This document shows, in pieces, positions 1 to 64,000 of a DNA stretch of 64,000 nt (position 1 is its first letter; each line of letters starts with the position of its first letter). Location: NCBI GenBank assembly GCA_017881265.1, contig JADGRA010000047.1:1-64000 (forward strand), read 5' to 3'. The notes below the pieces were generated by a model that saw only the letters and a list, made by a program, of their open reading frames with translations, ran no database searches and was not told the origin of the DNA. The position numbers were made by a program, and so were the translations under genes. The stretch comes from Myxococcaceae bacterium (lineage in GTDB: Bacteria; Myxococcota; Myxococcia; Myxococcales; Myxococcaceae).

Positions 1-906
1 CACCGCCTTCATGAAGTCGTCGGTGACGCGGACGGAGTTGTTGGAGTTCTGGAAGAAGATGGAGGAGTAGGCCTCACCGGTGAAGGAGCCGTCGTAGCCG
101 GCGTCGATGAGTGCCCAGGCCTTCTTCTCCTCGTGCGACTTGCGGCGGATGAACTCGAGGATGTCGGGGTGGTCGGCGTTGAGGATGACCATCTTCGCCG
201 CGCGGCGCGTCTTGCCGCCGCTCTTGATGACGCCGGCGAAAGCGTCGAAGCCCTTCATGAAGGAGACCGGCCCGGAGGCCGTCCCGCCGCCGGCCAACAA
301 TTCCTTGCTCGACCGCAGCGGCGACAGGTTGGTGCCGGTGCCGCTGCCGTACTTGAAGAGCATGCCCTCGGTCTTGGCCAGCCCGAGGATGCTCTCCATC
401 GAGTCGTGGACCGAGTTGATGAAGCAGGCCGAGCACTGCGGGTGGGCCTCGACGCCGACGTTGAACCACACCGGGGAGTTGAAGGCCGCCTTCTGCCGAA
501 GCAGCAAGTGGGTGAGCTCGGCGTGGAAGGCCTCGCGGTCCGGCTCGGCGGCGAAGTAACCGCCCTGCTCGCCCCAGCCGGTGATGGTGTCCACCACGCG
601 CGCCACCAGCTTCCGGACGCTGGACTCGCGCTCGGGCGTTCCGGGCGTGCCGCGGAAGTACTTGCTGGCGACGACGTTGGTGGCCAGCATCGACCAGGAC
701 TTGGGGACTTCAATCCCTCGCTGCTCGAAGACGGACTTGCCGTCCTCGCCGCTGATGGAGGCCGTCCGCAGCTCCCACGCCATCTCGTCGGCCGGGTCCA
801 CCCCCGGGGTGGTGAAGTAGCGGGGGACAGCCAGCCCGCCACTGCCGCGGGACTTCCGCCCAGCCTTCCGCTCCCTGCTCGCCGACGGCTTCAACTCACG
901 CTCCAT
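1..906 (-). CDS. nrdJ: Class II (adenosylcobalamin-dependent) ribonucleotide reductase, 3' part beyond window
   Basis: It reduces ribonucleotides to deoxyribonucleotides using coenzyme B12 and works with or without oxygen. The frame is open for 302 codons from an ATG at 906 to the window edge, so only the N-terminal part is present. Family hallmarks are visible: FNSPVWFNVG, PQCSACFINSVHDSMESI with the conserved Cys, the glycine-rich KYGSGTGTNLS loop and FQNSNNSVRV near the edge. The ATG is preceded by GGAGG six bases away. A promoter and an NrdR-box-like pair lie upstream at 1094-1178, leaving a leader of about 180 nt. No cobalamin riboswitch could be seen in that leader. Assignment to NrdJ rather than an NrdA or NrdD class is confident from these motifs. 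The C-terminal B12 and zinc regions are not available. Confidence 0.95.
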   Translation of the reverse strand, partial: MERELKPSASRERKAGRKSRGSGGLAVPRYFTTPGVDPADEMAWELRTASISGEDGKSVFEQRGIEVPKSWSMLATNVVASKYFRGTPGTPERESSVRKLVARVVDTITGWGEQGGYFAAEPDREAFHAELTHLLLRQKAAFNSPVWFNVGVEAHPQCSACFINSVHDSMESILGLAKTEGMLFKYGSGTGTNLSPLRSSKELLAGGGTASGPVSFMKGFDAFAGVIKSGGKTRRAAKMVILNADHPDILEFIRRKSHEEKKAWALIDAGYDGSFTGEAYSSIFFQNSNNSVRVTDDFMKAV

Positions 907-1093
907 GGTGCCTCCACAAACTAACCCTTCGGAAGTTGGACGCACCGGGCCTACGGCCCGCCGCCCCTCGCGAGGGGACCGGGACCGGTGGAAGAAGCTG
1001 AAATGTTTGGGAATTCCGGGAAGACCACCCTCCCGGACCGCTCTGTCGAACCGACCGCCACCGGGGGACTGCATGGCGCCGACGCTTTCCGGA

Positions 1094-1122
1094 ATGAAAC
1101 CTCAGGGTCCCCGGGCTGTCAA
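1094..1122 (-). promoter_or_regulatory. Sigma-70-type promoter of nrdJ
   Basis: Read on the minus strand there is a perfect -35 TTGACA (1117-1122), a 17-bp spacer and a -10 TTTCAT (1094-1099, four of six matches to TATAAT). It would start transcription about 180 nt upstream of the nrdJ ATG. The leader contains a perfect 12-bp palindrome (CCCCTCGCGAGGGG core) and a GGGCC/GGCCC hairpin, but no recognisable B12 box. Confidence 0.55.
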
Positions 1123-1130
1123 GCCCGCGA

Positions 1131-1178
1131 CCACAAGAGGTGGTGGTTACTCACTCGCTACCGCACAAGTAATAGACA
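1131..1178. promoter_or_regulatory. Tandem NrdR-box-like operator upstream of nrdJ
   Basis: Two 16-bp sites at 1131-1146 and 1163-1178 share CACAAG and are offset by exactly 32 bp. The first has CAC and GTG at both ends, as in the NrdR consensus (CAC-N8-GTG). The second keeps only the left half well. NrdR boxes in bacteria characteristically occur as pairs about three helical turns apart in front of ribonucleotide reductase genes. The pair sits immediately upstream of the -35 element. This is inferred from pattern and spacing; no nrdR gene is in the window. Confidence 0.45.
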
Positions 1179-1357
1179 CGGCCGCGGGCAGTAGCGCGAG
1201 GAATGTGCATGACCCCGAGTCCTTCCTGTGGCCCGGGACGCAGCGTCCAGCTGCCCCGAACCAGGACCTCCAAGAGTGCCAGGCGGGTCTGACACAGGCG
1301 GGTCTGACAAGCGCAGCGGCGGCGGCCCCCGGGGATGCTAGGGAAAGGGCCACTGCC

Positions 1358-1705
1358 ATGCCGCCCTACCAACGCCACGTCTTCGTCTGCACCAACCGCC
1401 GTGCGGAAGACAACCCCAAGGGCTCCTGCGCCCTCAAGGGCAGCGAGGCCGTCCTCGAGCGCTTCAAGGAAGAACTTCACCGGCGCGGGTTGAAGGGAAA
1501 GATGCGCGCCAACGCCGCGGGCTGCCTGGACGCCTGCGCCTTCGGGCCCAGCGTCGTCATCTACCCGGAGGGCGTCTGGTACGCCGGGGTGCGCGTGGAG
1601 GACGTGGTGGAGATTGTGGAGTCGCACCTTCTGGGGAATGTCCCGGTGGAGCGACTGCGCATGAAGGGGACGACGGGCGCCCTGCCGCCCGATTCATCCC
1701 CCTAG
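1358..1705 (+). CDS. Thioredoxin-like [2Fe-2S] ferredoxin
   Basis: A 115-residue soluble electron carrier. The cysteine pattern is that of the thioredoxin-fold [2Fe-2S] family: Cys11 and Cys24 in the N-terminal half (VFVCTNRR...GSCALKG), then Cys56 and Cys60 in GCLDACAFGP. VVIYPEGVWYAGV follows, as in this family (Shethna-protein and NuoE-like ferredoxins). The ATG at 1358 was chosen because homology begins within a few residues of it. The frame is also open upstream, but that stretch overlaps the nrdJ control region and has no family features. The crotonase gene follows 29 bp later. The redox partner is unknown. Confidence 0.88.
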   Translation: MPPYQRHVFVCTNRRAEDNPKGSCALKGSEAVLERFKEELHRRGLKGKMRANAAGCLDACAFGPSVVIYPEGVWYAGVRVEDVVEIVESHLLGNVPVERLRMKGTTGALPPDSSP

Positions 1706-1734
1706 CGCGCACCTGGCAGCCGGGGAGGACGGCC

Positions 1735-2487
1735 ATGGACGTGGAACGACTTGGTGCAGTCGCGCTTCTGCGCATGCGGGCCGGCAAGGCCAACGCCATT
1801 GGCCCAGGCTTTCTGGATGCGCTGGGGACGCTGCTGGACGGCCTTCTGGCCGCCCCCCCGGGCGCCCTCGTCCTGACGGGGGACGGACGGGCCTTCTCCG
1901 CAGGCCTCGACTTGCCGGCCCTGGTGGACTTGAAAGAGGCGGCGCTGGCGGACTTCATCCAGCGCTTCTCGGCCGCCATGCTGCGCGTCTTCACGCTGCC
2001 CTTTCCGGTGGTGGCGGCGGTGAATGGCCACGCCGTAGCGGGTGGGTGTGTGCTGGCCTTCCAGGCCGACCAGCGCCTGATGGCGGTGGGCGAGGGCCGC
2101 ATTGGCCTCAACGAAGTCCGGCTGGGTATCGGCCTGCCCGTGGCCGTGGTGGAGACGCTGCGCTGCCAGGTGCCGGCGCCCTCGCTGTTCCCGGTGGCGG
2201 CGGAGGGCGGCCTCTTCACCCCTGAGGAAGCCCTTCGGCTGGGCCTGGTGCACGCGCTGGTCCCGGCAGAGCACCTTCTCGAGCGCGCCATGGAACGCGC
2301 GACGGCGCTGGCCGCCGTGCCCGCCCTCGCCTTCGCCCAGGTGAAGGCGGCCTTGCGCCGGCCGGCGCTGGCCGCCATTGCCGCCGCGGGCCCCACCGAC
2401 GCGGCGGGCTGGGTGCGGACGTTCGTCACGCCGCAGGCCCAGGGGCTTTTGCGCGACGTCGTCGCCCGGCTGACGAAGCGGGGCTGA
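1735..2487 (+). CDS. Enoyl-CoA hydratase/isomerase (crotonase) family protein
   Basis: A 250-residue crotonase-fold enzyme that would act on an acyl-CoA thioester, for example hydrating or isomerising an enoyl-CoA. The oxyanion-hole segments are visible: AFSAGLDLPAL in the first half, then VNGHAVAGGCVLAFQADQRL. These are followed by GLNEVRLGIGLP, where one family glutamate normally sits. Only one catalytic Glu is obvious, so the exact chemistry (hydratase, isomerase or hydrolase) cannot be fixed. It lies 29 bp after the ferredoxin gene and is probably co-transcribed with it. Confidence 0.85.
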   Translation: MDVERLGAVALLRMRAGKANAIGPGFLDALGTLLDGLLAAPPGALVLTGDGRAFSAGLDLPALVDLKEAALADFIQRFSAAMLRVFTLPFPVVAAVNGHAVAGGCVLAFQADQRLMAVGEGRIGLNEVRLGIGLPVAVVETLRCQVPAPSLFPVAAEGGLFTPEEALRLGLVHALVPAEHLLERAMERATALAAVPALAFAQVKAALRRPALAAIAAAGPTDAAGWVRTFVTPQAQGLLRDVVARLTKRG

Positions 2488-2511
2488 GGGCGGCCGTCCC
2501 CCAGCGGGGAG

Positions 2512-3207
2512 CTAGTTGCGCCGGCTTCCGAAGAGGCGCAGCAGCGACAGGAAGAGGTTGATGAAGTCCAGGTACAGCGTCAGCGCGCCGACAATGCTGA
2601 GCGCCGCGACGCCGCCGCCCTGGGCGGCGAAGGCGCGCAGCTTCTGGGTGTCGTAGGCGGTGAGGCCGGCGAACACCACCACCCCGGCGCAGGCGACCAC
2701 GAAGTTGAGCATCGGGTTCGGCCAGAAAATCTGGGCCACGCTGGCGATGACGACGCCAATCAGGCCCATGAAGAGGAATGTGCGCCAGCCGGACAAGTCG
2801 CGCTTCGTCACCGTGGCAAACAGGCTTAAGCCCGCGAAGGAACCGGCCGTCACCAGGAACGCGCTGGCGATGGAGCCGCTGGTGTACGCGTAGAACAGCG
2901 TTCCAAACGTCACCCCCGTCAGCGCGGCGTAGGCGAGAAACAGCACCGCCGCCGTGCCGAAGGAAAGGCGGGTGACGCCGGCCGACAGGACGATGACGAG
3001 TCCAAGCTGGGCGATGAAGAGCACCCACTTGTAGCCCCACACCTGGGCCAGCAGCTGGGGATTGCTGGCCATGTACCAGGCCACGACACCTGTCAGGCCG
3101 AGGCCCAGCGTCATCCACCGGTAGACGCCGGCCATGAAGCCCCGGGCCGCCTGGCTGACGGCAACCTGGGCGGGCTGGGTGCGAAAGTCTGTGGTTTCAA
3201 AGGGCAT
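2512..3207 (-). CDS. Bax inhibitor-1/YccA family integral membrane protein
   Basis: A 231-residue polytopic protein with about seven hydrophobic helices. The family features are clear: an N-terminal cytosolic stretch, the segment MLNFVVACAGVVVFAGLTAYDTQK with the typical L-T-AYDTQ signature, and a C-terminal LYLDFINLFLSLLR helix followed by RRN. These proteins are thought to be pH-sensitive ion or calcium leak channels, or protease-linked regulators such as YccA with FtsH. The start at 3207 (MPFETTDF) is preceded by GGGGAGAAGG, a better ribosome site than the upstream in-frame alternative at 3270. It is convergent with the crotonase gene, with 24 bp between the ends. Confidence 0.92.
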   Translation of the reverse strand: MPFETTDFRTQPAQVAVSQAARGFMAGVYRWMTLGLGLTGVVAWYMASNPQLLAQVWGYKWVLFIAQLGLVIVLSAGVTRLSFGTAAVLFLAYAALTGVTFGTLFYAYTSGSIASAFLVTAGSFAGLSLFATVTKRDLSGWRTFLFMGLIGVVIASVAQIFWPNPMLNFVVACAGVVVFAGLTAYDTQKLRAFAAQGGGVAALSIVGALTLYLDFINLFLSLLRLFGSRRN

Positions 3208-3813
3208 GGCTTGCCTTCTCCCCCTTGTGGGGATTCGTGCCGCCACCCGGGAAACACCCCCGGGGGGCATTGTTGCTTCGTCTCATAACCCATTCCCAGA
3301 AGCCTGCACTCCCGGATTCAGTGTCACCGGAACGGCCCAACAGGCGAGTGGTTACCGCTGGACCCTCCGGCCACAGGGGGTGCGCACGCCGCCGCCTGTC
3401 CGTCGCTGGCGTGCCAGTTGTCACCAAGTTGCCCCCCAAGCACCCCCGGCGGGCCGCAAGGCAGCGTAGCGTCATAGAGGCCAATCATTTCATCAGCGCA
3501 GCTTCTGCTTCGCGTCCGGCCTGTCGTGCCGTGCCGCTGGCCCCGGCTGGTACGTCCTGCGCTCCGCACGGCCGCTTGTCCTGTTCCCGTCCCGCGAGCG
3601 AGGCTCCGGCGGGGCTGAGCGCGCTGGTCGGCTGCTTGCTCGTGCAGCGAACTGTCCGCTACGAAACCGGCCGGGAATGGCGCGCGAGCAGACGGTCCTC
3701 GAGACCCCGGCGAGAATCGCAGCCACCGCGCCGGACCAGGATGCCCGCAGCTACCTCGTCGTCCTGGAGAAGGGCGAGCCGGTGGCCGGTGGGAGCTGCC
3801 CAGCAGGATGCCT
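3208..3813. other. Intergenic region; possible truncated FHA-type N-terminus
   Basis: About 600 bp without a convincing gene. Plus-strand reading from an ATG at 3677 gives MAREQTVLETPARI... then SYLVVLEKGEP, which resembles the first 40 residues of myxobacterial FHA-domain sigma-54 activators. The resemblance stops at about 3800, where the frame enters the antisense of the next gene. It may be a decayed or truncated gene start, but no ribosome site supports translation. The rest must hold the control region of the Bax-inhibitor gene. Confidence 0.3.
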
Positions 3814-5292
3814 TCAGTCACCGACGCCTGCTGCGGCGAGCGCCGCGTCCAGCGCCGCAGCCACCTCCGCAGTCAGCACCGGCAGCACGCCGCCCCCGCC
3901 CAGGATGTTGACGATGGGGGAGGCCGAGGCGCGCACCACGCCGCCCCAGGGAGGCTGCTCCCCGAGGCCCACCGAACAGAAGGCCGAGTAGTCCACGAAG
4001 ACCTCCGCTTCGGCGAGGCTCTTGTCCGTGGCGATGCTGTGCTTCTCCAAGGGAATCTCCACCCGCTCCTGCACGACGAAGCCGCCACCCCGGCTGTCCA
4101 CGGACGCTGATGCGACGACGGCCGGCCAGTCGAGCGCCGCGCCAAACGCGGCCCGGACGCGTTCTGCAAAGCCCGCCTCGTGCGCGTGGCTGCCGATGAA
4201 GACGGTTTTTCCTCCGTAGTCCCAGGCCCGCTTGAGGACGAAGCGCGGGGCCTCCGCGGCCACGCGCGCCACCAGGTCCGGCACGCGTGCGCCGTCCGGG
4301 TCCACGCCGGGCCCCGGCTGCAGAAGGCGCGTCCACGGGACAACCTGCTTCACGGCCGCGAGCTCCTCGCCGGTGAGAGCGGCGCGGCTGGCCAGGGCCG
4401 GCTCCACCAGGGCCCGGGACAGGAGGGCGAAGTTGGCCTTGGTTTCTATATGCGCCGCCGGCCCATTCATCAGCACCGCCCCGAAGTCCCCCGGGGCGCT
4501 GAAGAAGGCCTCCAGCCAGGGGTGCGGGGCGTCTTCCAGGCGGCGGATGAAGAGGTGCCGGTAGACGAAGTCGAAGCGGTGGCCTTGGGCCTGCACGGCC
4601 CGGGTGCCGGACAACTCATCCGGGTAGACGACGTGCGCCTGCGTCCCCAGCGCGCGGAATTGCTGCACCAGGTACGTCAGCTCGCTCAGCTGGGCGTCGG
4701 CCCGCCGACACAAGACGGCCAGCCTTTCCGGGCGCGCACCCCCGCGGGCCCGGGCGTAGCCTTGAAGCAGCGCCTGGTACAGCGCGGCGACGTTGCTGCC
4801 GTTGGCCGTCTTGAGATGGGCCAGCTTCTCCGGGGAAAGGCCGGCGAGCTCCCCGGCGGCCTGGATGTAGCTGCCCGCGGCAATGTCCGAGTAGCCCGGC
4901 ATGGCCGGAATGGTGGCGTTGAGCTCCAGGGCCCAAAGGCGGCGGGCGGCGAAGAAGTCCACCCGGGCGATGGCCAGCCCGACCAGCGCGGCTGACGCCT
5001 TCTGCACGATGCGTAGTTCGACGGGGCCAAGGGAGTCGAGCAGCCAGGCGCGCTCCGGGCCCTGCACCACCGTCTGGGCCATCTTGAAGCCTGCCGAGGC
5101 CAGCAAGGCCGCGACGTCCCGCCGGGCCCGGACTTCCGGGGCGTCGAGGACGACCGGGGTGGCGCCCACCGGGATGGGCTGGAGACTGCCATCCGGACGC
5201 GTGACGGCCAGCCCGCCCTGGGACGTCAACGCGAAGAGGCGCGGGGCGAGGGCGGTGGCGCCGACACGCAGCGCTTGGAATTGAGGGAGCAC
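3814..5292 (-). CDS. ATP-grasp-like protein of unknown substrate
   Basis: A 492-residue soluble protein. The C-terminal half shows ATP-grasp-type elements: FVLKRAWDYGGKTVFIG (a Lys followed by a glycine-rich turn), GGGFVVQERVEIPLEKH and a C-terminal VNILGGGGVLPV. The middle carries RFDFVYRHLFIRRLED and AVLMNGPAAHIETKANFALLS, which recall circularly permuted ATP-grasp and glutathionylspermidine-synthase-like proteins. Such enzymes join a carboxylate to an amine, but substrate and pathway cannot be deduced. The start at 5292 is a GTG with a poor ribosome site, so the true start may be somewhat downstream. It is divergent from the ThDP enzyme, with 23 bp between start codons, so the promoters must overlap. 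Confidence 0.6.
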   Translation of the reverse strand: MLPQFQALRVGATALAPRLFALTSQGGLAVTRPDGSLQPIPVGATPVVLDAPEVRARRDVAALLASAGFKMAQTVVQGPERAWLLDSLGPVELRIVQKASAALVGLAIARVDFFAARRLWALELNATIPAMPGYSDIAAGSYIQAAGELAGLSPEKLAHLKTANGSNVAALYQALLQGYARARGGARPERLAVLCRRADAQLSELTYLVQQFRALGTQAHVVYPDELSGTRAVQAQGHRFDFVYRHLFIRRLEDAPHPWLEAFFSAPGDFGAVLMNGPAAHIETKANFALLSRALVEPALASRAALTGEELAAVKQVVPWTRLLQPGPGVDPDGARVPDLVARVAAEAPRFVLKRAWDYGGKTVFIGSHAHEAGFAERVRAAFGAALDWPAVVASASVDSRGGGFVVQERVEIPLEKHSIATDKSLAEAEVFVDYSAFCSVGLGEQPPWGGVVRASASPIVNILGGGGVLPVLTAEVAAALDAALAAAGVGD

Positions 5293-5315
5293 AGGAGCTA
5301 GGACAGCCTACAGCT

Positions 5316-6968
5316 ATGGCCATGGTCACCGGCGGACAACTGGTTGCCCGAATGTTGAAGGGGGAGGGCATCCGCCACGTCTTCACCCTGTCCGGGCTGC
5401 ACATCGCCCCCATCTACGCGGGGCTGGTGGAGGAGGGCATCGCTGTGGTGGACACCCGCCACGAGCAGGCGGCCGCCCACGCCGCCGATGCCTACGCTCG
5501 CACCACCCGCTCGCTGGGCGTGGCGGTGGTGACGGCGGGTCCGGGCGTCACCGACGCCCTCACCGGCGTGGCCAACGCGTATGCGGCCAGCTCGCCGCTT
5601 CTGCTTCTGGGGGGTGCCGCACCCATGTTCAACCAGAGCCGGGGCAGCCTCCAGGAGATGGAGCAGGTGGACCTCTTCCACCGCATCGCCAAGTGGTCCG
5701 ACCGGGTCCCCAGCCCGGAGCTGGTTCCCCTCTACCTGGCCAAGGCCTTCCGGGTGGCGCTGTCCGGGCGCCCGGGCCCGGTCTTCCTGGAACTTGCCTG
5801 GGACGTGCTGTGCAACGCCGTGGACGAGGCGTCCGTGCAGATGCCCACCCACTACCGGACGACGGCCCGGCAGCCGCCGGACCCGGCCGGGGTGGAGACG
5901 GCCATGGCGCTGCTGGCGGCGGCGGAGCGGCCCACCTGCATCGCCGGCTCCAGCGTCTGGTGGGACGGGGCCTGGGAGGCCCTCGCCAGCTTCTGCGAGC
6001 GCGCCCAGGTGCCCGTCTTCCTCAATGGGGCCGGCCGGGGGTGCCTGCCGCCCGAGCACCCGCTTTTCTTCCAGCACACCCGCAAGGAGGCGCTCAGCGC
6101 CTCGGACCTCGTCTTCGTGGTGGGGACGCCCTTCGACTTTCGCCTCAACTACGGCGCCGAGCCCACCTTCAGCGCGACGTCGAAAATTGTCCAGGTGGAC
6201 GTGGACCCGGTGGAGATTGGCCGCAACCGCGCGGTGGACGTCGGCCTCATCGCCGACAGCGCCTCCGCGCTGCAGGCCTTCGCCGCCGGCGCCCCCGGCG
6301 CCAAGCGGACGGCCTACCTGGCCGGGCTGCGAGCCAGCGAGACGAAGAAGGCCCAGGCGCTGGACGTCTGGTGCAGAAGCGACGACGTCCCGATTCACCA
6401 CTACCGGCTGGCGCGCGAGCTCTCCGAGGTGGCGAACGCCGGGGCGCGCGACCCCGTCTTCGTTGCCGACGGCGGCAACTGGGTGGCCATGGCGGCGAAA
6501 GTCATCAGCCTCAAGCGCCCGGGACGCTGGCTGGACCCGGGGCCACTGGGCTGCCTCGGGGTGGGCGCGCCCTTCGCCATCGCCGCCAAGCTGCTTCACC
6601 CCGCCCGCGAGGTGTGGGTGATTCAAGGCGACGGCTCCTTCGGGCTGAATGGCATGGACTTCGACACGGCGCTGCGCTTCAAGCTGCCGATGGTGTGTGT
6701 GGTGGGCAACGACGCCGCCTGGGGCCAAATCCGCATTCCCCAGGTGGGGATGTTTGGCGCGGAGAAGTCGCCCGCCACGTTGCTGGCACCCACCCGCTAT
6801 GACGAGGTGGTGCGGGCGCTGGGCGGCCATGGGGAGCACGTGACGGAGCCCCGTGCCATCCGCCCGGCGCTGGAACGGGCGGTGTCCAGCGGCACCGTGG
6901 CTTGCGTCAATGTCATGTTGGACCCGGAGGCCCCGGTGAAGGCAGGCGCCATGGGCTACGCGGTATGA
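5316..6968 (+). CDS. Thiamine diphosphate-dependent enzyme (acetolactate synthase / 2-hydroxyacyl-CoA lyase type)
   Basis: A 550-residue three-domain ThDP enzyme. The N-terminal Pyr domain has VDTRHEQAAAHAADAYAR with the activating Glu and AGPGVTDALTGVANAY. The middle domain binds a nucleotide-like cofactor or is structural. The PP domain has the ThDP signature GDGSFGLNGMDF...VVGN. The family includes acetolactate synthase large subunits, oxalyl-CoA decarboxylase and 2-hydroxyacyl-CoA lyase. No small regulatory subunit gene is nearby and the sequence looks closer to the lyase/ILVBL branch than to IlvB, but this is not certain. The isochorismatase start codon overlaps its stop, implying translational coupling. 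ATG at 5316 or 5322 are both possible starts. Confidence 0.85.
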   Translation: MAMVTGGQLVARMLKGEGIRHVFTLSGLHIAPIYAGLVEEGIAVVDTRHEQAAAHAADAYARTTRSLGVAVVTAGPGVTDALTGVANAYAASSPLLLLGGAAPMFNQSRGSLQEMEQVDLFHRIAKWSDRVPSPELVPLYLAKAFRVALSGRPGPVFLELAWDVLCNAVDEASVQMPTHYRTTARQPPDPAGVETAMALLAAAERPTCIAGSSVWWDGAWEALASFCERAQVPVFLNGAGRGCLPPEHPLFFQHTRKEALSASDLVFVVGTPFDFRLNYGAEPTFSATSKIVQVDVDPVEIGRNRAVDVGLIADSASALQAFAAGAPGAKRTAYLAGLRASETKKAQALDVWCRSDDVPIHHYRLARELSEVANAGARDPVFVADGGNWVAMAAKVISLKRPGRWLDPGPLGCLGVGAPFAIAAKLLHPAREVWVIQGDGSFGLNGMDFDTALRFKLPMVCVVGNDAAWGQIRIPQVGMFGAEKSPATLLAPTRYDEVVRALGGHGEHVTEPRAIRPALERAVSSGTVACVNVMLDPEAPVKAGAMGYAV

Positions 6969-7513
6969 GGGGTTTCCGGCTAGTGCGCGAGCACGCCGCC
7001 CTGCTGGTGGTGGACGTGCAGGAGAAGCTGGCGGCGGCGATGCCGCAGCCGGAGCTCGAGCGCATGGTGAAGCGCACGTGCGCGCTGGTGGAGGGCGCCC
7101 AAGCGCTGTCGCTGCCCATCGTCTACACGGAACAATACCCGAAGGGGCTGGGCCGGACGGTGCCCGCGCTGCGGGAACGCCTCGGGAGGCTGGTGCCGGT
7201 GGAGAAGCTGCGCTTTTCCGCGCTGGATGATGCGGTGCGGGCCCAGCTGCGCGGCCGTCGCCAGGTGCTGGTGGCTGGCATGGAGACGCACGTCTGCGTG
7301 TACCAGACGGTGCGCGCCCTCGCCGAGGAGGGCGCGCTGCCCGTGCTGTGCGCGGATGCGGTGCTGTCGCGCTTAGAGGTGGACCTCCGGGTGGGCCTGC
7401 AGCTGGCAGCGGACTCAGGCGCCATGGTGTCCACCGTGGAGACGGCCCTGTTCGACCTGCTGGGGGAGGCCGGGACGCCGGAATTCAAGCGCATCAGCGC
7501 CGCGGTGCGCTGA
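6965..7513 (+). CDS. Isochorismatase-family cysteine hydrolase
   Basis: A 182-residue alpha/beta hydrolase of the isochorismatase-like group. The catalytic Asp sits in LLVVDVQEKL and the nucleophile Cys in GMETHVCVYQT, the usual family arrangement. A lysine in EQYPKGLG may complete the triad. The ATG overlaps the stop of the upstream ThDP enzyme (ATGA), so the two are translationally coupled and probably act in one pathway. Possible substrates are small amides or vinyl ethers and cannot be named from sequence. It resembles the stand-alone YcaC-type members more than chorismate-pathway ones. Confidence 0.85.
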   Translation: MRGFRLVREHAALLVVDVQEKLAAAMPQPELERMVKRTCALVEGAQALSLPIVYTEQYPKGLGRTVPALRERLGRLVPVEKLRFSALDDAVRAQLRGRRQVLVAGMETHVCVYQTVRALAEEGALPVLCADAVLSRLEVDLRVGLQLAADSGAMVSTVETALFDLLGEAGTPEFKRISAAVR

Positions 7514-7620
7514 GGCGGGGCCGGGCGGTTGCGCCCCGGGGGCGCTACAGTTAGGAGGGTCTGCCTCTCCTCGGGAAACACCTCCCCAGGCGGCCCCAGC
7601 TGAAGGACGGACGACGCCAC

Positions 7621-7974
7621 ATGCCGATGGACCTTTCGGTGGACTTTCACTTCTGCGCCGCGCACCGCCTGCCGTACTACGACGGGCCCTGCAACCGGAT
7701 GCACGGGCACAACTACAAGCTGCAAGTCATCGCCACCGGCACGCCCAACCCCCGCGACGGGATGATTTTGGACTTCGAAGTGCTGCGGAAGCGGACGTGG
7801 GAACTCGCCCTCAACCAGTGCGACCACCACACGCTGAACGACTTCATGGACAACCCCACCGCGGAGAACGTCATTGTCTGGATGTGGGACCGGCTCGCGC
7901 CGGCCATCCCCGAGCTCAAGGAGCTCCGCCTGTGGGAAACGCCCGAGTACTGCGTCAGCTACCGGCCAGACTGA
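7621..7974 (+). CDS. queD: 6-carboxy-5,6,7,8-tetrahydropterin synthase
   Basis: Converts 7,8-dihydroneopterin triphosphate to 6-carboxytetrahydropterin, the second step toward preQ0 and queuosine. This 117-residue protein has the zinc ligands His15, His28 and His30. The catalytic Cys24 lies in CNRMHGH, the C-x3-HGH spacing that marks QueD rather than the mammalian-type PTPS (C-x5-HGH). LWETPEYCVSY at the end matches the family's conserved substrate-binding Glu region. It is followed 29 bp later by folE, which makes its substrate. This is the first gene of a four-gene overlapped operon. queC and queE are not in the window. Confidence 0.93.
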   Translation: MPMDLSVDFHFCAAHRLPYYDGPCNRMHGHNYKLQVIATGTPNPRDGMILDFEVLRKRTWELALNQCDHHTLNDFMDNPTAENVIVWMWDRLAPAIPELKELRLWETPEYCVSYRPD

Positions 7975-8003
7975 AGAAGGGCCGGGGCCCGGACCTTCCG
8001 GCC

Positions 8004-8573
8004 ATGCAGCGTGCGGTGGCGGACTTCCTCACAGCCGCCGGCCTCGACGTCCACTCGCCGGACCTCGGGGAGACGCCGGCGCGGGTGGCCGCGGCGTGGG
8101 CCTCGGGCTTCCTCGACGGCTACTCCCGCACCGCCGCCGAGGCCCTGGCGGACACCTACCCGGCACCGGCCGGCTCCCGGGGTGAGCTGGTGGTGGTGAC
8201 GGGCTTGCGCTTCCACTCCATGTGCCCGCACCACCTCTTGCCGGTGGAGGGCCGCGCCCACCTGGCCTACGTGCCCGGACGGCGCGTGGTGGGGTTTGGG
8301 CGCCTCGGGGCCCTGCTCGACACGCTGGCCCACCGCCTCGTGCTGCAGGAGGCCCTGGCGCGGGACGTGGCCCAGGCGCTGGCGAGCGAGCTCGGCAGTC
8401 CCGCCACCGCCTGCGTGCTGGAGGCGCACCAGGCTTGCCTGCGCGTGCGCGGCGAGGAGCAGTCCGAAGCGGTGACCCACTCGGAGGCCTACACCGGTGC
8501 GCTGCGACGGGACGGGCCGCTGCGGCGCGAGCTGTGGGTGCGCATCGCCGCCTGCCGTGGAGTGGGGCGGTGA
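8004..8573 (+). CDS. folE: GTP cyclohydrolase I
   Basis: Opens the GTP imidazole ring to give 7,8-dihydroneopterin triphosphate for folate, or for the queuosine pathway with QueD. This 189-residue protein has the active-site segment SMCPHHLLPVEGRAHLAYVP (Cys74, His76, His77). The usual glutamate of CEHH is replaced by Pro75. The second zinc Cys is in EAHQACLRVRG, followed by THSEAYTGAL, as expected for the C-terminus. The N-terminal segment is shorter than in E. coli FolE (about 220 residues). The ATG at 8004 was chosen as the first in-frame start after queD. Its stop overlaps the GTG of the following SDR gene (GTGA). Confidence 0.9.
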   Translation: MQRAVADFLTAAGLDVHSPDLGETPARVAAAWASGFLDGYSRTAAEALADTYPAPAGSRGELVVVTGLRFHSMCPHHLLPVEGRAHLAYVPGRRVVGFGRLGALLDTLAHRLVLQEALARDVAQALASELGSPATACVLEAHQACLRVRGEEQSEAVTHSEAYTGALRRDGPLRRELWVRIAACRGVGR

Positions 8574-9277
8574 GGTCTTCCAAGGCGCGGCTCGCCGGAC
8601 GCGTCGCCCTCGTCACCGGTGCCTCGCGCGGCATCGGCCGTGCCGTCGCCCAGGCGCTGGCGGAGGAGGGGGCGGCGGTGGCCGTCCTCTCCACCCGCCT
8701 GGATGGGGCGGCACCGGTGGCCGAAGCCCTGCGCGCCTCCGGCCACCGGGCGCACGCGGTGGGCGCGGACGTGGCCCGTCCGGCCGAACTCGACACGGCG
8801 CTGGCCGAGGTGCGCCGGGCCCTGGGGCCGGTGGACGTGCTCGTCAACAACGCCGGCATTGCCCTGCGGCAGCCGCTGCAGGCCACCTCCGACGCGGACT
8901 TCGAGCGGGTCCTCGCCGTCAACCTGGCCGGGCCCTTCTACCTGGCCCGGCGGCTGCTGCCGGACATGGCCGAGCGCGGCTGGGGGCGCCTGGTGAATAT
9001 CTCCTCCATCAGCGGGACGCTGGGCACCCCCGGCCTGTCCGCCTACTGCGCCAGCAAGTGGGGCCTCAACGGCCTCACCCGGGCCCTGGCCGAGGAAGTC
9101 AAAGGCCGGGGGGTGCTGGTGGCGGCGGTGCTGCCGGGCAGCACCGACACCGAGATGCTGCGTGGCTCGCGCTTTGCGCCGAAGATGAGCGCGGAGGAGG
9201 TGGCGAAGGTGGTGTGCTTTCTGTGCGCCGAGGCGCCGCTGGCCATGACGGGCAGCCTGGTGGAGGTCTTCGGGTGA
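8570..9277 (+). CDS. Short-chain dehydrogenase/reductase
   Basis: A 235-residue Rossmann-fold NAD(P)H oxidoreductase. The cofactor motif TGASRGIG, the NNAG motif, the catalytic Ser in NISSISG and the YCASK catalytic pair are all present. It starts at a GTG overlapping the folE stop and its stop overlaps the next GTG, so it is translationally coupled on both sides. Similarity is to the FabG-like general SDR group. The position after folE and queD invites the idea of a pterin reductase, but the QueD-type cysteine spacing argues against a tetrahydrobiopterin pathway. Substrate unknown. Confidence 0.88.
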   Translation: MRSSKARLAGRVALVTGASRGIGRAVAQALAEEGAAVAVLSTRLDGAAPVAEALRASGHRAHAVGADVARPAELDTALAEVRRALGPVDVLVNNAGIALRQPLQATSDADFERVLAVNLAGPFYLARRLLPDMAERGWGRLVNISSISGTLGTPGLSAYCASKWGLNGLTRALAEEVKGRGVLVAAVLPGSTDTEMLRGSRFAPKMSAEEVAKVVCFLCAEAPLAMTGSLVEVFG

Positions 9278-10674
9278 CCCACCGCCCCACCGCTGCACAG
9301 CTGGAGGCCTGCCTGCGCGCGCTGGCGAGCGGCCTCGCGCCGCACCAGCTGCGCACCAACGCCGAGGCCCTGGAGGACTACGGGCGGGACGAGTCGGACC
9401 TCGGTACGACGCCCGCCGACGCGGTGGTGCTCGCCGAGACGACCGACCAGGTCAGCTTCGTGCTGCGCACCACCCAGGCCCACGGCGTCCCGGTCACGCC
9501 CTGCGGGGCCCGGAGTGGCAAGAGTGGCGGCTCCATGCCGGTCGATGGCGGGGTGGTGCTCAGCCTCGAGCGGATGAAGAAAATCAAGCGCATCTCGGTG
9601 GAGGACCTCACCGCGGTGGTGGAGCCGGGCGTCGTCACCGGGGACCTCATGAAGGCGGTCGAGGAGGTGGGCCTCTTCTACCCGCCGGACCCCAACTCCT
9701 GGGAGTGGTGCACCCTGGGCGGCAACGTCGCCGAGAATGCCGGCGGCCCGCGGGCCCTCAAGTACGGCGTCACCAGGGACTACGTGCTCGGCCTCGAATG
9801 GGTGATGCCGCGGGGGGAGGTGCTGCGCTTGGGGCGGCAGACCATCAAGGGCGTGGCCGGGTACGACTTGGTGGGCCTCCTCGTCGGCAGCGAGGGCACG
9901 CTGGGGGTGGCCACCGAGGTGACGCTGCAGCTGTTGCCCCGTCCGCGGGTGGTGCAGACGGCGCTGCTGATTTTTCCAGCGGTCGAGACCGCCGCGCGCG
10001 CGGTGACGGCGGTGCTGGCCGGCGGCATCCTGCCCCGCACCCTGGAACTGCTGGACGACGTGTCCATCCGGGCGGTGGACGGCCGGGGCTTCAACTTCCC
10101 TCCCGGCACCGGGGCGGCGGTGCTGGCGGAGGTGGACGGCAACCAGGACGACGCCGTCTTCGCCGAGCTGGCGCAGCTGTCGGAGATTGCCACCGCGCAT
10201 GGGGCGAGCGAGACGCTGCTGGCCCAAGGGGACGCGCAGCGGGAGCAGCTGTGGGCCGCCCGGCGCAGCGTGAGTACCGCCCTGCGCGCGCTCGCCCGGC
10301 ACAAGCTGTCCGAGGACATTGCCGTGCCGCGCTCGGCCATGGTGGACACCATCCAGCGGCTGAAGGCGATGGGGGAGGAGCTCGGCCTCACCGTGGCCAC
10401 CTACGGCCATGCCGGGGACGGCAACCTGCACGCCAACATCCTCTTCGACAGCCCGGACCAGCGCCCGCTGGTGGAGACGGCCCTGCGGCGCATGGCCGAG
10501 CTGGCCATCTCCGTGGGGGGCACCATCACCGGCGAACATGGGGTGGGCCTGGCCAAGCGGGACCTCCTGCCGCTGGAGCAGTCCCCGGGCGTGTTGCAGC
10601 TGCAGCGGCAACTCAAGTCCCTGTTTGACCCCGCGGGCCTCCTCAACCCGGGGAAGGTATTTCAGGCCCTGTAA
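9274..10674 (+). CDS. FAD-linked oxidase, glycolate oxidase GlcD / D-lactate dehydrogenase type
   Basis: A 466-residue flavoprotein of the VAO/PCMH family that oxidises a 2-hydroxy acid. The FAD-binding domain includes TPCGARSGKSGGSMP, TLGGNVAENAGGPRALKYG and VGSEGTLGVATEVTL. The C-terminal cap has YGHAGDGNLHANIL and GEHGVG, both diagnostic of the GlcD/DLD group. No glcE or glcF subunits are adjacent, so it may act alone as a D-lactate or D-2-hydroxyglutarate dehydrogenase. The GTG start overlaps the SDR stop. It is the last gene of the queD-folE-SDR operon. Confidence 0.9.
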   Translation: MTHRPTAAQLEACLRALASGLAPHQLRTNAEALEDYGRDESDLGTTPADAVVLAETTDQVSFVLRTTQAHGVPVTPCGARSGKSGGSMPVDGGVVLSLERMKKIKRISVEDLTAVVEPGVVTGDLMKAVEEVGLFYPPDPNSWEWCTLGGNVAENAGGPRALKYGVTRDYVLGLEWVMPRGEVLRLGRQTIKGVAGYDLVGLLVGSEGTLGVATEVTLQLLPRPRVVQTALLIFPAVETAARAVTAVLAGGILPRTLELLDDVSIRAVDGRGFNFPPGTGAAVLAEVDGNQDDAVFAELAQLSEIATAHGASETLLAQGDAQREQLWAARRSVSTALRALARHKLSEDIAVPRSAMVDTIQRLKAMGEELGLTVATYGHAGDGNLHANILFDSPDQRPLVETALRRMAELAISVGGTITGEHGVGLAKRDLLPLEQSPGVLQLQRQLKSLFDPAGLLNPGKVFQAL

Positions 10675-10841
10675 ATTCCAACGGTTAGCGTCGATTAACC
10701 CGGGGAATGGGGCTGATGAGCACGGCGGACGCCCCCGGCGCGCAATGTGCGGAAACGCAATGCCTCCTCGTGCGTCTCAGTAGTGAGCCAGTGGGACGTA
10801 CAGCCTGGCGTGACGGCAGTACCCCGAGGAGGTCAGTTCAG

Positions 10842-11576
10842 ATGGCGAGCAGCTTTCCCCGCGAAAACATCGCGCCCTACCTGCGGCAGATGGGCGGTCG
10901 CCCACAGCTGACGCGTGAGCAGGAGTATGCGCTCGCGCGCCGTGCCCGCAAGGGGGACGAGCAGGCGCGGGAGACGCTGGCCGTGTCCAACCTCGCCTTC
11001 GTCGTGGCGGTGGCAAAGAAGTTTGCCCACCGCGGCGCCCGGCTGGACGACCTCGTCCAGGAGGGCAACGTCGGGCTGATGAAGGCCATCGAGCACTTCG
11101 ACCCGAAGAAGAACGTCCGCTTCGCCACCTACGCCGTGTGGTGGATTCGCGCCTACATCACCCGCTACCTGAAGGACAACCGCAGCCAGGTGCGCGGCGG
11201 CGAGGCCGAGCGCGGCAGCATGGTGGACTTCAGCCTCGACGTCACCATCGACGAAGAGGGCGAGACCACCTTCCTCGAGCGGCTGGAGGAGCCGAGCGTC
11301 GGCCCGCAGGACAGCTTCATCGGCAAGGAGCAGGATGAGGAAGTCCAGGCGGCCCTGGCCAAGGTGAAGAAGCGCATTGGCGACCTGGGCTGGGACATCG
11401 TCCAGGAGCGGCTGACGCAGGACAAGCCGCGCACCCTGGAGGAGCTCGGCCAGCGCTGGGGCGTCTCTCGGGAGCGGGTGCGTCAGGTGGAGCTGAAGAC
11501 CAAGCACTTCCTGGCGCGCTACCTGAGCGCTTTCAACCAGGACCAGGAGCCGGACCTCGCCGCAGACGCGGCGTGA
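10842..11576 (+). CDS. Alternative sigma factor, RpoH/SigB-SigC type
   Basis: A 244-residue sigma-70 family protein. An N-terminal region 1.2 (NIAPYLRQMGGRPQLTREQEYALARRA) is followed by region 2 with VQEGNVGLMKAIEHFDPKKNVRFATYAVWWIRAYITRYL. After an acidic, divergent region 3 comes region 4 with the helix-turn-helix LEELGQRWGVSRERVRQVE. The length and the compact region 3 match RpoH-like factors, and myxobacteria have several (SigB, SigC and relatives) used in development and stress. The ATG at 10842 has GAGGAGG eleven bases upstream. An earlier in-frame start at 10707 would add a non-conserved tail. No anti-sigma gene is next to it. Confidence 0.9.
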   Translation: MASSFPRENIAPYLRQMGGRPQLTREQEYALARRARKGDEQARETLAVSNLAFVVAVAKKFAHRGARLDDLVQEGNVGLMKAIEHFDPKKNVRFATYAVWWIRAYITRYLKDNRSQVRGGEAERGSMVDFSLDVTIDEEGETTFLERLEEPSVGPQDSFIGKEQDEEVQAALAKVKKRIGDLGWDIVQERLTQDKPRTLEELGQRWGVSRERVRQVELKTKHFLARYLSAFNQDQEPDLAADAA

Positions 11577-11581
11577 GGCGG

Positions 11582-11601
11582 GGCCGCCCACCCGGGCGGC
11601 C
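11582..11601 (+). terminator. Stem-loop terminator after the sigma factor gene
   Basis: GGCCGCCC at 11582-11589 pairs perfectly with GGGCGGCC at 11594-11601 across a four-base loop, six bases after the stop codon. A second weaker hairpin (GCAGGG/CCCTGC) containing TTTTCT follows directly. There is no long U-tract. Confidence 0.5.
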
Positions 11602-11709
11602 TGCCCCCGCAGGGTTTTCTGACGCCCTGCGCAGTGCGGGGTCCTAGAGGGGCCCACGGGCTGCTGGCCATGGAGCGCGTGCGTGCGCCATGCTAAACGC
11701 CCGCGCACC

Positions 11710-12480
11710 ATGCCCCGCGCCCTGCTGTGCCTTCTTCTCTTGCTGCCCCTTCTGGCGTCGGCCGCCGACGGAGTCGACGCCGGCCCGGCCGTCGCCACGC
11801 CGGAGTCCGCCCTTGCTGACTTCGACGCCCTGTGGATGCGCCGGGATGAGGCGGGCGTGCAGGAACAGCTGCTCCAGCTGACGGCCGACGGGGCGAAGGC
11901 GCACCCCGAGGACTTCGCCTACCTGTGGCAGGCGGCGCGGATTCGCCTGTGGGCGGGCGACGGGGAGACGGACAACGAGAAGAAGAAGGCGCTTGGCCAG
12001 GCCGCCTGGGAATTCGGTGACCGCGCGGCCCGCGTCAAGCCGGGGGCGGTGGAGGGCTACTACTACGCGGCGGCCGGCATCGGCAGCTACAGCCAGGCGG
12101 TGGGCATCCTCAACGCCCTCGGCCAGGGGCTGGAGTCCAAATTCAATGAGCGGCTGGACAAGGCCATCAACATCGACCCGAAGTACGTCCACGCCGCGCC
12201 CCTGGCGGTGAAGGGCCGGTACTACTTCGAGCTGCCCTGGCCGAAGCGTAACCTGGGTAAGAGCGCCAACTGGCTGCAGCGGGCGCTCACCGCAGACCCC
12301 AACGCGCTTCGGGCCATGGCCTGGCTGGCCGAGACGCAGTGGCGGGACGGCAACCCCGCTGCCGCCCGGGAAACGCTGGCGCGGCTGGAGAAGGGGAGCA
12401 TGCCGAGTGACCCCGCGGAGGAACGGCGGTGCAAGGCGATGGGGAAGAAAGTCGCCCAGGAGATGGACAAGGAGCACTGA
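11710..12480 (+). CDS. Secreted TPR-like protein
   Basis: A 256-residue exported protein. A cleavable signal peptide (PRALLCLLLLLPLLASAADG) is followed by helical repeats rich in Ala, Leu and Trp. Examples are LWQAARIRLWAGD, YYYAAAGIGSYSQAVGILNALGQG and NWLQRALTADPNALRAMAWLAE, consistent with degenerate tetratricopeptide repeats. It probably works in the periplasm as a scaffold; no enzymatic motif is seen. The ATG at 11710 is taken because the signal peptide starts there. The downstream acyl-CoA synthetase begins two bases after its stop and its ribosome site lies inside this gene, so the two are co-transcribed. Confidence 0.7.
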   Translation: MPRALLCLLLLLPLLASAADGVDAGPAVATPESALADFDALWMRRDEAGVQEQLLQLTADGAKAHPEDFAYLWQAARIRLWAGDGETDNEKKKALGQAAWEFGDRAARVKPGAVEGYYYAAAGIGSYSQAVGILNALGQGLESKFNERLDKAINIDPKYVHAAPLAVKGRYYFELPWPKRNLGKSANWLQRALTADPNALRAMAWLAETQWRDGNPAAARETLARLEKGSMPSDPAEERRCKAMGKKVAQEMDKEH

Positions 12481-12482
12481 CC

Positions 12483-14339
12483 TTGAGAGCCGAGCAGCAG
12501 ATGGCGCCGGCGACGGCGCAGCAGAACCTGGTGTCCCTCCTCGTCGCGCGCGCGGCCCGGGCCGACGTGGTGGGCGCGACGGGGTACGAGGGTGGCACCT
12601 GGAAGCACGTCACCTGGGGCGCCATCCTGGCAGAGGTGCGCCGCCTCTCCGCGGCGCTGGTCGGGCAGGGCGTCAAGCCGGGCGACCGGGTGGCCATCTT
12701 TGCCGCCACCTCGCTGCGCTGGTGCGTGGTGGACCTGGCGGTCTCCGCCGCCCGCGCCGTCACCATCCCCATCTACGCCTCCAACACCCCGGAGGAGGTG
12801 CAGTACATCCTGGAGCACTCCGGTGCCTCGCTGCTCTTCGTGGATGATGACGTCCCGGACGGCCGACAGCCGGGTCGGCTCAGCCGCGTGCGGGCCTGCA
12901 TCGCCCGGACGCCAGCGGTGAAAAGCCTGGTGCTCTTCGACGGCACGCCGGGCGGAGCCAACGAAGTGGCCTACCGGGACTTCATCGCCAAAGGCGATGC
13001 GGTGGAGAAGGCCGACCCCAAAGGCTTCGAGACGCGCGTGGCGGCCATCAAGATGGCTGACCCCTGTCTCTTCATCTACACGTCCGGCACCACCGGGAAC
13101 CCCAAGGGGGTGCAGCTCACCCACGGCAACTGGGCCTACGAGGCCAGCATCGTGGCGCTGATTCACCTGATGGATTCAGAAGACGCGGTGATGCTCTTTT
13201 TGCCGCTGGCCCACAGCTTTGCCCAGGTGGTGAAGGCCGCCTGGCTGAGCATGGGCTTCCGGATGATTTTCTCCCGGGGCACGGACAAGCTCATGGCGGA
13301 CCTGGTGGAGACGGCTCCCACCATCCTGCCGTCCGTCCCGCGCATTTTCGAGAAGGTGTACGAGGGCGTGGTCAGCAACGGTTCCTCGGCCCCGGGGCTC
13401 AAGGGTCGCCTCTTCCGCTGGGCGATGCGCCTCTTCGACGCCTACGTCGAGGCGCGGCTGCAGGGGCGCGAGTACAGCTCGCTCTCCTTCGCCCTGGCCA
13501 AACGGCTGGTCTTCTCCAAGGTACGGGTCACGCTGGACGCGAAGCTCGGTGGCCGCGTGCACCTCTTCGTCTCCGGGGGCGCCCCGCTGTCGCGCAAAAT
13601 CGCCTACTTCTTCGACCTGCTCGGTTTCATGGTGCTCGAGGGGTACGGGCTGACCGAGACGTCGGCTGCGGCCACCATCAACCGACCTGGCAAGGCGAAA
13701 ATCGGCACGGTGGGCCCGCCCATCCCGGGTTGCGAGGTGAAGATTGCCCACGACGGGGAAATCCTCATCCGCGGGCCCAACATCATGCTGGGGTACTACC
13801 GCAACCCGGAGGCCACCCAGGAGGCCATCGCCCCTGACGGCTGGTTCCGGTCGGGGGACATCGGCGAAATCGACGCGGACGGCTCGGTGCGCATCACCGA
13901 CCGCAAGAAGGACATCATCGTCACCGCCGGCGGGAAAAACGTCGCGCCGCAGAACATCGAAAACTCGCTTAAGACGCGCCCCATCATCAGCCAGGTGATG
14001 GTGTACGGCGACAAGCGCAAGTACCTGTCCGCCCTCATCACCGTCAACGAGGAGGCGGCCAAGCGCGTGCTGGCCGCTGCCAGCGCTCCACCCGCGCAAA
14101 GCTACGCCGACCTGGCGAAGCGGCCGGAGATTGTGAAGGCCGTGCAGGCCAGCATCGACGACTTCAACGCGCACGAGCCGCCCTACAACCAGCTCAAGCG
14201 GTTCGCCCTGATGGACCACGACTTCAGCCAGGAGACGGGGGAGCTCACCCCCACCCTGAAGGTCAAGCGCAAGGCCTGCACCGTCAAGTTCCAGGCGATT
14301 CTCGACGGGCTGTACGACGGCGAGAAGGTGACCATCTAG
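12483..14339 (+). CDS. Long-chain acyl-CoA synthetase (AMP-forming)
   Basis: Activates fatty acids to acyl-CoA through an acyl-adenylate. About 618 residues, the normal size for long-chain synthetases of the FadD15/FAA type. Motifs are the P-loop FIYTSGTTGNPKGVQLTHGN, MVLEGYGLTETSAA, DGWFRSGDIGEID and DRKKDIIVTAGGKNVAPQNIE. The start is uncertain. A TTG at 12483 has AAGGAG eight bases upstream and is preferred, while an ATG at 12501 lacks a good ribosome site. It forms an operon with the TPR gene upstream. Confidence 0.9.
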   Translation: MRAEQQMAPATAQQNLVSLLVARAARADVVGATGYEGGTWKHVTWGAILAEVRRLSAALVGQGVKPGDRVAIFAATSLRWCVVDLAVSAARAVTIPIYASNTPEEVQYILEHSGASLLFVDDDVPDGRQPGRLSRVRACIARTPAVKSLVLFDGTPGGANEVAYRDFIAKGDAVEKADPKGFETRVAAIKMADPCLFIYTSGTTGNPKGVQLTHGNWAYEASIVALIHLMDSEDAVMLFLPLAHSFAQVVKAAWLSMGFRMIFSRGTDKLMADLVETAPTILPSVPRIFEKVYEGVVSNGSSAPGLKGRLFRWAMRLFDAYVEARLQGREYSSLSFALAKRLVFSKVRVTLDAKLGGRVHLFVSGGAPLSRKIAYFFDLLGFMVLEGYGLTETSAAATINRPGKAKIGTVGPPIPGCEVKIAHDGEILIRGPNIMLGYYRNPEATQEAIAPDGWFRSGDIGEIDADGSVRITDRKKDIIVTAGGKNVAPQNIENSLKTRPIISQVMVYGDKRKYLSALITVNEEAAKRVLAAASAPPAQSYADLAKRPEIVKAVQASIDDFNAHEPPYNQLKRFALMDHDFSQETGELTPTLKVKRKACTVKFQAILDGLYDGEKVTI

Positions 14340-14421
14340 CGACGTCGACGGGCGGGCTTGGCGAGGCCCCGACCTTCGAGCTCTGGTAGGGCCATGCGGG
14401 CACGCGAGCGGACGGACACCC

Positions 14422-15729
14422 TTGGCTGAGAAGGCTTCGGCACGGCGTCGCCGCTGGCTCCGGCGGCTCCTCGGCCTCCTGGCGGCCGGGGCCGTGCTGT
14501 TCCTGGGCGCGGCGTACCTGCTGGTGCTTCGCCCCTTTCGCCAGCCGCACCCGCCCGTGCATCTGGCGCCCGGCAGCTTGGCCATCCAGGGCGCGAAGCT
14601 GTACCCGTCCCCCGACGCGGCGCCGCTGGAAGGCGCCACGCTGCTAGTGCGCGACGGCCGCATCGCCGCGCTCGGCCCGGACGTCCCTGTCCCGGACGGG
14701 GCGCGCCTATTGCCCTGCCACGGCTGCGTGGTGACGGCCGGCTACTGGAACGCGCACGTCCACTTCACCGAGGACAAGTGGAGCTTCGCCGACTGGAAGC
14801 CGGCCGCGACGCTGGACGCGCAGCTGCAGGACATGCTCACCAGCCGCGGCTTCACCACCGTGGTGGACGTCGGTTCGGACCTGCGCGTCACGCTGTCGCT
14901 CCGCCGGCGGATTGAAGGGGGCGAGTTGCTCGGACCGGCCATCTACACCTCCGGCTCCGGGCTCTATCCACCCAACGGCATTCCCTACTACCTGCGCGAG
15001 CAGCTTCCCTTCTTCCTGCTGTGGCTGATGCCCCAGCCGTCGACGCCGCAGCAGGCCGCGCGCGTCGTCGAGGAGAACATCGAGCGGGGGGCGGACGTCC
15101 TGAAGCTTTTCACCGGCGCCTACGTGGCCCGGGGCCGGGTGCTGCCCATGCCCGAGGCCATCGCCACGGCGGCGGTGGCCGTCGCGCATGCACACCACCA
15201 GCTGGCGTTCAGTCACCCCAGTGACCTCGCCGGGACGCTGGTGGCCATGCAGGCCGGGGTGGACGTCCTGGCGCACGCGCCCGACTCCCCCCAGGGCATC
15301 GACCGGGCGCTGTTGGACACCATGGTGCAGCAGCACATGGCGATGGTCCCGACGCTCAAGATGTTCGCCACCACCGTCACCACCAAAGCCGCCTACCTGC
15401 AGCCCATCTACGAGGAGGTGCGGACCTTCCATGGCCTCGGCGGACAGTTGCTGTTCGGCACCGACGTCGGCTACATGACGGACTACCGCACCGAGGAGGA
15501 GTTTTCAGCCCTCGCCGCCTGCGGACTGAACGCCATGGACGTCCTCCGCATGCTGACCACCGCGCCGGCCGCGCGCTTCGGCGTGTCCCAGGAGAAGGGC
15601 ACCCTGGCCGTGGGGCGGCTGGCGGACTTGGTGGTGCTGGATGCCGACCCGAGCCAGGACGTCACCAACTTCGCGCGGGTGCGCGCGACGGTGCGCCTCG
15701 GCCGGGTGGTGTACCTTCGCCCGGAGTGA
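14422..15729 (+). CDS. Membrane-anchored amidohydrolase
   Basis: A 435-residue metal-dependent hydrolase of the amidohydrolase superfamily. An N-terminal Arg-rich stretch and one hydrophobic helix (LLGLLAAGAVLFLGAAYLLVL) anchor it, with the catalytic domain outside the cytoplasm. Metal-ligand positions are present: NAHVHF (HxH), a possible bridging Lys in DVLKLFTGAYV, HPSD and LAHAPDS, and the Asp in FGTDVGY. DLVVLDADPSQD near the C-terminus belongs to the small beta-sandwich domain. The group contains imidazolonepropionase- and prolidase-like enzymes; the substrate is unknown. The start codon is a TTG at 14422, with no better upstream candidate. Confidence 0.82.
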   Translation: MAEKASARRRRWLRRLLGLLAAGAVLFLGAAYLLVLRPFRQPHPPVHLAPGSLAIQGAKLYPSPDAAPLEGATLLVRDGRIAALGPDVPVPDGARLLPCHGCVVTAGYWNAHVHFTEDKWSFADWKPAATLDAQLQDMLTSRGFTTVVDVGSDLRVTLSLRRRIEGGELLGPAIYTSGSGLYPPNGIPYYLREQLPFFLLWLMPQPSTPQQAARVVEENIERGADVLKLFTGAYVARGRVLPMPEAIATAAVAVAHAHHQLAFSHPSDLAGTLVAMQAGVDVLAHAPDSPQGIDRALLDTMVQQHMAMVPTLKMFATTVTTKAAYLQPIYEEVRTFHGLGGQLLFGTDVGYMTDYRTEEEFSALAACGLNAMDVLRMLTTAPAARFGVSQEKGTLAVGRLADLVVLDADPSQDVTNFARVRATVRLGRVVYLRPE

Positions 15730-15773
15730 GGCCCGCGCTCCGGCAGGCGGCCAAGTGCCCGCGGGCCCGCGAC

Positions 15774-16490
15774 TCAACGCTTGGGCTGCGCGGCCCGCCG
15801 CTTCATTTCCTCGGCTGAGACGTCCTCGACGTGGGTGGCAATCCACCAGACGTTCCCCACGCCGTCCTCCACGCCGCCGCAGCGGTCGCCGTAATACTGC
15901 GTCTCGGGGACACGGACCGACTTCCCGCCCGCCCGCAGGGCGCGCTCGTACACGGCGTCGACATCTGGAACGTAGAGGCAGAGATTGGAAGGGTCGGCGA
16001 GCTCGGCCACTGTCTCGCTGGGCCGCCGGTGCCACCGCGAGAGCGCGAAGGGAACCGCCGGATGCGGCGTCGCCGCGCGGGCGACGGGGAGCAGCGCCCT
16101 TTCCAGCGCCCGGAATTTCGCCTCCAGCGTCGCCTCGCCGAGGAGGCGCTCCTGAGGCTCGCCCGCCTGCGCACCCCACAGCGCATCCAGCGACAGGGTG
16201 AGGTCGCGCACCTCGCCCGCCGGCACCCCGAGGAAGGGGGAAACGCCTCCAGGCCGGAAGTGCACACCGAGAACCGACACCGGCGCCGACGTCTGCAGGT
16301 GTGAAAACGTCGACGACGGGCCGACCAGCACGCGTTGGCCGCTGGTGCCCTCGCCCAGCCTCAGGATGAGGTCCGCGCTGCCCGTGGGCAACAGCCGCTC
16401 GCGGGCATGGCCCGGTCGAAAGCCGTCGAACGCCCAAAGGAAGTCGACGTAGCGCGACAGCGGAGGGGCAGGCGGGTAGCGCTGCGGGCC
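15774..16490 (-). pseudogene. AraC-type sensor domain fused in frame to the C-terminal half of a VOC protein
   Basis: Reading from about 16490 the frame begins with the family-typical LSRYVDFLWAFDGFRPGHARERLLPTG of a DUF6597-type AraC regulator. It continues through its ligand-binding domain to HPAVPFALSRWHRR...TVAEL, the point where the helix-turn-helix should start. At about 15995 it switches to LCLYVPDVDAVYERALRAGG, YYGDRCGGVEDGVGNVWWIATHVEDVS, which is the second half of a PhnB-like glyoxalase/VOC protein. The DNA-binding domain and the first VOC half are missing. No ATG, GTG or TTG exists in frame upstream of the conserved N-terminus. The first usable start is a TTG at 16391, inside the domain. 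It is most likely a deletion product joining two neighbouring genes. The 205-codon open frame could still be translated. Confidence 0.65.
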
Positions 16491-16631
16491 GACGTGGCGG
16501 CAGCGGGGGTGTTGCGGTCGAAGGCCACGTCCCTCCCTCCCTTGGAACGCATCCGCGCCGGAAGGACAGACGCCGACGTCAAGAAGCGGTGCCCCGCCGG
16601 TCGGGGCAGAAACGCGCGGGACTCTCCCGCC

Positions 16632-17474
16632 CTACGCGGCCTGTTCCCACTGCTCCCGCGAGCGGGTGGCCGACGCGAAATCCGTCTGTCGGGCCGGGTT
16701 CAGCAGGTATGGCCGTTCGTGGTGTGTGCGGTGGGCGTAGATGCCGCAGAAGAGGCGGTTGCCCCAGGCGTAGTAGCCGTGGTTCAGGTTGACTGGGTGC
16801 ATCTCGTCAATCGTCTTGCCGGCCTCGCCGTTGTGGGTCGACCAGTTGAAGTGAATGATGAAGAGGCCGCCGAGGACGTTGGCCGGAAAGAAGACGGTGA
16901 GGAAGAAGACCGGCCCCAGGAGCCACACCCAGCACGCGACGAGTACGAAGTTGGTGCCGTAGCTGACGCGGGCGCGAAACGCCTCGGAGCGTCGGTGTGC
17001 AGGGGTGTCGCCCCAGGTGTCGTAGTACTGCTGCTGAAGCTGAATCTCGGTATGGACGATGGTGTGTTTCACCGTCTTCCAGAAGGACGGGAAGTTGGGG
17101 TGCGGGTCGCGGCGCTGGTCGTCGGAGTACTTGTGGTGCCGCATGTGCACGATGTCCCAGCTGGCGAAGCGCACCAGGATGATGAGGCCGAGAATCTCTC
17201 CCACCACCCGGTTGATGGACTTGGGCAGGTTGCCGTGCGTGCAGTTGTGAACTGTTACCTGCGCCCACATGAAGGCGAAGACGAGCACCATGAACACCGG
17301 CAAGTACCACCAGGCCAGGCCCGGCAGCACCGGCCGGAATCCCGTGACGCCCATCACCACGAGTAACGCCGCGCACACGGCGAGCCAGAAGCCGTCGTAC
17401 ATTAAGTAGAAGCGTGGGTTCTTCTTGAACTGGTTGATGGGGTGCGCGGTGAGTGCTCGTTTGATGATTTTCAT
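16632..17474 (-). CDS. Membrane fatty-acid desaturase
   Basis: A 280-residue integral membrane di-iron enzyme introducing a double bond or hydroxyl into an acyl chain. The three histidine boxes are present: HNCTH (76-80), HMRHH (110-114) and a C-terminal HRTHH near residue 250. Hydrophobic spans lie around residues 27-45, 53-72, 90-105 and two near 175-215. The ATG at 17474 (MKIIKRAL) is chosen over an upstream in-frame TTG at 17486. No electron-donor gene is adjacent. Myxobacteria carry several such desaturases acting on phospholipid acyl chains. Confidence 0.88.
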   Translation of the reverse strand: MKIIKRALTAHPINQFKKNPRFYLMYDGFWLAVCAALLVVMGVTGFRPVLPGLAWWYLPVFMVLVFAFMWAQVTVHNCTHGNLPKSINRVVGEILGLIILVRFASWDIVHMRHHKYSDDQRRDPHPNFPSFWKTVKHTIVHTEIQLQQQYYDTWGDTPAHRRSEAFRARVSYGTNFVLVACWVWLLGPVFFLTVFFPANVLGGLFIIHFNWSTHNGEAGKTIDEMHPVNLNHGYYAWGNRLFCGIYAHRTHHERPYLLNPARQTDFASATRSREQWEQAA

Positions 17475-17798
17475 CCCGGGTTCCAAACAGCGAGATTCGA
17501 ACGGGCGCTAGCCATACGTCAGTCCGGGCCTCTGTGCCTAGACCCTCCAACGGCGCGTCGGCGGAGAGAGACCGCCCGCGGGAGAGGGGGCGATGAGTCT
17601 CGCTTCTGAGGATTGATTCGCGCGTGCCCCCCCCGGGCGGCGTGCTGCACGCCTGGCAGCTCGCCCCAGCACGGAGCTCGGCATCACGATGGGGCTTGCT
17701 CAGCGGTGTCGCTTCATGCTGCAAAGACTCACCCAGTCCGGCCAGCGACCGCGCAACAGCCGGCCGAGGCCTTCTGGTGACTGGAAAGGGGAGACACG
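17475..17798. other. Divergent intergenic region
   Basis: This 324-bp stretch separates the divergent desaturase and DUF2092 genes and must hold both promoters. I see no convincing -35/-10 pair, RNA gene or small ORF. A good ribosome site (GGAAAGGGGAG) lies at its right end, just before the GTG at 17799. Confidence 0.5.
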
Positions 17799-18653
17799 GT
17801 GAAGGCTGTCCATCCCGCCGCCGCGCTTGCAGTCGTCCTCTTCGCACTGGGTGCCCAGGGGGCTGGTGCCACCGAGGTGCCGGCCACGCCCTCCGGGAAA
17901 GCGGAGGCAACCCGTCCCGGCTGGACCCCGGAGGCGCAGGTTCTCGAAGCCAAGGCCGTAGCAGTCCTCAAGGCTGCCAGCGCACGGCTGGCCTCTGCCC
18001 GGGCGCTTTCCTTCAGCGCCGTCATCGCCGACGAAGCCCAGAGCCGCCTCGGCCCTCCGTTACTCTACGCCTCCCGCTCAGACGTGGTGCTCCAGCGCCC
18101 GGACCGGCTGAGGGTCGTCACCACCGGCGCTGCCCCGCGTTCGGACCTCTACATCAACGGGACGAAGCTGTCGGCCTACGTACCGGCCGATGGCCTGCTC
18201 GCGCAGGCGACGGTTCCGCCCACCATCGACGGTGCCCTCGAGGCGGCCCATCACCTCGCCCACATCTATTTCCCGTTCGCCGACCTCATCGTCGCGGACC
18301 CGTACGGCGACCTGGCTCCGGACCTGCGCCTCGCCTTTTACATTGGCAAGTCCGAGGCGGTGGGGGGCGTGGCCACGGACATGGTGGCCTACGCCACCGA
18401 CGAGGTCTTCATCCAGGCGTGGATAGGCGTCGAGGACAAGCTGCCGCGCCGTCTCCGCGCCATCTACCTGATGGACGGGGGGAACCTGCGCCACGAGATG
18501 GAGCTTTCCGCCTGGAAAATCAACCCGCAGCTCCCGGCCTCGACCTTCACGCTTCCCGCCGCCGCCCGGAACGCGAAGCCCATCCCCTTCGAGCGGCCGG
18601 GGCTTTCTGTCCCCACTCCCCCGGCCAAAGCGGCACCTGCACCACAGAAGTGA
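17799..18653 (+). CDS. DUF2092-type periplasmic protein
   Basis: A 284-residue exported protein. A signal peptide (AVHPAAALAVVLFALGAQGAGA) precedes a mature domain with VLKAASARLASARALSFSAVIADE, VVLQRPDRLRVVTTG and LYINGTKLSAYVP. These match the DUF2092 fold, related to outer-membrane lipoprotein carriers such as LolA. AWIGVEDKLPRRLRAIYL and DGGNLRHEMELSAWKINP continue the beta-sheet pattern. The function is not established; lipid or lipoprotein handling is a structural guess. The GTG start has AAGGGGAG at proper distance. The repeat-rich secreted protein follows 14 bp downstream and is probably in the same operon, an arrangement often seen with DUF2092 genes. Confidence 0.65.
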   Translation: MKAVHPAAALAVVLFALGAQGAGATEVPATPSGKAEATRPGWTPEAQVLEAKAVAVLKAASARLASARALSFSAVIADEAQSRLGPPLLYASRSDVVLQRPDRLRVVTTGAAPRSDLYINGTKLSAYVPADGLLAQATVPPTIDGALEAAHHLAHIYFPFADLIVADPYGDLAPDLRLAFYIGKSEAVGGVATDMVAYATDEVFIQAWIGVEDKLPRRLRAIYLMDGGNLRHEMELSAWKINPQLPASTFTLPAAARNAKPIPFERPGLSVPTPPAKAAPAPQK

Positions 18654-18667
18654 TGGAGGGACGTCAC

Positions 18668-19546
18668 ATGAAGACGGATGCAGTGTCTCGAATGCTTCTT
18701 TTCGCCGCTGCGCTCCTGCTGCCGGCCGCGGCGTTTGCGTACGCGCATTCCAACTCCTACGGCGGGACCACCAGCCACTCGGAAGGGTCCACGACGGCCA
18801 CCGGATCCTATGGTGGAAGCGCGACGCATACGGAGGGGCAAGGGACGTCGGCCACCAATGCCTACGGCGGAAGCGCCTACCACGCCCAAGGAAGTGACCA
18901 GACGACCGCGACGAACGCGTACGGTGGAAGCGCGACGCATACAGAGGGGCAAGGGACGTCGGCCACCAATGCCTACGGCGGAAGCGCCTACCACGCCGAA
19001 GGCAGCAACTACACGACGGTGAACAGCCCCTACTACCACTCGTCTGCCACCGTCTATCACGCCCCGTACCCGTACCCGCCTCCGCCGGCCTACTACCACC
19101 CGCCCGCCACCGTGGCCTATTACCCGTCGTCGGGTTGCTACAACTGCGCTACGGCCGGTGCAGTCGCGGCCGGCGTGGTCGTCGGTGCAGCCATCGCCAC
19201 CTCCGCCTCGCAGGCCAACACCGCCGCCGCCACCACCAACGCCTACAACGCCGGGGTGGCGGCTGGCTCGTCGAGCACCGCTGCCGTCTCTTCCTCGGCC
19301 TACACGTCGGGCTACGTGGCGGGCGCCGCGTCGGCACCGCCCGCCGGCGCCCCCCCGACGTACGTTCAACCGGCGCCCGGCGAGGCGGGGTACATGATGG
19401 GCGGGACCTACGCGTCGCTGCCGCCCGGGTGCATCACCCCCAACGTGGCTGGGGTCACCTACTACCAATGCGGGTACACTTGGTTCAGGCCTACCTACGG
19501 CTCAAACGGGGTCTATTACACGGTGGTGCCGGCCCAGCAGCCCTGA
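18668..19546 (+). CDS. Secreted Tyr/Gly/Ser-rich repeat protein with glycine zipper
   Basis: A 292-residue exported protein. A signal peptide (MLLFAAALLLPAAAFA) is followed by four imperfect copies of a unit like NAYGGSAxHxEG. Next come a Tyr/Pro-rich linker (PYPYPPPPAYYHPP) and a small-residue helix CATAGAVAAGVVVGAAIA resembling a glycine zipper. The C-terminal domain has LPPGCITPNVAGVTYYQCGYTWFRP and YYTVV, like DUF6515-type cell-surface proteins. It may associate with the outer membrane or extracellular matrix. The ATG at 18668 follows GGAGGGACG. It is co-oriented with the DUF2092 gene. Confidence 0.7.
   Translation: MKTDAVSRMLLFAAALLLPAAAFAYAHSNSYGGTTSHSEGSTTATGSYGGSATHTEGQGTSATNAYGGSAYHAQGSDQTTATNAYGGSATHTEGQGTSATNAYGGSAYHAEGSNYTTVNSPYYHSSATVYHAPYPYPPPPAYYHPPATVAYYPSSGCYNCATAGAVAAGVVVGAAIATSASQANTAAATTNAYNAGVAAGSSSTAAVSSSAYTSGYVAGAASAPPAGAPPTYVQPAPGEAGYMMGGTYASLPPGCITPNVAGVTYYQCGYTWFRPTYGSNGVYYTVVPAQQP
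18812..19033 (+). repeat. 111-bp tandem duplication inside the repeat-protein gene
   Basis: Two head-to-tail units of 111 bp (37 codons) start at 18812 and 18923. The first 75 or so bases differ at a single position and the remainder has diverged. Each unit encodes two YGGSA motifs. The near identity implies a recent duplication or gene-conversion event and predicts length variation between strains. Confidence 0.8.
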
Positions 19547-19679
19547 CCGGCGACGGCTCGCGCCCAGGCAGCTGTTCGACAGTTTATGCCCGCCGGGTGC
19601 CGACGTCTCGGACTCCTCCCCCTCGAGGTGCCGGCGTTCGAGCAGGTGAAGTGCGCTTCGGAAGCAGGGCCCATCCCCT

Positions 19680-19702
19680 GACCGCCCCAGAAACGGGCGG
19701 TC
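19680..19702. terminator. Hairpin between convergent genes
   Basis: GACCGCCC (19680-19687) and GGGCGGTC (19695-19702) form a perfect 8-bp stem with a seven-base loop. It lies between the plus-strand repeat-protein gene and the minus-strand gene ending at 19722, so it could terminate both. No U-tract follows on either strand. Confidence 0.5.
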
Positions 19703-19721
19703 GAGAGGACCTGCCCTCTGC

Positions 19722-20420
19722 TCAGTAGTTCTTCCGGTAGCCGGTGTTGGTGACGTCGACCACGAGGTTGGAGGATGGCAGCGAGAGCTCGGTCCGGGCC
19801 GTGTAGGTCGCGCCATCCATCAGCGTCCCCATCTGGGCCACCATGGTGACGGGAGTGGACGGGTTACCCAGGTACGTCGAGACGTTCATCCCGAGGAGGC
19901 GATTCGTCTGGATGTTCACCGTGATGCCGAACACGTCACCCGGGAGGAAGTAGTTCTTGAAGTTGAGGCGGACGACTTGGCCTGGCTGGATGATGTCGAA
20001 GCTGACGTTGCCCGCTTGTTTTGCCTGGTCGAGGAGGAAGGTGTTCGGCGGGACGTAGCTCTTCACCAGGGCAACCGCCTGCTTCATGGTGTCGGTCATG
20101 CTCTCCTGCGCCGACTGTTGAATCATGCCCCGAAACCCAAACTTCCTCGGCGGGGGAGGAGACGACGCGACGGGCAATTTCTGGATGGAGCCGTCGGCGC
20201 CGTAGTAGCAGCTCTCTTCCTTCCAAGACTTCTGCTCACCGTTCACGAACACAGTGTCGGTCTCTATCCACTGGTAGGTGCGCAGGTCCTGCTGGCTCGC
20301 CACCATCGCGTTCTTGAGCGCGGCCAGGTGCGCCTGGATTCCTCCGCCGGCCTGTGCACCAGCACGCGAGGCGAAAACGGCTCCGATGAGCACCGCCGAA
20401 AGCAGAAGGGTCTTCTTCAA
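19722..20420 (-). CDS. Secreted protein of unknown function
   Basis: A 232-residue protein with a classical signal peptide (KKTLLLSAVLIGAVFASRAGA). The mature part begins with a helical segment (IQAHLAALKNAMVASQQDLRTYQWIETDTVFVNGEQKS). It continues with a Pro-rich spacer and a beta-rich C-terminus (VVRLNFKNYFLPGDVFGITVNIQTNRLLGMNVSTYL). I do not recognise a named family. The N-terminal YQWIETxTVxxxGE pattern recurs in uncharacterised exported proteins. The TTG start at 20420 has GGAGG seven bases upstream. Confidence 0.65.
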   Translation of the reverse strand: MKKTLLLSAVLIGAVFASRAGAQAGGGIQAHLAALKNAMVASQQDLRTYQWIETDTVFVNGEQKSWKEESCYYGADGSIQKLPVASSPPPPRKFGFRGMIQQSAQESMTDTMKQAVALVKSYVPPNTFLLDQAKQAGNVSFDIIQPGQVVRLNFKNYFLPGDVFGITVNIQTNRLLGMNVSTYLGNPSTPVTMVAQMGTLMDGATYTARTELSLPSSNLVVDVTNTGYRKNY

Positions 20421-20783
20421 GGCGTCCTCCTTGGGAACCCCAGCTGTCTAGTGGATTGGGGCCTACGGGTCCACTGACGTTTCCGCGTTACTTCCGCGTG
20501 CCTACCGCAAATTTAACGATTGCAAATCCTGCGGAGGTTGGTGCCGAGCGCTGTGCGAGTGGCGACGTGTCTCTGCAACGGACGTCGCCGTTTCCGGCGT
20601 GACCTCCCTGGGCAACTGAAGCAGCAGCCAGGTGCTCGACCCGTGAAAACCGGCGTGCAGAGCCTGCGGGGAGGGGGCGAGGGGCGGCAAGGTCTGCGAG
20701 ACAACCTCGTCTCTGCCGACTACGGGCGCTTCGTGGCATGGGCGATGCTGGGCACAGAAGACGTCAGCCCAGAGGAGTGCGCC
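20421..20783. other. Intergenic region with TTCCGCGT direct repeat
   Basis: Upstream of the secreted-protein gene (minus) there are two copies of TTCCGCGT at 20481-20488 and 20492-20499, 11 bp apart, followed by an unusually AT-rich patch (GCAAATTTAACGATTGCAAAT). The spacing of one helical turn would suit a direct-repeat operator and the AT-rich patch a promoter. No gene is convincing here. Confidence 0.35.
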
Positions 20784-21038
20784 ATGTCGACGACCGCCGT
20801 CGTCCTCTCCGTTGCCTCGCTTCTGCTGGCGGGGCTGTCGTTGGTGCGGGTCCGGTCTCTCGGGTTCAGTCCTCGCGGTCGGGGCGGGTGCCGCGGGTTG
20901 CGTGCTCGCGGGGGATTATGTCCGACGGGTCACCGCGCCGCATGACGCTGACTTCGAGCGTGCCTTCGGCGAGTCGCTGCAACGAAACAGGGCCATGGGG
21001 AGCATTCCGTCTCTCCCCCGGGGCTTGCTAGACGCCTG
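20784..21038 (+). pseudogene. Possible frameshifted small membrane protein
   Basis: An ATG at 20784 with AGAGGAG nearby starts MSTTAVVLSVASLLLAGLSLVRVRSLG, a plausible membrane helix. A sensible continuation (SGSVLAVGAGAAGCVLAGDYVRR, then DADFERAFGESLQRN) lies in the next frame from about 20864. A single-base indel there would join them. The second frame then runs into the antisense of the next gene, so its end is unknown. It could be a decayed gene, a sequencing error or chance. Confidence 0.25.
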
Positions 21039-21509
21039 TCACAGGTTCTCTCGCCTCGCCACGAACGAAATGTTGAAGTTGGCAGTCCCCGAAGGGCACG
21101 TCGTACTGCCGACTGCCTGAAGGCTTCCGGCGAGGGTGATGGTGAGGGTGGGGGAGGCCAACGAGCCGGAGCCGCTGGTGAGAGAGACGTTTTCTGGGCA
21201 GGAGCTAACGACCACGGTGCAGGCGTACGGCTGCACCGAGAATTCCGTCGCCGAAGTCGGCGTCACGTGGGGGCCGGCGTTGTTGTTCAAGTCGCAGAAT
21301 TGGGACAGGAGGAGCGAGTTCCTGCCGTTGCCGAGGATTGTCCACGACGCTTGCCCCTGGCTGCTGGCCTGTTGACCCGAACGGGGGTCGGTGAGGGTGA
21401 ACGTCTCTTGTCCAACCCAGAGGCCGGTGAAGTTGGTGGAGTAGTCCGGATCCGACCCACAGGCGGTCCCGACCACAACCAAGAAGACCAGCGCGCACTC
21501 TCGCCACAT
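21039..21509 (-). CDS. Small lipoprotein of unknown function
   Basis: A 156-residue protein with a lipoprotein signal peptide (ALVFLVVVGTAC, lipidation at Cys after VGTA). The mature domain starts GSDPDYSTNFTGLWVGQETFTL and is rich in Ser and Thr with four further cysteines, probably two disulphides, in an all-beta arrangement. NFTGLWVG is reminiscent of lipocalin-like or calycin-like entry strands, but no family is assigned. The ATG at 21509 is chosen because it places the signal peptide at the N-terminus. Confidence 0.6.
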   Translation of the reverse strand: MWRECALVFLVVVGTACGSDPDYSTNFTGLWVGQETFTLTDPRSGQQASSQGQASWTILGNGRNSLLLSQFCDLNNNAGPHVTPTSATEFSVQPYACTVVVSSCPENVSLTSGSGSLASPTLTITLAGSLQAVGSTTCPSGTANFNISFVARRENL

Positions 21510-21854
21510 TCGTGAAGCCCCCCGCGTCACGTCCACCCGACGGCACCGTCCAATGGCCGAGCCGACGACGATGGTTAAAGCGTGCCCGAAGGAGACAAGC
21601 AAACCCTGGGGAGTCACTCTTGAACGAAAACGCGTTTACGCGTGCCCGCTGTAAACTGCTGGGCCGTCGCCGCGCCGCCTTCCTGGCAATGGGTGGCGGG
21701 TCGCAGGGTAGGCCAGCGTGCCGCTTAGCAGAACGTCGCGCGCTGCAGCCGGACGCGGTGCCAGGAGTCAGCCGCGGTGTGAGGCGCGCCCAGTCGCCGC
21801 TCGGGAAGCACGCTCAGGGCGACCCACACCACCACCCCACGGCCAAACAAAGAT
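21510..21854. other. Intergenic region without visible features
   Basis: About 345 bp between the lipoprotein gene start and the 3' end of tatA, both on the minus strand. A doubled ACGCGT (ACGCGTTTACGCGT) lies near 21630. Otherwise I see no gene, RNA or clear promoter. Confidence 0.4.
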
Positions 21855-22109
21855 TCAGACGTCCTTGCTGGTGGGCGCCGTGGCACGCGGCCGCGGATTC
21901 CCGTCGGCATCGACTCCGCCAGCCAGCGTTCCGCCGGCCCGCGGCGCTGCCTCGGGCGGCGTCTGCTCCTCCCCGCCGCCGAAGCCCTTCTTGAAGTTGC
22001 GAATGGCCTGCCCCAGCGACGAGCCGAGCTGCGGCAGCTTCGCCCCGCCGAAGAGCACCAGGGCGATGACGAGGATGATGACGAGCTCGCTCATCTTGAG
22101 ACCGAACAT
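21855..22109 (-). CDS. tatA: Twin-arginine translocase subunit TatA/TatE
   Basis: An 84-residue membrane protein forming the pore component of the Tat pathway, which exports folded proteins. The N-terminal helix SELVIILVIALVLFGGAKLPQLG is followed by the conserved amphipathic helix SLGQAIRNFKKGFGG with the FG hinge, then a Pro/Ala-rich polar tail. The polar residue near the N-terminus is Glu, as expected for TatA. The ATG at 22109 is the family start. No tatB or tatC is adjacent, so the locus is split. Confidence 0.93.
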   Translation of the reverse strand: MFGLKMSELVIILVIALVLFGGAKLPQLGSSLGQAIRNFKKGFGGGEEQTPPEAAPRAGGTLAGGVDADGNPRPRATAPTSKDV

Positions 22110-22353
22110 GTATTTGACGCCTCTTCCAGGGTGGCGAACGCCCCCCAGGGGGCGCCTCCAAGAACACCGAAGGAACATCTGCCCCAAACAGGGGCCGCGC
22201 GCAAGCCAAGCTCGCCTGCCTACAGGCCGGGCCTCGGGGTGGGTGGCGCTGGCACCAGCGCCGGGCGTGGGGCCTGACGTCGTCTTGGCGGACCCCGGGG
22301 AGGCGCCCCGTGCTTGACGCTTCGCCTCGCACGCCACTACGGTGCGGCCGCCG

Positions 22354-22368
22354 TTGACTCTTGAATCA
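22354..22368. promoter_or_regulatory. Operator-like near-palindrome upstream of the SCP2 gene
   Basis: TTGACTCTTGAATCA ends 17 bases before the SCP2 start codon. The same element (TTGACTCAAGAATCAA) occurs at 23910, at almost the same distance from the acyl-CoA dehydrogenase start. Both fit TTGA-Y-TC-WW-GA-R-TCAA, an imperfect inverted repeat. This suggests one regulator controls the two units of the lipid cluster. Confidence 0.5.
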
Positions 22369-22385
22369 CCCCCACGGAGCCGACC

Positions 22386-22721
22386 ATGGCCGACGTCACT
22401 TCCAAGAGCATCCTCGAGAGCACCATCCCCGCGCTGCTGACGGCGAAGCCGGAGTTGGCCAAGGACATCAACGCCATCATTCACTTCGTCATTACCGGAG
22501 ACACCGGTGGCACCTGGACGCTGGACCTGACCAAGCCCTCGGGCTGGGTGACGTCGGGCGCGGTGGGGGAGCCGAAGATGACGGTCACCGTGGCCGACGC
22601 GGACTTCGTCAAAATCCACAACAAGCAGCTGAATGCGCAGATGGCGGCCATGCAGGGCAAGCTGAAGTTCAAGCCGATGGACATGGGCCTGGCCATGAAG
22701 CTCGGCAAGCTCCTCACCTAA
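22386..22721 (+). CDS. SCP-2 sterol-carrier/lipid-transfer domain protein
   Basis: A 111-residue single-domain protein of the SCP2 fold, which binds acyl chains, acyl-CoA or sterols in a hydrophobic tunnel. Typical features are IIHFVITGDTGGTWTLDLTKPSGWV, then VTVADADFVKIHNKQLNAQMAAMQGKLKFKPMDMGLAMKLGKLL. The -GKLK- strand and terminal helix are diagnostic. It starts an apparent operon with the CoA-transferase (8 bp gap). It sits beside an acyl-CoA dehydrogenase gene under a similar operator-like element. Probable role: acyl-CoA trafficking for degradation. Confidence 0.9.
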   Translation: MADVTSKSILESTIPALLTAKPELAKDINAIIHFVITGDTGGTWTLDLTKPSGWVTSGAVGEPKMTVTVADADFVKIHNKQLNAQMAAMQGKLKFKPMDMGLAMKLGKLLT

Positions 22722-22729
22722 GGCGGCGC

Positions 22730-23875
22730 ATGTCCGAGGGCCTGCCGCTCGCGGGGCTGCGCGTCCTCGACCTCACCCGGCACCTGCCCGGGCCCTACGC
22801 CACGCTGCTGCTGGCGGACCTCGGGGCCCAGGTGGACAAGCTGGAGGAACCCTCCGGCGACCCGACGCGGGCGCTGCCCTACGGCGCGCCGGAGACGGGC
22901 ACCTACTTCGCCGGCCTCAACCGCGGCAAGCGCTCGCTGGTCCTCAACCTCAAGGCGGAGGGTGCCGCGGCGGCCGTCCTGCGTCTGGCTGGCCACTACG
23001 ACGTCCTCGTCGAGGGCTTCCGGCCGGGGGTGCTGGACCGGCTTGGCCTCGGGCACCAGACGCTGCGGGCGGCGCACCCGCGGCTGGTGGTGTGCGCGCT
23101 GTCCGGCTTCGGGCAAACCGGCCCGGACCGCCTGCGGGCGGGCCATGACTTGAGTTACCAGGCCCGCGCCGGGGTGGTGGGCTACGCCGGCGGCGCGGAG
23201 GGCCCGGGCGTACCGGGGGGCCAACTGGCGGACGTGGGCGGGGCCCTGTTTGCCGTGGTGGGCATCCTGGCAGCGCTCTGCGCGCGGGCCCGCACCGACG
23301 AGGGGCGCCTTGTGGACGTGGCGCTGGCCGAGGCCGCCACGGCCTTTCTGCACCTGCACCTTTCGGCACACCTGTCGGGCGGGCTGCCCTTGCGGCCGGG
23401 AAGGGACCTCCTCAACGGCGGGCTGCCCTGCTACCGGCTGTACCGCACCGCGGACGGACGGCAACTTGCGGTGGCGGCGCTCGAGCCGCGCTTCTTCTCC
23501 GCCCTGTGCCAGCGTCTAGGACGCCCGGAGTTGGCGGAGGCAGGCTACGCCGGCGGCGAGGAGGCGGAAGCAGTCCACCGGGAGCTCGAGGCCCTGTTCG
23601 CCACGGCGCCCCTCTCCACCTGGGAGGCGCGCCTGGCCGGCCTGGACGCCTGCGTGGAGGCCGTGCGCACGCCCGAGGAGGTGGCCCAGGACGCGCAGTT
23701 CTTGGCGCGGGGCCTCTTCGTCCAGGGGCCCGACGGCGAGCGCCGCCTGGCGACGCCCCTGCGCCTGGGGCCGCTGCCGGAGGCCCCGCCGCCAGCCTTG
23801 GGCGCGCACACGAGGCAGGTGCTGCGCGAGGCGGGCTTCACCCCAGAGGAAATGCAAGCGCTGGGCGTGGACTGA
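22730..23875 (+). CDS. Family III CoA-transferase (CaiB/BaiF type) or alpha-methylacyl-CoA racemase
   Basis: A 381-residue enzyme of the interlocked-dimer family III. The N-terminus LAGLRVLDLTRHLPGPYATLLLADLGAQVDKLE, the ...GLNRGKRSLVLNLK segment and LVEGFRPGVLDRLGLG are family hallmarks. The catalytic Asp is in GGQLADVGGALFAVVGILAAL. Racemase and transferase members are hard to separate by sequence; the shorter length favours the racemase side. It lies in an operon with SCP2, consistent with branched-chain acyl-CoA metabolism. Confidence 0.87.
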   Translation: MSEGLPLAGLRVLDLTRHLPGPYATLLLADLGAQVDKLEEPSGDPTRALPYGAPETGTYFAGLNRGKRSLVLNLKAEGAAAAVLRLAGHYDVLVEGFRPGVLDRLGLGHQTLRAAHPRLVVCALSGFGQTGPDRLRAGHDLSYQARAGVVGYAGGAEGPGVPGGQLADVGGALFAVVGILAALCARARTDEGRLVDVALAEAATAFLHLHLSAHLSGGLPLRPGRDLLNGGLPCYRLYRTADGRQLAVAALEPRFFSALCQRLGRPELAEAGYAGGEEAEAVHRELEALFATAPLSTWEARLAGLDACVEAVRTPEEVAQDAQFLARGLFVQGPDGERRLATPLRLGPLPEAPPPALGAHTRQVLREAGFTPEEMQALGVD

Positions 23876-23909
23876 GCGACGCGGCTTGCGCCGGGGGAGC
23901 CGCTTGGGA

Positions 23910-23925
23910 TTGACTCAAGAATCAA
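23910..23925. promoter_or_regulatory. Operator-like palindrome upstream of acyl-CoA dehydrogenase
   Basis: TTGACTCAAGAATCAA is an inverted repeat with one mismatched pair (TTGA-C-TC ... GA-A-TCAA). It ends 19 bases before the GTG start and precedes the AGGAGG ribosome site. It is the second copy of the element found before the SCP2 gene. Confidence 0.5.
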
Positions 23926-23944
23926 CAGGAGGCACCACCCGCCC

Positions 23945-25084
23945 GTGAGCACCCACTTCACCGAGGAGCACCAGGCCTTCCGCCGCACGCTGCGCGCCTA
24001 CGTCGAGAAGGAGCTCGCCCCGCACGCCCTGGAATGGGACCGGGCCGGAATCTTTCCCCGCGAGGTGTTTCGCCAGTGTGGCGCACTGGGGTTTCTGGGC
24101 ATCAACCATGACCCGGCCTGGGGCGGCAGCGGGCTGGACTACTGGTACGTGACGGCCTTCTGCGAGGAGCTCGCCCGCAGCCACAACGCCGGCGTCAACA
24201 TGGCGCTCCTCGTCCAGAGCCAGATTGCGACTCCCATCATCGGAGAAATCGGCACCGACGAGCAGAAGGCGGAGTTTCTCGCCCCGGCCCTGAAGGGAGA
24301 GAAAATCGCCGCGCTGGCCATCAGCGAGCCCGGGGGCGGCTCAGACGTCGCCGGCATCAAGACGACGGCGCGCCGGGTGGGCGGGGACTTCGTCCTCAAC
24401 GGGTCCAAGATGTGGATTACCAACGGCACCCGCGCCGACTTCCTCACCTGCGCGGTGCGCACGGGCGGCGAGGGCTACCCGGGCATCTCGCTGCTGACGG
24501 TGCCCACCGACATCAAGGGCTACGGCGTCAGCAAGAAGCTCGACAAGATTGGAAACCTCGCCTCGGACACCGCCATCCTCTACTTCGAGGACGCCAAGGT
24601 GCCGGTGCGCTACCTCTTGGGCGAGGAGAACCAGGGCTTCGCCCACATCATGAGCAACTTCCAGGGCGAACGGCTGGTGGCTGCCATCGGCACTGTTGCC
24701 GGCATGGACCTGATGGTCCAGGAGGCGCTGGCCTGGGGCCGCGAGCGGAAAGCCTTTGGACGGCCCATCCTGGGCTTTCAGGTGTGGCGCCACAAATTCG
24801 TCGAGCACCTGGCTGCCATCGAGGCCGCGCGGCAGCTCACCTACCACGCGGTGGACCTCTTCGAGCGCAAGGAGTACCCGGTGCGCGAAATCTCGATGGC
24901 CAAGCTGTTTGCCGGGGACCTGGCCCAGCGCGTGGCCTACGACTGCCAGCAGTTCCTTGGGGGCATGGGCTACATCGACGAGACACACATCGCCCGCGCC
25001 TGGCGGGACGTGCGCCTGGTCACCATCGGCGGGGGGACGTCCGAGGTGATGAAGGAGATTATTTCGAAGCTCGAGGGTTTCTAG
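23945..25084 (+). CDS. Acyl-CoA dehydrogenase
   Basis: A 379-residue FAD enzyme catalysing alpha,beta-dehydrogenation of acyl-CoA in beta-oxidation or branched-chain catabolism. It has AISEPGGGSDVAGIKTTA and the middle-domain segment MWITNGTRADFLTCAVRTG. The C-terminal helix bundle includes LAWGRERKAFGRPILGFQ and QFLGGMGYIDETHIARAWRDVRLVTIGGGTSEVMKEII. The IGGGTSEVMKE ending is that of the long-chain/isovaleryl-like branch, where the catalytic Glu is not at the usual C-terminal position. The GTG start follows a strong AGGAGG. It belongs to the SCP2/CoA-transferase cluster. Confidence 0.93.
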   Translation: MSTHFTEEHQAFRRTLRAYVEKELAPHALEWDRAGIFPREVFRQCGALGFLGINHDPAWGGSGLDYWYVTAFCEELARSHNAGVNMALLVQSQIATPIIGEIGTDEQKAEFLAPALKGEKIAALAISEPGGGSDVAGIKTTARRVGGDFVLNGSKMWITNGTRADFLTCAVRTGGEGYPGISLLTVPTDIKGYGVSKKLDKIGNLASDTAILYFEDAKVPVRYLLGEENQGFAHIMSNFQGERLVAAIGTVAGMDLMVQEALAWGRERKAFGRPILGFQVWRHKFVEHLAAIEAARQLTYHAVDLFERKEYPVREISMAKLFAGDLAQRVAYDCQQFLGGMGYIDETHIARAWRDVRLVTIGGGTSEVMKEIISKLEGF

Positions 25085-25201
25085 GGGCAAGGGCGGCCCA
25101 ACCCGGGGGGGGGGCGGGGGCCACGGCAGACTGGGTGCCCTTCTCCAACGCGTTCCGGGGTCGTCTACAGTCGCCCGCTCGCTTGCCAAAGGGGCGGATG
25201 C

Positions 25202-25699
25202 ATGCGCGCGTGGCAGTGGGCCTTCGTCCTGGCCTTGGCGACCGGCGGCTGTCACACCCAGCGCGGTGAGTGTTTGGCGTTGACACCGGCGCGCGCCGCC
25301 GCCATCGACGCTGCCGTGCGCGCCTTCGCCAGCGCGGTGGCGGAGGATGTGACCCGGGATGGTCCGGCGGCCTGGGAGAAGCATCTTGGCCGAAGCCCCG
25401 CCTTCTTCATGGCGGCGGACGGCACCTTGGTGTTCCCCAATCGGGCGGCAGCCACGTCGGCCGTCCGGGATCTCGTCCACACCCTGCCGCACGTCGAGCT
25501 GCGCTGGGGGGAGGACTTACGCGTGGACCCGCTGGCCGAGAATCTCGCGGGGCTGGCCGCTTCCTACCGGGAACTACAAGTGGATGCGGCCGGGCACCGC
25601 CTGGACGAGCGGGGCTTCTTCACCGCCGTGGTCGAGTACGACGCGGGGCGGTGGCAGTTTCGCAATGCGCACTGGTCGGCGGCAGCGCCGGCCCACTAG
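25202..25699 (+). CDS. NTF2-like (SnoaL/DUF4440-type) lipoprotein
   Basis: A 165-residue lipoprotein with signal peptide and lipobox (LALATGGCHT). The mature domain has an N-terminal helix (AAIDAAVRAFASAVAEDVTRDG) followed by strands such as PAFFMAADGTLVFPNRAAATSAVRDL. These are typical of cone-shaped NTF2-like proteins that serve as small-ligand binding or adaptor domains. No catalytic residues are evident. The ATG at 25202 places the signal peptide at the N-terminus. It is convergent with the glyoxalase-like gene. Confidence 0.7.
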   Translation: MRAWQWAFVLALATGGCHTQRGECLALTPARAAAIDAAVRAFASAVAEDVTRDGPAAWEKHLGRSPAFFMAADGTLVFPNRAAATSAVRDLVHTLPHVELRWGEDLRVDPLAENLAGLAASYRELQVDAAGHRLDERGFFTAVVEYDAGRWQFRNAHWSAAAPAH

Positions 25700-25763
25700 T
25701 GCGCGGCCAGGACTATTTTCCCAAGTTCGACGGCCTCGATGGGTGGCGGGCCTTGGGTCGTTG

Positions 25764-26462
25764 TCACGGCGCCAGCGGCTCGCGGCTGCGGAGCGTCCTC
25801 GGGCCGTAGGGAGTTTGCAGGCGCACGGTGAGTTGCGGCAGCGGTGCCTGGGTGCAGATGTAGCCCAGGCCGAGCGCCTCGAGGCCATGCTGGACGTCGT
25901 CGGCCTGCGGGTGCTCGAGCGCGAGGGCCTCCAGACGGCAGCCCGCGTCGGGGAGATGCGAGGCGGGGTGGCGCTGGACATTCCAGACGATGAGACTTGG
26001 GGCTACGCCGTCAGCGGGAAGCGTGCCGTCTGTTCGCACGGTGAGTTGCCAGGACAGCCCGTTGCGCTCGAACGCCTCCCACGGCCCTACCTCGAAGCGA
26101 AGCGCTGGCAGTGGCAACGAGTCGAAGCGGACGACGAACGTGAGTAGGCAGGGCCCGGCCCGAAGCCGCGCCCGCGTGGAAGGCGCGTCTAGCGTCAGCC
26201 ACCGAGGGCGGCCCGGGGGCGGCGCGCTTGGATCGACGGCGATGACTTCCAGGTAGGCGTCGTCCCCCAGGCGCAGAAGGCGATTTTCGGTCCCCATGCG
26301 CGTGTGCTTGCCCCCGGCGGACAGCCGTACGCCGAGTGCCGCTTCCACGGCCGCCACGCCGGAGGGCAGCGACTCGGCGGCAAGGACAAGGTGGTCGAGC
26401 CGGGCCCGGCCGGGTGATGTGCGCCCCGGCGACTGCGCTGGTGCCTTCCCGGTGTCGGCCAC
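25764..26462 (-). CDS. Glyoxalase-like (VOC) domain protein
   Basis: A 232-residue protein of the glyoxalase_3 type. RLDHLVLAAESLPSGVAAVEAALGVRLSAGGKHTRMGTENRLLRLGDDAYLEVIAVDP is the characteristic first module. The second, degenerate module carries HPQADDVQHGLEALGL. Metal-coordinating His and Glu of the first module are present (DHLV, YLEVI). Function is unknown; these proteins often accompany hydrolases. The alpha/beta-hydrolase gene lies 21 bp upstream on the same strand. Confidence 0.8.
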   Translation of the reverse strand: MADTGKAPAQSPGRTSPGRARLDHLVLAAESLPSGVAAVEAALGVRLSAGGKHTRMGTENRLLRLGDDAYLEVIAVDPSAPPPGRPRWLTLDAPSTRARLRAGPCLLTFVVRFDSLPLPALRFEVGPWEAFERNGLSWQLTVRTDGTLPADGVAPSLIVWNVQRHPASHLPDAGCRLEALALEHPQADDVQHGLEALGLGYICTQAPLPQLTVRLQTPYGPRTLRSREPLAP

Positions 26463-26483
26463 GGCAGAGTCCCCGGTGGCGCC

Positions 26484-27428
26484 CTAGTGGGTGGCCAGAA
26501 AGCCGACCAGGGTGGCGTTGAAGGTGTCCGGGTTCTCACGCTGCACGACATGGCTGGCCATCGGGACGGTTTCGCGCGTGGCCTTGGGGATGCACTTGGC
26601 GACGGCGTCGCCGACTGCTTCGAAGAAGGGGTTGGTGCGCTCGCCCGTCACCACCAGGGTGGGCACGGCCACCTTGGCCAGTTGCGTACAGGGCAGGGCC
26701 GGCGGTGGCGCGGCGAGGAAGAAACCCAGCACGCGCGCGTTGTCGAGGACTTCGCCCTTCAGCGGGGCGGCCAGGTCGTCGTAGGCCCCGTTGCTGGCGT
26801 TGGCCCAGTCGTAGAGGAGGCGCGCCGCCTTCTCTGCTTCCTCCGCCCGCAGCAGCGCTTCCATCTGCTGGTACAGCTGGGCGCGCTCGGCGTTCAACGG
26901 GCCGAAGTCCGGCTCCACGGCCGCTGCGGCCGAGGTGGCCGGCTCCACCAGCACCAGCGTGCGGACGAGATCCGGGTGGCCGAGGGCCACCTCCAGCGCG
27001 AGTTGCGCCCCGGCGCCGTGCCCCACCAGGTGGACGCGGCCCAGGTGCAGCTCCCGAATGACGGCCACCAAGTCCTTGACGTTGTTGGCGTCGGTGTAGT
27101 CCGTCCCGTCGCCGTCCCAGGCGTTGGGGTAGTGGTAGCGGCGGCTGTAGGCCACCCGCTGGAAGCGCTTGAAGGCGGGGCCGGTCTGGGAGGCCCAGAC
27201 GCGCAAGTCGGCAAGGTTGCCGTGGACGAAGACGATGGCCGAGCCGGAGCCATCGCTGGTGAAGGTGAGGATGGCGCCCGGCACGGGCACGGTGCGCGCC
27301 TCGGGGATTTGCGGAGAGCGCGGCTCGTAGGCATGGGGCATGTACTGGCAGCCGGCCAGGGCCACCGCTGCCAGCAGCAGGCCGCGGCCCCCGGGCCTGC
27401 GGCTACTGCCCGGTCTTCCCTGCCTCAC
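26484..27428 (-). CDS. Alpha/beta-hydrolase-fold lipoprotein lacking the nucleophile serine
   Basis: A 314-residue protein with a lipoprotein signal (LLLAAVALAGCQYMP). It has an alpha/beta-hydrolase core: IVFVHGNLADLRVW (oxyanion region), the nucleophile elbow LVGHGAGAQLALE, LVVTGERTNPFF and a terminal MASHVVQRENP with the catalytic His. The elbow normally reads G-x-S-x-G but here is GHGAG, so the serine is replaced by glycine. The protein is therefore probably not a classical esterase. The GTG start at 27428 overlaps the stop of the upstream zinc-ribbon gene (GTGA), indicating translational coupling. Confidence 0.82.
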   Translation of the reverse strand: MRQGRPGSSRRPGGRGLLLAAVALAGCQYMPHAYEPRSPQIPEARTVPVPGAILTFTSDGSGSAIVFVHGNLADLRVWASQTGPAFKRFQRVAYSRRYHYPNAWDGDGTDYTDANNVKDLVAVIRELHLGRVHLVGHGAGAQLALEVALGHPDLVRTLVLVEPATSAAAAVEPDFGPLNAERAQLYQQMEALLRAEEAEKAARLLYDWANASNGAYDDLAAPLKGEVLDNARVLGFFLAAPPPALPCTQLAKVAVPTLVVTGERTNPFFEAVGDAVAKCIPKATRETVPMASHVVQRENPDTFNATLVGFLATH

Positions 27429-27712
27429 TTCTTCGCGAAGAGTGCCTCGGCCTCCGAGAGGAATCGGTTCCGGTTGGCCTCGCCGATGCGGCCGCCGTCC
27501 CCAATCTGGAAGAACTCGCAGAAGTTGGCGTCGTCCTTGTCGCTCGGCACTTCGGCGAACGGCTCCTTGCATTGTTTGGCCACGCTTTCGTCGTAGTGGC
27601 GGCACTGGCGACAAGCGTGCAGGTCGTGGCCGCACTCGGGGCAGGTGTCTCCCCGGCCGATTTGGTTACCGACCACGTCCAGACGGCTGCCGCACCATGC
27701 GCACCCGGGCAT
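27425..27712 (-). CDS. Small zinc-ribbon protein
   Basis: A 95-residue protein. Paired cysteines (CAWCG, CPECG, CRQC) and the conserved DTCPECGHDLHACRQCRHYDE segment indicate zinc-binding knuckles. This is followed by QCKEPFAEVPSDKDDANFCEFF, typical of a widespread but uncharacterised bacterial family. The ATG at 27712 (MPGCAWCG) is chosen because homology starts there. The frame extends upstream to a start that would abut rlmE. It is coupled to the downstream hydrolase gene. A role in protein or nucleic-acid contacts is only a guess. Confidence 0.75.
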   Translation of the reverse strand: MPGCAWCGSRLDVVGNQIGRGDTCPECGHDLHACRQCRHYDESVAKQCKEPFAEVPSDKDDANFCEFFQIGDGGRIGEANRNRFLSEAEALFAKK

Positions 27713-27797
27713 CTCGGGGGCGCACTCTACTGCTCGTCCCCCCACCTTGTGCACTGGCGTCCGGGCGCCGCACCGCGCTAGGGACACAAGGCTGGAC

Positions 27798-28412
27798 ATG
27801 GGAAAGCCCTACCGGCCGAAAGACCACTACTTCCAGAAGGCGAAGGCCGAGGGGTTTCGGGCCCGGAGCGCCTTCAAGCTGGAGGAGCTGGCTAAGCGCT
27901 TTCAGCTGCTCCGCCCCGGCTCGCGCGTGCTGGACCTCGGCGCGGCGCCCGGGGGGTTTCTGCAAGTCATCGCCCAGGCGGTGGGCGCGGCGGGGCTGGC
28001 GGTGGGCGTGGACGTCGTCCCCTTGCGTCCCTTCGCGGAGGCGTGGGTGAAGACGGCCGTCCTGGACGTGCTGGCCCCCGACGCCCTGGCCGTGCTGGAG
28101 CAGCTGGCGCCTGGGGCCTTCGACGCCGTGCTTTCGGACCTGGCCCCGAAGACGAGTGGCATCCGCAGCAGCGACGAGGCCCGCAGTCTCCGCCTCGCCG
28201 AGCGGGCGCTGGAGGTGTCGCGCACCCGCGGCAAGGTGGGGTCGAGCTTCCTGGTGAAACTCTTCATGGGCGGGGACTTCGAGGCCTTCCGGGCCGAGCT
28301 GCGCCGGGACTACCAGCAGGTGAAGGTGGTGCGGCCGGAGGCCACCCGCTCGGCCAGCGTCGAGGTGTACCTGGTGGGCCTGGGGCTGAAGGCCCCGGGC
28401 GGCCCAGGCTAG
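27798..28412 (+). CDS. rlmE: 23S rRNA 2'-O-ribose methyltransferase RlmE/FtsJ
   Basis: Methylates U2552 of 23S rRNA in the ribosomal A-site, late in 50S assembly. A 204-residue protein with FRARSAFKLEELAKRF, the SAM-binding motif VLDLGAAPGGFLQVIAQ and the K-D-K-E tetrad: Lys in SAFKL, Asp in LSDLAPKTSG, Lys in SSFLVKLFMG and Glu in SASVEVYLV. It is divergent from the zinc-ribbon gene across about 85 bp. Its stop overlaps that of convergent tyrS by four bases (CTAG). Confidence 0.94.
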   Translation: MGKPYRPKDHYFQKAKAEGFRARSAFKLEELAKRFQLLRPGSRVLDLGAAPGGFLQVIAQAVGAAGLAVGVDVVPLRPFAEAWVKTAVLDVLAPDALAVLEQLAPGAFDAVLSDLAPKTSGIRSSDEARSLRLAERALEVSRTRGKVGSSFLVKLFMGGDFEAFRAELRRDYQQVKVVRPEATRSASVEVYLVGLGLKAPGGPG

Positions 28413-29677
28413 GGCGGGCCGACGCGCAGGCGCGCCGCCCGCAGTTTCCCCACCTGGACGAGGTAGCTGCCCGCGGTGAGTTCGGCCTTGACGTCCGAGA
28501 CGCGGGCGCCGTCCAGGCGCACCGCGCCCTGGGCGATGAGGCGCCGGCCGTCGCTGGTGGACGTGACCAGCCCGGTGTCGGCCAGCGCCCGGACGAGGGG
28601 GACGGTGCCCGCGCCTTCGGGGAGCGGCACCGCGAATTCCGGGAGGCTGTCCACGTCCAGCTGCTTCTTCGAAAAGCGGGCGTCGAAGTCCGCCGCGGCG
28701 CGGCGGGCCGCCTCGGGCCCGTGGAAGCGCTCCACCATCTCCATGGCGAAGCGTACCTTCACGTCCTTGGGGTGCAGCCGTCCCTCGGCCACCTCGGCCC
28801 GGGCGGCGCGCACCTCGGCCAGTGGCCGGGCAGAGAGCAATTCCAGGTACCGCCACATGAGGTCGTCCGAGATGGACATCAGCTTTCCGAACATGCTGTC
28901 CGGTGGTTCAGAGACGCCGACGTAGTTGTCCAGGGACTTGGACATCTTCTCGCCGACGATGCGTCCGTCCTGCAGGCGCGCATCCAGCCCTTCGAGGATG
29001 GGGCCAGTGAGGATGACTTGCGGCTCGAGCCCGAGCTCGCGCATCAGCGTCCGGCCGACGAGGAGGTTGAAGAGCTGGTCGCTGCTGCCGAGCTCTACGT
29101 CGGCCTTGAGGGCCACCGAGTCATAGCCCTGCAGCAGCGGGTAGAGGAGCTCGTGCAGGGCGATGCTCTTGCCGTCGCGGAAGCGCGTCTTGAAGTCCTC
29201 GCGCTCCAGCATCCGGGCCAGTGGCCAGCGGGCGGCCAGTCGCACCAGCCCCTCGGTGCCGAGGGCGTCGAGCCACTCCGAGTTGAAGCGCACCTGGGTC
29301 CGCCCCTCGTCGAGCACCTTGTACACCTGCGTCTTGTACGTCTCGGCGTTGGCCAGCACCTCGGCGCGGGAGAGCGCCGGGCGGGTGACGTTTTTCCCGG
29401 AGGGGTCCCCAATCAGCCCGGTGAAGTCGCCGATGAGGAACACCACCTGGTGGCCGAAGTCCTGGAAGCGCCGCATCCGGCTGAGCAGCAGCGTGTGGCC
29501 AAGGTGGAGGTCCGGGCGGCTCGGGTCGAAGCCGGCCTTCACCACCAGAGGCTGCTCCTTTTCATAGGAACGGCGCAGCTTGGCCTTTAGCTCCTCGGCG
29601 ACGTGCAGCTCCACGGTGCCGCGGGTGACTTCGGCAAACTGCTCCTCGGGCGTGGCGCGGCGCAAAGGAGAGGTCAT
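28409..29677 (-). CDS. tyrS: Tyrosyl-tRNA synthetase
   Basis: Charges tRNA-Tyr. A 422-residue class I synthetase with the HIGH equivalent HLGH (58-61) and KMSKS (244-248). The Tyr/ATP-binding elements GFDPSRPDLHLGH and LGSSDQLFNLLVGR are present. The C-terminal S4-like RNA-binding domain has GRRLIAQGAVRLDGARVSD. The sequence is of the TyrRS-Z-like form. It is the second gene of an operon: its ATG overlaps the stop of the formyl-THF cyclo-ligase gene (ATGA). Confidence 0.96.
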   Translation of the reverse strand: MTSPLRRATPEEQFAEVTRGTVELHVAEELKAKLRRSYEKEQPLVVKAGFDPSRPDLHLGHTLLLSRMRRFQDFGHQVVFLIGDFTGLIGDPSGKNVTRPALSRAEVLANAETYKTQVYKVLDEGRTQVRFNSEWLDALGTEGLVRLAARWPLARMLEREDFKTRFRDGKSIALHELLYPLLQGYDSVALKADVELGSSDQLFNLLVGRTLMRELGLEPQVILTGPILEGLDARLQDGRIVGEKMSKSLDNYVGVSEPPDSMFGKLMSISDDLMWRYLELLSARPLAEVRAARAEVAEGRLHPKDVKVRFAMEMVERFHGPEAARRAAADFDARFSKKQLDVDSLPEFAVPLPEGAGTVPLVRALADTGLVTSTSDGRRLIAQGAVRLDGARVSDVKAELTAGSYLVQVGKLRAARLRVGPP

Positions 29678-30300
29678 TGCTGCCGAGCACCTAGCACAGT
29701 TGCCCCGGCTCCCGGCGCCGCGAAGGCCGCGTCCTCCGTCAGCACCCAGTGCATCGGCACGTCGCCCGGGCCCACCGGCAGGTCCTCCAGGACGTGCTCC
29801 GAGAAGGCGAGCCCCACCCGTACGCTGCCCGCAGGCGCCCGGGCCAGTGTGGCGTCGTAGTACCCGGCGCCCTGGCCCAGCCGGTCGCCCACCCGGGTGA
29901 AGCCGAGGCCGGGGACGACGAAGAGGTCAATCGATGGAAGCGGGACGGCCGGGCGTGCTTCCAAGGGCTCCGCAATCCGCAGCCGGCCGGCCGGGGCCAG
30001 CTGGGAGGCCGCGTCCACCGCACGGAAATCGAGGCAGCGTCCGGTGGGAGGCACCACCGGGAAGGCCACCGCCTTGCCCTGGGCAACGGCGGCGGCCAGC
30101 AGCGCCTCGGTGGGGACCTCGCCGGGGAGGGCGGCGTACAGGGCCACGGTGCGCGCGGCCCGCCATGCGGGCATGGACAGAAGCCGCCCTTGCACGCGCT
30201 CCCCGCGGAGGCGGACATCCTCGGGGAGGAGGGCGCGTCGGCGTGCGCGCAGCGCGGCACGGACGCGGGCCTTCTCCTCCGCGTCCTGGGCCTCGCTCAT
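29674..30300 (-). CDS. 5-formyltetrahydrofolate cyclo-ligase
   Basis: Converts 5-formyl-THF to 5,10-methenyl-THF using ATP (the MTHFS/YgfA/Fau family). A 208-residue protein with the N-terminal KARVRAALRARRRAL helix and the ARTVALYAALPGEVPTEALLAAA fold. The C-terminal signature DLFVVPGLGFTRVGDRLGQGAGYYDATLAR is diagnostic for this family. The start at 30300 (MSEAQDAEEKARV) is preferred because upstream residues are not conserved. Many bacteria place this gene directly behind the 6S RNA gene, and a candidate structured RNA lies upstream here. Confidence 0.92.
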   Translation of the reverse strand: MSEAQDAEEKARVRAALRARRRALLPEDVRLRGERVQGRLLSMPAWRAARTVALYAALPGEVPTEALLAAAVAQGKAVAFPVVPPTGRCLDFRAVDAASQLAPAGRLRIAEPLEARPAVPLPSIDLFVVPGLGFTRVGDRLGQGAGYYDATLARAPAGSVRVGLAFSEHVLEDLPVGPGDVPMHWVLTEDAAFAAPGAGATVLGARQQ

Positions 30301-30362
30301 GGCGTGGGGCAGCAGGCAGCTGCCGTACTCCTGAAGAAAAGAGTCCCCCGCCGCTGGGCCGT

Positions 30363-30519
30363 GTGCGCAGCGTCCATTGAACCCTGTCAGAAAGGTGGGA
30401 ACCAAGACGGAGGCCGTAGGTCTCCCGCTCTCCACAGGAGGGCGGGCGTGACGCATGGCACCCAAGGATGGCTCCCGGAATGGACGTATCGGTTCGAATT
30501 TCTGCCGCGCATCACGCAC
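30363..30519 (-). ncRNA. Candidate structured RNA (6S RNA-like) upstream of the cyclo-ligase gene
   Basis: In a 480-bp non-coding stretch (30301-30780) the minus strand can fold into a long rod. An outer 6-bp stem pairs 30514-30519 with 30363-30368. An asymmetric internal loop of about 27 and 2 bases follows. A perfect 8-bp stem pairs 30479-30486 with 30371-30378, and an inner GC-rich hairpin lies around 30430. 6S RNA genes commonly precede 5-formyl-THF cyclo-ligase genes, so context supports ssrS. I did not find sequence identity that proves it. It could alternatively be the cyclo-ligase mRNA leader. Confidence 0.3.
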
Positions 30520-30780
30520 CCCGCAGGGGACAGCCGGGCCGGGTGCTTCTCGTGCCTCCTTCTTTCCGTCTGAGAGCCCCGAAAGGGTCGAGGGAAGAAG
30601 CGACTTCCCTCTGTACAGCTAAGAGTAAGAAGGCCCCCCGGACGGGTCAAGCGAAGCCATGCCGGGCAGACACTTTCAGGCCTTCCGGCACGGCGACGGA
30701 GTAGACTGTGTTTTTAGGTGTGCAGGTGCCCGCGGGTTGCCTGCCACCCCCCCGAAGGGGCTCCACCCGCGTCCCGTCCT

Positions 30781-31629
30781 GTGACTTCCTCTCCGCGCGC
30801 CCTGTGCGCCTTCTGGCTCGTTCCGACGCTGGCGCTGGCTGCCCCGCAGCTTCCCGAACGTGCGCGCTGGGGTGGCGACGGCGAGCTGCGCTGGCAGACG
30901 CCGGATGCGCTGCGCGTGCTGGGGAAGGCCGGCACCCCCAACCCCTGTGGCTATGAGGCGGGCCGGACGGTGGTGGACGCCGTGTGGGAGGGCAACCTTT
31001 TGGTGGGCACGGTGCAGCTGTGCCTGGCCGGCTCCAGCTGTCCGGCGGGCGCACTGGACTACTTCGCCATCTACAACACCTCCGACGGCACGCTGGTGGC
31101 AGACCTCCTGCTGCCCGAAGGGTGCACCTCGGCCGGCCTGGACGGGCGCCGGCTGGTGCTGGGCGCCCGGGCGAAGCTGCGCACGGACTTGTCGCACCAC
31201 CTGGCCCTCGGCACCCAGGCGCTGGAGGAGCGGCGGGGCAAGGCCGCGCGGGCCGAGTTCGAGAAGGCACTGCAGGCCAAGGAGAACCCGGCCAGTTCCT
31301 ACCTCGGCCTCGGCATGGCGGCCGTGCTGCTGGGTGAGAATGACGCGGCCATCGGGGCCTACAAGAAGGCCTTCCAGTACGCCCCCGGGGACCTCGTCCT
31401 CTACAACCTGGCGTGCGCCGAGGCCCGCAAGGGCGACCTCGAGGAGTCCTTCCAGGCCCTGGACGACGCGATGAAGCACGGCTTCGCTTCGGCGGAGGAG
31501 ATGGCGCACGACCCGGACCTGCAAGCGCTGCAGACCCAGGACGCGGCGCGCTTCGCCCTCCTCCTGCAGCGGGCGCGGGCCAACGCCGCCCACCGGCCGG
31601 CCCGGGCCTCCGGACGGGGCGCCCCGTGA
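30781..31629 (+). CDS. Secreted TPR protein coupled to a Ser/Thr kinase
   Basis: A 282-residue exported protein. An N-terminal signal-like segment (LCAFWLVPTLALAAPQ) is followed by a beta-rich domain with three or four cysteines (NPCGYEAGRTVVDAVW, VQLCLAGSSCPAGALDYFAIYN). Two TPR-like repeats then follow (ALEERRGKAARAEFEKALQAK; AYKKAFQYAPGDLVLYNLACAEARKGD). The GTG at 30781 is preferred as it gives the signal peptide. Its stop overlaps the kinase GTG (GTGA), so the products are made together and may work together. Confidence 0.7.
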   Translation: MTSSPRALCAFWLVPTLALAAPQLPERARWGGDGELRWQTPDALRVLGKAGTPNPCGYEAGRTVVDAVWEGNLLVGTVQLCLAGSSCPAGALDYFAIYNTSDGTLVADLLLPEGCTSAGLDGRRLVLGARAKLRTDLSHHLALGTQALEERRGKAARAEFEKALQAKENPASSYLGLGMAAVLLGENDAAIGAYKKAFQYAPGDLVLYNLACAEARKGDLEESFQALDDAMKHGFASAEEMAHDPDLQALQTQDAARFALLLQRARANAAHRPARASGRGAP

Positions 31630-32579
31630 GTCCCTTCGCCCAGGCCGGCTGGCACCCGGGACGGGTGTTCGGGCAGTACGAGGTGCTCGCCCCGCTCGGC
31701 CGGGGGGGCATGGCGGAGGTGGTGCGGGCCCGGACGCTGGGCGGCCCGTGGGCAGGTCAGCAGGTGGCCCTCAAGCGGCTGCTGCCCGAGCTCGCGCAGG
31801 TGCCCACCTACGTGCAGCGCTTCGCGCGGGAGGGAGAGCTCGCGACGACGCTGAACTCGCCCCACATTGTGCAGACGCTGGAGGTGGACCTCTTCGAGGG
31901 CATCTGCTTCATCGTCATGGAGTGGGTGGACGGTCGGGACCTGGCCCAGGTGCTGCGCAAGTGCCGCGAGCGCCACATCCCGGTGCCGGTGGACTTCGCG
32001 GTCTACCTGACGCACGTGCTGCTGGAGGCGCTGGACTACGCCCACCACGCGCGGAACGCGCGCGGGGAGCCGCTCGGTCTCATCCACTGCGACGTCTCCC
32101 CCTCCAACGTCTTCATCTCCCGAGGCGGCGAGGTGAAGCTGGGAGACTTCGGCATCGCCCGGGTGCGGACGGTGCGGGGACGGGATGCCCAGCTGGCCGG
32201 CAAGCCCTACTACCTGGCCCCGGAGGTGCTGCAGGGCGAGGTGGACCAGGGCGCGGACGTCTGGGCGGTGGCCATCATGCTGTATGAATTGCTGACGCTG
32301 CAGCGCCCCTTCCAGGGGCGGGACCCGGAGTCCGTCTTCGCCGCCATCGAAGCCGGGCGCTGGCGGCCCCTGTCCGAGGCCCGCCCGGAGGCCGGCGCGG
32401 CGCTGGATGCGGCCATGGCCCGCGCGCTGGACCCGGACCCGCAGCGGCGCTTCGCCACTGCCGCGGACTTCGCCCGCGCGCTGGAGCCCTTGTACGACGA
32501 ACGGGTGGGGACGCCGCTGGCCATTGCGGCGCTGGTGCGGGGCCTCTTCGGCGCCTTCGAGGAACTCCCCGCGCTGTAG
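31626..32579 (+). CDS. Ser/Thr protein kinase with HCD catalytic loop
   Basis: A 317-residue Hanks-type kinase consisting only of a kinase domain. The Gly-rich loop LGRGGMAEV, ATP-binding Lys in QVALKRLL, LGDFGIAR, YYLAPEVL and DVWAVAIMLYELL are all present. The catalytic loop reads LIHCDVSPSNV, so the Arg of HRD is replaced by Cys, making it a non-RD kinase that may not need activation-loop phosphorylation. No transmembrane helix or sensor domain is fused. The GTG overlaps the stop of the secreted TPR gene. Confidence 0.92.
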   Translation: MSPFAQAGWHPGRVFGQYEVLAPLGRGGMAEVVRARTLGGPWAGQQVALKRLLPELAQVPTYVQRFAREGELATTLNSPHIVQTLEVDLFEGICFIVMEWVDGRDLAQVLRKCRERHIPVPVDFAVYLTHVLLEALDYAHHARNARGEPLGLIHCDVSPSNVFISRGGEVKLGDFGIARVRTVRGRDAQLAGKPYYLAPEVLQGEVDQGADVWAVAIMLYELLTLQRPFQGRDPESVFAAIEAGRWRPLSEARPEAGAALDAAMARALDPDPQRRFATAADFARALEPLYDERVGTPLAIAALVRGLFGAFEELPAL

Positions 32580-32598
32580 GCCCCCCGAAAAGGGGGCC
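32579..32598. terminator. Bidirectional terminator between kinase and cysteine desulfurase genes
   Basis: GGCCCCC (32579-32585) pairs with GGGGGCC (32592-32598) across a CGAAAA loop, exactly between two convergent genes. Confidence 0.6.
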
Positions 32599-32605
32599 GA
32601 CGCCT

Positions 32606-33754
32606 TCAGGCCGCCGCAGCGCCGAGGCCGAGGCGCGTCACGTGGCGGACGAGCGCGTCCACGGCCGTGTCCACCTCGTCCGCCGTGGTGCGCGGGCCCA
32701 GGGACACCCGCAGACTGGAGCGGGCCGCCTTCGGCTGTAGCCCCATGGCGGTGAGGACATGGCTTGCCTGCAGCGTGCCCGAGGCGCAGGCGGCCCCGGT
32801 GGAGACGCAGATGCCGTCCAGGTCGAGGGCAATGAGAAGTGTCTCGGCGTCGATGCCGTCGAAGCGCAAGTTGGTGGTGTTGGGGACGCGGGGGGCCGTC
32901 CCATTCACGCGCGCCCCGTGCGTGCGCTCCAGCACTGCATGCTCGAGACGGTTTCGCAGCGCCGCCGTCCTTCCGGCCATCTCGGCCAGGCCCTGCTGGG
33001 AAAGTTCCAGCGCTAGGGCGAGCGCCTCGGCCAAGGCCACCGACGGGGTGCCGCCCCGCCGGCCCCCTTCCTGGTGTCCCGCCGAGAGGGCCTCCAGCTT
33101 CACCCCCCTCCGCACGACGAGGACGCCGACGCCCGCAGGCCCGCCAAACTTGTGGGCACTCAAGGAGAGGAGGTCTGCGTCCACGTGGCGAAGCGAGACC
33201 TCCACCTTCCCGACCGCCTGCACGGCGTCGGTGTGGAAGAGGATGCCCGCCGCCCGGGCGGCGCGGGCCACCTCGGCCACCGGCTGCAGGACGCCCGTCT
33301 CGTTGTTGGCCCACATCAGCGAGCAGAGAGCGACGTCCGGGCCGAGCTGCGCCAGCAGCGCCTCGGCCGGCACCTGGCCATCCGGGGCGGGGGGCACCTC
33401 GGTCACCGTGGCCCCCAGCGCCTTCAGTTGCTGGGCGGCGAAGACGACCGCCGGGTGTTCCACGCTGGACGTCACCACGCGGGTGCGGTGCGGCTCCGGA
33501 CGGGCCAGCCAGCTCCCCTTGATGGCCAGCGCATCGGCCTCGGTGCCGGACGCCGTGAACACCACCTCGCGCGGCTCGCAGCCCAAAAGGCGAGCCACGC
33601 GCGCCCGGGCCGTGTCGAGCCGGGCGCGGGCGGCCCGTCCAGTCGCGTGCACGCTGCTCGGGTTGGTGGGCAGGGTGGTGGAGAGGGCACGCGCCAGGGC
33701 CTCCGCCACCTCGGGGGCGAGCGGGGTGCTGGCGTTGTGGTCGAGGTACACCAT
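32606..33754 (-). CDS. Cysteine desulfurase (NifS/IscS type)
   Basis: A 382-residue PLP enzyme that removes sulfur from cysteine as an enzyme persulfide for Fe-S clusters or thionucleosides. The N-terminal MVYLDHNASTPL, NPSSVHATGR and VVFTASGTEADALAIKG are family signatures. The PLP Lys is in LSAHKFGGPAGVG and the active Cys in STGAACASGT. The short loop around the Cys suggests a group I or NifS-like enzyme. No iscU, iscA or thiI is adjacent. The ATG lies 93 bp after the DHH gene, across a tandem repeat. Confidence 0.9.
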   Translation of the reverse strand: MVYLDHNASTPLAPEVAEALARALSTTLPTNPSSVHATGRAARARLDTARARVARLLGCEPREVVFTASGTEADALAIKGSWLARPEPHRTRVVTSSVEHPAVVFAAQQLKALGATVTEVPPAPDGQVPAEALLAQLGPDVALCSLMWANNETGVLQPVAEVARAARAAGILFHTDAVQAVGKVEVSLRHVDADLLSLSAHKFGGPAGVGVLVVRRGVKLEALSAGHQEGGRRGGTPSVALAEALALALELSQQGLAEMAGRTAALRNRLEHAVLERTHGARVNGTAPRVPNTTNLRFDGIDAETLLIALDLDGICVSTGAACASGTLQASHVLTAMGLQPKAARSSLRVSLGPRTTADEVDTAVDALVRHVTRLGLGAAAA

Positions 33755-33780
33755 TCGGGGGGGGGCGGCCGTCCGGGGGG

Positions 33781-33843
33781 GACTCTAGCCCGTCCGGGGG
33801 GGACTCTAGCCCGTCCGGGGGGGACTCTAGCCCGTCCGGGGGG
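33781..33843. repeat. 21-bp tandem repeat, three perfect copies
   Basis: Three head-to-tail copies of a unit made of GACTCTAGCCCGTCC plus six Gs occupy 33781-33843, flanked by partial copies (CCGTCCGGGGGG on the left, GGGGCGGC on the right). It lies between the DHH gene stop and the cysteine desulfurase start. Each copy contains CTAG, a rare tetranucleotide in many GC-rich genomes. The perfect identity implies recent slippage expansion. Confidence 0.9.
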
Positions 33844-33847
33844 GCGG

Positions 33848-34942
33848 CTACGTGTCGCCGGCCAGGAGCGAGCGCGGGGCCTGGCCGGTGGCGCCGAAGG
33901 CCTGGAGGAAGTCGCGCAGCAGCTTGCGCTTCAGTCGGGCGGCGGCGTCGCGGGAGGCGGGCAGGGGCAGGCGCGCGCCGGCCATGCTGCCGTGTCCGCC
34001 GGCCGAGCCGCCGCGGTTCTCACACAGCTCGCGCATCAGTCGGCCGGCATTCATCCGCCGGTCGCGCACGCGCAGGGAGACGTAGAGGCTGCCCTGGTAG
34101 GTGCCATAGGCGAGCGACCACTTCACCCCTTCCAGGGACATGAGGCGCTCGGCCACCTCGGCCACCATGTCCGGGGTGTAGATGTCCTTCAAGTCCGCGA
34201 CGACGACGGTGTCGCCGTACAGCTTCGCCCGTTCGATGGCCAGGTGGTACAGCCGGAAGTACTCGGCCGGGAGGTCCGGATGTTCAATCCGGCCGAGCAG
34301 GTGCTTGTCCACGCGCGGGAAGAGCCAGAGGTAGGCCTCCACGTCGCGGGGCGTCGTCTGCCGGCCTAAGTCCCGGCTGTCCGTCTTGATGCCGTAGAAG
34401 AGGGCGGTGGCCATTTCCGCGGAAGGCTCCAGCCGCGCGGCCCGCAGGTACTCCACCACCATGGTGGAGGTGGCGCCGAAGTCCCCGCCCACGTCCGCGA
34501 AGGGGGCCTGGAGACTCCCGTCCCGCAGCGGGTGGTGGTCCACCACAATGTCCACCGGGTAGCGGGGCGGGATGGAATGGTTTCCGGTGGGGGGCTGGGT
34601 GTCCACCAGGCCCAGCAAGTCGTACTCGTCGAAGACCACCTGGCTGACGGGGACGACGGGAAGGTGAAGCACCTTCACCAGGGCCAGGTTCTCCGAGCGG
34701 CCGATGATGCCGCCATAGGCCGCGTGGGCCTGTAGGCCCCCCTTCCGCTCGAGGAGGAAGGTGAGTCCCACCGCGGCCGCCAGGCTGTCCGGGTCCGGGT
34801 TGTCGTGGGTGAGGACGAGGGCGCGCTTGCGATGGTGGGCCAGCTCGAGCAGCGCGCCCAGCTTGTCCCGGGCCGGCATGTCCGCCAGGGGCGTTTCCGG
34901 GGGCTCCTCGGACTTCGTTCGACTCGACAACGGGGACGGCAT
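33848..34942 (-). CDS. DHH/DHHA1-family phosphoesterase
   Basis: A 364-residue Mn-dependent phosphoesterase of the DHH superfamily, which includes NrnA oligoribonucleases/pAp phosphatases and GdpP. Motifs are LTHDNPDPDSLAAAVGL, EYDLLGLVDTQPPTGNHSIP, DIVVDHHPL and YGIKTDSRDLG. The C-terminal DHHA1-like region has LYVSLRVRDRRMNAGRLMRELCENRGGSAGGHGSMAGA, with the GGGHxxAxG-type substrate motif. It probably degrades nanoRNA or pAp. The ATG at 34942 gives the shortest sensible N-terminus. The first 21 residues are not conserved, so a start at the internal Met22 is possible. Confidence 0.85.
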   Translation of the reverse strand: MPSPLSSRTKSEEPPETPLADMPARDKLGALLELAHHRKRALVLTHDNPDPDSLAAAVGLTFLLERKGGLQAHAAYGGIIGRSENLALVKVLHLPVVPVSQVVFDEYDLLGLVDTQPPTGNHSIPPRYPVDIVVDHHPLRDGSLQAPFADVGGDFGATSTMVVEYLRAARLEPSAEMATALFYGIKTDSRDLGRQTTPRDVEAYLWLFPRVDKHLLGRIEHPDLPAEYFRLYHLAIERAKLYGDTVVVADLKDIYTPDMVAEVAERLMSLEGVKWSLAYGTYQGSLYVSLRVRDRRMNAGRLMRELCENRGGSAGGHGSMAGARLPLPASRDAAARLKRKLLRDFLQAFGATGQAPRSLLAGDT

Positions 34943-35214
34943 GGGGGGACGAGCGCCTCTTGCTGCCGGACCGGGAGCCGGGGCCTTCTGCCATAGCTCT
35001 CCGGACGGGGGGTTTCCAGCGCGCCGGGCGGGCAGCCGGCCAACCCCTCGCATTGCCTGGGAAATTTCCGGGTGGCCCGGGGGCCGCCGCCACGCCCCGT
35101 CCGTCGTCGTTTCCCGCCCACGTCCCGGGCGGGGGGTCAACAGACGCCTGGCCCCCCCCAGCTGCTGGGCGTTGCGTCCGCGCTCGGGCTGCAGGGCGGG
35201 CCGGTTCGCCTGGC

Positions 35215-36078
35215 TCAGCCGGCCGGCGCGCGCTGCGGGCGCGGACGCGGGCCTTGCACCAGCGACTGCAGGCGCCGCAGCGTCGCCCGGTAGCGGTCTG
35301 GCCGGGGGGTTTCCAGCACCGCTGGGGTGTGCCGGAAGCGCTCGTCGTTGACGAGGGCACGGAAGCCGCGCAGGCCCATGGCCCCGTGGCCCACCTCGGC
35401 GTGCCGGTCCTTCCGGCAGCCCAGGGGCCCGACCGAGTCATTCAGGTGGAAGCAGCGGATGCGCCGAAGTCCGAAGCGGCGGATGGACTCGTCCAGCACG
35501 GCCGTCATGCCGGGCCGGGTGGAGACGTCATAGCCGGCGGCAAACAAATGGCAGGTGTCCAGGCAGATGCCGAGGCGCGATGGGCTGGAGGCGCGGAGGA
35601 GGATTTCCTCCAGATGTTCCAGCCGCCAGCCCAGGCAGTTTCCCTGGCCGGCGGTGACTTCCAGGCAGACGCGCGGCCGAAGGCCCGGCGTCCGCGCGTG
35701 AATGTCGTCGAGGGCCCGGGCGACGCGGCGAAGCCCGGTGCGGACGTCCGGGTGGCTGCCCGGGTGCAGCACCAGCGAGGGGATGGCCAGTGCCGCGCAG
35801 CGCTGCAACTCATCCACCACCGCCGAAACCGAACGTTCCCGCAGCAGCGGGTCCTCGGTGGCGAGGTTGACGAGGTAGCTGCCGTGGGCGATGGGCGCCA
35901 GGGCCCCGGCGCGCGCCTGCCGGCGGAAGGACAGGGCTTCGGCCTCCAACAGCGGCGGCGACGTCCAACCGCGGGCCGACCGGGTGAAGACTTGGAGGCT
36001 TCGGCCCCCGTCGGCATGGGCCCGGGAAATGGCTTGGGAGATGCCGCCCGCGATGGAGGTGTGGGCGCCGAGCCGCAT
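35215..36078 (-). CDS. nfo: Endonuclease IV (AP endonuclease)
   Basis: Cleaves DNA at abasic sites in base-excision repair. A 287-residue TIM-barrel enzyme with RLGAHTSIAGGI, AHGSYLVNLA and LVLHPGSH. CLEVTAGQGNCLGW, GICLDTCHLFAAGYDVST and CFHLNDSVGPLGCRKDRHAEVGHGAMG follow, together supplying the trinuclear zinc ligands. VLETPRP closes the barrel. It lies 23 bp downstream of the Fic gene and is likely co-transcribed. Confidence 0.94.
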   Translation of the reverse strand: MRLGAHTSIAGGISQAISRAHADGGRSLQVFTRSARGWTSPPLLEAEALSFRRQARAGALAPIAHGSYLVNLATEDPLLRERSVSAVVDELQRCAALAIPSLVLHPGSHPDVRTGLRRVARALDDIHARTPGLRPRVCLEVTAGQGNCLGWRLEHLEEILLRASSPSRLGICLDTCHLFAAGYDVSTRPGMTAVLDESIRRFGLRRIRCFHLNDSVGPLGCRKDRHAEVGHGAMGLRGFRALVNDERFRHTPAVLETPRPDRYRATLRRLQSLVQGPRPRPQRAPAG

Positions 36079-36101
36079 GGTGCGCCCCCGGCGGTGCGCC
36101 C

Positions 36102-36932
36102 TTAGTTGATGGCGCGGTAGCGGCGCGCCTGGTCCCGGAAGAACTTCAGCCCGTTGTCGAGCGAGTTCTCCATCGCATCCATGAGGAGGGTGCGGAAGGT
36201 GGAGGGCGTGCCGCGGAACGCCTCGTAGTAGCGCTGCCGGTCGATGGAGTGGATGACGCAGGGCAGGTAGCCGTGCCGCTGCAACAAGAGGTTGCTCGCC
36301 ACGCGGCCCACCTTCCCGGAGTGCTCGGAGAAGGGGAAGATTTGCAGGAACTGGAACTGGAAAGTCGCCGCCTGCTTGATGGGGTGGTACTCGCGGAACT
36401 CCGTTGAACCGGTGAATTCCACTAGCTTCTCGAGAAGGGCCGGGATTTTCGCCGGCTGGGCGATGTCGTGGAAGTAGGTCCGGTGCAACGGCATGTCGCG
36501 CCGCAGGCCGGCCCGGTCGCGCTCCTTGGTGAGTTCCTTCTCGGTGCGCTCGCGCCGCTCCGCGGCCGCCCGGGAGGCCTGGGCCTCGGGCGTGTTGCCG
36601 AGCAGCAAGTCGTGGATGCGCTTGATGACGGTCATCGACACCGCCGACTGCTTGCGGCCAGCGGACTTGGCTTCCTCGCGGATGTAGTCGATGGCGGCCT
36701 TGTGGTTGCGGATGTCCAGCACGGCCGGCACCATGGACGCATCCGGTGGGCCGTCCGGGTGCAGCGCCGCCTGCAATTCCTGCGGCGCGTACACCACGCC
36801 CTCGAGCGCGTTGTCGTGGTACACCCAGGACATCTCGAAGCGGTCGAGGAACTCGCGCGCCTTGGGATGCTCGGCGAAGAGTTCACGCAACGACTCGTTC
36901 TTGTCGTCGATTTCCTGGTAACGCTCTTTCAC
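36102..36932 (-). CDS. Fic-domain protein with degenerate catalytic motif
   Basis: A 276-residue Fic/DOC-fold protein; active members transfer AMP or another phosphate-linked group to target hydroxyls. The N-terminal part has FEMSWVYHDNALEGVVY, resembling the inhibitory S-x-IEGN helix region. The core has TYFHDIAQPAKIPALLEKLVEF and then FPFSEHSGKVGRVASNLLLQ. The canonical motif is HPFxDGNGRxxR. Here the catalytic His is Phe and the GNGR stretch is SGKVGR, so AMP transfer by the standard mechanism looks impossible. The GTG at 36932 is chosen because conservation starts there. Confidence 0.78.
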   Translation of the reverse strand: MKERYQEIDDKNESLRELFAEHPKAREFLDRFEMSWVYHDNALEGVVYAPQELQAALHPDGPPDASMVPAVLDIRNHKAAIDYIREEAKSAGRKQSAVSMTVIKRIHDLLLGNTPEAQASRAAAERRERTEKELTKERDRAGLRRDMPLHRTYFHDIAQPAKIPALLEKLVEFTGSTEFREYHPIKQAATFQFQFLQIFPFSEHSGKVGRVASNLLLQRHGYLPCVIHSIDRQRYYEAFRGTPSTFRTLLMDAMENSLDNGLKFFRDQARRYRAIN

Positions 36933-36984
36933 GGGGCCGGGGCGCGCACGCGTCGAGAGCCAAGGGGCGCCTCTCGAACGGGCG

Positions 36985-37002
36985 CGGGACAATAGAGTCC
37001 CG
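36985..37002. terminator. Small hairpin between ilvE and Fic genes
   Basis: CGGGAC (36985-36990) and GTCCCG (36997-37002) form a 6-bp stem with a six-base loop in the 164-bp spacer between two minus-strand genes. It could terminate or attenuate ilvE transcripts. No U-tract follows. Confidence 0.35.
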
Positions 37003-37096
37003 GAGGCAACTCCGCAAGGGCGACGTGGCCAGCGTCGCACGGCCCAGCGGCTGCCGTCGGGGCGCCCGCCCCCCATTTTGGGGTGAACCGCGCTCC

Positions 37097-38044
37097 TCAG
37101 ACGTACGTCAGCCACTCCGCGTACGTCGGCGTCTGCCCGCGCACGGCCCGGAAGTAGGCCTCCTGCAGCGCCTTCACCACTGGCCCCGGGCGGCCCGCGC
37201 CGACGGCGCGGTTGTCCACTTCCCGCACCGGGGTGATTTCGGCCGCGGTCCCGGTGAAGAAGACTTCCCGGGCGAGGTACAGGGCGTCCCGGGTGAAGGG
37301 CACCTCCTCCACTGTGTGGCCGAGCTCGCGCAAGAGGGCAATCGCCGTCTTGCGGGTGATGCCGTCGAGGATGGGGGAGGAGAGGGGGGGCGTCTTCACC
37401 ACGCCCTCCTGGCTGATGAGGAAGACGTTCTCCCCGGAGGCCTCGGCCACCAGCCCGGTGAGGTCCAAGAGGATGGCCTCGTCATAGCCGGCCTGCACCG
37501 CCTCCCGCTTGGCGAGGATGGAGTTGACGTACTGCCCGGTAATTTTTCCGCGCGCCATGCTGACGTTGATGGGGTTTCGGCAGAAGCTGCTCACCTTGGC
37601 GCGGATGCCCTCGCGCATCCCCTTCTCGCCCAGGTAGGCGCCCCAGTCCCAGGCGGTGATGGCCACCCGGGTGGGGTTGATGGCCCCGAGGCCCATCGCG
37701 CCGTCGCCCATGAAGGCCAGCGGCCGCAGGTACGCCCCGCCCTTGAAGCGGTCCTTCTGTGCCCGCAGCAGCTCCAGGCAGGCCTCGCTGAGGGTGGCCT
37801 CGTTCCACGGCATCTTCAGCTGGACGATGTGCGCCGAGTCGAAGAAGCGCCTCAGGTGTTCCGGCAAGCGGAAGATGGCAAGCCGTCCGTCGACGGTGGC
37901 GTAGGCGCGGATGCCCTCGAAGACGCCCAGGCCATAGTGCAGGGCGTGCGTCATCACCGGCACCTGCCCGTCGGCCCACGCCACCAGCTTTCCATCGAGC
38001 CACATGCGGTCCGCGGTGAGGACTGTCGAGGAGGTGGAGCTCAT
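37097..38044 (-). CDS. ilvE: Branched-chain amino acid aminotransferase
   Basis: A 315-residue fold-type IV PLP aminotransferase making Leu, Ile and Val from their 2-oxo acids. MTHALHYGLGVFEGIRAY, GAYLRPLAFMGDGAMGL, the PLP Lys in NSILAKREAVQAGYDEAILLD and VAEASGENVFLI are present. So are LDGITRKTAIALLRELG and EVFFTGTAAEITPV. It is of the IlvE class rather than D-amino-acid or ADC-lyase types because of GLGVFEGIRAY plus the RPLAFMG segment. The ATG at 38044 was chosen; the response-regulator gene ends 35 bp upstream. Confidence 0.94.
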   Translation of the reverse strand: MSSTSSTVLTADRMWLDGKLVAWADGQVPVMTHALHYGLGVFEGIRAYATVDGRLAIFRLPEHLRRFFDSAHIVQLKMPWNEATLSEACLELLRAQKDRFKGGAYLRPLAFMGDGAMGLGAINPTRVAITAWDWGAYLGEKGMREGIRAKVSSFCRNPINVSMARGKITGQYVNSILAKREAVQAGYDEAILLDLTGLVAEASGENVFLISQEGVVKTPPLSSPILDGITRKTAIALLRELGHTVEEVPFTRDALYLAREVFFTGTAAEITPVREVDNRAVGAGRPGPVVKALQEAYFRAVRGQTPTYAEWLTYV

Positions 38045-38079
38045 GAGGGGCAGAGTGTTTGAGGTGACGCCCCCCAAAG

Positions 38080-40152
38080 TCAAAGCCCGCCGCGCTTGTC
38101 CTTCCCCTTTTGCAGCCGGTGGGCCCAGCTCAGGATGGACAACTCCTTCAGGGCGTCCCCGCTCGAGGGGTTGCATTCCAGCGCCCTTTCGAAGGCCCGG
38201 GTGGCCTCCTCCGCGCGGCCCAGGGCCTTGAGGACGTAGCCCAGGAACAGGTGGGCCTTCTCCAGGGTGGGGCTGAGTGCGACGGCGCGCTCCAGGGCGG
38301 CGCGCGAGATTTGCGCCTCCTCGGCGACGTCCGGGGACTGCTGGAAGCGCGCCCAGCCGAGGTAGGCCACGAATTCCCCCTCCTCGGGCTGCAACTGCAC
38401 CGCCTCCTCGAAGAGGACACGCGCCCCGGCGACGTCGCCCGCGGCGAGCAGCTGCTGGCCGCGCCGGAAGGTGCTCTCGGCCTGAAGCATGCGCCCCACT
38501 GCCTCCCCGACCTCGTGTCGGACGCCCCCCGAGCCGAGCTGGCTCCGGTACTCGGCCCGCGCGGCCGCGTCCACCAGGGCGTCGCGGGCCTTGCCGAGCA
38601 GCTCCTGGATGGCAGCCGCCAGCTTCTGCACCTCGGCGCTGGAGGAACCGACGAACTTGTCCAGGTGGTACTCGCGCACCAGTTCCCGGTGGGCGCGCCG
38701 CACCTCGTCCGGCGGGGCGTCGGAGCGCACGCCGAGCAATTCGAAGAAGTCCATTCGCCTCATGGCGGCGAGGGTGCCGAGCAGCCGCTCGCGCTGCGCG
38801 CCGTCCTCGTCCTCCACCACCTCATCCTTGAGCTCGAGCGGCTCCTCGTCGTCGTCCGCCCCCTGGGGAATCTCCTGTGTGACGGCCTCCACGCTGGACA
38901 CCTCGGCCGCCTCGGGCTCGGCCGGCCGCTCCCGGCGCTCGGTGCGCAGCTCCACCATCTGCGAGGCGAGCAGGGCGTACAAAAGCCGGTCGGTGTCGAG
39001 CGGCGGCAGCAGCGCCAGCGCGCGCAGGTCGGCCACCGTGCGGCTGCCGTCCATCTTCGCGAGCAGCTGCAGCTCCTCTTCGCCGAGGCCCATGTCCTGA
39101 CCGGCGAACAGGGGGTCCTCGGTGGGCCACACCACCCGGTCGGAAACGTCGCCCAGCCGGGCGCGCAGGCGCGCCTCGTCGAAGCCGCGGCGGACACCCT
39201 CGTGGATGATGGCGGCGGGGGACAGTTCCAAGCGCACCGTGTCCGGCGGGGCCTGCAGGGCGGGGTTGAACTGCCACTCCCCGCTGAACCAGGAGAAGAC
39301 GTCCATCAGCTTGAGCCGCAGCTGCAGGTCCAGCGCGTAGCGCAGGTTGTGGGGGCTGATGACGCCCATCTCGATGAGGACGGTGCCCTGCTGGCGCCCG
39401 GAGGCCTTCATCCGCTCGAGCGAGGCCCCGCAGTCCGCCTCCGACAGCATGCCCTCGCGCACCATGACGCGGCCGAGACACTCCCCCAGGCGGTTGCTCT
39501 TCACGCTGACCGGCACGCCCTGGCGGAGAAAAATAATCTTCTTCACCTTGTCCCGGCGCAGCAGCAGCGCGCCGGTGGCGCCCTGCCGGTGCAACGAGGC
39601 GAGCACCTCGGCAAAGGGGGCCTCGGAGAAGTCCCCGCGCGCCGCGGCTGCGGGGGCGAGCGCCGAGTCCACCTGGGCCGCCTCGGCGCGCGCCCGCGGG
39701 TCGGCCAGCGGGTCGCCGCGGGGGGACTCCGGGACGGGGGTGGGCGGCGGGGGCGGGCTGGGGTAGCGGTCCTTCAGGACGTCCCGCAGCTTCTCGAAGA
39801 GGGCCCCCAGCTTGAAGGGCTTCTCGACGAAGGCGGCCGCGCCGTGGCGCTCCACCGCTTCCTGGGCCTGCAGGCGGGACTTGTAGATGCCGGAAATCAT
39901 CAGCACCGGCACCTGGGCGCCGGCCGGGGTGGACTTGATGCGCCTGGCCACTTCATAGCCGTTGAGGAGCGGCAACAGGACGTCCAGCACCACCACGTCG
40001 AAGGGGCGCTGCTCGAAGGCCTTGAGGGCCGACTCGCCGTCGCGCTCCATGGTGACGTTGAAGCCGGCGCCCCTCAGCGCATCGCCGAGCATCCGCTGCA
40101 CGTGGCGGTCATCGTCGACGACGAGGACGTGGACAGGTTCGCTCGAAGACAA
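38080..40152 (-). CDS. Receiver-DUF4388-J-like-TPR fusion response regulator
   Basis: A 690-residue cytosolic protein. Residues 1-125 are a receiver with a complete acidic pocket (VVDDD), phospho-acceptor Asp57 and the KPFK lysine. A Pro-rich linker leads to a DUF4388/PatA-type domain (about 170-300). A further helical region follows. A J-domain-like segment (MDFFELLGVRSDAPPDEVRRAHRELVREYHLDKF, about 470-500) carries HLD where J-proteins have HPD. The C-terminus holds three or four TPR units (for example SRAALERAVALSPTLEKAHLFLGYVLKALGR). It looks like a phosphorylation-controlled scaffold. TTG start; no kinase gene is adjacent. Confidence 0.85.
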   Translation of the reverse strand: MSSSEPVHVLVVDDDRHVQRMLGDALRGAGFNVTMERDGESALKAFEQRPFDVVVLDVLLPLLNGYEVARRIKSTPAGAQVPVLMISGIYKSRLQAQEAVERHGAAAFVEKPFKLGALFEKLRDVLKDRYPSPPPPPTPVPESPRGDPLADPRARAEAAQVDSALAPAAAARGDFSEAPFAEVLASLHRQGATGALLLRRDKVKKIIFLRQGVPVSVKSNRLGECLGRVMVREGMLSEADCGASLERMKASGRQQGTVLIEMGVISPHNLRYALDLQLRLKLMDVFSWFSGEWQFNPALQAPPDTVRLELSPAAIIHEGVRRGFDEARLRARLGDVSDRVVWPTEDPLFAGQDMGLGEEELQLLAKMDGSRTVADLRALALLPPLDTDRLLYALLASQMVELRTERRERPAEPEAAEVSSVEAVTQEIPQGADDDEEPLELKDEVVEDEDGAQRERLLGTLAAMRRMDFFELLGVRSDAPPDEVRRAHRELVREYHLDKFVGSSSAEVQKLAAAIQELLGKARDALVDAAARAEYRSQLGSGGVRHEVGEAVGRMLQAESTFRRGQQLLAAGDVAGARVLFEEAVQLQPEEGEFVAYLGWARFQQSPDVAEEAQISRAALERAVALSPTLEKAHLFLGYVLKALGRAEEATRAFERALECNPSSGDALKELSILSWAHRLQKGKDKRGGL

Positions 40153-40200
40153 GCGCTTCCCCCAGCGCGCGCCCCCATGCGCTGCGCTCGGGCGCTCTAG

Positions 40201-43200
40201 TTAGCACGGCCCTCCGAGCAGCACACGGTGGTAGGCGGCCCGAACGGCCTCGGCCTGCCGGCGGTAGGCGGCGAGGAAGGCCCCCCCTGGGTCAGCGCCG
40301 CCATGGCCCAGCCGCCGGGCCAGCAGCGCCAGCGGTGCCCCGGTGGTGGGCAGGCGCGCCAGGGCCCGTCCGTGCACCAGCCGGAGCCGGTTTTCCACCC
40401 GCCGGTGGAAGAGGTAGCCGCTGCGCAGGGTGAGGGCATCCCCGGGGGCGAGCAGGCCCGAGGCCTGCAGGGCCTCCAGGGCGGCCAGGGTGTTGGGCCG
40501 CCGCACCGCCGGCACCCGGCCCCCGGACTTCAGCTGCAGGTACTGGGTGGCGAATTCCACGTCCACCAGGCCGCCGTGCCCGGCCTTGGGGTCCAGCTCG
40601 CCCGCCGTCTCGCCGGCGACTTCCACTTCAATGCGCTGGCGGTGCCGGTGAATCTCCTCGGCGGCCCCGGCCGGCAGTGGCCTCTCATAGACGAGGGGCA
40701 CCACCACCTGGGCCACCAGCGCCGCGCCGAAGCGGGTGTCCCCGGCCACGGCGCGCGTCTTCACCAGGGCCTGCCGCTCCCACAGCTGGGCACGCCGTTC
40801 ATGGTGCTCGCGGAAGGCCGTCTCACTCACCACCAGCGTGCCCTGGTTTCCGCTGGGCCGCAGCCGGGCGTCCACCTGGTACAGCCGCCCCTCGCGCAGC
40901 TGCACCGTCAACAGCGAGAGGAGCCGCTGCACCAGCCGGGCGAAGTACTCCGGGTGGCCGATGGGGGGCCGCGTCCCGCCGGCTGTCTCCTCGTCGGTGC
41001 CCCCGCCCTGGTAGACGAAGAGGAGGTCCAGGTCCGACTGGTAGCCGAGCTCGGCGCCGCCCAGCTTCCCGAGGCCCAGCACGGCCAGGGCGGCGCGGCC
41101 CCCGGCGCGCAACCGTGGCGCGCCGAAGCGCTCCCGCAGCTCGGCCTCGGCCTGGAAGAGGCAGGCGTCCAGCAGGGCGTCGGCCAGCGCACTCAGCTGG
41201 GTGGCCACCTCCGGCACGTCGAGTTCCCCGGCGATGTCGGCCAGGCCGATGCGCAGCACCTCCTCGTTCTTGAAGCGGCGCATCGCCCCGAGGCGCTCCT
41301 CGTCCAGGGGCGAGCGCGCCAGCCGGCCGCCGAGCTCCGCCGCCAGGCGCTCCACCGGCTTGTGCGGCCCTCCGCTGCTCTCCTGCACCAGCAGGTCCAG
41401 GAGTTCCGGGTTCCGGACGAAGTACCCACTGAGAAAGGCGCTCTGGCCAAACAGGCCCACCAGGCGCCGGCCGACGGCGGGCCGCTGCAGCAAAAGCCGC
41501 AGGTAGCCCACCGGCGCCACCAGGGAGGAGAGAAACTCCGCCAGGAAGAAGAGGGCCTGGTCCGGGTCCGGGCTGCGTGCGCACTCCGAGAGCAGCACCG
41601 CGGCTGGCAGGCCCGGGCCCGGCCCCTCCTGCAGGCCGCTCTGGAGCAGCGTACGCCGCAGCCGTTCGAGCGAGCGCAGCGAGGCCTCGGCATCGGCGAA
41701 GCCACGCGCCTCCAGGGCCTCGGCCCGGCGCTCATCCGGCAGCTCCGCGTCCAGGGCCAGGGCCAGCAGCGGCTCATCCGGCGCCTCGTTGCGCGCCGTC
41801 TGACCGAGCAGCGTCTGGAAGGCGGAGGCGACGAAGCGCCGGTGGCGGTCGAGCTCGCGGTCCAGCGCCTCGGCAGACGCAAGACCCAAGGTGCGGGCCA
41901 GGCGCAGGCGCTCTCTCGGGCTACTGGGCAGGGTCTGCGTCTGCTGCTCCTCCACCATCTGCAGCCGGTTCTCCACCCGGCGCAGGAAGAGGTAGGCGTC
42001 GGCCAGCGCATCGGCGTCGCGCTGGGCGAGCAGACCCGCGTCCGCCAGGCGCCTCAGCGCCAGAAGCGTGTTGCTGACGCGTAAGGGGGGGGCCTTGCCC
42101 CCGTGCAGCAGCTGCAGGGCCACCGCGAAGAATTCCACCTCGCGGATGCCGCCCGGCCCCAGCTTCACGTCGTCGGCGCTGGCCTTGCCCCGCAGGTCAA
42201 TCTCGGCCTTCAGCGACCGCAGCGCGTCCACCGCCCCGAAGTCCAGGCTGCGTCGCCAGAGGAAGGGGGCCAGCCCGTCGAGGAATTCCCTCGCCAGCCC
42301 CTCGTCCCCGGCCACGGCGCGCCCCTTCACCCAGGCGGCCCGTTCCCAGGTGCGGCCGGCCCTTTCGTAGTAGTGCAGGGCGGCGCGCAGGGACAGCACG
42401 GCCGGCCCGCCACGGCCTTCGGGCCGCAGCCCCAAGTCCACCCGGAAGCAGAAGCCGTCTTCCGTCACCTGGCCGAGGGCGCGGGTGAGGCCCTCGGCCA
42501 CCCGGGCGTAATAGGTGAGGGTGGGGACGCTGCCGTGGGTGCCGCCGGACGTCTCCCCCTCCCCCCGGTAGAGGTACACCAAGTCCACGTCCGAGCTGAA
42601 ATTCAAGTCCCCACCGCCCAGCTTCCCGAGGCCCAGCACGCAGAAGCCCTCGGGGTTGGGCGTCCCGTGCCGGACGCGCAGCGCCGCCTCCAGCGGCGGC
42701 AGCGCCGCCCGCAGCACTGCCTCGGCAACGTCCGCCTGCTCCCGCCCCACCTCCTGCAGCGGGGCATGGGCCCAGAGGTCTCGCGCCGCCAGGCGCAACA
42801 GGGAGCGGGCCTTGAAGCGGCGCAGCCGCCGGTGCAGGCCGTCCCGGTCCGCCACCGCGACGCCGGACACGGCCCCGCGCGCCGCGGCCAGGGTGCGCTC
42901 GCGGGGCCAGGGGCGCTCCAGCCGGGCGCCCGCCAGCCAGCGCAGCAGCCCCGGCCGCAGCGCCAGAAGGCGCGCCAGCACTTCGCTGCCCTGCACCAGG
43001 GCCACCACCAGTCCGGCGGGCGCCTCGGGCGCCCCGGCCAGCGCGGGCACCAGGCGCTCCAGGGTGGACAGGACGGCCGGGCCGTCAAAGGTGGCGTCGG
43101 CGGCCTGGACCAGGGCCCGGGCGCGAGCGTCCCCCAGGGCCGCGGACAGACGCGCTTCGGCGCGAGGGGCCGCTTTTGCAGAAGGCGGACGGCCCACGGC

Positions 43201-43203
43201 CAT
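40201..43203 (-). CDS. glnE: Bifunctional glutamine synthetase adenylyltransferase/deadenylase
   Basis: Adds or removes AMP on glutamine synthetase in response to PII status. A 1000-residue protein with the two nucleotidyltransferase cores in order: an N-terminal deadenylase site (LGLGKLGGGDLNFSSDVDLVYLY) and a C-terminal adenylylase site (LGLGKLGGAELGYQSDLDLLFVYQ). Each is followed by a regulatory helical domain (GGIREVEFFAVALQLLHGG; GGLVDVEFATQYLQLKSGG). Length matches the family. It sits 11 bp after the MoxR gene on the same strand; glnA and glnB are not in the window. Confidence 0.95.
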   Translation of the reverse strand: MAVGRPPSAKAAPRAEARLSAALGDARARALVQAADATFDGPAVLSTLERLVPALAGAPEAPAGLVVALVQGSEVLARLLALRPGLLRWLAGARLERPWPRERTLAAARGAVSGVAVADRDGLHRRLRRFKARSLLRLAARDLWAHAPLQEVGREQADVAEAVLRAALPPLEAALRVRHGTPNPEGFCVLGLGKLGGGDLNFSSDVDLVYLYRGEGETSGGTHGSVPTLTYYARVAEGLTRALGQVTEDGFCFRVDLGLRPEGRGGPAVLSLRAALHYYERAGRTWERAAWVKGRAVAGDEGLAREFLDGLAPFLWRRSLDFGAVDALRSLKAEIDLRGKASADDVKLGPGGIREVEFFAVALQLLHGGKAPPLRVSNTLLALRRLADAGLLAQRDADALADAYLFLRRVENRLQMVEEQQTQTLPSSPRERLRLARTLGLASAEALDRELDRHRRFVASAFQTLLGQTARNEAPDEPLLALALDAELPDERRAEALEARGFADAEASLRSLERLRRTLLQSGLQEGPGPGLPAAVLLSECARSPDPDQALFFLAEFLSSLVAPVGYLRLLLQRPAVGRRLVGLFGQSAFLSGYFVRNPELLDLLVQESSGGPHKPVERLAAELGGRLARSPLDEERLGAMRRFKNEEVLRIGLADIAGELDVPEVATQLSALADALLDACLFQAEAELRERFGAPRLRAGGRAALAVLGLGKLGGAELGYQSDLDLLFVYQGGGTDEETAGGTRPPIGHPEYFARLVQRLLSLLTVQLREGRLYQVDARLRPSGNQGTLVVSETAFREHHERRAQLWERQALVKTRAVAGDTRFGAALVAQVVVPLVYERPLPAGAAEEIHRHRQRIEVEVAGETAGELDPKAGHGGLVDVEFATQYLQLKSGGRVPAVRRPNTLAALEALQASGLLAPGDALTLRSGYLFHRRVENRLRLVHGRALARLPTTGAPLALLARRLGHGGADPGGAFLAAYRRQAEAVRAAYHRVLLGGPC

Positions 43204-43214
43204 GGGCGCTTTCC

Positions 43215-44207
43215 TCAGGCCTGGGCGAGCTGCGGGACGTGCGGCCGGGCCCGCTCGGCGTCGGACTCGTATTTGAGGACGACGTTGAGGGTGGCCGCCA
43301 CTAGCTCCGGCGTCAGCACGTCCGCGTTGAGAAGCACCAGGCTGTGGGCCCAGTCCAGGGTTTCGCTGATGGAGGGCGGCTTCTTGAGCTCCATCTCCCG
43401 CAGCTTGGCCACCGCCGCCACCACGCCCTCGGCCAGCCGGGCCGGCAACGCCGGGAAGCGGCTGCGGAGGATGCGCAGCTCACGCTCGCGGCTGGGAAAG
43501 TCAATGTGCAGGTGCAGGCAGCGCCGCTTGAGGGCGTCGGACAGCTCGCGCGCAGCGTTGGAGGTGAGCACCACCCGGGGCACCGCGGTGGCGCGCAGCG
43601 TCCCCAGCTCGGGAATGGTGACGGCGTTGTCGGCGAGGACTTCCAGGAGGAAGGCCTCGAATTCCGGGTCCGCCTTGTCCACCTCGTCCACCAGAAGCAG
43701 CGCCGGCTGGGGCGACAGCAGCGCCTGGAGGATGGGGCGGGGAAGCAGAAAGCGCTGGGAGAAGAAGACGGCGTCGCTTCGGGCAATGCGGTCCGCCGCC
43801 TCGCCAAGGGTGCCAGCGCCCTGCAGCGTCTCGCCGATTTTGTCCTTCAACAGCTGCGTGTACAGAAGCTGCTTGGCGTACTCCCACTCGTAGAGGGCCT
43901 TGCTCTCATCCAGCCCCTCGTAGCACTGCAGGTGGATGAGGGGACGGCCCAGCGCGCGGGCGAGCGCGCGGGCGAAGGCCGTCTTCCCGACGCCGGCCGG
44001 CCCTTCCACCAGCACCGGCTTCTCCATGTTGTCGGCGAGAAAGGCGCAGGTGGCGATTTCGCGCGACGCCAGGTAGCCGGTGGCCTCCAGCCGCGTCAGC
44101 GTCTCATCGACGGAAAGCAAGACAGGAGTGGGCGGGGGCGAGGGCACGGGGGGGGGAGAAGGGCCTGGAAGCTTAGTGGTTTCGTCCCCTTCGCGCATCG
44201 GCGCCAT
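43215..44207 (-). CDS. MoxR-family AAA+ ATPase
   Basis: A 330-residue AAA+ protein. After a Pro-rich leader come DNMEKPVLVEGPAGVGKTAFARALARALGRPLI (Walker A), ALLLVDEVDKADPEFEAFLLEVLADN (Walker B) and VPRVVLTSNAARELSDALKRRCLHLHIDFPS (sensor 1 and arginine finger). These match the MoxR/CoxD group. Such ATPases usually remodel or mature a partner together with a VWA-domain protein. No VWA gene is present here, which is unusual. The start is uncertain between 44207 and 44198. Confidence 0.88.
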   Translation of the reverse strand: MAPMREGDETTKLPGPSPPPVPSPPPTPVLLSVDETLTRLEATGYLASREIATCAFLADNMEKPVLVEGPAGVGKTAFARALARALGRPLIHLQCYEGLDESKALYEWEYAKQLLYTQLLKDKIGETLQGAGTLGEAADRIARSDAVFFSQRFLLPRPILQALLSPQPALLLVDEVDKADPEFEAFLLEVLADNAVTIPELGTLRATAVPRVVLTSNAARELSDALKRRCLHLHIDFPSRERELRILRSRFPALPARLAEGVVAAVAKLREMELKKPPSISETLDWAHSLVLLNADVLTPELVAATLNVVLKYESDAERARPHVPQLAQA

Positions 44208-44242
44208 CGCTTGGGGCCAGTCGCGTCTGTAGGGGGCGGCCT

Positions 44243-44998
44243 TCAGCCCAACGCCAGACGGACGGCCACCGCCAGGCCCGCCACCAGCATGGCGATGCCC
44301 AGCGTCCGGCGCAGCGTCGGCTGGGGCAAGGCATGCGCCAGGGGGGTCCCCACGGCGATGCCGAGGCTGAGGGCCACCGCGACAAACGCCCCCAGCCGGA
44401 CGTCCAGCCGTCCTTCGCGCAGGGCGGCCAGCGAGGCGACGGCGGAGATGGGCACCTGGATGAGTTGGCCAAGTCCCAGCGACAGCAACACCGGTTGCCG
44501 CAGGGCCACCAGCAGCGGCACCAGCAGGAAGGCGCCCCCGGCGCCCACCAGCGCGGAGACGCAGCCGGTGAGGGCGCCGAGGAGAAGCAGCGCGCCGCCC
44601 CCCAGCGCCCGGCCGAGGGCGGCAGGTGGGGGCGCCCGGCCGAGGGCGTTCAGCCCCGCCGTTACCAGCACGGCGGCGATGAGGGCCTGCAGGACGGCGC
44701 CCGAGACGAGGGTGGCCGCCTGCGCGCCGAGGTACGCTCCGGGCAGCGCGGCGGCGCTGAGCCAGCCGGCCATGCCCCAGGGGATGGAGCCCCGTCGGGC
44801 GTACAGCAACACCGCCAGAAGCCCGCTCCACAGGTAGCTGAAGAGCGCCACCGGAATGGCGGCGTGCACGGGCAGCCCCACCCCGTAGGTGAGAAAGGGC
44901 ACCAGCAGCACCCCGCCCACGCTGGTGCAGCCGAGAGCCACGCCCAACAGAAGTCCGAACAGACCGACGACGAGGGCGGTGGTGAGACTCATCCCCAT
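44243..44998 (-). CDS. TauE/SafE-family membrane permease
   Basis: A 251-residue polytopic protein with about eight helices. The twin repeat LLLGVALGCTSVGGVLLVPFLTYGVGLPVHAAIPVALFSYLWS and GALTGCVSALVGAGGAFLLVPLLVALRQPVLLSLGLGQLIQVP is typical of TauE/SafE transporters. These export sulfite, sulfoacetate or related organosulfur anions. The substrate is unknown. It lies between the AglZ/FrzS-like gene (47 bp) and the MoxR gene (35 bp) on the same strand. Confidence 0.88.
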   Translation of the reverse strand: MGMSLTTALVVGLFGLLLGVALGCTSVGGVLLVPFLTYGVGLPVHAAIPVALFSYLWSGLLAVLLYARRGSIPWGMAGWLSAAALPGAYLGAQAATLVSGAVLQALIAAVLVTAGLNALGRAPPPAALGRALGGGALLLLGALTGCVSALVGAGGAFLLVPLLVALRQPVLLSLGLGQLIQVPISAVASLAALREGRLDVRLGAFVAVALSLGIAVGTPLAHALPQPTLRRTLGIAMLVAGLAVAVRLALG

Positions 44999-45045
44999 TC
45001 GAAAGGGTGGGTGCGCCTCCTGTCCCCCAGCGGGAGGCTCCGGGA

Positions 45046-48000
45046 CTAGCGGCGGGGCTTGTCCAACTCGTCCACCAGGGCGTTCCAGTCCTCGGGGTCC
45101 GGACGCCGCCCGGATTGGCTGGTCTCGGGGATGCGGGGCAGGGGAGCCGCCACCGGACGGCTGACGCCGGGGCTGGAGATGCGGGGCACCGCCGCGTCCG
45201 CGGCAACGGGCACCTCCTGGCTGCTGCGGGTAACGGGGGCGCTTGGGCGCGCCTTCAGCCGCGCCAGTTCCAGCTCGGCCACCTTCAACGCCCGGCTGCG
45301 CTCCTGGACGGCGGCCTGCAGCCGCGCCACCTCCTGCGCCTTGGCGGCGTCGCGGCGCTCGAGCTCTGCCCGCTGGCGCGCCACCAACTCATTCACCTCG
45401 GCCGCCATGCGCCCTTCGAGTTCCTTGCGCTCCTTCTGCGCCTGGGCCAGCCGCGACGCGGCCTCGTTGGCGCGCGCGTCTGACGCGGCCAGCTTGGCCT
45501 GCAGGTCCCGCTCCGTCCTCACCTTGGAGGAGGCCGAGGCCTCCAGCGCATTCTCCAGCTCCTGCGCCCGGCGCGTCCTGGCAGTGGCAGTGGTGGTGGC
45601 CTGGCCCAGCGCCGCCTCCAGCTCCGCGATGCGGGCCGCGGCGGCCTGCCGTTCCGCTGCGGCGGCCCGCTCGACCGACGCGACGTGGCTGGCCACGTCT
45701 TCCTGGCTGGCCCGGGCCTCCGCCTCGGCGGCTTCCAGGTGTGCCCGGTACTCCTCGGCCTGGGCCGTGGCCTGACGCAGCTGCGCGCCCAGCCCCTCCT
45801 TCAGCCGCTCGCGCTCGGTGGCGCTTTCCGCCTGCAGCGCCGCCAGCGCCTGGCGGCGCTTCTCGGACTCGGCGCCGGCGCGCTCCGCCTCCCGGGTGGA
45901 GGCCAGAAGCTCCTCGGAAAGCTCGGCCGTCTGCCGTTGCAGCCCCTCTTGCAGCTCTCGCAGCCGCGCCTCGGCCGCCCGCAGCTGCTCGCCCTTGCCT
46001 TGGGCGTCGCGGGCGAGTGCGTCGCGTTCCCGCCGCGCCTCTGTCTGCAAGTCCGCCATGCGCGTCCGGGCGTCCTCCACCTGTTGCACCAGGGCGGTGA
46101 GGTCTCCGCGAAGCAGCTCCTCGCGCCGCCCCGCTTCCTCCTGGAAGGCGGCCAGCCGCTCCTCGACGTGCATCCGCTCGTCCTCGGCGGTGGCGGCACG
46201 GGCGGTGAGCTGGGTGACTTCAGCCATCCGCGCGCCGAGCTCGAGCTTCAGGTGGCTGTGCTGGTCCGTCAGATCGGCCAGCTCCGCCTCCAGGGAGGCG
46301 AGGCGTGCCGCCTGGGCCGTCGCCTGCTGATCGGCGCGGGCCAGACTCGCGCGCTGCTCTTCCACCGCGGCGCGCGAGTTCTCCAGGGCGTCGGTGGTGC
46401 GCTGCAGCCCTTCTTGGGTTTCCAGCACCAGCTGCTCGGTGGAGGCCAGTTGGGTTTGCGACTCGGTGAGGGCCGCCTGGGTGGCGTCCAGCTCCCCGCG
46501 CAGGGAGGCCAGCGCGCTCTCGCGCTCGCCCAGCGTCGCCTCGAGGCTGGCCACGCGCTCGGTGAGGGAGCGGCCGTGCGCGTCCGCCTCCTCTAGCTGC
46601 CGCATGAATTCTGCAGCGGCCACGCCCCGGACCTCCAGCTCGCCGTGCGCGGTGGCGAGCTCGGCGTCGCGCTCCTGCAGGGCTGCGGTCGTGGCGGCCA
46701 GCCGGCCCGCGACGTCGGCGTGGGCCGCCCGCTCGGCGGACAGCTCCTGCTCGGTCCCCTGGTGCTGCCGCTGGCTGTCTTGCAGGCGCGAGGTGAGGTC
46801 CGCCTCGGCGAGCCGCTTGGCCTCCACCAGCGCTGCGTACTCGCTGCCGAGCTCCGCCTCGCGCTCCTCGGCGGACGCCCGGGCTGCGTCGAGCTCGCCC
46901 TCCAGCTCGCCGATGCGCTCCAGCTTGGCTTGGATTTGCCGGTGGAAGTCCGCGTCGGCCGCCTCACGCTGTTCCACGGAGGTGGCGAGCTCGCGCTCGG
47001 TGGCGGCCAGCTTGGCGTCGCGCTCGGCGAGCCGGTCCGCCATTTGCGCCGTGAGGTGCTCCACCTCCAGCCGCAAGTCCTCGCCATGGGCCGTCGCCGC
47101 CCCCAGCTGCGCTTCCAGGGCGTGCTCGGCCTCGGCATGCTCGGTGTCGGCCTTGGCCCGGGCCTCGGTGAGGGCCTGGACTTCCTCGTCCCGTGCCCGC
47201 CCGTGCGCCTCGGCCCGGCTGGCCCGGGCCTCCAGCTCCTGGAGGGTGGCGGTGGCGGCGGCGCTGGCCTTCTCCGACCCCTCCTTTAGGGAGGCGATGG
47301 TGCGGGCGTTCTCCTCGTCGTGGGCGTTGCGCTCGGCCTCCGTGCGCGAGAGAGCCTCACGCAACAGGGCGAGCTCGGTGTCCAGCTGTCCGGCCCGCGC
47401 CGTCTGTTGGGCGAGCTCCTCCGTCAGCTTCTGCTCTCGGACCTCGGCCTCCAGCGTGCTGACCTGGAGCTGGCGCTCGAGGGCGGCGTGCGCCTCGGCG
47501 GCCTGAGCTGCCGAGGCCGCCGCGCGCTGCAACTCATCCTCGCCGGCCAGGAGGTCCTGCCGGGCGAGGTTGAGGTCCCGCTCCTTGCTGGCGACCACCT
47601 CGATGAGGTCCTTCTCGGTGGCGAATTTCTGTAGCAGCAGGTCGTCGACGGTGGCGCCGTGCTCGCGCTCCTTCTGCAACATGGCGGCCTGCGCGTCGTT
47701 GAAGCGGCGGAGCAGGTCGTCGACCTGCATCTTCAGCCCCTGCAGCTCGACGTCCTTCTCGTGCAGGCGGTCCTCGACACTGAGCAGCTCGCGCTCGCGC
47801 ACCGTCCAGATTTCGCTGATGCGCGCCAACTGCGCCTCGCGCGCCTTCAACTCATCGCGGAGGATTTGGATTTTTCCCTCCGGCGTGCCCATCTGCTCGC
47901 GCCGGGGCGCCGTGCGGCGGACTTGACGGGACTCGGCCAGCAGCTCCGCCTTGCGGTCGGCGATGGACTGGAAGGCCCGGTCGAGGAAGGCCCGGTCCTC

Positions 48001-48525
48001 GTCGTTGAGGGCGCTGCGGCGCTCGCGGCGGGGCAGCCGGGGTGGGCTTCCCGGCGGCGGGGCCCTCAGCGGCGGTGGGATGGCGGCCATCTCCCGGGTG
48101 GGGGTGTGGAGGGTGCCGCTGAGGGCGTCCTCCAGCGAGCGCTCGACGTCGTCCAGCGGCACCAGCCCGGACGTCATCTGCGCCAGGTCCTGCATCTCAA
48201 ACGGGATGCTCAGGTAGGCGTCGGCGGCGTTGGGACTCTGCGCGTGCTGGCTGAGGCCGTCCTGGCCCACGTCGGAGCTGAGCAGCAGCACGGGCATGGG
48301 ATGGCTGAATTTGCCTTTCTTGATTTGGCCGCACAGCACGAAGCCCGACTGGTCGGGCAGCTCCGCGCGAAGGACGACGAGGTCCGGGCGACGCAGCTCG
48401 AGCTCGCGCTGGGCGTCGGCGGCCGTGTCCGCGGTGGCGGTCTGGTAGCCGGCGGTCCGCAGGACGGACGCCATGGTGAGGGCGAATTCGTGCTGACTCT
48501 CGACGATGAGGACGCGGCGCTCCAT
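45046..48525 (-). CDS. Pseudo-receiver plus long coiled-coil protein, AglZ/FrzS type
   Basis: A 1159-residue protein. Residues 1-120 are a receiver-like domain (RVLIVESQHEFALTMASVLRTAGYQT, then LVVLRAELPDQSGFVLCGQIKKGKFSH). The phospho-acceptor Asp is replaced by Arg53 and the acidic pair by Glu-Ser, as in the pseudo-receivers of FrzS and AglZ. From about 200 to 1080 almost every residue fits a heptad-rich Ala/Glu/Arg coiled coil. A Pro/Ser-rich tail ends EDWNALVDELDKPRR. In Myxococcus xanthus AglZ and FrzS control polarity of gliding and type IV pilus motility. Length is closer to AglZ (about 1400) than to FrzS (about 550). The coiled coil may be up to 880 residues. Confidence 0.82.
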   Translation of the reverse strand: MERRVLIVESQHEFALTMASVLRTAGYQTATADTAADAQRELELRRPDLVVLRAELPDQSGFVLCGQIKKGKFSHPMPVLLLSSDVGQDGLSQHAQSPNAADAYLSIPFEMQDLAQMTSGLVPLDDVERSLEDALSGTLHTPTREMAAIPPPLRAPPPGSPPRLPRRERRSALNDEDRAFLDRAFQSIADRKAELLAESRQVRRTAPRREQMGTPEGKIQILRDELKAREAQLARISEIWTVRERELLSVEDRLHEKDVELQGLKMQVDDLLRRFNDAQAAMLQKEREHGATVDDLLLQKFATEKDLIEVVASKERDLNLARQDLLAGEDELQRAAASAAQAAEAHAALERQLQVSTLEAEVREQKLTEELAQQTARAGQLDTELALLREALSRTEAERNAHDEENARTIASLKEGSEKASAAATATLQELEARASRAEAHGRARDEEVQALTEARAKADTEHAEAEHALEAQLGAATAHGEDLRLEVEHLTAQMADRLAERDAKLAATERELATSVEQREAADADFHRQIQAKLERIGELEGELDAARASAEEREAELGSEYAALVEAKRLAEADLTSRLQDSQRQHQGTEQELSAERAAHADVAGRLAATTAALQERDAELATAHGELEVRGVAAAEFMRQLEEADAHGRSLTERVASLEATLGERESALASLRGELDATQAALTESQTQLASTEQLVLETQEGLQRTTDALENSRAAVEEQRASLARADQQATAQAARLASLEAELADLTDQHSHLKLELGARMAEVTQLTARAATAEDERMHVEERLAAFQEEAGRREELLRGDLTALVQQVEDARTRMADLQTEARRERDALARDAQGKGEQLRAAEARLRELQEGLQRQTAELSEELLASTREAERAGAESEKRRQALAALQAESATERERLKEGLGAQLRQATAQAEEYRAHLEAAEAEARASQEDVASHVASVERAAAAERQAAAARIAELEAALGQATTTATARTRRAQELENALEASASSKVRTERDLQAKLAASDARANEAASRLAQAQKERKELEGRMAAEVNELVARQRAELERRDAAKAQEVARLQAAVQERSRALKVAELELARLKARPSAPVTRSSQEVPVAADAAVPRISSPGVSRPVAAPLPRIPETSQSGRRPDPEDWNALVDELDKPRR

Positions 48526-48676
48526 GGACCCTTTCGGGGCTGCGACGGCACGAGACCAAAGCAGTCTACGGCAGAGGCCCTGGGGCTTGAAAAGGAGGCA
48601 GCGTGCGCTCAGTTGACAACCGACCGCCGGCACGCGACGAAGGGCTCCGCGCCCTGGGCACCAGGGCAGGCCAGCG

Positions 48677-49699
48677 ATGACCCGGGACGACCTCGAGCTT
48701 CTGGACACACCGAGCTTGCGCGCCCTCGCCCGGGAGCACCTGCCCCGCCGGGCCAAGTCCCTGCGTACCCGGGCCGCGCTCCTCGCGGCCCTCGGGGAGG
48801 CGCCGCTGCCAAGGGTGGCGCCCGCGGTGGCGCCGAAGCCCGGGCGGCGGCGCGCGCCGGCACCGGACGTCGCCTCGGCGAAGCCCGCCTCCGCGAAGCC
48901 AGCTGCGCCCAAGTCTGTCTCTCCGACGTCCATCTTGCACCCGTCGACGACCGGCAAGGCCCCCGCTGCAGGTGCGCAGCCGCCCACCTCCACCGCGCCC
49001 GCACCTCATGTGGCACCCCCGGTCGCGCTGGCCCACCCGGGCGTACCGGCAGCCCTCGGTCCCCCGGAGGACGTCCTGGTGGAGGAGGGCTTCTTCGTCG
49101 TCCATGCCCAAAAGCGCCGGCGCACGCGGCGGCCCGCGCCGAAGCTTTCGCCGCGGCGGCAGGCGCCGGCCGTCCGCGCCGTCCGGCCGACGCCGGTGGG
49201 CGAGGAAGTGCCGCACCTGTTGGCCCGCGACCCAGCCACCCTCTTTCTCTTCTGGGATTTCCGCAAGGACTTGGAACGCGGCGCGGCCTTCGGCCTCGAC
49301 TCCCCCCGCGTCCTGTTCCGTCTGTACGACGGCGCGGTGCTGGTGCGTACCGTCGAGGCGCCGCTCGGCCGGCGCAGCCTGTACCTGGAGGGCCTGGAGC
49401 CGGGACACACCTACAGCGTCGAGGCCTGGCTCGTCGGAAGCGACGGCCATGCCCGTCCCACCGGGCGCCGCAGCGCCCCCTTGCGCCTGGCCCCGGCCGT
49501 CCCCTCGGGCCAGCTGGAGGTGCAGATGGTGCGCGTCCCGTGGGAGCAGCCGCTGGTCCCGCGCGCGGGGGCCGCCGCCGCGGCGCCCGCCGCGGGGCAG
49601 AAGGCGCCCGTCGCCGCCCCGGGCCGCGTGGAGCTCCCCGCAAGTCTGGACTGGCGCGGCGGGCCGGGGCCCGGGGGCCCCCGCTCCGGCCGTCCGTAA
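48677..49699 (+). CDS. DUF4912 domain protein
   Basis: A 340-residue protein. An N-terminal SAP/Rho-N-like helix pair (LELLDTPSLRALAREHLPRRAKSLRTRAALLAAL) is followed by a long Ala/Pro-rich linker. The DUF4912 domain follows (HLLARDPATLFLFWDFRKDLERG, VLFRLYDGA, RSLYLEGLEPGHTYSVEAWLVGSDG), a beta-sandwich resembling carbohydrate-binding or fibronectin modules. The gene is followed three bases later by a GH57 branching enzyme, a pairing that suggests a role in glycogen metabolism. It is divergent from the AglZ/FrzS-like gene across 151 bp. Confidence 0.75.
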   Translation: MTRDDLELLDTPSLRALAREHLPRRAKSLRTRAALLAALGEAPLPRVAPAVAPKPGRRRAPAPDVASAKPASAKPAAPKSVSPTSILHPSTTGKAPAAGAQPPTSTAPAPHVAPPVALAHPGVPAALGPPEDVLVEEGFFVVHAQKRRRTRRPAPKLSPRRQAPAVRAVRPTPVGEEVPHLLARDPATLFLFWDFRKDLERGAAFGLDSPRVLFRLYDGAVLVRTVEAPLGRRSLYLEGLEPGHTYSVEAWLVGSDGHARPTGRRSAPLRLAPAVPSGQLEVQMVRVPWEQPLVPRAGAAAAAPAAGQKAPVAAPGRVELPASLDWRGGPGPGGPRSGRP

Positions 49700-49711
49700 A
49701 GCGTGGGGCCC

Positions 49712-51301
49712 ATGGCCGGCTCCGCCGCGCACGGCTCGCTTCTGCTTCTTTTGCACGCCCACCTGCCGTACGTCCGCCACCTGGCCTCGCCCACCCCCCT
49801 GGAGGCGGACTGGCTGCCGGAGGCGGTGGCAGGGACGTACCTGCCCCTTCTGGAAGTGCTGGAGCGCCTCGCCGAGGACGCCATTCCGGTCCGCCTCACC
49901 CTTAGCCTCAGCCCGACGCTGCTAAGCATGCTGGAGGAGCCGCTTTTGCGCGCGCAGGTGGCGCACTGGCTGCTTCAGCACGAGGCGCTGGCGGAGCGGG
50001 AGGTGCAGCGGACGGCCCGGGACGCCTCACTCGGGCCGGTGGCGCGCTACCACTTGCAGCGGCTGCGCCACCTGCTGCGGCGCTGGGAGAGCCACGGGGG
50101 AAGGCTGTTGCCCGCCTTCGCCCGCGCCGAGAGTGCCGGGCAGCTGGCCCTCATCACCACCGCCGCAACGCACGCCTTTCTCCCGCTGCTGCGCCACCTG
50201 CCCGAGGCGCTGCACGCCCAGGTGGGCTTGGGCGTGCAGACGCATGTGCGACTTCTCGGCCGGCCCCCCCAGGGCTTCTGGCTTCCGGAGTGCGGCTACT
50301 TCCCCGGGGTGGAGGCGTGGTTGGCGGCGGCCGGGCTGCGCTTCACGTTTCTGGAAGCCCGCGGCGTCGTTTTCGCCGAGCCGCGGCCCGTGGCGTCCGT
50401 CTACGCGCCCCTCTTCACCCGCGCCGGCGTGGCGGTGTACGGCCGGGACCCGGAGAGTAGCGAGGAGGTGTGGAGCGCCGAGTCGGGCTACCCGGCCGAC
50501 GGCGCTTACCTGGACTTCCACCGCGACGCCGGCTGGGAGTTGCCGCTTTCGGCCCTGGAGCCGGTGCTTCGCCCGGGCGAGCCGCGGCGCGCGGTGGGGC
50601 TGCGCTACCACCGCGTCACCGGGCGCACCGAGGACAAGGCGCCGTACCACCCCGAGGCCGCGCAGGCGCAGGCCCAGGCGCACGCCCGGCACTTCGTCGG
50701 CCGCCGCCTGCAGCGCCTGGCCGCCCTCGCCCCGCGCCTTCAGCGCCCGCCGGTGCTGGTGGCGCCGTATGACGCCGAATTGTTTGGCCACTGGTGGCAC
50801 GAGGGCCCCGCCTTCCTGGAGGCCCTCTTCCGCGAGGCGCACCGCCAGGGGCTGCAGACGCGCACGCCGCTGGAGGACCTGCAGGTCTCCCCCGAGGCGC
50901 AGCTGGCCGCCCCGGCGGAAAGCAGCTGGGGCAGCGAGGGGAGCGCGCGCACCTGGCTCGACCCCAGCAATGACTGGATTCCGCCGGAGGTCCACCGGGC
51001 CACCCCCGCGCTTTCGGCGGAGGCCGGGGCGCCTGCGGCCCGCCCGGCGCGCGTGCGCAGGCTGCTGGACCAGGCGGCCAGGGAATTGCTGCTGGCTCAG
51101 TCCTCGGACTTTCCCTTCATCCTCCGCGCGGGCACGGTGGTGGACTACGCGCGGACGCGCGTGCGCACCCACCTGCAGCGCTTCTGGGCGCTGCTACAGA
51201 CGGCCCAGGGAGGGCCGGGCGATGGCGCCCTGGTGGCGGCCGCCTTCGCCGAGGACGTGCTGTTCCCCGCGCTGGACTTCCGCGTGTTTGCGCCCCGGTG
51301 A
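49712..51301 (+). CDS. GH57 1,4-alpha-glucan branching enzyme (DUF1957 type)
   Basis: Transfers alpha-1,4 glucan segments to alpha-1,6 positions in glycogen. A 529-residue GH57 protein with LLLHAHLPYVRHL (first conserved region). The nucleophile Glu is in GFWLPECGYFPG and the acid/base Asp in VLVAPYDAELFGHWWHEG. EVWSAESGYPADGAYLDFHRD and a C-terminal DUF1957 helical domain (ELLLAQSSDFPFIL) complete it. Length is normal for the family. The ATG at 49712 is preferred over a GTG at 49703. The upstream DUF4912 gene is translationally close. Confidence 0.92.
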   Translation: MAGSAAHGSLLLLLHAHLPYVRHLASPTPLEADWLPEAVAGTYLPLLEVLERLAEDAIPVRLTLSLSPTLLSMLEEPLLRAQVAHWLLQHEALAEREVQRTARDASLGPVARYHLQRLRHLLRRWESHGGRLLPAFARAESAGQLALITTAATHAFLPLLRHLPEALHAQVGLGVQTHVRLLGRPPQGFWLPECGYFPGVEAWLAAAGLRFTFLEARGVVFAEPRPVASVYAPLFTRAGVAVYGRDPESSEEVWSAESGYPADGAYLDFHRDAGWELPLSALEPVLRPGEPRRAVGLRYHRVTGRTEDKAPYHPEAAQAQAQAHARHFVGRRLQRLAALAPRLQRPPVLVAPYDAELFGHWWHEGPAFLEALFREAHRQGLQTRTPLEDLQVSPEAQLAAPAESSWGSEGSARTWLDPSNDWIPPEVHRATPALSAEAGAPAARPARVRRLLDQAARELLLAQSSDFPFILRAGTVVDYARTRVRTHLQRFWALLQTAQGGPGDGALVAAAFAEDVLFPALDFRVFAPR

Positions 51302-51348
51302 AGGCCCCCGGGAAGGTCCGGGCCCGGCCGGCTGTTATGCGGGCCGTC

Positions 51349-51363
51349 AACGTTAACGTTAAC
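51349..51363. promoter_or_regulatory. AACGTTAACGTTAAC repeat-palindrome upstream of htrA
   Basis: AACGTTAACGTTAAC contains two overlapping 12-bp perfect palindromes built from an AACGTT direct repeat. It is strikingly AT-rich for this genome and lies 99 bp before the htrA ATG in the only intergenic spacer there. It is a candidate operator; the factor is unknown. Confidence 0.4.
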
Positions 51364-51461
51364 CAAGGCCCCTCTCCCCCCTTTGGCCCACGGGGAGAGT
51401 CGTCCCTCCCTGGACGCGGTTTCCCCAGGGACTCACACCCCAGGAAAAGAAGACCAACCCG

Positions 51462-52892
51462 ATGAAACCCGCTTCCCTTCGCCGTTCGCTGCTCGTCCTC
51501 GCCGCCGCCTCCGCCGCTGCCCTGGGCGGACTCTTCGCCGTCGCTCCGCTGGCCCATGCCGACTCCCCGCCCGCGGTGCAGGTGCCCTCCCCGCAGCTGC
51601 CCTCCTTCGCCCCGCTGGCCGAGAGCGTGAAGGGCGCCGTCGTCAACGTCGAGGTCAAGTCGCGCGCCCAGCGCGGTGGCAATGAGATGTTCGAGCAGTT
51701 CTTCGGGAGCGGAAACGGGCACCCGCAGGTGCGCCAGGGCGCCGGCAGCGGCTTCGTCATCGACTCCCGGGGCTACATCCTCACCAACAACCACGTCGTC
51801 GAGAACGCCGTCACCATCAGTGTGAAATTCGACGATGGCCGCAGCTTCGACGGCACGGTGCTGGGGACGGACCCGGCCACCGACATCGCGCTGGTGAAGC
51901 TGAAGAACCCGCCGGCCAACCTGGCGGTACTGAAGCTGGGCGACTCGGACGCCATGCGCGTCGGGGACTGGGTGGTGGCTATCGGCAACCCCTTCGGCCT
52001 GGCGTCCAGCGTCAGCGTCGGCATCCTCTCGGCCAAGGCGCGCAACATCGGCGCGGGCATCTACGACGACTTTTTGCAGACGGACGCCGCCATCAACCCC
52101 GGCAACAGCGGCGGCCCCCTCTTCAACCTGAAGGGAGAAGTCATCGGCATCAACACCGCCATCGTCGCCGGTGGCTCGGGCATCGGCTTCGCCGTGCCGA
52201 GCAACCTGGCCAAGGCCCTGGTGCCCCAGTTGGAGAAGAATGGCTCCGTCACCCGCGGCTACATCGGCATCGGGCTGCAGAAGCTGACGCCGGAGTTGGC
52301 CAAGGCCCTCGGCGTTCCGGCCCAGGGCGCGCTGGTGGCCTCCGTGCAGTCGGACCGCCCGGGGGCGCGTGCCGGCTTGAAGCAGGACGACGTCATCACC
52401 GCCCTCGACGGGCAGCCCGTCGTCTCCGACGATGCGCTGCGGCGCAACATCGCGCTGCGCGCGCCGGGCTCGACGGTGACCCTCACCGTCTACCGCGCCA
52501 GCAAGCCCCGGGAGGTGAAAGTCGTCCTGGCGACGCGTCCCGGCGAGGAGGAGGTTTCCCGCCGTGGCCCGACGGACCGCAACTCGCATGACGAGAGCAA
52601 CAAGGAGCAGTTTGGCCTGAGCCTCGCCACGCCGACCACCGAGCGGGCCCGGGCGCAGGGCTTGCCGCCTGGCGTGCTCATCACCGAGGTGCAGCCCGGT
52701 TCCCCGGCGGACAAGGCGGAACTCGAGCCCGGCTTCGTCATCGTCGAGGCCAACGGCCAGGTGGTGACACGGGCCCAGGACTTGAGCGCCATCCTCCGCG
52801 CCGCGAAGTCCGGCAGCACGGTGCTGCTGCGCGCGCAGATGCGCGCGGGCGAGCAGGCAGTCACCAAGCTGTTTGCCCTCGAAGTGCCCTAG
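51462..52892 (+). CDS. Periplasmic serine protease HtrA/DegP-like
   Basis: A 476-residue envelope quality-control protease. A signal peptide (LRRSLLVLAAASAAALGGLFAVAPLAHA) precedes a trypsin-like domain with the triad His111 (TNNHVV), Asp141 (ATDIALVKL) and Ser216 (INPGNSGGPL). Two PDZ domains follow (YIGIGLQKLTPELAKALG...GARAGLKQDDVITALDG; VLITEVQPGSPADKAELEPGFVIVEANG). Architecture and length match DegP/DegQ. Its stop overlaps that of the convergent diguanylate cyclase gene. Confidence 0.95.
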   Translation: MKPASLRRSLLVLAAASAAALGGLFAVAPLAHADSPPAVQVPSPQLPSFAPLAESVKGAVVNVEVKSRAQRGGNEMFEQFFGSGNGHPQVRQGAGSGFVIDSRGYILTNNHVVENAVTISVKFDDGRSFDGTVLGTDPATDIALVKLKNPPANLAVLKLGDSDAMRVGDWVVAIGNPFGLASSVSVGILSAKARNIGAGIYDDFLQTDAAINPGNSGGPLFNLKGEVIGINTAIVAGGSGIGFAVPSNLAKALVPQLEKNGSVTRGYIGIGLQKLTPELAKALGVPAQGALVASVQSDRPGARAGLKQDDVITALDGQPVVSDDALRRNIALRAPGSTVTLTVYRASKPREVKVVLATRPGEEEVSRRGPTDRNSHDESNKEQFGLSLATPTTERARAQGLPPGVLITEVQPGSPADKAELEPGFVIVEANGQVVTRAQDLSAILRAAKSGSTVLLRAQMRAGEQAVTKLFALEVP

Positions 52893-54730
52893 GCGCGCAC
52901 CGGGACTTCCCCGGGCGCCTTGTCCAGGTCCGGGGCGAAGGCCGTAATCTGGTTTCGGCCGCGGTGCTTGCTCGCGTACAGCGCCGCGTCCGCCGCTTCC
53001 AACAGGCCCTCCAGCGTGGTGGCGTCGGTGGGCAGGTGGGCCACGCCGGCCGACGCCGTCACGCGTCCGGCCGGCACGCCGTGGACGGGCTGCTCGGCGA
53101 TGCTGCGCCGTAGCTTCTCGGCCACCTCCATCGCGTCGGCCTTCGTTACCTGCGGCAGCACCAGGCAGAACTCCTCGCCGCCGTAGCGGGCCACCACGTC
53201 CACCCGCCGCACCTGGCCCTTCAGCACCTCGGCCACCTGGCGCAGCACGCTGTCGCCGGCGACGTGGCCGGCGGCGTCGTTCAGGTCCTTGAAGTGGTCC
53301 AGGTCCATCATCACCACCGCGACTTGCGTGTGGAAGCGGGCGGCCCGGGCCACCTCTTGTTCGAGTTGGCGGAAGAGGTGGCGGCGGTTGGCCAGGCCGG
53401 TGAGGGCGTCGGTGATGGAGAGGGCCACCGTCTCGGCGTGCAGCCGCGCGTTTTGGATGGCCATGGCCGCCTGGTCCGCGACGGCGGCCAGCAGTTCCAC
53501 CTCCTCGGCCGCGAAGGCCTCGGTGCCGGAACGCTGCAGGTTGAGGACGCCGAGGAGCCGCCCCTGGTGCACCACCGGCAACGACAGCAGCGAGCCGGTG
53601 GTGGGCCCGAGCGGCCGCGCGTCCTGCGCGCCGGAGAGGTCCGGCAGGTAGACGGGAAGGAGGGACTCTGCGGCGCGGCCGGCCGCCCCCTCGCCCAGCC
53701 GGAAGCTTCCCCGGGTGCCGCTGATGCGTGGCGGGACACTGGCCGCTTCCTCCAGCCGGCCCTCGGCGCTCACCAGCAGCACCGAGAAGTAGTCGATGCG
53801 CAGCCGTTCGGTGACCAGCGTGCTGATGCGGCCGAGCAGCTCGGGCAGTTCGAGCGTCGCGTTCAGGCTTCGCGAGACGTGGTACAGAAGCGACAAGGCG
53901 GTCAGCCGGTGGGACAGCTCCGTGTTGGCGCGCTCCAGTTCCCCCTGCAGTGACAGCTGGGCGCGCGCGCGGGCCAGGCCGCCGCGGGCGTCCAGCCCCT
54001 CCGACTCCAGGCGGGCGGCTGTCTCCAGCATGTGGTTGAAGCTCTTGGCCAGCTGCGCAATCTCGTCCTCTCCGTGCACCTCGGCGCGCACGCCCAAGTC
54101 GCCCGCCTCGGCCTGCGCCATGGAATGGGCCAGCCGGCGCAAGGGGCGGGTGATGAGCTGTCGCAGCGAGATGGTGGTGGCCAGGGCCAGCGCCCCGGCG
54201 ATGAGGACGACGCCGGCCACCGCGGCCTGGGTGCCCGAGGCCACCTCGCCCGGCGAGCGCGGGCTGTCCACCGCCAGCTGCAGCTGCCCGGCGACGCCGA
54301 AGTGGCAGCTGTTGCAGTCCCCGCCGCCGAGGCTGCGCGCCAACAGGACTTTCCCCTCGCGCAGCTGCACCCGCTGCTCGCCCTCGCCGCGGTCGAGGTG
54401 ACTCCTCCCCCCCACGTCCGCGGGAGTGCTCGACCACACGACCTGGCCATCCGGACCAAGCACCCGCACCACGTGGACCCCCTTCAGCGCGGCGGAGGCG
54501 CGCAGGGCCGGGGACACGGCGGGGTGCGCCTCGTCCGGGCCCAGGTGCACGCCCAAGGTGGCCGCCTGGAAGGTGGCGCTGAGGAGGTCCGCCACCTGCT
54601 CGGCCTCCTGCACCGCCGCTGCCTCGGCAGCCGAGCGCGCCCGCAGGGCGAACACCCCCACCGCGCCCAGCGCAATTAGCAGCGCGGGAACGCCAATGCT
54701 GCCAAGCAGTTTCTGGGCAATGGAACGCAC
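52889..54730 (-). CDS. Membrane diguanylate cyclase with periplasmic haem-c motif, HAMP and GAF domains
   Basis: A 613-residue c-di-GMP synthase. Order: TM helix 1 (about 8-28), periplasmic domain (30-165), TM helix 2 (about 168-186), HAMP (187-240), coiled segment, GAF (about 285-430) and GGDEF (about 438-595). The active site is intact (RYGGEEF, 515-521) and the inhibitory I-site R508-x-x-D511 is present. The periplasmic domain contains C139-N-S-C142-H143, the CxxCH signature for covalent c-type haem (DNA 54302-54316). It therefore probably senses redox state, oxygen or NO. The GTG start at 54730 is adjacent to the first helix. Confidence 0.9.
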   Translation of the reverse strand: MRSIAQKLLGSIGVPALLIALGAVGVFALRARSAAEAAAVQEAEQVADLLSATFQAATLGVHLGPDEAHPAVSPALRASAALKGVHVVRVLGPDGQVVWSSTPADVGGRSHLDRGEGEQRVQLREGKVLLARSLGGGDCNSCHFGVAGQLQLAVDSPRSPGEVASGTQAAVAGVVLIAGALALATTISLRQLITRPLRRLAHSMAQAEAGDLGVRAEVHGEDEIAQLAKSFNHMLETAARLESEGLDARGGLARARAQLSLQGELERANTELSHRLTALSLLYHVSRSLNATLELPELLGRISTLVTERLRIDYFSVLLVSAEGRLEEAASVPPRISGTRGSFRLGEGAAGRAAESLLPVYLPDLSGAQDARPLGPTTGSLLSLPVVHQGRLLGVLNLQRSGTEAFAAEEVELLAAVADQAAMAIQNARLHAETVALSITDALTGLANRRHLFRQLEQEVARAARFHTQVAVVMMDLDHFKDLNDAAGHVAGDSVLRQVAEVLKGQVRRVDVVARYGGEEFCLVLPQVTKADAMEVAEKLRRSIAEQPVHGVPAGRVTASAGVAHLPTDATTLEGLLEAADAALYASKHRGRNQITAFAPDLDKAPGEVPVRA

Positions 54731-54892
54731 CTGTTGGCGGGGCCGTGGGAGAAGGGGAGGGGATGTGAGCTTTGCACCGACGGGGCCGGCAAAGCATTCC
54801 CCACCGGGTGGGCTAGGCTTACAAGAAGGGGCGCGGCGCCCAGCGCGGGCCCCCCCCGGGGCGCTGGGGGTCCCGGGGCCCTCCTTCTGGCT

Positions 54893-55633
54893 ATGCTCTT
54901 CCTCACCTCGTCGGTGTTTGCGGTGCCCCACGGCTTCACGCTGCGGACGGGCGGCGTCTCCCAGGGGCCCATGGCTTCCCTCAACCTGGGCGAGTCGGTG
55001 GGCGACCGGCCGGGGCACGTGCAGGAAAACCTGCGCCTGCTCGCCCAGTCCGCGCGGCAGCACCCGGAGCAGCTGGCGACGGTGCGCCAGGTGCACGGGG
55101 ACCGCGTGGTGCGGGCCGCGCCGGGCGCGGCCGAGGAGGCCGATGCGCTGTGGACGGAGGAGGGCAACGGGGTGTGGGTGGGCGTCAAGTCCGCCGACTG
55201 CGTGCCGGTGCTGCTCGCCTCCGCCGACGGCCGCCGGGTCGCCGCGGTGCACTCCGGCTGGCGGGGGACAGCGCTGCGCGTGGCGGCACGGGCGGTGGAG
55301 GCGCTGGTGGCCCAAGGCGCGGCCACCTCCACGCTGCGTGCGGCGGTGGGGCCCTGCATCCAGGCCTGTTGCTACGAAGTGGGGCCGGACCTTGCCGAGC
55401 GTTTCCGGGCGGACTTCGGCGACGCGGTGGTGCGGCCAGGGGGCACACGTCCCCACCTGGACTTGAGTGGCGCGGTCCGCGCCACCCTGCTGGCTGCAGG
55501 CCTGTTGCCCCAGCACGTGGACGTCCAGGCGGCCTGCACCGCGTGCGATGCGGCCCGCTTCTTCTCGCACCGGCGGGACGCCGGCGTGACGGGGCGCCAC
55601 CTGGCCTTCATCGCGCCGGCGCCGCTTTCTTGA
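54893..55633 (+). CDS. Peptidoglycan editing factor PgeF (YfiH/LACC1 family)
   Basis: A 246-residue multicopper-oxidase-like purine nucleoside enzyme, also shown in E. coli to edit peptidoglycan precursors. Family motifs: VPHGFTLRTGGVS, LNLGESVGDRPGHVQENLRLL, VRQVHGDRVV, VKSADCVPVLLA, VAAVHSGWRGTALRV, AVGPCIQACCYEVG and ACTACDAARFFSHRRD. The zinc ligands His and Cys are within these. The ATG at 54893 is chosen for the family-length N-terminus. Confidence 0.92.
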   Translation: MLFLTSSVFAVPHGFTLRTGGVSQGPMASLNLGESVGDRPGHVQENLRLLAQSARQHPEQLATVRQVHGDRVVRAAPGAAEEADALWTEEGNGVWVGVKSADCVPVLLASADGRRVAAVHSGWRGTALRVAARAVEALVAQGAATSTLRAAVGPCIQACCYEVGPDLAERFRADFGDAVVRPGGTRPHLDLSGAVRATLLAAGLLPQHVDVQAACTACDAARFFSHRRDAGVTGRHLAFIAPAPLS

Positions 55634-55687
55634 CGCTCTTCTTCGGGCCTTCCTATCCTCATGAGTGCTAGCGGCAACGGCCTCCCC

Positions 55688-56464
55688 ATGCGTCTTCACA
55701 TTCTGCCCCTCGTCCTGGCGTGCGGGTGCGCCACTGACGTGGCCAGCAAGGCCGACGTGCGCGCGCTGCAGGAGCAGGTGCAGTCGCTGCAGCGAGAGAA
55801 TGTCCAGCTGCTGGGCCGCCTCGACGCGCTGGAGCGCGACCGGGCGGTGTCCACGGCGTCGGCCGTCGCCGCGTCGCCCGCCGCCGTTCCCAGCCCGGCG
55901 CCCGCCGCCGCCGTGCCCGAGGCCGTCCCGGCCTCCCCGCCAGCACTCACTGTGGTGAAGCTGAAGCCGAAGGCGGCGCCGCCGCCGATTGACGTACGGA
56001 CGCCGGTGCAGGAGCCGGACCCGGCGGTGCTGGAGGAATTGGACACCAAGGCCGAGGTGGCCGCCCCGGCCACGGCGCCGAATTCCGCGGACCAGGAGTA
56101 CCAGGCCGCGCTGGAGGCGCTGCGCACCGGCAACGTCAGCGGCGCCATCGACCGGCTGAAGCGCTTCGCCGGCAGCTACCCCAAGCACCCCAAGGCCGAC
56201 GACGCCCTGTACTACGCGGCGCTGGGGGAAGTGGGCCGCGGGGAACTGGCGCGCGCGGCCACGCTGCTCGAGTCGGTGGTGCAGCGGTACCCGGCCGGGG
56301 ACGTGGTGCAGGACGCAATGCTAAAGCTGGGCGAGGTGCGCGTCCGGCTGCGCCAGACAGCCGAGGCACGCGCCACCTACGCGCTTCTGGTCCAGAACTT
56401 CCCTGGGACGGCCGCCGCCGTCCAGGCGCAGGCCCGCCTGTCGACGCTTTCGAGGAACCCCTGA
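55688..56464 (+). CDS. CpoB/YbgF-like TPR lipoprotein
   Basis: A 258-residue exported protein with a short lipoprotein signal (RLHILPLVLACGC), a coiled coil (ADVRALQEQVQSLQRENVQLLGRLDALE) and a Pro/Ala linker. TPR repeats at the C-terminus (YQAALEALRTGNVSGAIDRLKRFAGSYPKHPKADDALYYAAL...) complete the coiled-coil-TPR architecture of CpoB/YbgF. CpoB coordinates cell-wall synthesis with outer-membrane constriction. An alternative start at 55661 is possible. The LysM gene overlaps its stop (ATGA). Confidence 0.82.
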   Translation: MRLHILPLVLACGCATDVASKADVRALQEQVQSLQRENVQLLGRLDALERDRAVSTASAVAASPAAVPSPAPAAAVPEAVPASPPALTVVKLKPKAAPPPIDVRTPVQEPDPAVLEELDTKAEVAAPATAPNSADQEYQAALEALRTGNVSGAIDRLKRFAGSYPKHPKADDALYYAALGEVGRGELARAATLLESVVQRYPAGDVVQDAMLKLGEVRVRLRQTAEARATYALLVQNFPGTAAAVQAQARLSTLSRNP

Positions 56465-57705
56465 TGAGACTTCCCCTTGCTGTGTGTGTGCTGCTTCTTG
56501 CCGCGTCGGTGCGCGCTCAAACCCCGCCCGTGCCGCCGGCGCCGCCGGCGGACCAAGACACCTCCGAGGCCGCGGGCAAGCCGGTGCAACCGGGCCCGGA
56601 GTCCCCCGCCGCCCCCCCCCCGGCCAACCCATCCCAGCCGCGCACCAAGGCCGACGCCGCGGCGCAGCCGGAGGCCCCGGGGACGACGCACACCGTGGTG
56701 AAGGGCGACACGCTGTGGGACCTCTCCCAGACGTACCTGGGCAGCCCCTGGTACTGGCCGAAGGTGTGGTCCTACAACCCGCAAATCGCCAACCCGCACT
56801 GGATTTACCCGGGCAACCGGGTCCGCTTCTATTCGGGCTCGGGCGAGGAGCCTGCGGGCCAGGTGGAGATGGAGACTGAGCCGGGGTCTGTCGCGCCCGG
56901 GGAGGGAGACATCGGCCTGGTCGAGCCGGTGGACGACAACAATGTCGCCATGGTGGGCACCAAGCCCTACCAACCGCAGGTGGGCCGCGAGCGGCTGCCG
57001 CGCGAGGGCTTCGTCACCGACCGGGACCTCGTGAACACCGGGGTGCTGGCCAAAAGCTTCGCCGAGACGGAGATGCTGTCCACCGGCGACATCGTCTACC
57101 TCACCTTCCGGGACCGGTCGGCCGCGGTGGTGGGCAAGGACTACCTCATCTACCGGCCCAACCGGAAAGTGTACCACCCGCGTAGCGGCAAGCTGGTGGG
57201 CTACCTGACGTCCCTGGTGGGGCAGGCGCGCGTGCTTCAGACGAACGACCCGTACTACGTCCGCGCGCGAATCAGCTATACCTTCGACGCCATGTACCGC
57301 GGGGACCTCGTCGGCCCGCCAGGCGAGCCGATGGTGCTCACCGGGACCGTGGTGCCCAACACCAACGCGCGGGACCTGCAAGGGGCGGTGGTGGCGAACC
57401 TCAACCCGTACATCACCGTCAACGCCGAGCGCAGCCAGATTGTGGTGGACCTGGGCAGCGCCGACGGCGTGCAGCCGGGCAACACCTTCACCATCATCCG
57501 CCAGTCCGACCCGCTGGACCAGGGCGTGGACCCCTCGGCGTGGCAGGACACCCGGCTGCCGGTGGAACAAATTGGCCGCTGCATCGCCGCCGAGGTGAAG
57601 GAGCATGCGAGCACCTGCATGCTGACACGCACCATCCGGGAGATTGTCAGCGGCGACCGCATCGTCCTCCTCGCGCCCAGCAAAACCCCCGTTTCTTCTC
57701 GGTAA
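56464..57705 (+). CDS. LysM-domain exported protein
   Basis: A 413-residue protein with signal peptide (LAVCVLLLAASVRA), a Pro-rich linker and one LysM domain (HTVVKGDTLWDLSQTYLGSPWYWPKVWSYNPQIANPHWIYPGNRVRF) that binds peptidoglycan. The large C-terminal region has repeated beta segments (STGDIVYLTFRD; VVDLGSADGVQPGNTFTII), resembling FlgT-like or SAF-like outer-envelope modules. Its ATG overlaps the CpoB-like stop, so the pair likely serves envelope integrity together. Confidence 0.85.
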   Translation: MRLPLAVCVLLLAASVRAQTPPVPPAPPADQDTSEAAGKPVQPGPESPAAPPPANPSQPRTKADAAAQPEAPGTTHTVVKGDTLWDLSQTYLGSPWYWPKVWSYNPQIANPHWIYPGNRVRFYSGSGEEPAGQVEMETEPGSVAPGEGDIGLVEPVDDNNVAMVGTKPYQPQVGRERLPREGFVTDRDLVNTGVLAKSFAETEMLSTGDIVYLTFRDRSAAVVGKDYLIYRPNRKVYHPRSGKLVGYLTSLVGQARVLQTNDPYYVRARISYTFDAMYRGDLVGPPGEPMVLTGTVVPNTNARDLQGAVVANLNPYITVNAERSQIVVDLGSADGVQPGNTFTIIRQSDPLDQGVDPSAWQDTRLPVEQIGRCIAAEVKEHASTCMLTRTIREIVSGDRIVLLAPSKTPVSSR

Positions 57706-57743
57706 TCTCGCCCTTTTTGGGGAGGCCCCGGCGGGTCAGCCGC

Positions 57744-57772
57744 TTGACCGGACTGTCCTTGGTGCTTATGAC
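57744..57772 (+). promoter_or_regulatory. Sigma-70-type promoter of topA
   Basis: TTGACC (57744-57749), a 17-bp spacer and TATGAC (57767-57772) give five of six and four of six consensus matches. A leader of about 220 nt would result. The remaining spacer 57706-57997 has no gene. Confidence 0.5.
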
Positions 57773-57997
57773 AGCCGGCCCCAAGCGGACCCGGGTCACT
57801 TCTATAGAGGTGGCGCCCCCCGGGGACGTCTGAAGGGCTTTTTCGGCCCCCCGACCGCCATGCCCCTCGCTTCCTCCCTCGCCTGTGTCGCCCACGCCCC
57901 GCCGCCGGGGTGCCTAGGCCAGGCGGCGGGCCGGCCTGGACACGCAGTGCGGGGGACTTCGTGCCAACAGACGCAGCGCGAGAGGGTGTGACACACG

Positions 57998-60511
57998 ATG
58001 GCTCAGCGAACCAAGAAGGCCACGGCAGAGAAGGCCAAGCCTCCCAAGGCGCAGGTGCGCACTGCCGCCGCCCCGAAGGCCGCCGCGCCAGCCGCCACCC
58101 GGGCGCGCCGCGCGCCGGCGGTACGCCGCAGCTCGGCCAAGACGCTGAGTGCTGCCGCGGCCCCGGCCAAGGCCATTCGGACGTTGGCCACGGTGAAGGC
58201 CGCGCCCGCGGCGCGGCGCCCCGGCGCCCGCTACCTCGTCGTCGTCGAGTCGCCGGCCAAGGCGAAGACCATCAAGAAGTACCTGGGGCCGGGCTACACG
58301 GTGAAGGCTTCGGTGGGCCACATCAAGGACCTCCCGAAGTCGAAGATGGGCGTGGACGTCGAGCATGGTTTCAAGCCCGAGTACGTCGTCATCAAGAGCA
58401 AGGAGAAGGCCCTCGGTGAGTTGAAGAAGTACGCCGAGAATGCCGACACCGTCTTTCTGGCCACCGACCCCGACCGCGAGGGCGAGGCCATCGCCTGGCA
58501 CATCTCCGAGGAGCTGCGCCACCCACACGCGGTGCGCGTCCTCTTCAATGAGATTACGAAGAAGGCCATCCAGGCGGCCATCGCCCAGCCGATCGAGCTC
58601 GACCGAAGCAAGTACGACTCGCAGCAGACCCGGCGCATCCTCGACCGGCTGGTGGGCTATGAAATCTCCCCCATCCTCTGGGCCAAGGTCCGCCGTGGCC
58701 TGTCCGCCGGCCGCGTCCAGTCGGTGGCGGTCCGCCTGGTGGTGGAGCGCGAGCGGGAGATAAAGGCCTTCGTCCCGGTCGAGTACTGGACGCTGGACGC
58801 CGAGCTCGAAGGCCAGGAGCCGCCGCCCTTCCGCGCCCGCCTTTTGAAGCTGGACGGGCAGAAGGCCGAGGTCAGCGACCGGGCCACGGCCGAGGGGCTG
58901 TTGGCCGAGCTGCGAGGGGCGGAGTTCCGGGTGGCGAAGGTCGACCGGCGCGAGCGCCGGCGCAATGCACCGGCCCCCTTCATCACCAGCAAGCTGCAGC
59001 AGGACGCGGCCAACCGGCTGCACTTCACCGCCAAGAAGACCATGATGCTCGCCCAGCGCCTGTATGAAGGCGTGGAGCTCGGCGAGGAGGGGCAGGTCGG
59101 CCTCATCACCTACATGCGCACCGACTCGGTCCGGCTGTCGGCGGACGCGGTGGAGGCGGTGCGTGGCCTCATCCGCACCCGCTACGGGGCGGAGGCGCTG
59201 CCGGAGGAACCGGTCGTCTTCAAGGGCCGAAAGAGTGCCCAGGATGCGCACGAGGCCATCCGGCCCACCTCGCTCGACTACCCGCCGGAGCGGGTGAAGC
59301 CCTTCCTCGAGCCGGACATGGCCCGGCTGTATGAACTCATCTGGAACCGATTCGTGGCCTGCCAGATGAAGCCCGCGGTGTATGACGCGACGACGGCCGA
59401 CATCTCGGCCGGGCGCGCCACCTTCCGCGCCACCGGCTCGACGCTGAAGTTCGCCGGGTGGCTGGCCGTCTACGGCGAAGTGCCGGTCGACGAGGAGCCG
59501 GAGAAGCGGGAGCCCGGGGAGGAGGCGGAAGTGGAGGCGACCGGGGCCCTGCCGCCGCTGTCGGAGGGGGAACTGCTGACGGTGCGCCAGCTGCTGCACG
59601 AGCAGCACTTCACCCAGCCGCCGCCCCGCTTCACCGAGGCCAGCCTGGTGAAGGAACTGGAAGAGCAGGGGATTGGGCGCCCGTCCACCTACGCTGCCAT
59701 CCTCAGCGTCATCCAGGACAAGAAGTACGTGGAGAAGCTGGAGGGCCGCTTCCACCCGACCGAGCTCGGAAAAATCACCACCGAGGAATTGGTGAAGCAC
59801 TTCCCCCACGAGATGGACGTCACCTTCACGGCCGGGATGGAGGAGAAGCTCGACCGGATTAGCGAGGGGGAGGCGAAGTGGAAGACGGTCCTGCAGGAAT
59901 TCTGGGACCCCTTCAAGGTGACGCTGGCGCAGGCGGCGGTGCAGATGCGAGACGTCAAGCGCGAGGAGACGCCCACCGACATCGTCTGCGAGAAGTGCGG
60001 CAAGCCCATGTCCATCAAGTGGGGGAAGATGGGCCGCTTCCTCGCCTGCACCGGCTACCCGGAGTGCAAGAGCACCAAGGACTTCAAGGAAGTCGACGGC
60101 AAGGTGGTCCCGGTGGAGGAGCAGCCCACCGACGAGGTGTGCGAGAAGTGCGCACGGCCGATGGTCATCAAGCGGGGCCGCTTCGGCCGCTTCCTGGCGT
60201 GCTCGGGCTACCCGGAGTGCAAGAGTAGCAAGCCCCTGTCCATCGGCGTGGCTTGCCCCACCTGCAAGGTGGGCTACCTGACCGAGCGGCGCAGCCGGCG
60301 GGGCAAGGCCTTCTTCGGCTGCAACCGCTACCCGGACTGCACCTTCGCGGCCTGGGACCGCCCGTTGCCGGAGGCCTGTCCCAGCTGCGCCTCGCCATAC
60401 CTGCTGCAGAAGTACAGCAAGCGCGATGGGGCGAGCGTGGTGTGCCCGAACAAGGACTGCGGCTACCGGCGCTCCGTCGACGAGGGCGGGACCTCCTCCT
60501 CCGCCGCCTGA
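57998..60511 (+). CDS. topA: DNA topoisomerase I
   Basis: Relaxes negative supercoils by single-strand passage. An 837-residue type IA enzyme. Residues 1-77 are a Lys/Ala/Pro-rich tail, then the TOPRIM domain (YLVVVESPAKAKTIKKYLG; FLATDPDREGEAIAWHI). The catalytic Tyr372 lies in GLITYMRTDSVRLS. Four C-terminal C4 zinc motifs follow (CEKCGKPM..., CEKCARPM..., CPTCKVGY..., CPSCASPY...). E. coli TopA lacks the basic N-terminal tail; the tail resembles histone-H1-like or mycobacterial C-terminal lysine repeats. Confidence 0.97.
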   Translation: MAQRTKKATAEKAKPPKAQVRTAAAPKAAAPAATRARRAPAVRRSSAKTLSAAAAPAKAIRTLATVKAAPAARRPGARYLVVVESPAKAKTIKKYLGPGYTVKASVGHIKDLPKSKMGVDVEHGFKPEYVVIKSKEKALGELKKYAENADTVFLATDPDREGEAIAWHISEELRHPHAVRVLFNEITKKAIQAAIAQPIELDRSKYDSQQTRRILDRLVGYEISPILWAKVRRGLSAGRVQSVAVRLVVEREREIKAFVPVEYWTLDAELEGQEPPPFRARLLKLDGQKAEVSDRATAEGLLAELRGAEFRVAKVDRRERRRNAPAPFITSKLQQDAANRLHFTAKKTMMLAQRLYEGVELGEEGQVGLITYMRTDSVRLSADAVEAVRGLIRTRYGAEALPEEPVVFKGRKSAQDAHEAIRPTSLDYPPERVKPFLEPDMARLYELIWNRFVACQMKPAVYDATTADISAGRATFRATGSTLKFAGWLAVYGEVPVDEEPEKREPGEEAEVEATGALPPLSEGELLTVRQLLHEQHFTQPPPRFTEASLVKELEEQGIGRPSTYAAILSVIQDKKYVEKLEGRFHPTELGKITTEELVKHFPHEMDVTFTAGMEEKLDRISEGEAKWKTVLQEFWDPFKVTLAQAAVQMRDVKREETPTDIVCEKCGKPMSIKWGKMGRFLACTGYPECKSTKDFKEVDGKVVPVEEQPTDEVCEKCARPMVIKRGRFGRFLACSGYPECKSSKPLSIGVACPTCKVGYLTERRSRRGKAFFGCNRYPDCTFAAWDRPLPEACPSCASPYLLQKYSKRDGASVVCPNKDCGYRRSVDEGGTSSSAA

Positions 60512-60535
60512 GGCACACGCCGCCCTCCTGACTTC

Positions 60536-60564
60536 TTGACACCTCCGCCTCGAAACGGGACGAT
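60536..60564 (+). promoter_or_regulatory. Candidate promoter of the aglRQS-like operon
   Basis: A perfect -35 TTGACA at 60536-60541 and, 17 bp later, GACGAT (60559-60564, three of six). It is the only TTGACA in the topA-aglR spacer and would give a leader of about 100 nt. Confidence 0.35.
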
Positions 60565-60669
60565 TTAGAAGATGGCACCGAGGGACGCCCGCTTCTCGCG
60601 GGGCCGCTTTCACCCGTCTTCCCTGCCCGCGCCCTTGAGCGGCGCTCCCGCTCCGAAAGGAACCATCCG

Positions 60670-61407
60670 TTGGTACTCTCCGCACTGAACCACATCTTGG
60701 ATGTGGTGGTCCTCGCTGCCGCGCCAGTCGCTGGGGGCGGTGTCAAGAACAGCATTGTCCGCTTCTTCCAGGAGGGCGGACCGCTGATGTACGTCAACAT
60801 CTTCTGGATGGCGGTGGCCATCGCCGTCATCGTCGAGCGGATTGTGACGTTGCTGTTCCGCTACAACCTGAATGCCGAGCCCTTCATGGACCAGATTACG
60901 AAGCTGGTCCTTCAGGGCAACGTCGACCGGGCGGTGAAGCTGTGCCGGGCCGCGCCCAACGCGCCCCTGGCGAAGGTCATCAGCGCCGGCCTCACCCGTG
61001 CCAACCGCGGCGAGATGGAGGTGGCCAAGGCGGTGGAGGAGGCCATCCTCGAGCACACCCCGCCCATCCAGACGCGCATCCCCTGGCTGTGGTCGCTCGC
61101 CAACATCGCCACTCTGGTCGGCCTCATCGGCACCATCGTCGGCCTGATTGGGACCTTCCAGGCACTGGGCAACGTGCCGGCCGACCAGAAGCAGGCCCTG
61201 CTCTCCAACGGCATTTCCGAGGCGATGAACAACACCGCCTTCGGGTTGTCCATCGCCGTGACCTGCATCGTCGCCCACCTCTTCCTCTCCTCGTACGCCA
61301 AGCGGATGGTCGACACGGTGGAACTGAGCGCGCTGAAGCTAGAGAACATCCTCTCCCGGCGCGCCGCCGGGGAGACGTCGGCCATGGACTACGAGAAGTC
61401 GGCCTGA
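60670..61407 (+). CDS. aglR: MotA/TolQ/ExbB-type proton channel, AglR-like
   Basis: A 245-residue inner-membrane protein forming the channel pentamer of a proton-driven motor. Three helices are visible: MYVNIFWMAVAIAVIVERIVTLLF, LWSLANIATLVGLIGTIVGLIGTF and NNTAFGLSIAVTCIVAHLF. The conserved TolQ threonine region (IATLVGLIGTIVGLI) is intact. It starts at a TTG with AAAGGA upstream. The order TolQ-TolR-TolR and the partner residues match AglR-AglQ-AglS, the gliding motor of Myxococcus xanthus. A TolQ of an envelope system is less likely because no tolA, tolB or pal follows. Confidence 0.8.
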   Translation: MVLSALNHILDVVVLAAAPVAGGGVKNSIVRFFQEGGPLMYVNIFWMAVAIAVIVERIVTLLFRYNLNAEPFMDQITKLVLQGNVDRAVKLCRAAPNAPLAKVISAGLTRANRGEMEVAKAVEEAILEHTPPIQTRIPWLWSLANIATLVGLIGTIVGLIGTFQALGNVPADQKQALLSNGISEAMNNTAFGLSIAVTCIVAHLFLSSYAKRMVDTVELSALKLENILSRRAAGETSAMDYEKSA

Positions 61408-61411
61408 CGGG

Positions 61412-61951
61412 ATGGCGTTTTTCTACAGCCGCCGGAAGCTGAAGGTCCGGGACGAGCACGAACTCGGGGAACTGAACATCGTTCCCTACCTGGACATCCT
61501 CATGAACCTCATCATGTTCATGCTGCTGTCTATCACCGGCCTGGCGGCCTTCGGCATCCTCAACGTGAGTGCGCCGAGCTACGGCGGGCCGAGCGCCGCG
61601 GCGCAGGATGACAGCGACAAGCCCAAGCTCTTGCTGTCGGTGCTGGTCTCCAAGAAGGGCTTCTACGTGGCCGGGGCCGGCGGCTTGCTCGGCCCGCAGA
61701 CCGGCTCCGTCAACCCGGACGAGGTGCCGCCCACCCTGCCCAAGAATGCCGACGGCACCTACGACTATGCGGCGCTCACCGCGCAGCTGGTGGGGGTGAA
61801 GAAGGAGTTTCCCACCGAGACGAAGGTCATCATCGGCGCCGAGGCGGACATCCCCTATGAAGTCCTGGTGGGCACCATGGATGCGGTGCGGGAGTCCCCG
61901 CCGCCGGACCGCAAGGTGCTGTTCCCCGACGTCACCCTGGGAGCGCTGTAG
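61412..61951 (+). CDS. aglQ: ExbD/TolR-type motor protein, AglQ-like
   Basis: A 179-residue protein with a single N-terminal helix (IVPYLDILMNLIMFMLLSITGLAAFGIL) and a periplasmic ExbD-like domain. The proton-carrying Asp is residue 28, the same position as the essential Asp28 of M. xanthus AglQ. The periplasmic part contains long inserted loops (GAGGLLGPQTGSVNPDEVPP). The start lies four bases after the AglR-like stop, and the next gene begins immediately after its stop (TAGATG). Confidence 0.8.
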   Translation: MAFFYSRRKLKVRDEHELGELNIVPYLDILMNLIMFMLLSITGLAAFGILNVSAPSYGGPSAAAQDDSDKPKLLLSVLVSKKGFYVAGAGGLLGPQTGSVNPDEVPPTLPKNADGTYDYAALTAQLVGVKKEFPTETKVIIGAEADIPYEVLVGTMDAVRESPPPDRKVLFPDVTLGAL

Positions 61952-62551
61952 ATGGCCGGCCCGCAAGCCCCGGCGGCCGCACCGCTGGACGACGAGACGC
62001 TGCAGCGGCTGATGTTCCGCAAGGCGATGACGCGCAAGAAGCGCATCGAGCGGGACAACGCGGGCCAAATCCGCGAGCTCAACATCGTCGCGATGATGGA
62101 CATGATGACCATCATCCTGGTCTTCCTGCTCAAGTCCTACACCGCCTCGGCCATCTCCCTCACCCAGTCCGAGGACATCAAGCCTCCCGTCTCCTCCACC
62201 CGGGCCACCCCGCGCGACACGGTGGCCGTCACCATCACGCCCAAGGACATCCTGGTGGGCGACCGGGTGGTGGTGGCCCTGGAACATGGCCAGGTCCCGC
62301 CGGCCGCCCTCAACGGCCGGCTGGTGGTCCCACTCGACCAGGCCCTGCGCAAGGAAGTGGAGAAGCTGAAGTACATCGCCGAGCGCAACCCGACCGCCCC
62401 CTTCAGCAAGGAATTGTCCGTCATCGGCGACCGCCGCATCCCCTACGACTTGCTCCTCACCGTGCTGTACACCGCCGGGCAGAACGAGCTCGAGAATTAC
62501 CGCTTCGTCGTCCTGCAGAAGGAAGCAGGGCCGGGCGAGACCACCAACTGA
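61952..62551 (+). CDS. aglS: ExbD/TolR-type motor protein, AglS-like
   Basis: A 199-residue protein. An N-terminal cytosolic extension of about 40 residues (KAMTRKKRIERDNAGQIREL) leads to the helix NIVAMMDMMTIILVFLLKSY. It carries the proton-carrying Asp50, the equivalent of Asp60 in M. xanthus AglS. A periplasmic ExbD-like domain follows. Together with the AglQ-like paralogue it would couple proton flow through the AglR-like channel to the gliding machinery. Confidence 0.8.
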   Translation: MAGPQAPAAAPLDDETLQRLMFRKAMTRKKRIERDNAGQIRELNIVAMMDMMTIILVFLLKSYTASAISLTQSEDIKPPVSSTRATPRDTVAVTITPKDILVGDRVVVALEHGQVPPAALNGRLVVPLDQALRKEVEKLKYIAERNPTAPFSKELSVIGDRRIPYDLLLTVLYTAGQNELENYRFVVLQKEAGPGETTN

Positions 62552-62741
62552 CGGCCCACCGGGCGCACCCGCCAGGGGGCGCTGAGGCGGGCCCCCAAGC
62601 TGCACCTGCCGCCCGGGTGGCAGGCGCCCCAGGGGCGTCCACTCCAGGCCAGGCCATCTCCTCCGGCAAAGGGCTTCCCTGCGTCGAAGAAACACCGTTG
62701 AATGCCCCGGGCCGCAGTCGGCCACTCGGGGAGGGCGGCAC

Positions 62742-64000
62742 ATGCCGGTGGGAGAGAGTCCGCGAGGCGGTTTCCCGCTGCGTCCGGCCGCCGCATCCCT
62801 CCTCCTCGCGCTGTTGCTGGGCCTGGGCTGCCTCAACCTGGACTTGCCCACCGTCCCCCAGACGCCTCCCCCTCCGTCGCTGGACATCCTCGCGCCCAAG
62901 TCGGGCGACGTCATCAACCTCACCGCCCAGGTGTCGGTGGCGGCGGCCTCGGTGGACGGCATCCGCCAGGTGAATGTCCTGTGCGGCCCCCCCGACGGCG
63001 GGGCGCACGTCATCTACACGTGGGCATCGGCGCCGTACCAGGCGCTGGTGGACTTCTCCCTCTGCCAGGACGTTACCCAGGTCAACCCCGACGCCGGGCA
63101 CCCGTTGCTGCCGGTGCAGGTGACGGCCGTCAGCGGGGGCGACGCCGGCGCGACGCAGCAGAAGGGGGTCGACGTCTTCCTCAACACCGACGGGCCCGTG
63201 TTGAGTGTCCTCTACCCGCCCACTGCGCAGCCGAAGACGCCCTTCACGGTGCTGGTGGCCACCGATGGCGGGCTGCGCAGCTTTCCGCAAGTCCTCCTGG
63301 ACGGACTTCCGGCCACCAGCGTCACCGCTACCACCGGACCCTCCGGCGTCGTCACCTACAGCGTCTACTTCCAGAGTACGCCTGGCCTTGGGACGGACAG
63401 CTACCCGTACACCCCGGGCGTGCCCGTCCCCATCGAAGTTCTCACCGACACGCAGCGGGCGGTGCGCCTGACGGTGAGTGCCACCGGGGAAAACGGCAAC
63501 ACCACCCAGGTGGACCTGGGCGTGCAGCTCACCCGCGTGGTGTGGGACCGCTACATTCCGGGGCAGCCGGCGGCGAGCGGTCCGCTGGCCTGGGCCACCC
63601 AGCCACTGGCCTTCGACGGGGGCCTCATCCTGCCCCTGGCCACCTCGGCGCCGGTGAGCTCCGCCTCCGCCTGGATTCCGGGGCGTCTGGACGCGGTGGA
63701 CGGCACCTTCTACGGGTTTGACCCCGCCGCGCTGCCGGACGGCGGTTACCTGGCGAAAGGCCTCAACGCGCTGGGACAGAGCCTTTTCGCGCTTCCCCAG
63801 GGCAATTCCAGTCAACTTCTGCTGGCGCCGCCGCCCCCGTCCAGGGCACCGCTGGTTCCCGGCGGAACGCTTTTGGGCCAGGTGGTGCCGCCGCTGACGC
63901 GCGTTGCCAACCTGTTATGCCTGCCAGACTCGGTGACGGGCTGCTCCGACGCCGGTGACAGCGTGACGTGCCTCAACCCGCAGCTGCAGACGGTGACAGC
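62742..64000 (+). CDS. Large lipoprotein, 3' end beyond window
   Basis: An open frame of 419 codons running off the edge. The N-terminus has a lipoprotein signal (LLLALLLGLGCLNLDLP). The mature part is Pro/Thr/Asp-rich and beta-like, with segments such as SLDILAPKSGDVINLTAQVSVAAASVDGIRQVNVLC resembling an Ig-like fold. GSSxxxxAP-type loops and several Cys pairs (CLPDSVTGCSDAGDSVTC) occur later. Myxobacteria have many such surface lipoproteins. GGAGGGCGG precedes the ATG at 62742. It lies 190 bp behind the AglS-like gene in the same orientation, so a role in the gliding envelope complex is possible but unproven. Confidence 0.75.
   Translation, partial: MPVGESPRGGFPLRPAAASLLLALLLGLGCLNLDLPTVPQTPPPPSLDILAPKSGDVINLTAQVSVAAASVDGIRQVNVLCGPPDGGAHVIYTWASAPYQALVDFSLCQDVTQVNPDAGHPLLPVQVTAVSGGDAGATQQKGVDVFLNTDGPVLSVLYPPTAQPKTPFTVLVATDGGLRSFPQVLLDGLPATSVTATTGPSGVVTYSVYFQSTPGLGTDSYPYTPGVPVPIEVLTDTQRAVRLTVSATGENGNTTQVDLGVQLTRVVWDRYIPGQPAASGPLAWATQPLAFDGGLILPLATSAPVSSASAWIPGRLDAVDGTFYGFDPAALPDGGYLAKGLNALGQSLFALPQGNSSQLLLAPPPPSRAPLVPGGTLLGQVVPPLTRVANLLCLPDSVTGCSDAGDSVTCLNPQLQTVT

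Follow-up and report, generated by a model that had tools for sequence, protein, structure and literature searches.

A probable young fused pseudogene joining an AraC-type sensor domain to half of a PhnB-like VOC protein in a Myxococcaceae genome

In a Myxococcaceae bacterium, a 285-aa frame on the minus strand (15774..16631, stop to stop) contains a DUF6597 AraC sensor domain that runs directly into the second half of a PhnB-like VOC domain. Is this a new protein that the cell maintains, or the remains of two genes that were once separate? The frame lies in positions 1 to 64,000 of contig JADGRA010000047.1, and this whole stretch of 64,000 nucleotides is referred to below as the window. The first-pass annotation had described an in-frame AraC/VOC chimera, and had left a deletion merging adjacent genes and a tolerated ligand-binding fusion side by side as explanations.

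The composite nature of the frame was borne out by Pfam, since both matches fall in one reading frame. In the translation of window positions 15777-16490 (minus strand), DUF6597 was matched by residues 3-99 (E = 1.6e-21; positions 1-102 of the 103-position profile), which corresponds to 16194..16484 on the minus strand. Glyoxalase/VOC (PF00903) was matched by residues 148-217 (E = 2.4e-4), with coverage of profile positions 66-121 of 121 only. The second VOC module of a PhnB-like protein is present in the chimera and the first is missing, with the profile uncovered before about position 63-66. The C-terminal AraC HTH was sought in the chimera with Pfam up to E = 1, and no HTH family was found; neither was a displaced HTH or a VOC N-terminal half detected on the same contig. 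The sensor domain is the sole DUF6597 match above the cut-off in this genome. Among its 22 VOC matches, the chimera alone leaves the first half of the profile uncovered; three others miss some of its last part. The openness of a frame is weak evidence at this G+C content, as the frame antisense to the neighbouring desaturase gene reaches 343 aa. It is the two domain matches, together with codon preference in the chimera frame, that exceed chance: the preference is positive for both halves in this frame only, and third-position G+C is ~0.86 in either half.

The junction had been placed near 15995, where the HTH should begin, and alignments to both parents agree with this position, bracketing the transition from AraC linker to second VOC module to 15980..16005 (minus strand). 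The stretch homologous to an intact DUF6597-AraC regulator covers 15996..16478 (minus strand; 43% identity to the regulator of genome G036) and stops ahead of the HTH, the G036 alignment spanning 16478-15996 and nothing beyond. VOC homology begins within a few codons of this end point; among the matches listed, VOC relatives align from fusion residue ~165-170. The C-terminal half of the PhnB-like protein, comprising the second module, occupies 15774..15995 (minus strand) and ends with a stop at the same place as in intact relatives. The AraC side closes with a '-VAEL-' stretch that is followed by the HTH in intact relatives. The VOC sequence picks up just ahead of the second-module strand '-LYVPDVDA-'. 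The joint is defined to this bracket and not to the exact base, because the leucine-alanine-aspartate codons at this point are compatible with both parents.

Each half matched its own kind of intact parent, encoded by separate genes elsewhere. For the AraC half, the closest intact regulators are those of G036 (45%) and G051 (44%), over the length of the half. The VOC half is 56-59% identical to intact PhnB-like proteins of relatives from the same order (among the matches listed), and identity reaches 64% in other phyla, in an Acetobacteraceae MAG found in a scan of 84,980 species. With DUF6597 (PF20240) AraC regulators carrying a C-terminal HTH_18 domain, such as that of G036 (locus L035), the chimera shares the sensor and linker at 43-45% identity, but it has neither their HTH nor an in-frame start. 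With PhnB-like VOC/glyoxalase proteins (PF00903; e.g. L010 and L046) it shares the second module and the C-terminal tail at 56-64% identity, but not the first VOC module. Columns conserved across 85% or more of the intact relatives were taken from 27 AraC loci (excluding L101 and L106) and 25 VOC loci, all with an assigned strand and a usable frame. The chimera keeps 22 of 25 such columns in the AraC half and 22 of 24 in the VOC half, within the range of intact genes.

The absence of a start codon at the true N-terminus, also remarked on earlier, was upheld. No ATG, GTG or TTG occurs in frame from the upstream stop to the TTG at 16389..16391 (minus strand). This first in-frame start-type codon lies inside the sensor domain, 29 codons past the tyrosine (codon at 16478) that opens it. 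Relatives start ~5-10 residues ahead of the conserved domain opening, and the same place here has no start codon. An SD-like GGAGGGAGG followed by GTG (16528) is located at 16526..16540 (minus strand), in a frame that differs from the AraC frame. The codon-preference score is higher for the GTG-16528 frame at ~16565-16520 and for the AraC frame from ~16500, the frame-switch signal amounting to about 15 codons of a score trained on six genes of the window. Given this switch and the SD-like/GTG pair in the other frame, a small indel may explain the missing start; such a second, small lesion between the two frames is likely, the alternative being plain loss of the start codon. Searches of the locus for RNA families and for promoter or terminator patterns found nothing.

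Fused orthologues had been named in the first-pass annotation as the mark of a stable domain fusion, and none came to light. Among 195 genomes of the phylum (this genome counted, and no second genome of the same genus found among those searched), no match spanning the junction was found except in the window itself. The 84,980-species scan, which uses short exact patterns, is not exhaustive and may miss near relatives of this genome, returned no fused copy, all 16 loci matching the VOC half only. Intact AraC and intact VOC genes occur separately in the searched genomes. A stable fusion with orthologues was rejected, since no match crosses the junction in these searches. Two loci that seemed to reach left of it (L032 and L045) proved to be ordinary full-length VOC proteins, and four with two matched segments (L051, L052, L055 and L057) are tandem VOC proteins. 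A literature search found no publications on DUF6597 or on a locus of this type.

Relatives with an intact AraC gene beside an intact VOC gene had also been predicted. Such pairs are indeed common, but the pairs found are of other subtypes, and no relative was found in which exactly these AraC and VOC subtypes are adjacent. The neighbour count was based on the 29 best AraC relatives, one locus per genome, of which L106 was dropped (its frame was not located). In 8 of the 28 assessable relatives, the next gene on the same strand encodes a VOC protein; two VOC subtypes are represented, with four of the eight neighbours confirmed by Pfam and the remaining four judged by eye as close copies. The downstream frame was picked by codon score, and some of the non-VOC neighbours may be miscalled. 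Four more genomes (G006, G062, G121 and G134) carry an AraC-to-VOC pair with a third VOC subtype, the genes overlapping, as in G006, or lying 18-72 bp apart (18 bp in G062). These pairs resemble the chimera in order, strand and both families, but they consist of two complete genes of other subtypes of both, whereas the chimera consists of merged remainders.

A DUF6597-AraC gene followed by a same-strand VOC gene was recorded at L088, L099, L102, L033, L107, L111, L029 and L104, as well as at L082 (2735-4083), L034 (6733-8046), L125 (1986-3334) and L126 (2369-3793). With 22 VOC matches in a genome of 4.4 Mb, adjacency of AraC and VOC genes by chance would be expected in ~1 in 100 cases or fewer, and the pairing suggests a recurring regulator-VOC partnership in Myxococcota. 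No VOC gene was detected with the fusion query within ~5 kb of the closest AraC relatives (G036 and G051). Conversely, a single AraC query found no G036-like AraC gene beside VOC loci, either at 34 loci with flanks of up to 1.5 kb or at 16 loci with flanks of up to 8 kb.

The chimera is flanked upstream by an intact fatty acid desaturase gene (16632..17486, minus strand) and on the other side by a convergent gene for an amidohydrolase with a hydrophobic N-terminal stretch (14422..15729, plus strand). The desaturase has a patchy distribution: at E <= 1e-20 it occurs in 11 of the 96 family genomes, counting the present one. Its nearest relative, in G026, is 84% identical and has a different neighbourhood; G026 was rejected as a representative of the ancestral state, its desaturase being adjoined by a response regulator and a histidine kinase (both named by eye from their translations). 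Relatives of the amidohydrolase within the family are only 37-45% identical. Elsewhere in the window, a tandem repeat with periods of 54 and 111 (18791-19017) lies within a protein that is putatively secreted and rich in units resembling 'TNAYGGSAYHAEGS'.

We consider that the chimera is most probably a young fused pseudogene (probability roughly 0.8). In the ancestor, a gene for a DUF6597-AraC regulator would have preceded one for a PhnB-like VOC protein on the same strand. A deletion would have taken the HTH part of the first gene, the intergenic gap and the first VOC module of the second, leaving the two remainders in one frame by accident. AraC-to-VOC pairs are a frequent arrangement, and a deletion in such a pair would yield exactly this chimera. 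The start would also have been lost, through a small indel or loss of the start codon, and since no in-frame start is present, little or no full-length product would be expected. These two particular genes would thus once have been neighbours, a deletion and not another rearrangement would have joined them, and the locus would now be dead.

Relative to intact genes, the disabling lesions are the two missing halves and the lack of a start, and loss of both original functions is the simplest reading of a locus with no in-frame start, HTH or first VOC module. Counting against a pseudogene, decay is slight, as seen in the conserved residues and third-position G+C described above; no VOC gene was detected near the AraC genes of G036 and G051, nor a G036-like AraC gene beside the VOC loci, and the pairs found involve other AraC and VOC subtypes. 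Because the conserved residues are mostly intact, the event would be recent or the remaining product tolerated.

The two pieces might instead have been unlinked and brought together by an inversion, a transposition or the transfer of a fragment, the result still being a pseudogene. In the relatives examined, the genes most similar to the AraC and VOC halves do not lie side by side, nor is the locus syntenic with G026, where a response regulator takes its place beside the 84% identical desaturase. We regard such an origin as unlikely, however, as same-strand AraC-to-VOC neighbours are frequent, the pieces stand in the order expected from an AraC-VOC pair, and no reciprocal product was found on the contig. 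An assembly or sequencing artefact seems very unlikely; it would involve the misjoining of two real genes or the collapse of the stretch between them, an erroneous indel near 16500, or both. The assembly does consist of 81 contigs, the apparent frame shift near 16500 is also compatible with a sequencing indel, and an intact copy of the only DUF6597 gene in the genome might have dropped out in assembly. Nevertheless, the joint lies well within a contig of 118,792 bases, the searches of which turned up no displaced piece of the AraC or the VOC gene, and it is in frame, which a misjoin would achieve one third of the time.

A tolerated functional fusion would combine a DUF6597 ligand-binding domain, no longer tied to a DNA-binding role, with a single VOC module, two copies of which would pair into a complete barrel; translation would begin at a non-canonical or internal start codon. 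The stop-free frame, the intact conserved residues in both halves and the positive in-frame coding preference across them are what such a protein would show. No second genome among those searched carries the fusion, however, and the true N-terminus has no start, while initiation at TTG 16391 would truncate the sensor domain at its N-terminal end; we therefore judge this explanation distinctly unlikely. That the chimera is expressed and working, as a former one-component regulator that binds its ligand without binding DNA and whose half VOC domain dimerises into a pocket, read from an unusual start, appears more doubtful than any of the foregoing. Of the two explanations originally offered, the merging of adjacent genes by deletion is thus the better supported, no orthologous fusion having been found and AraC-to-VOC pairs occurring in 8 of 28 relatives plus four genomes; the new ligand-binding fusion is less so, with no in-frame start, no DNA-binding domain and only half of a VOC fold.

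The frequent order of DUF6597-AraC and VOC genes hints at a role of such regulators in controlling VOC genes or in sensing VOC substrates. For the relic itself, the main consequence concerns annotation: automated gene calling may yield a 205-aa VOC or DUF6597 protein from TTG 16391 that is probably dead, and the locus would represent ordinary genome decay, not a new kind of protein.
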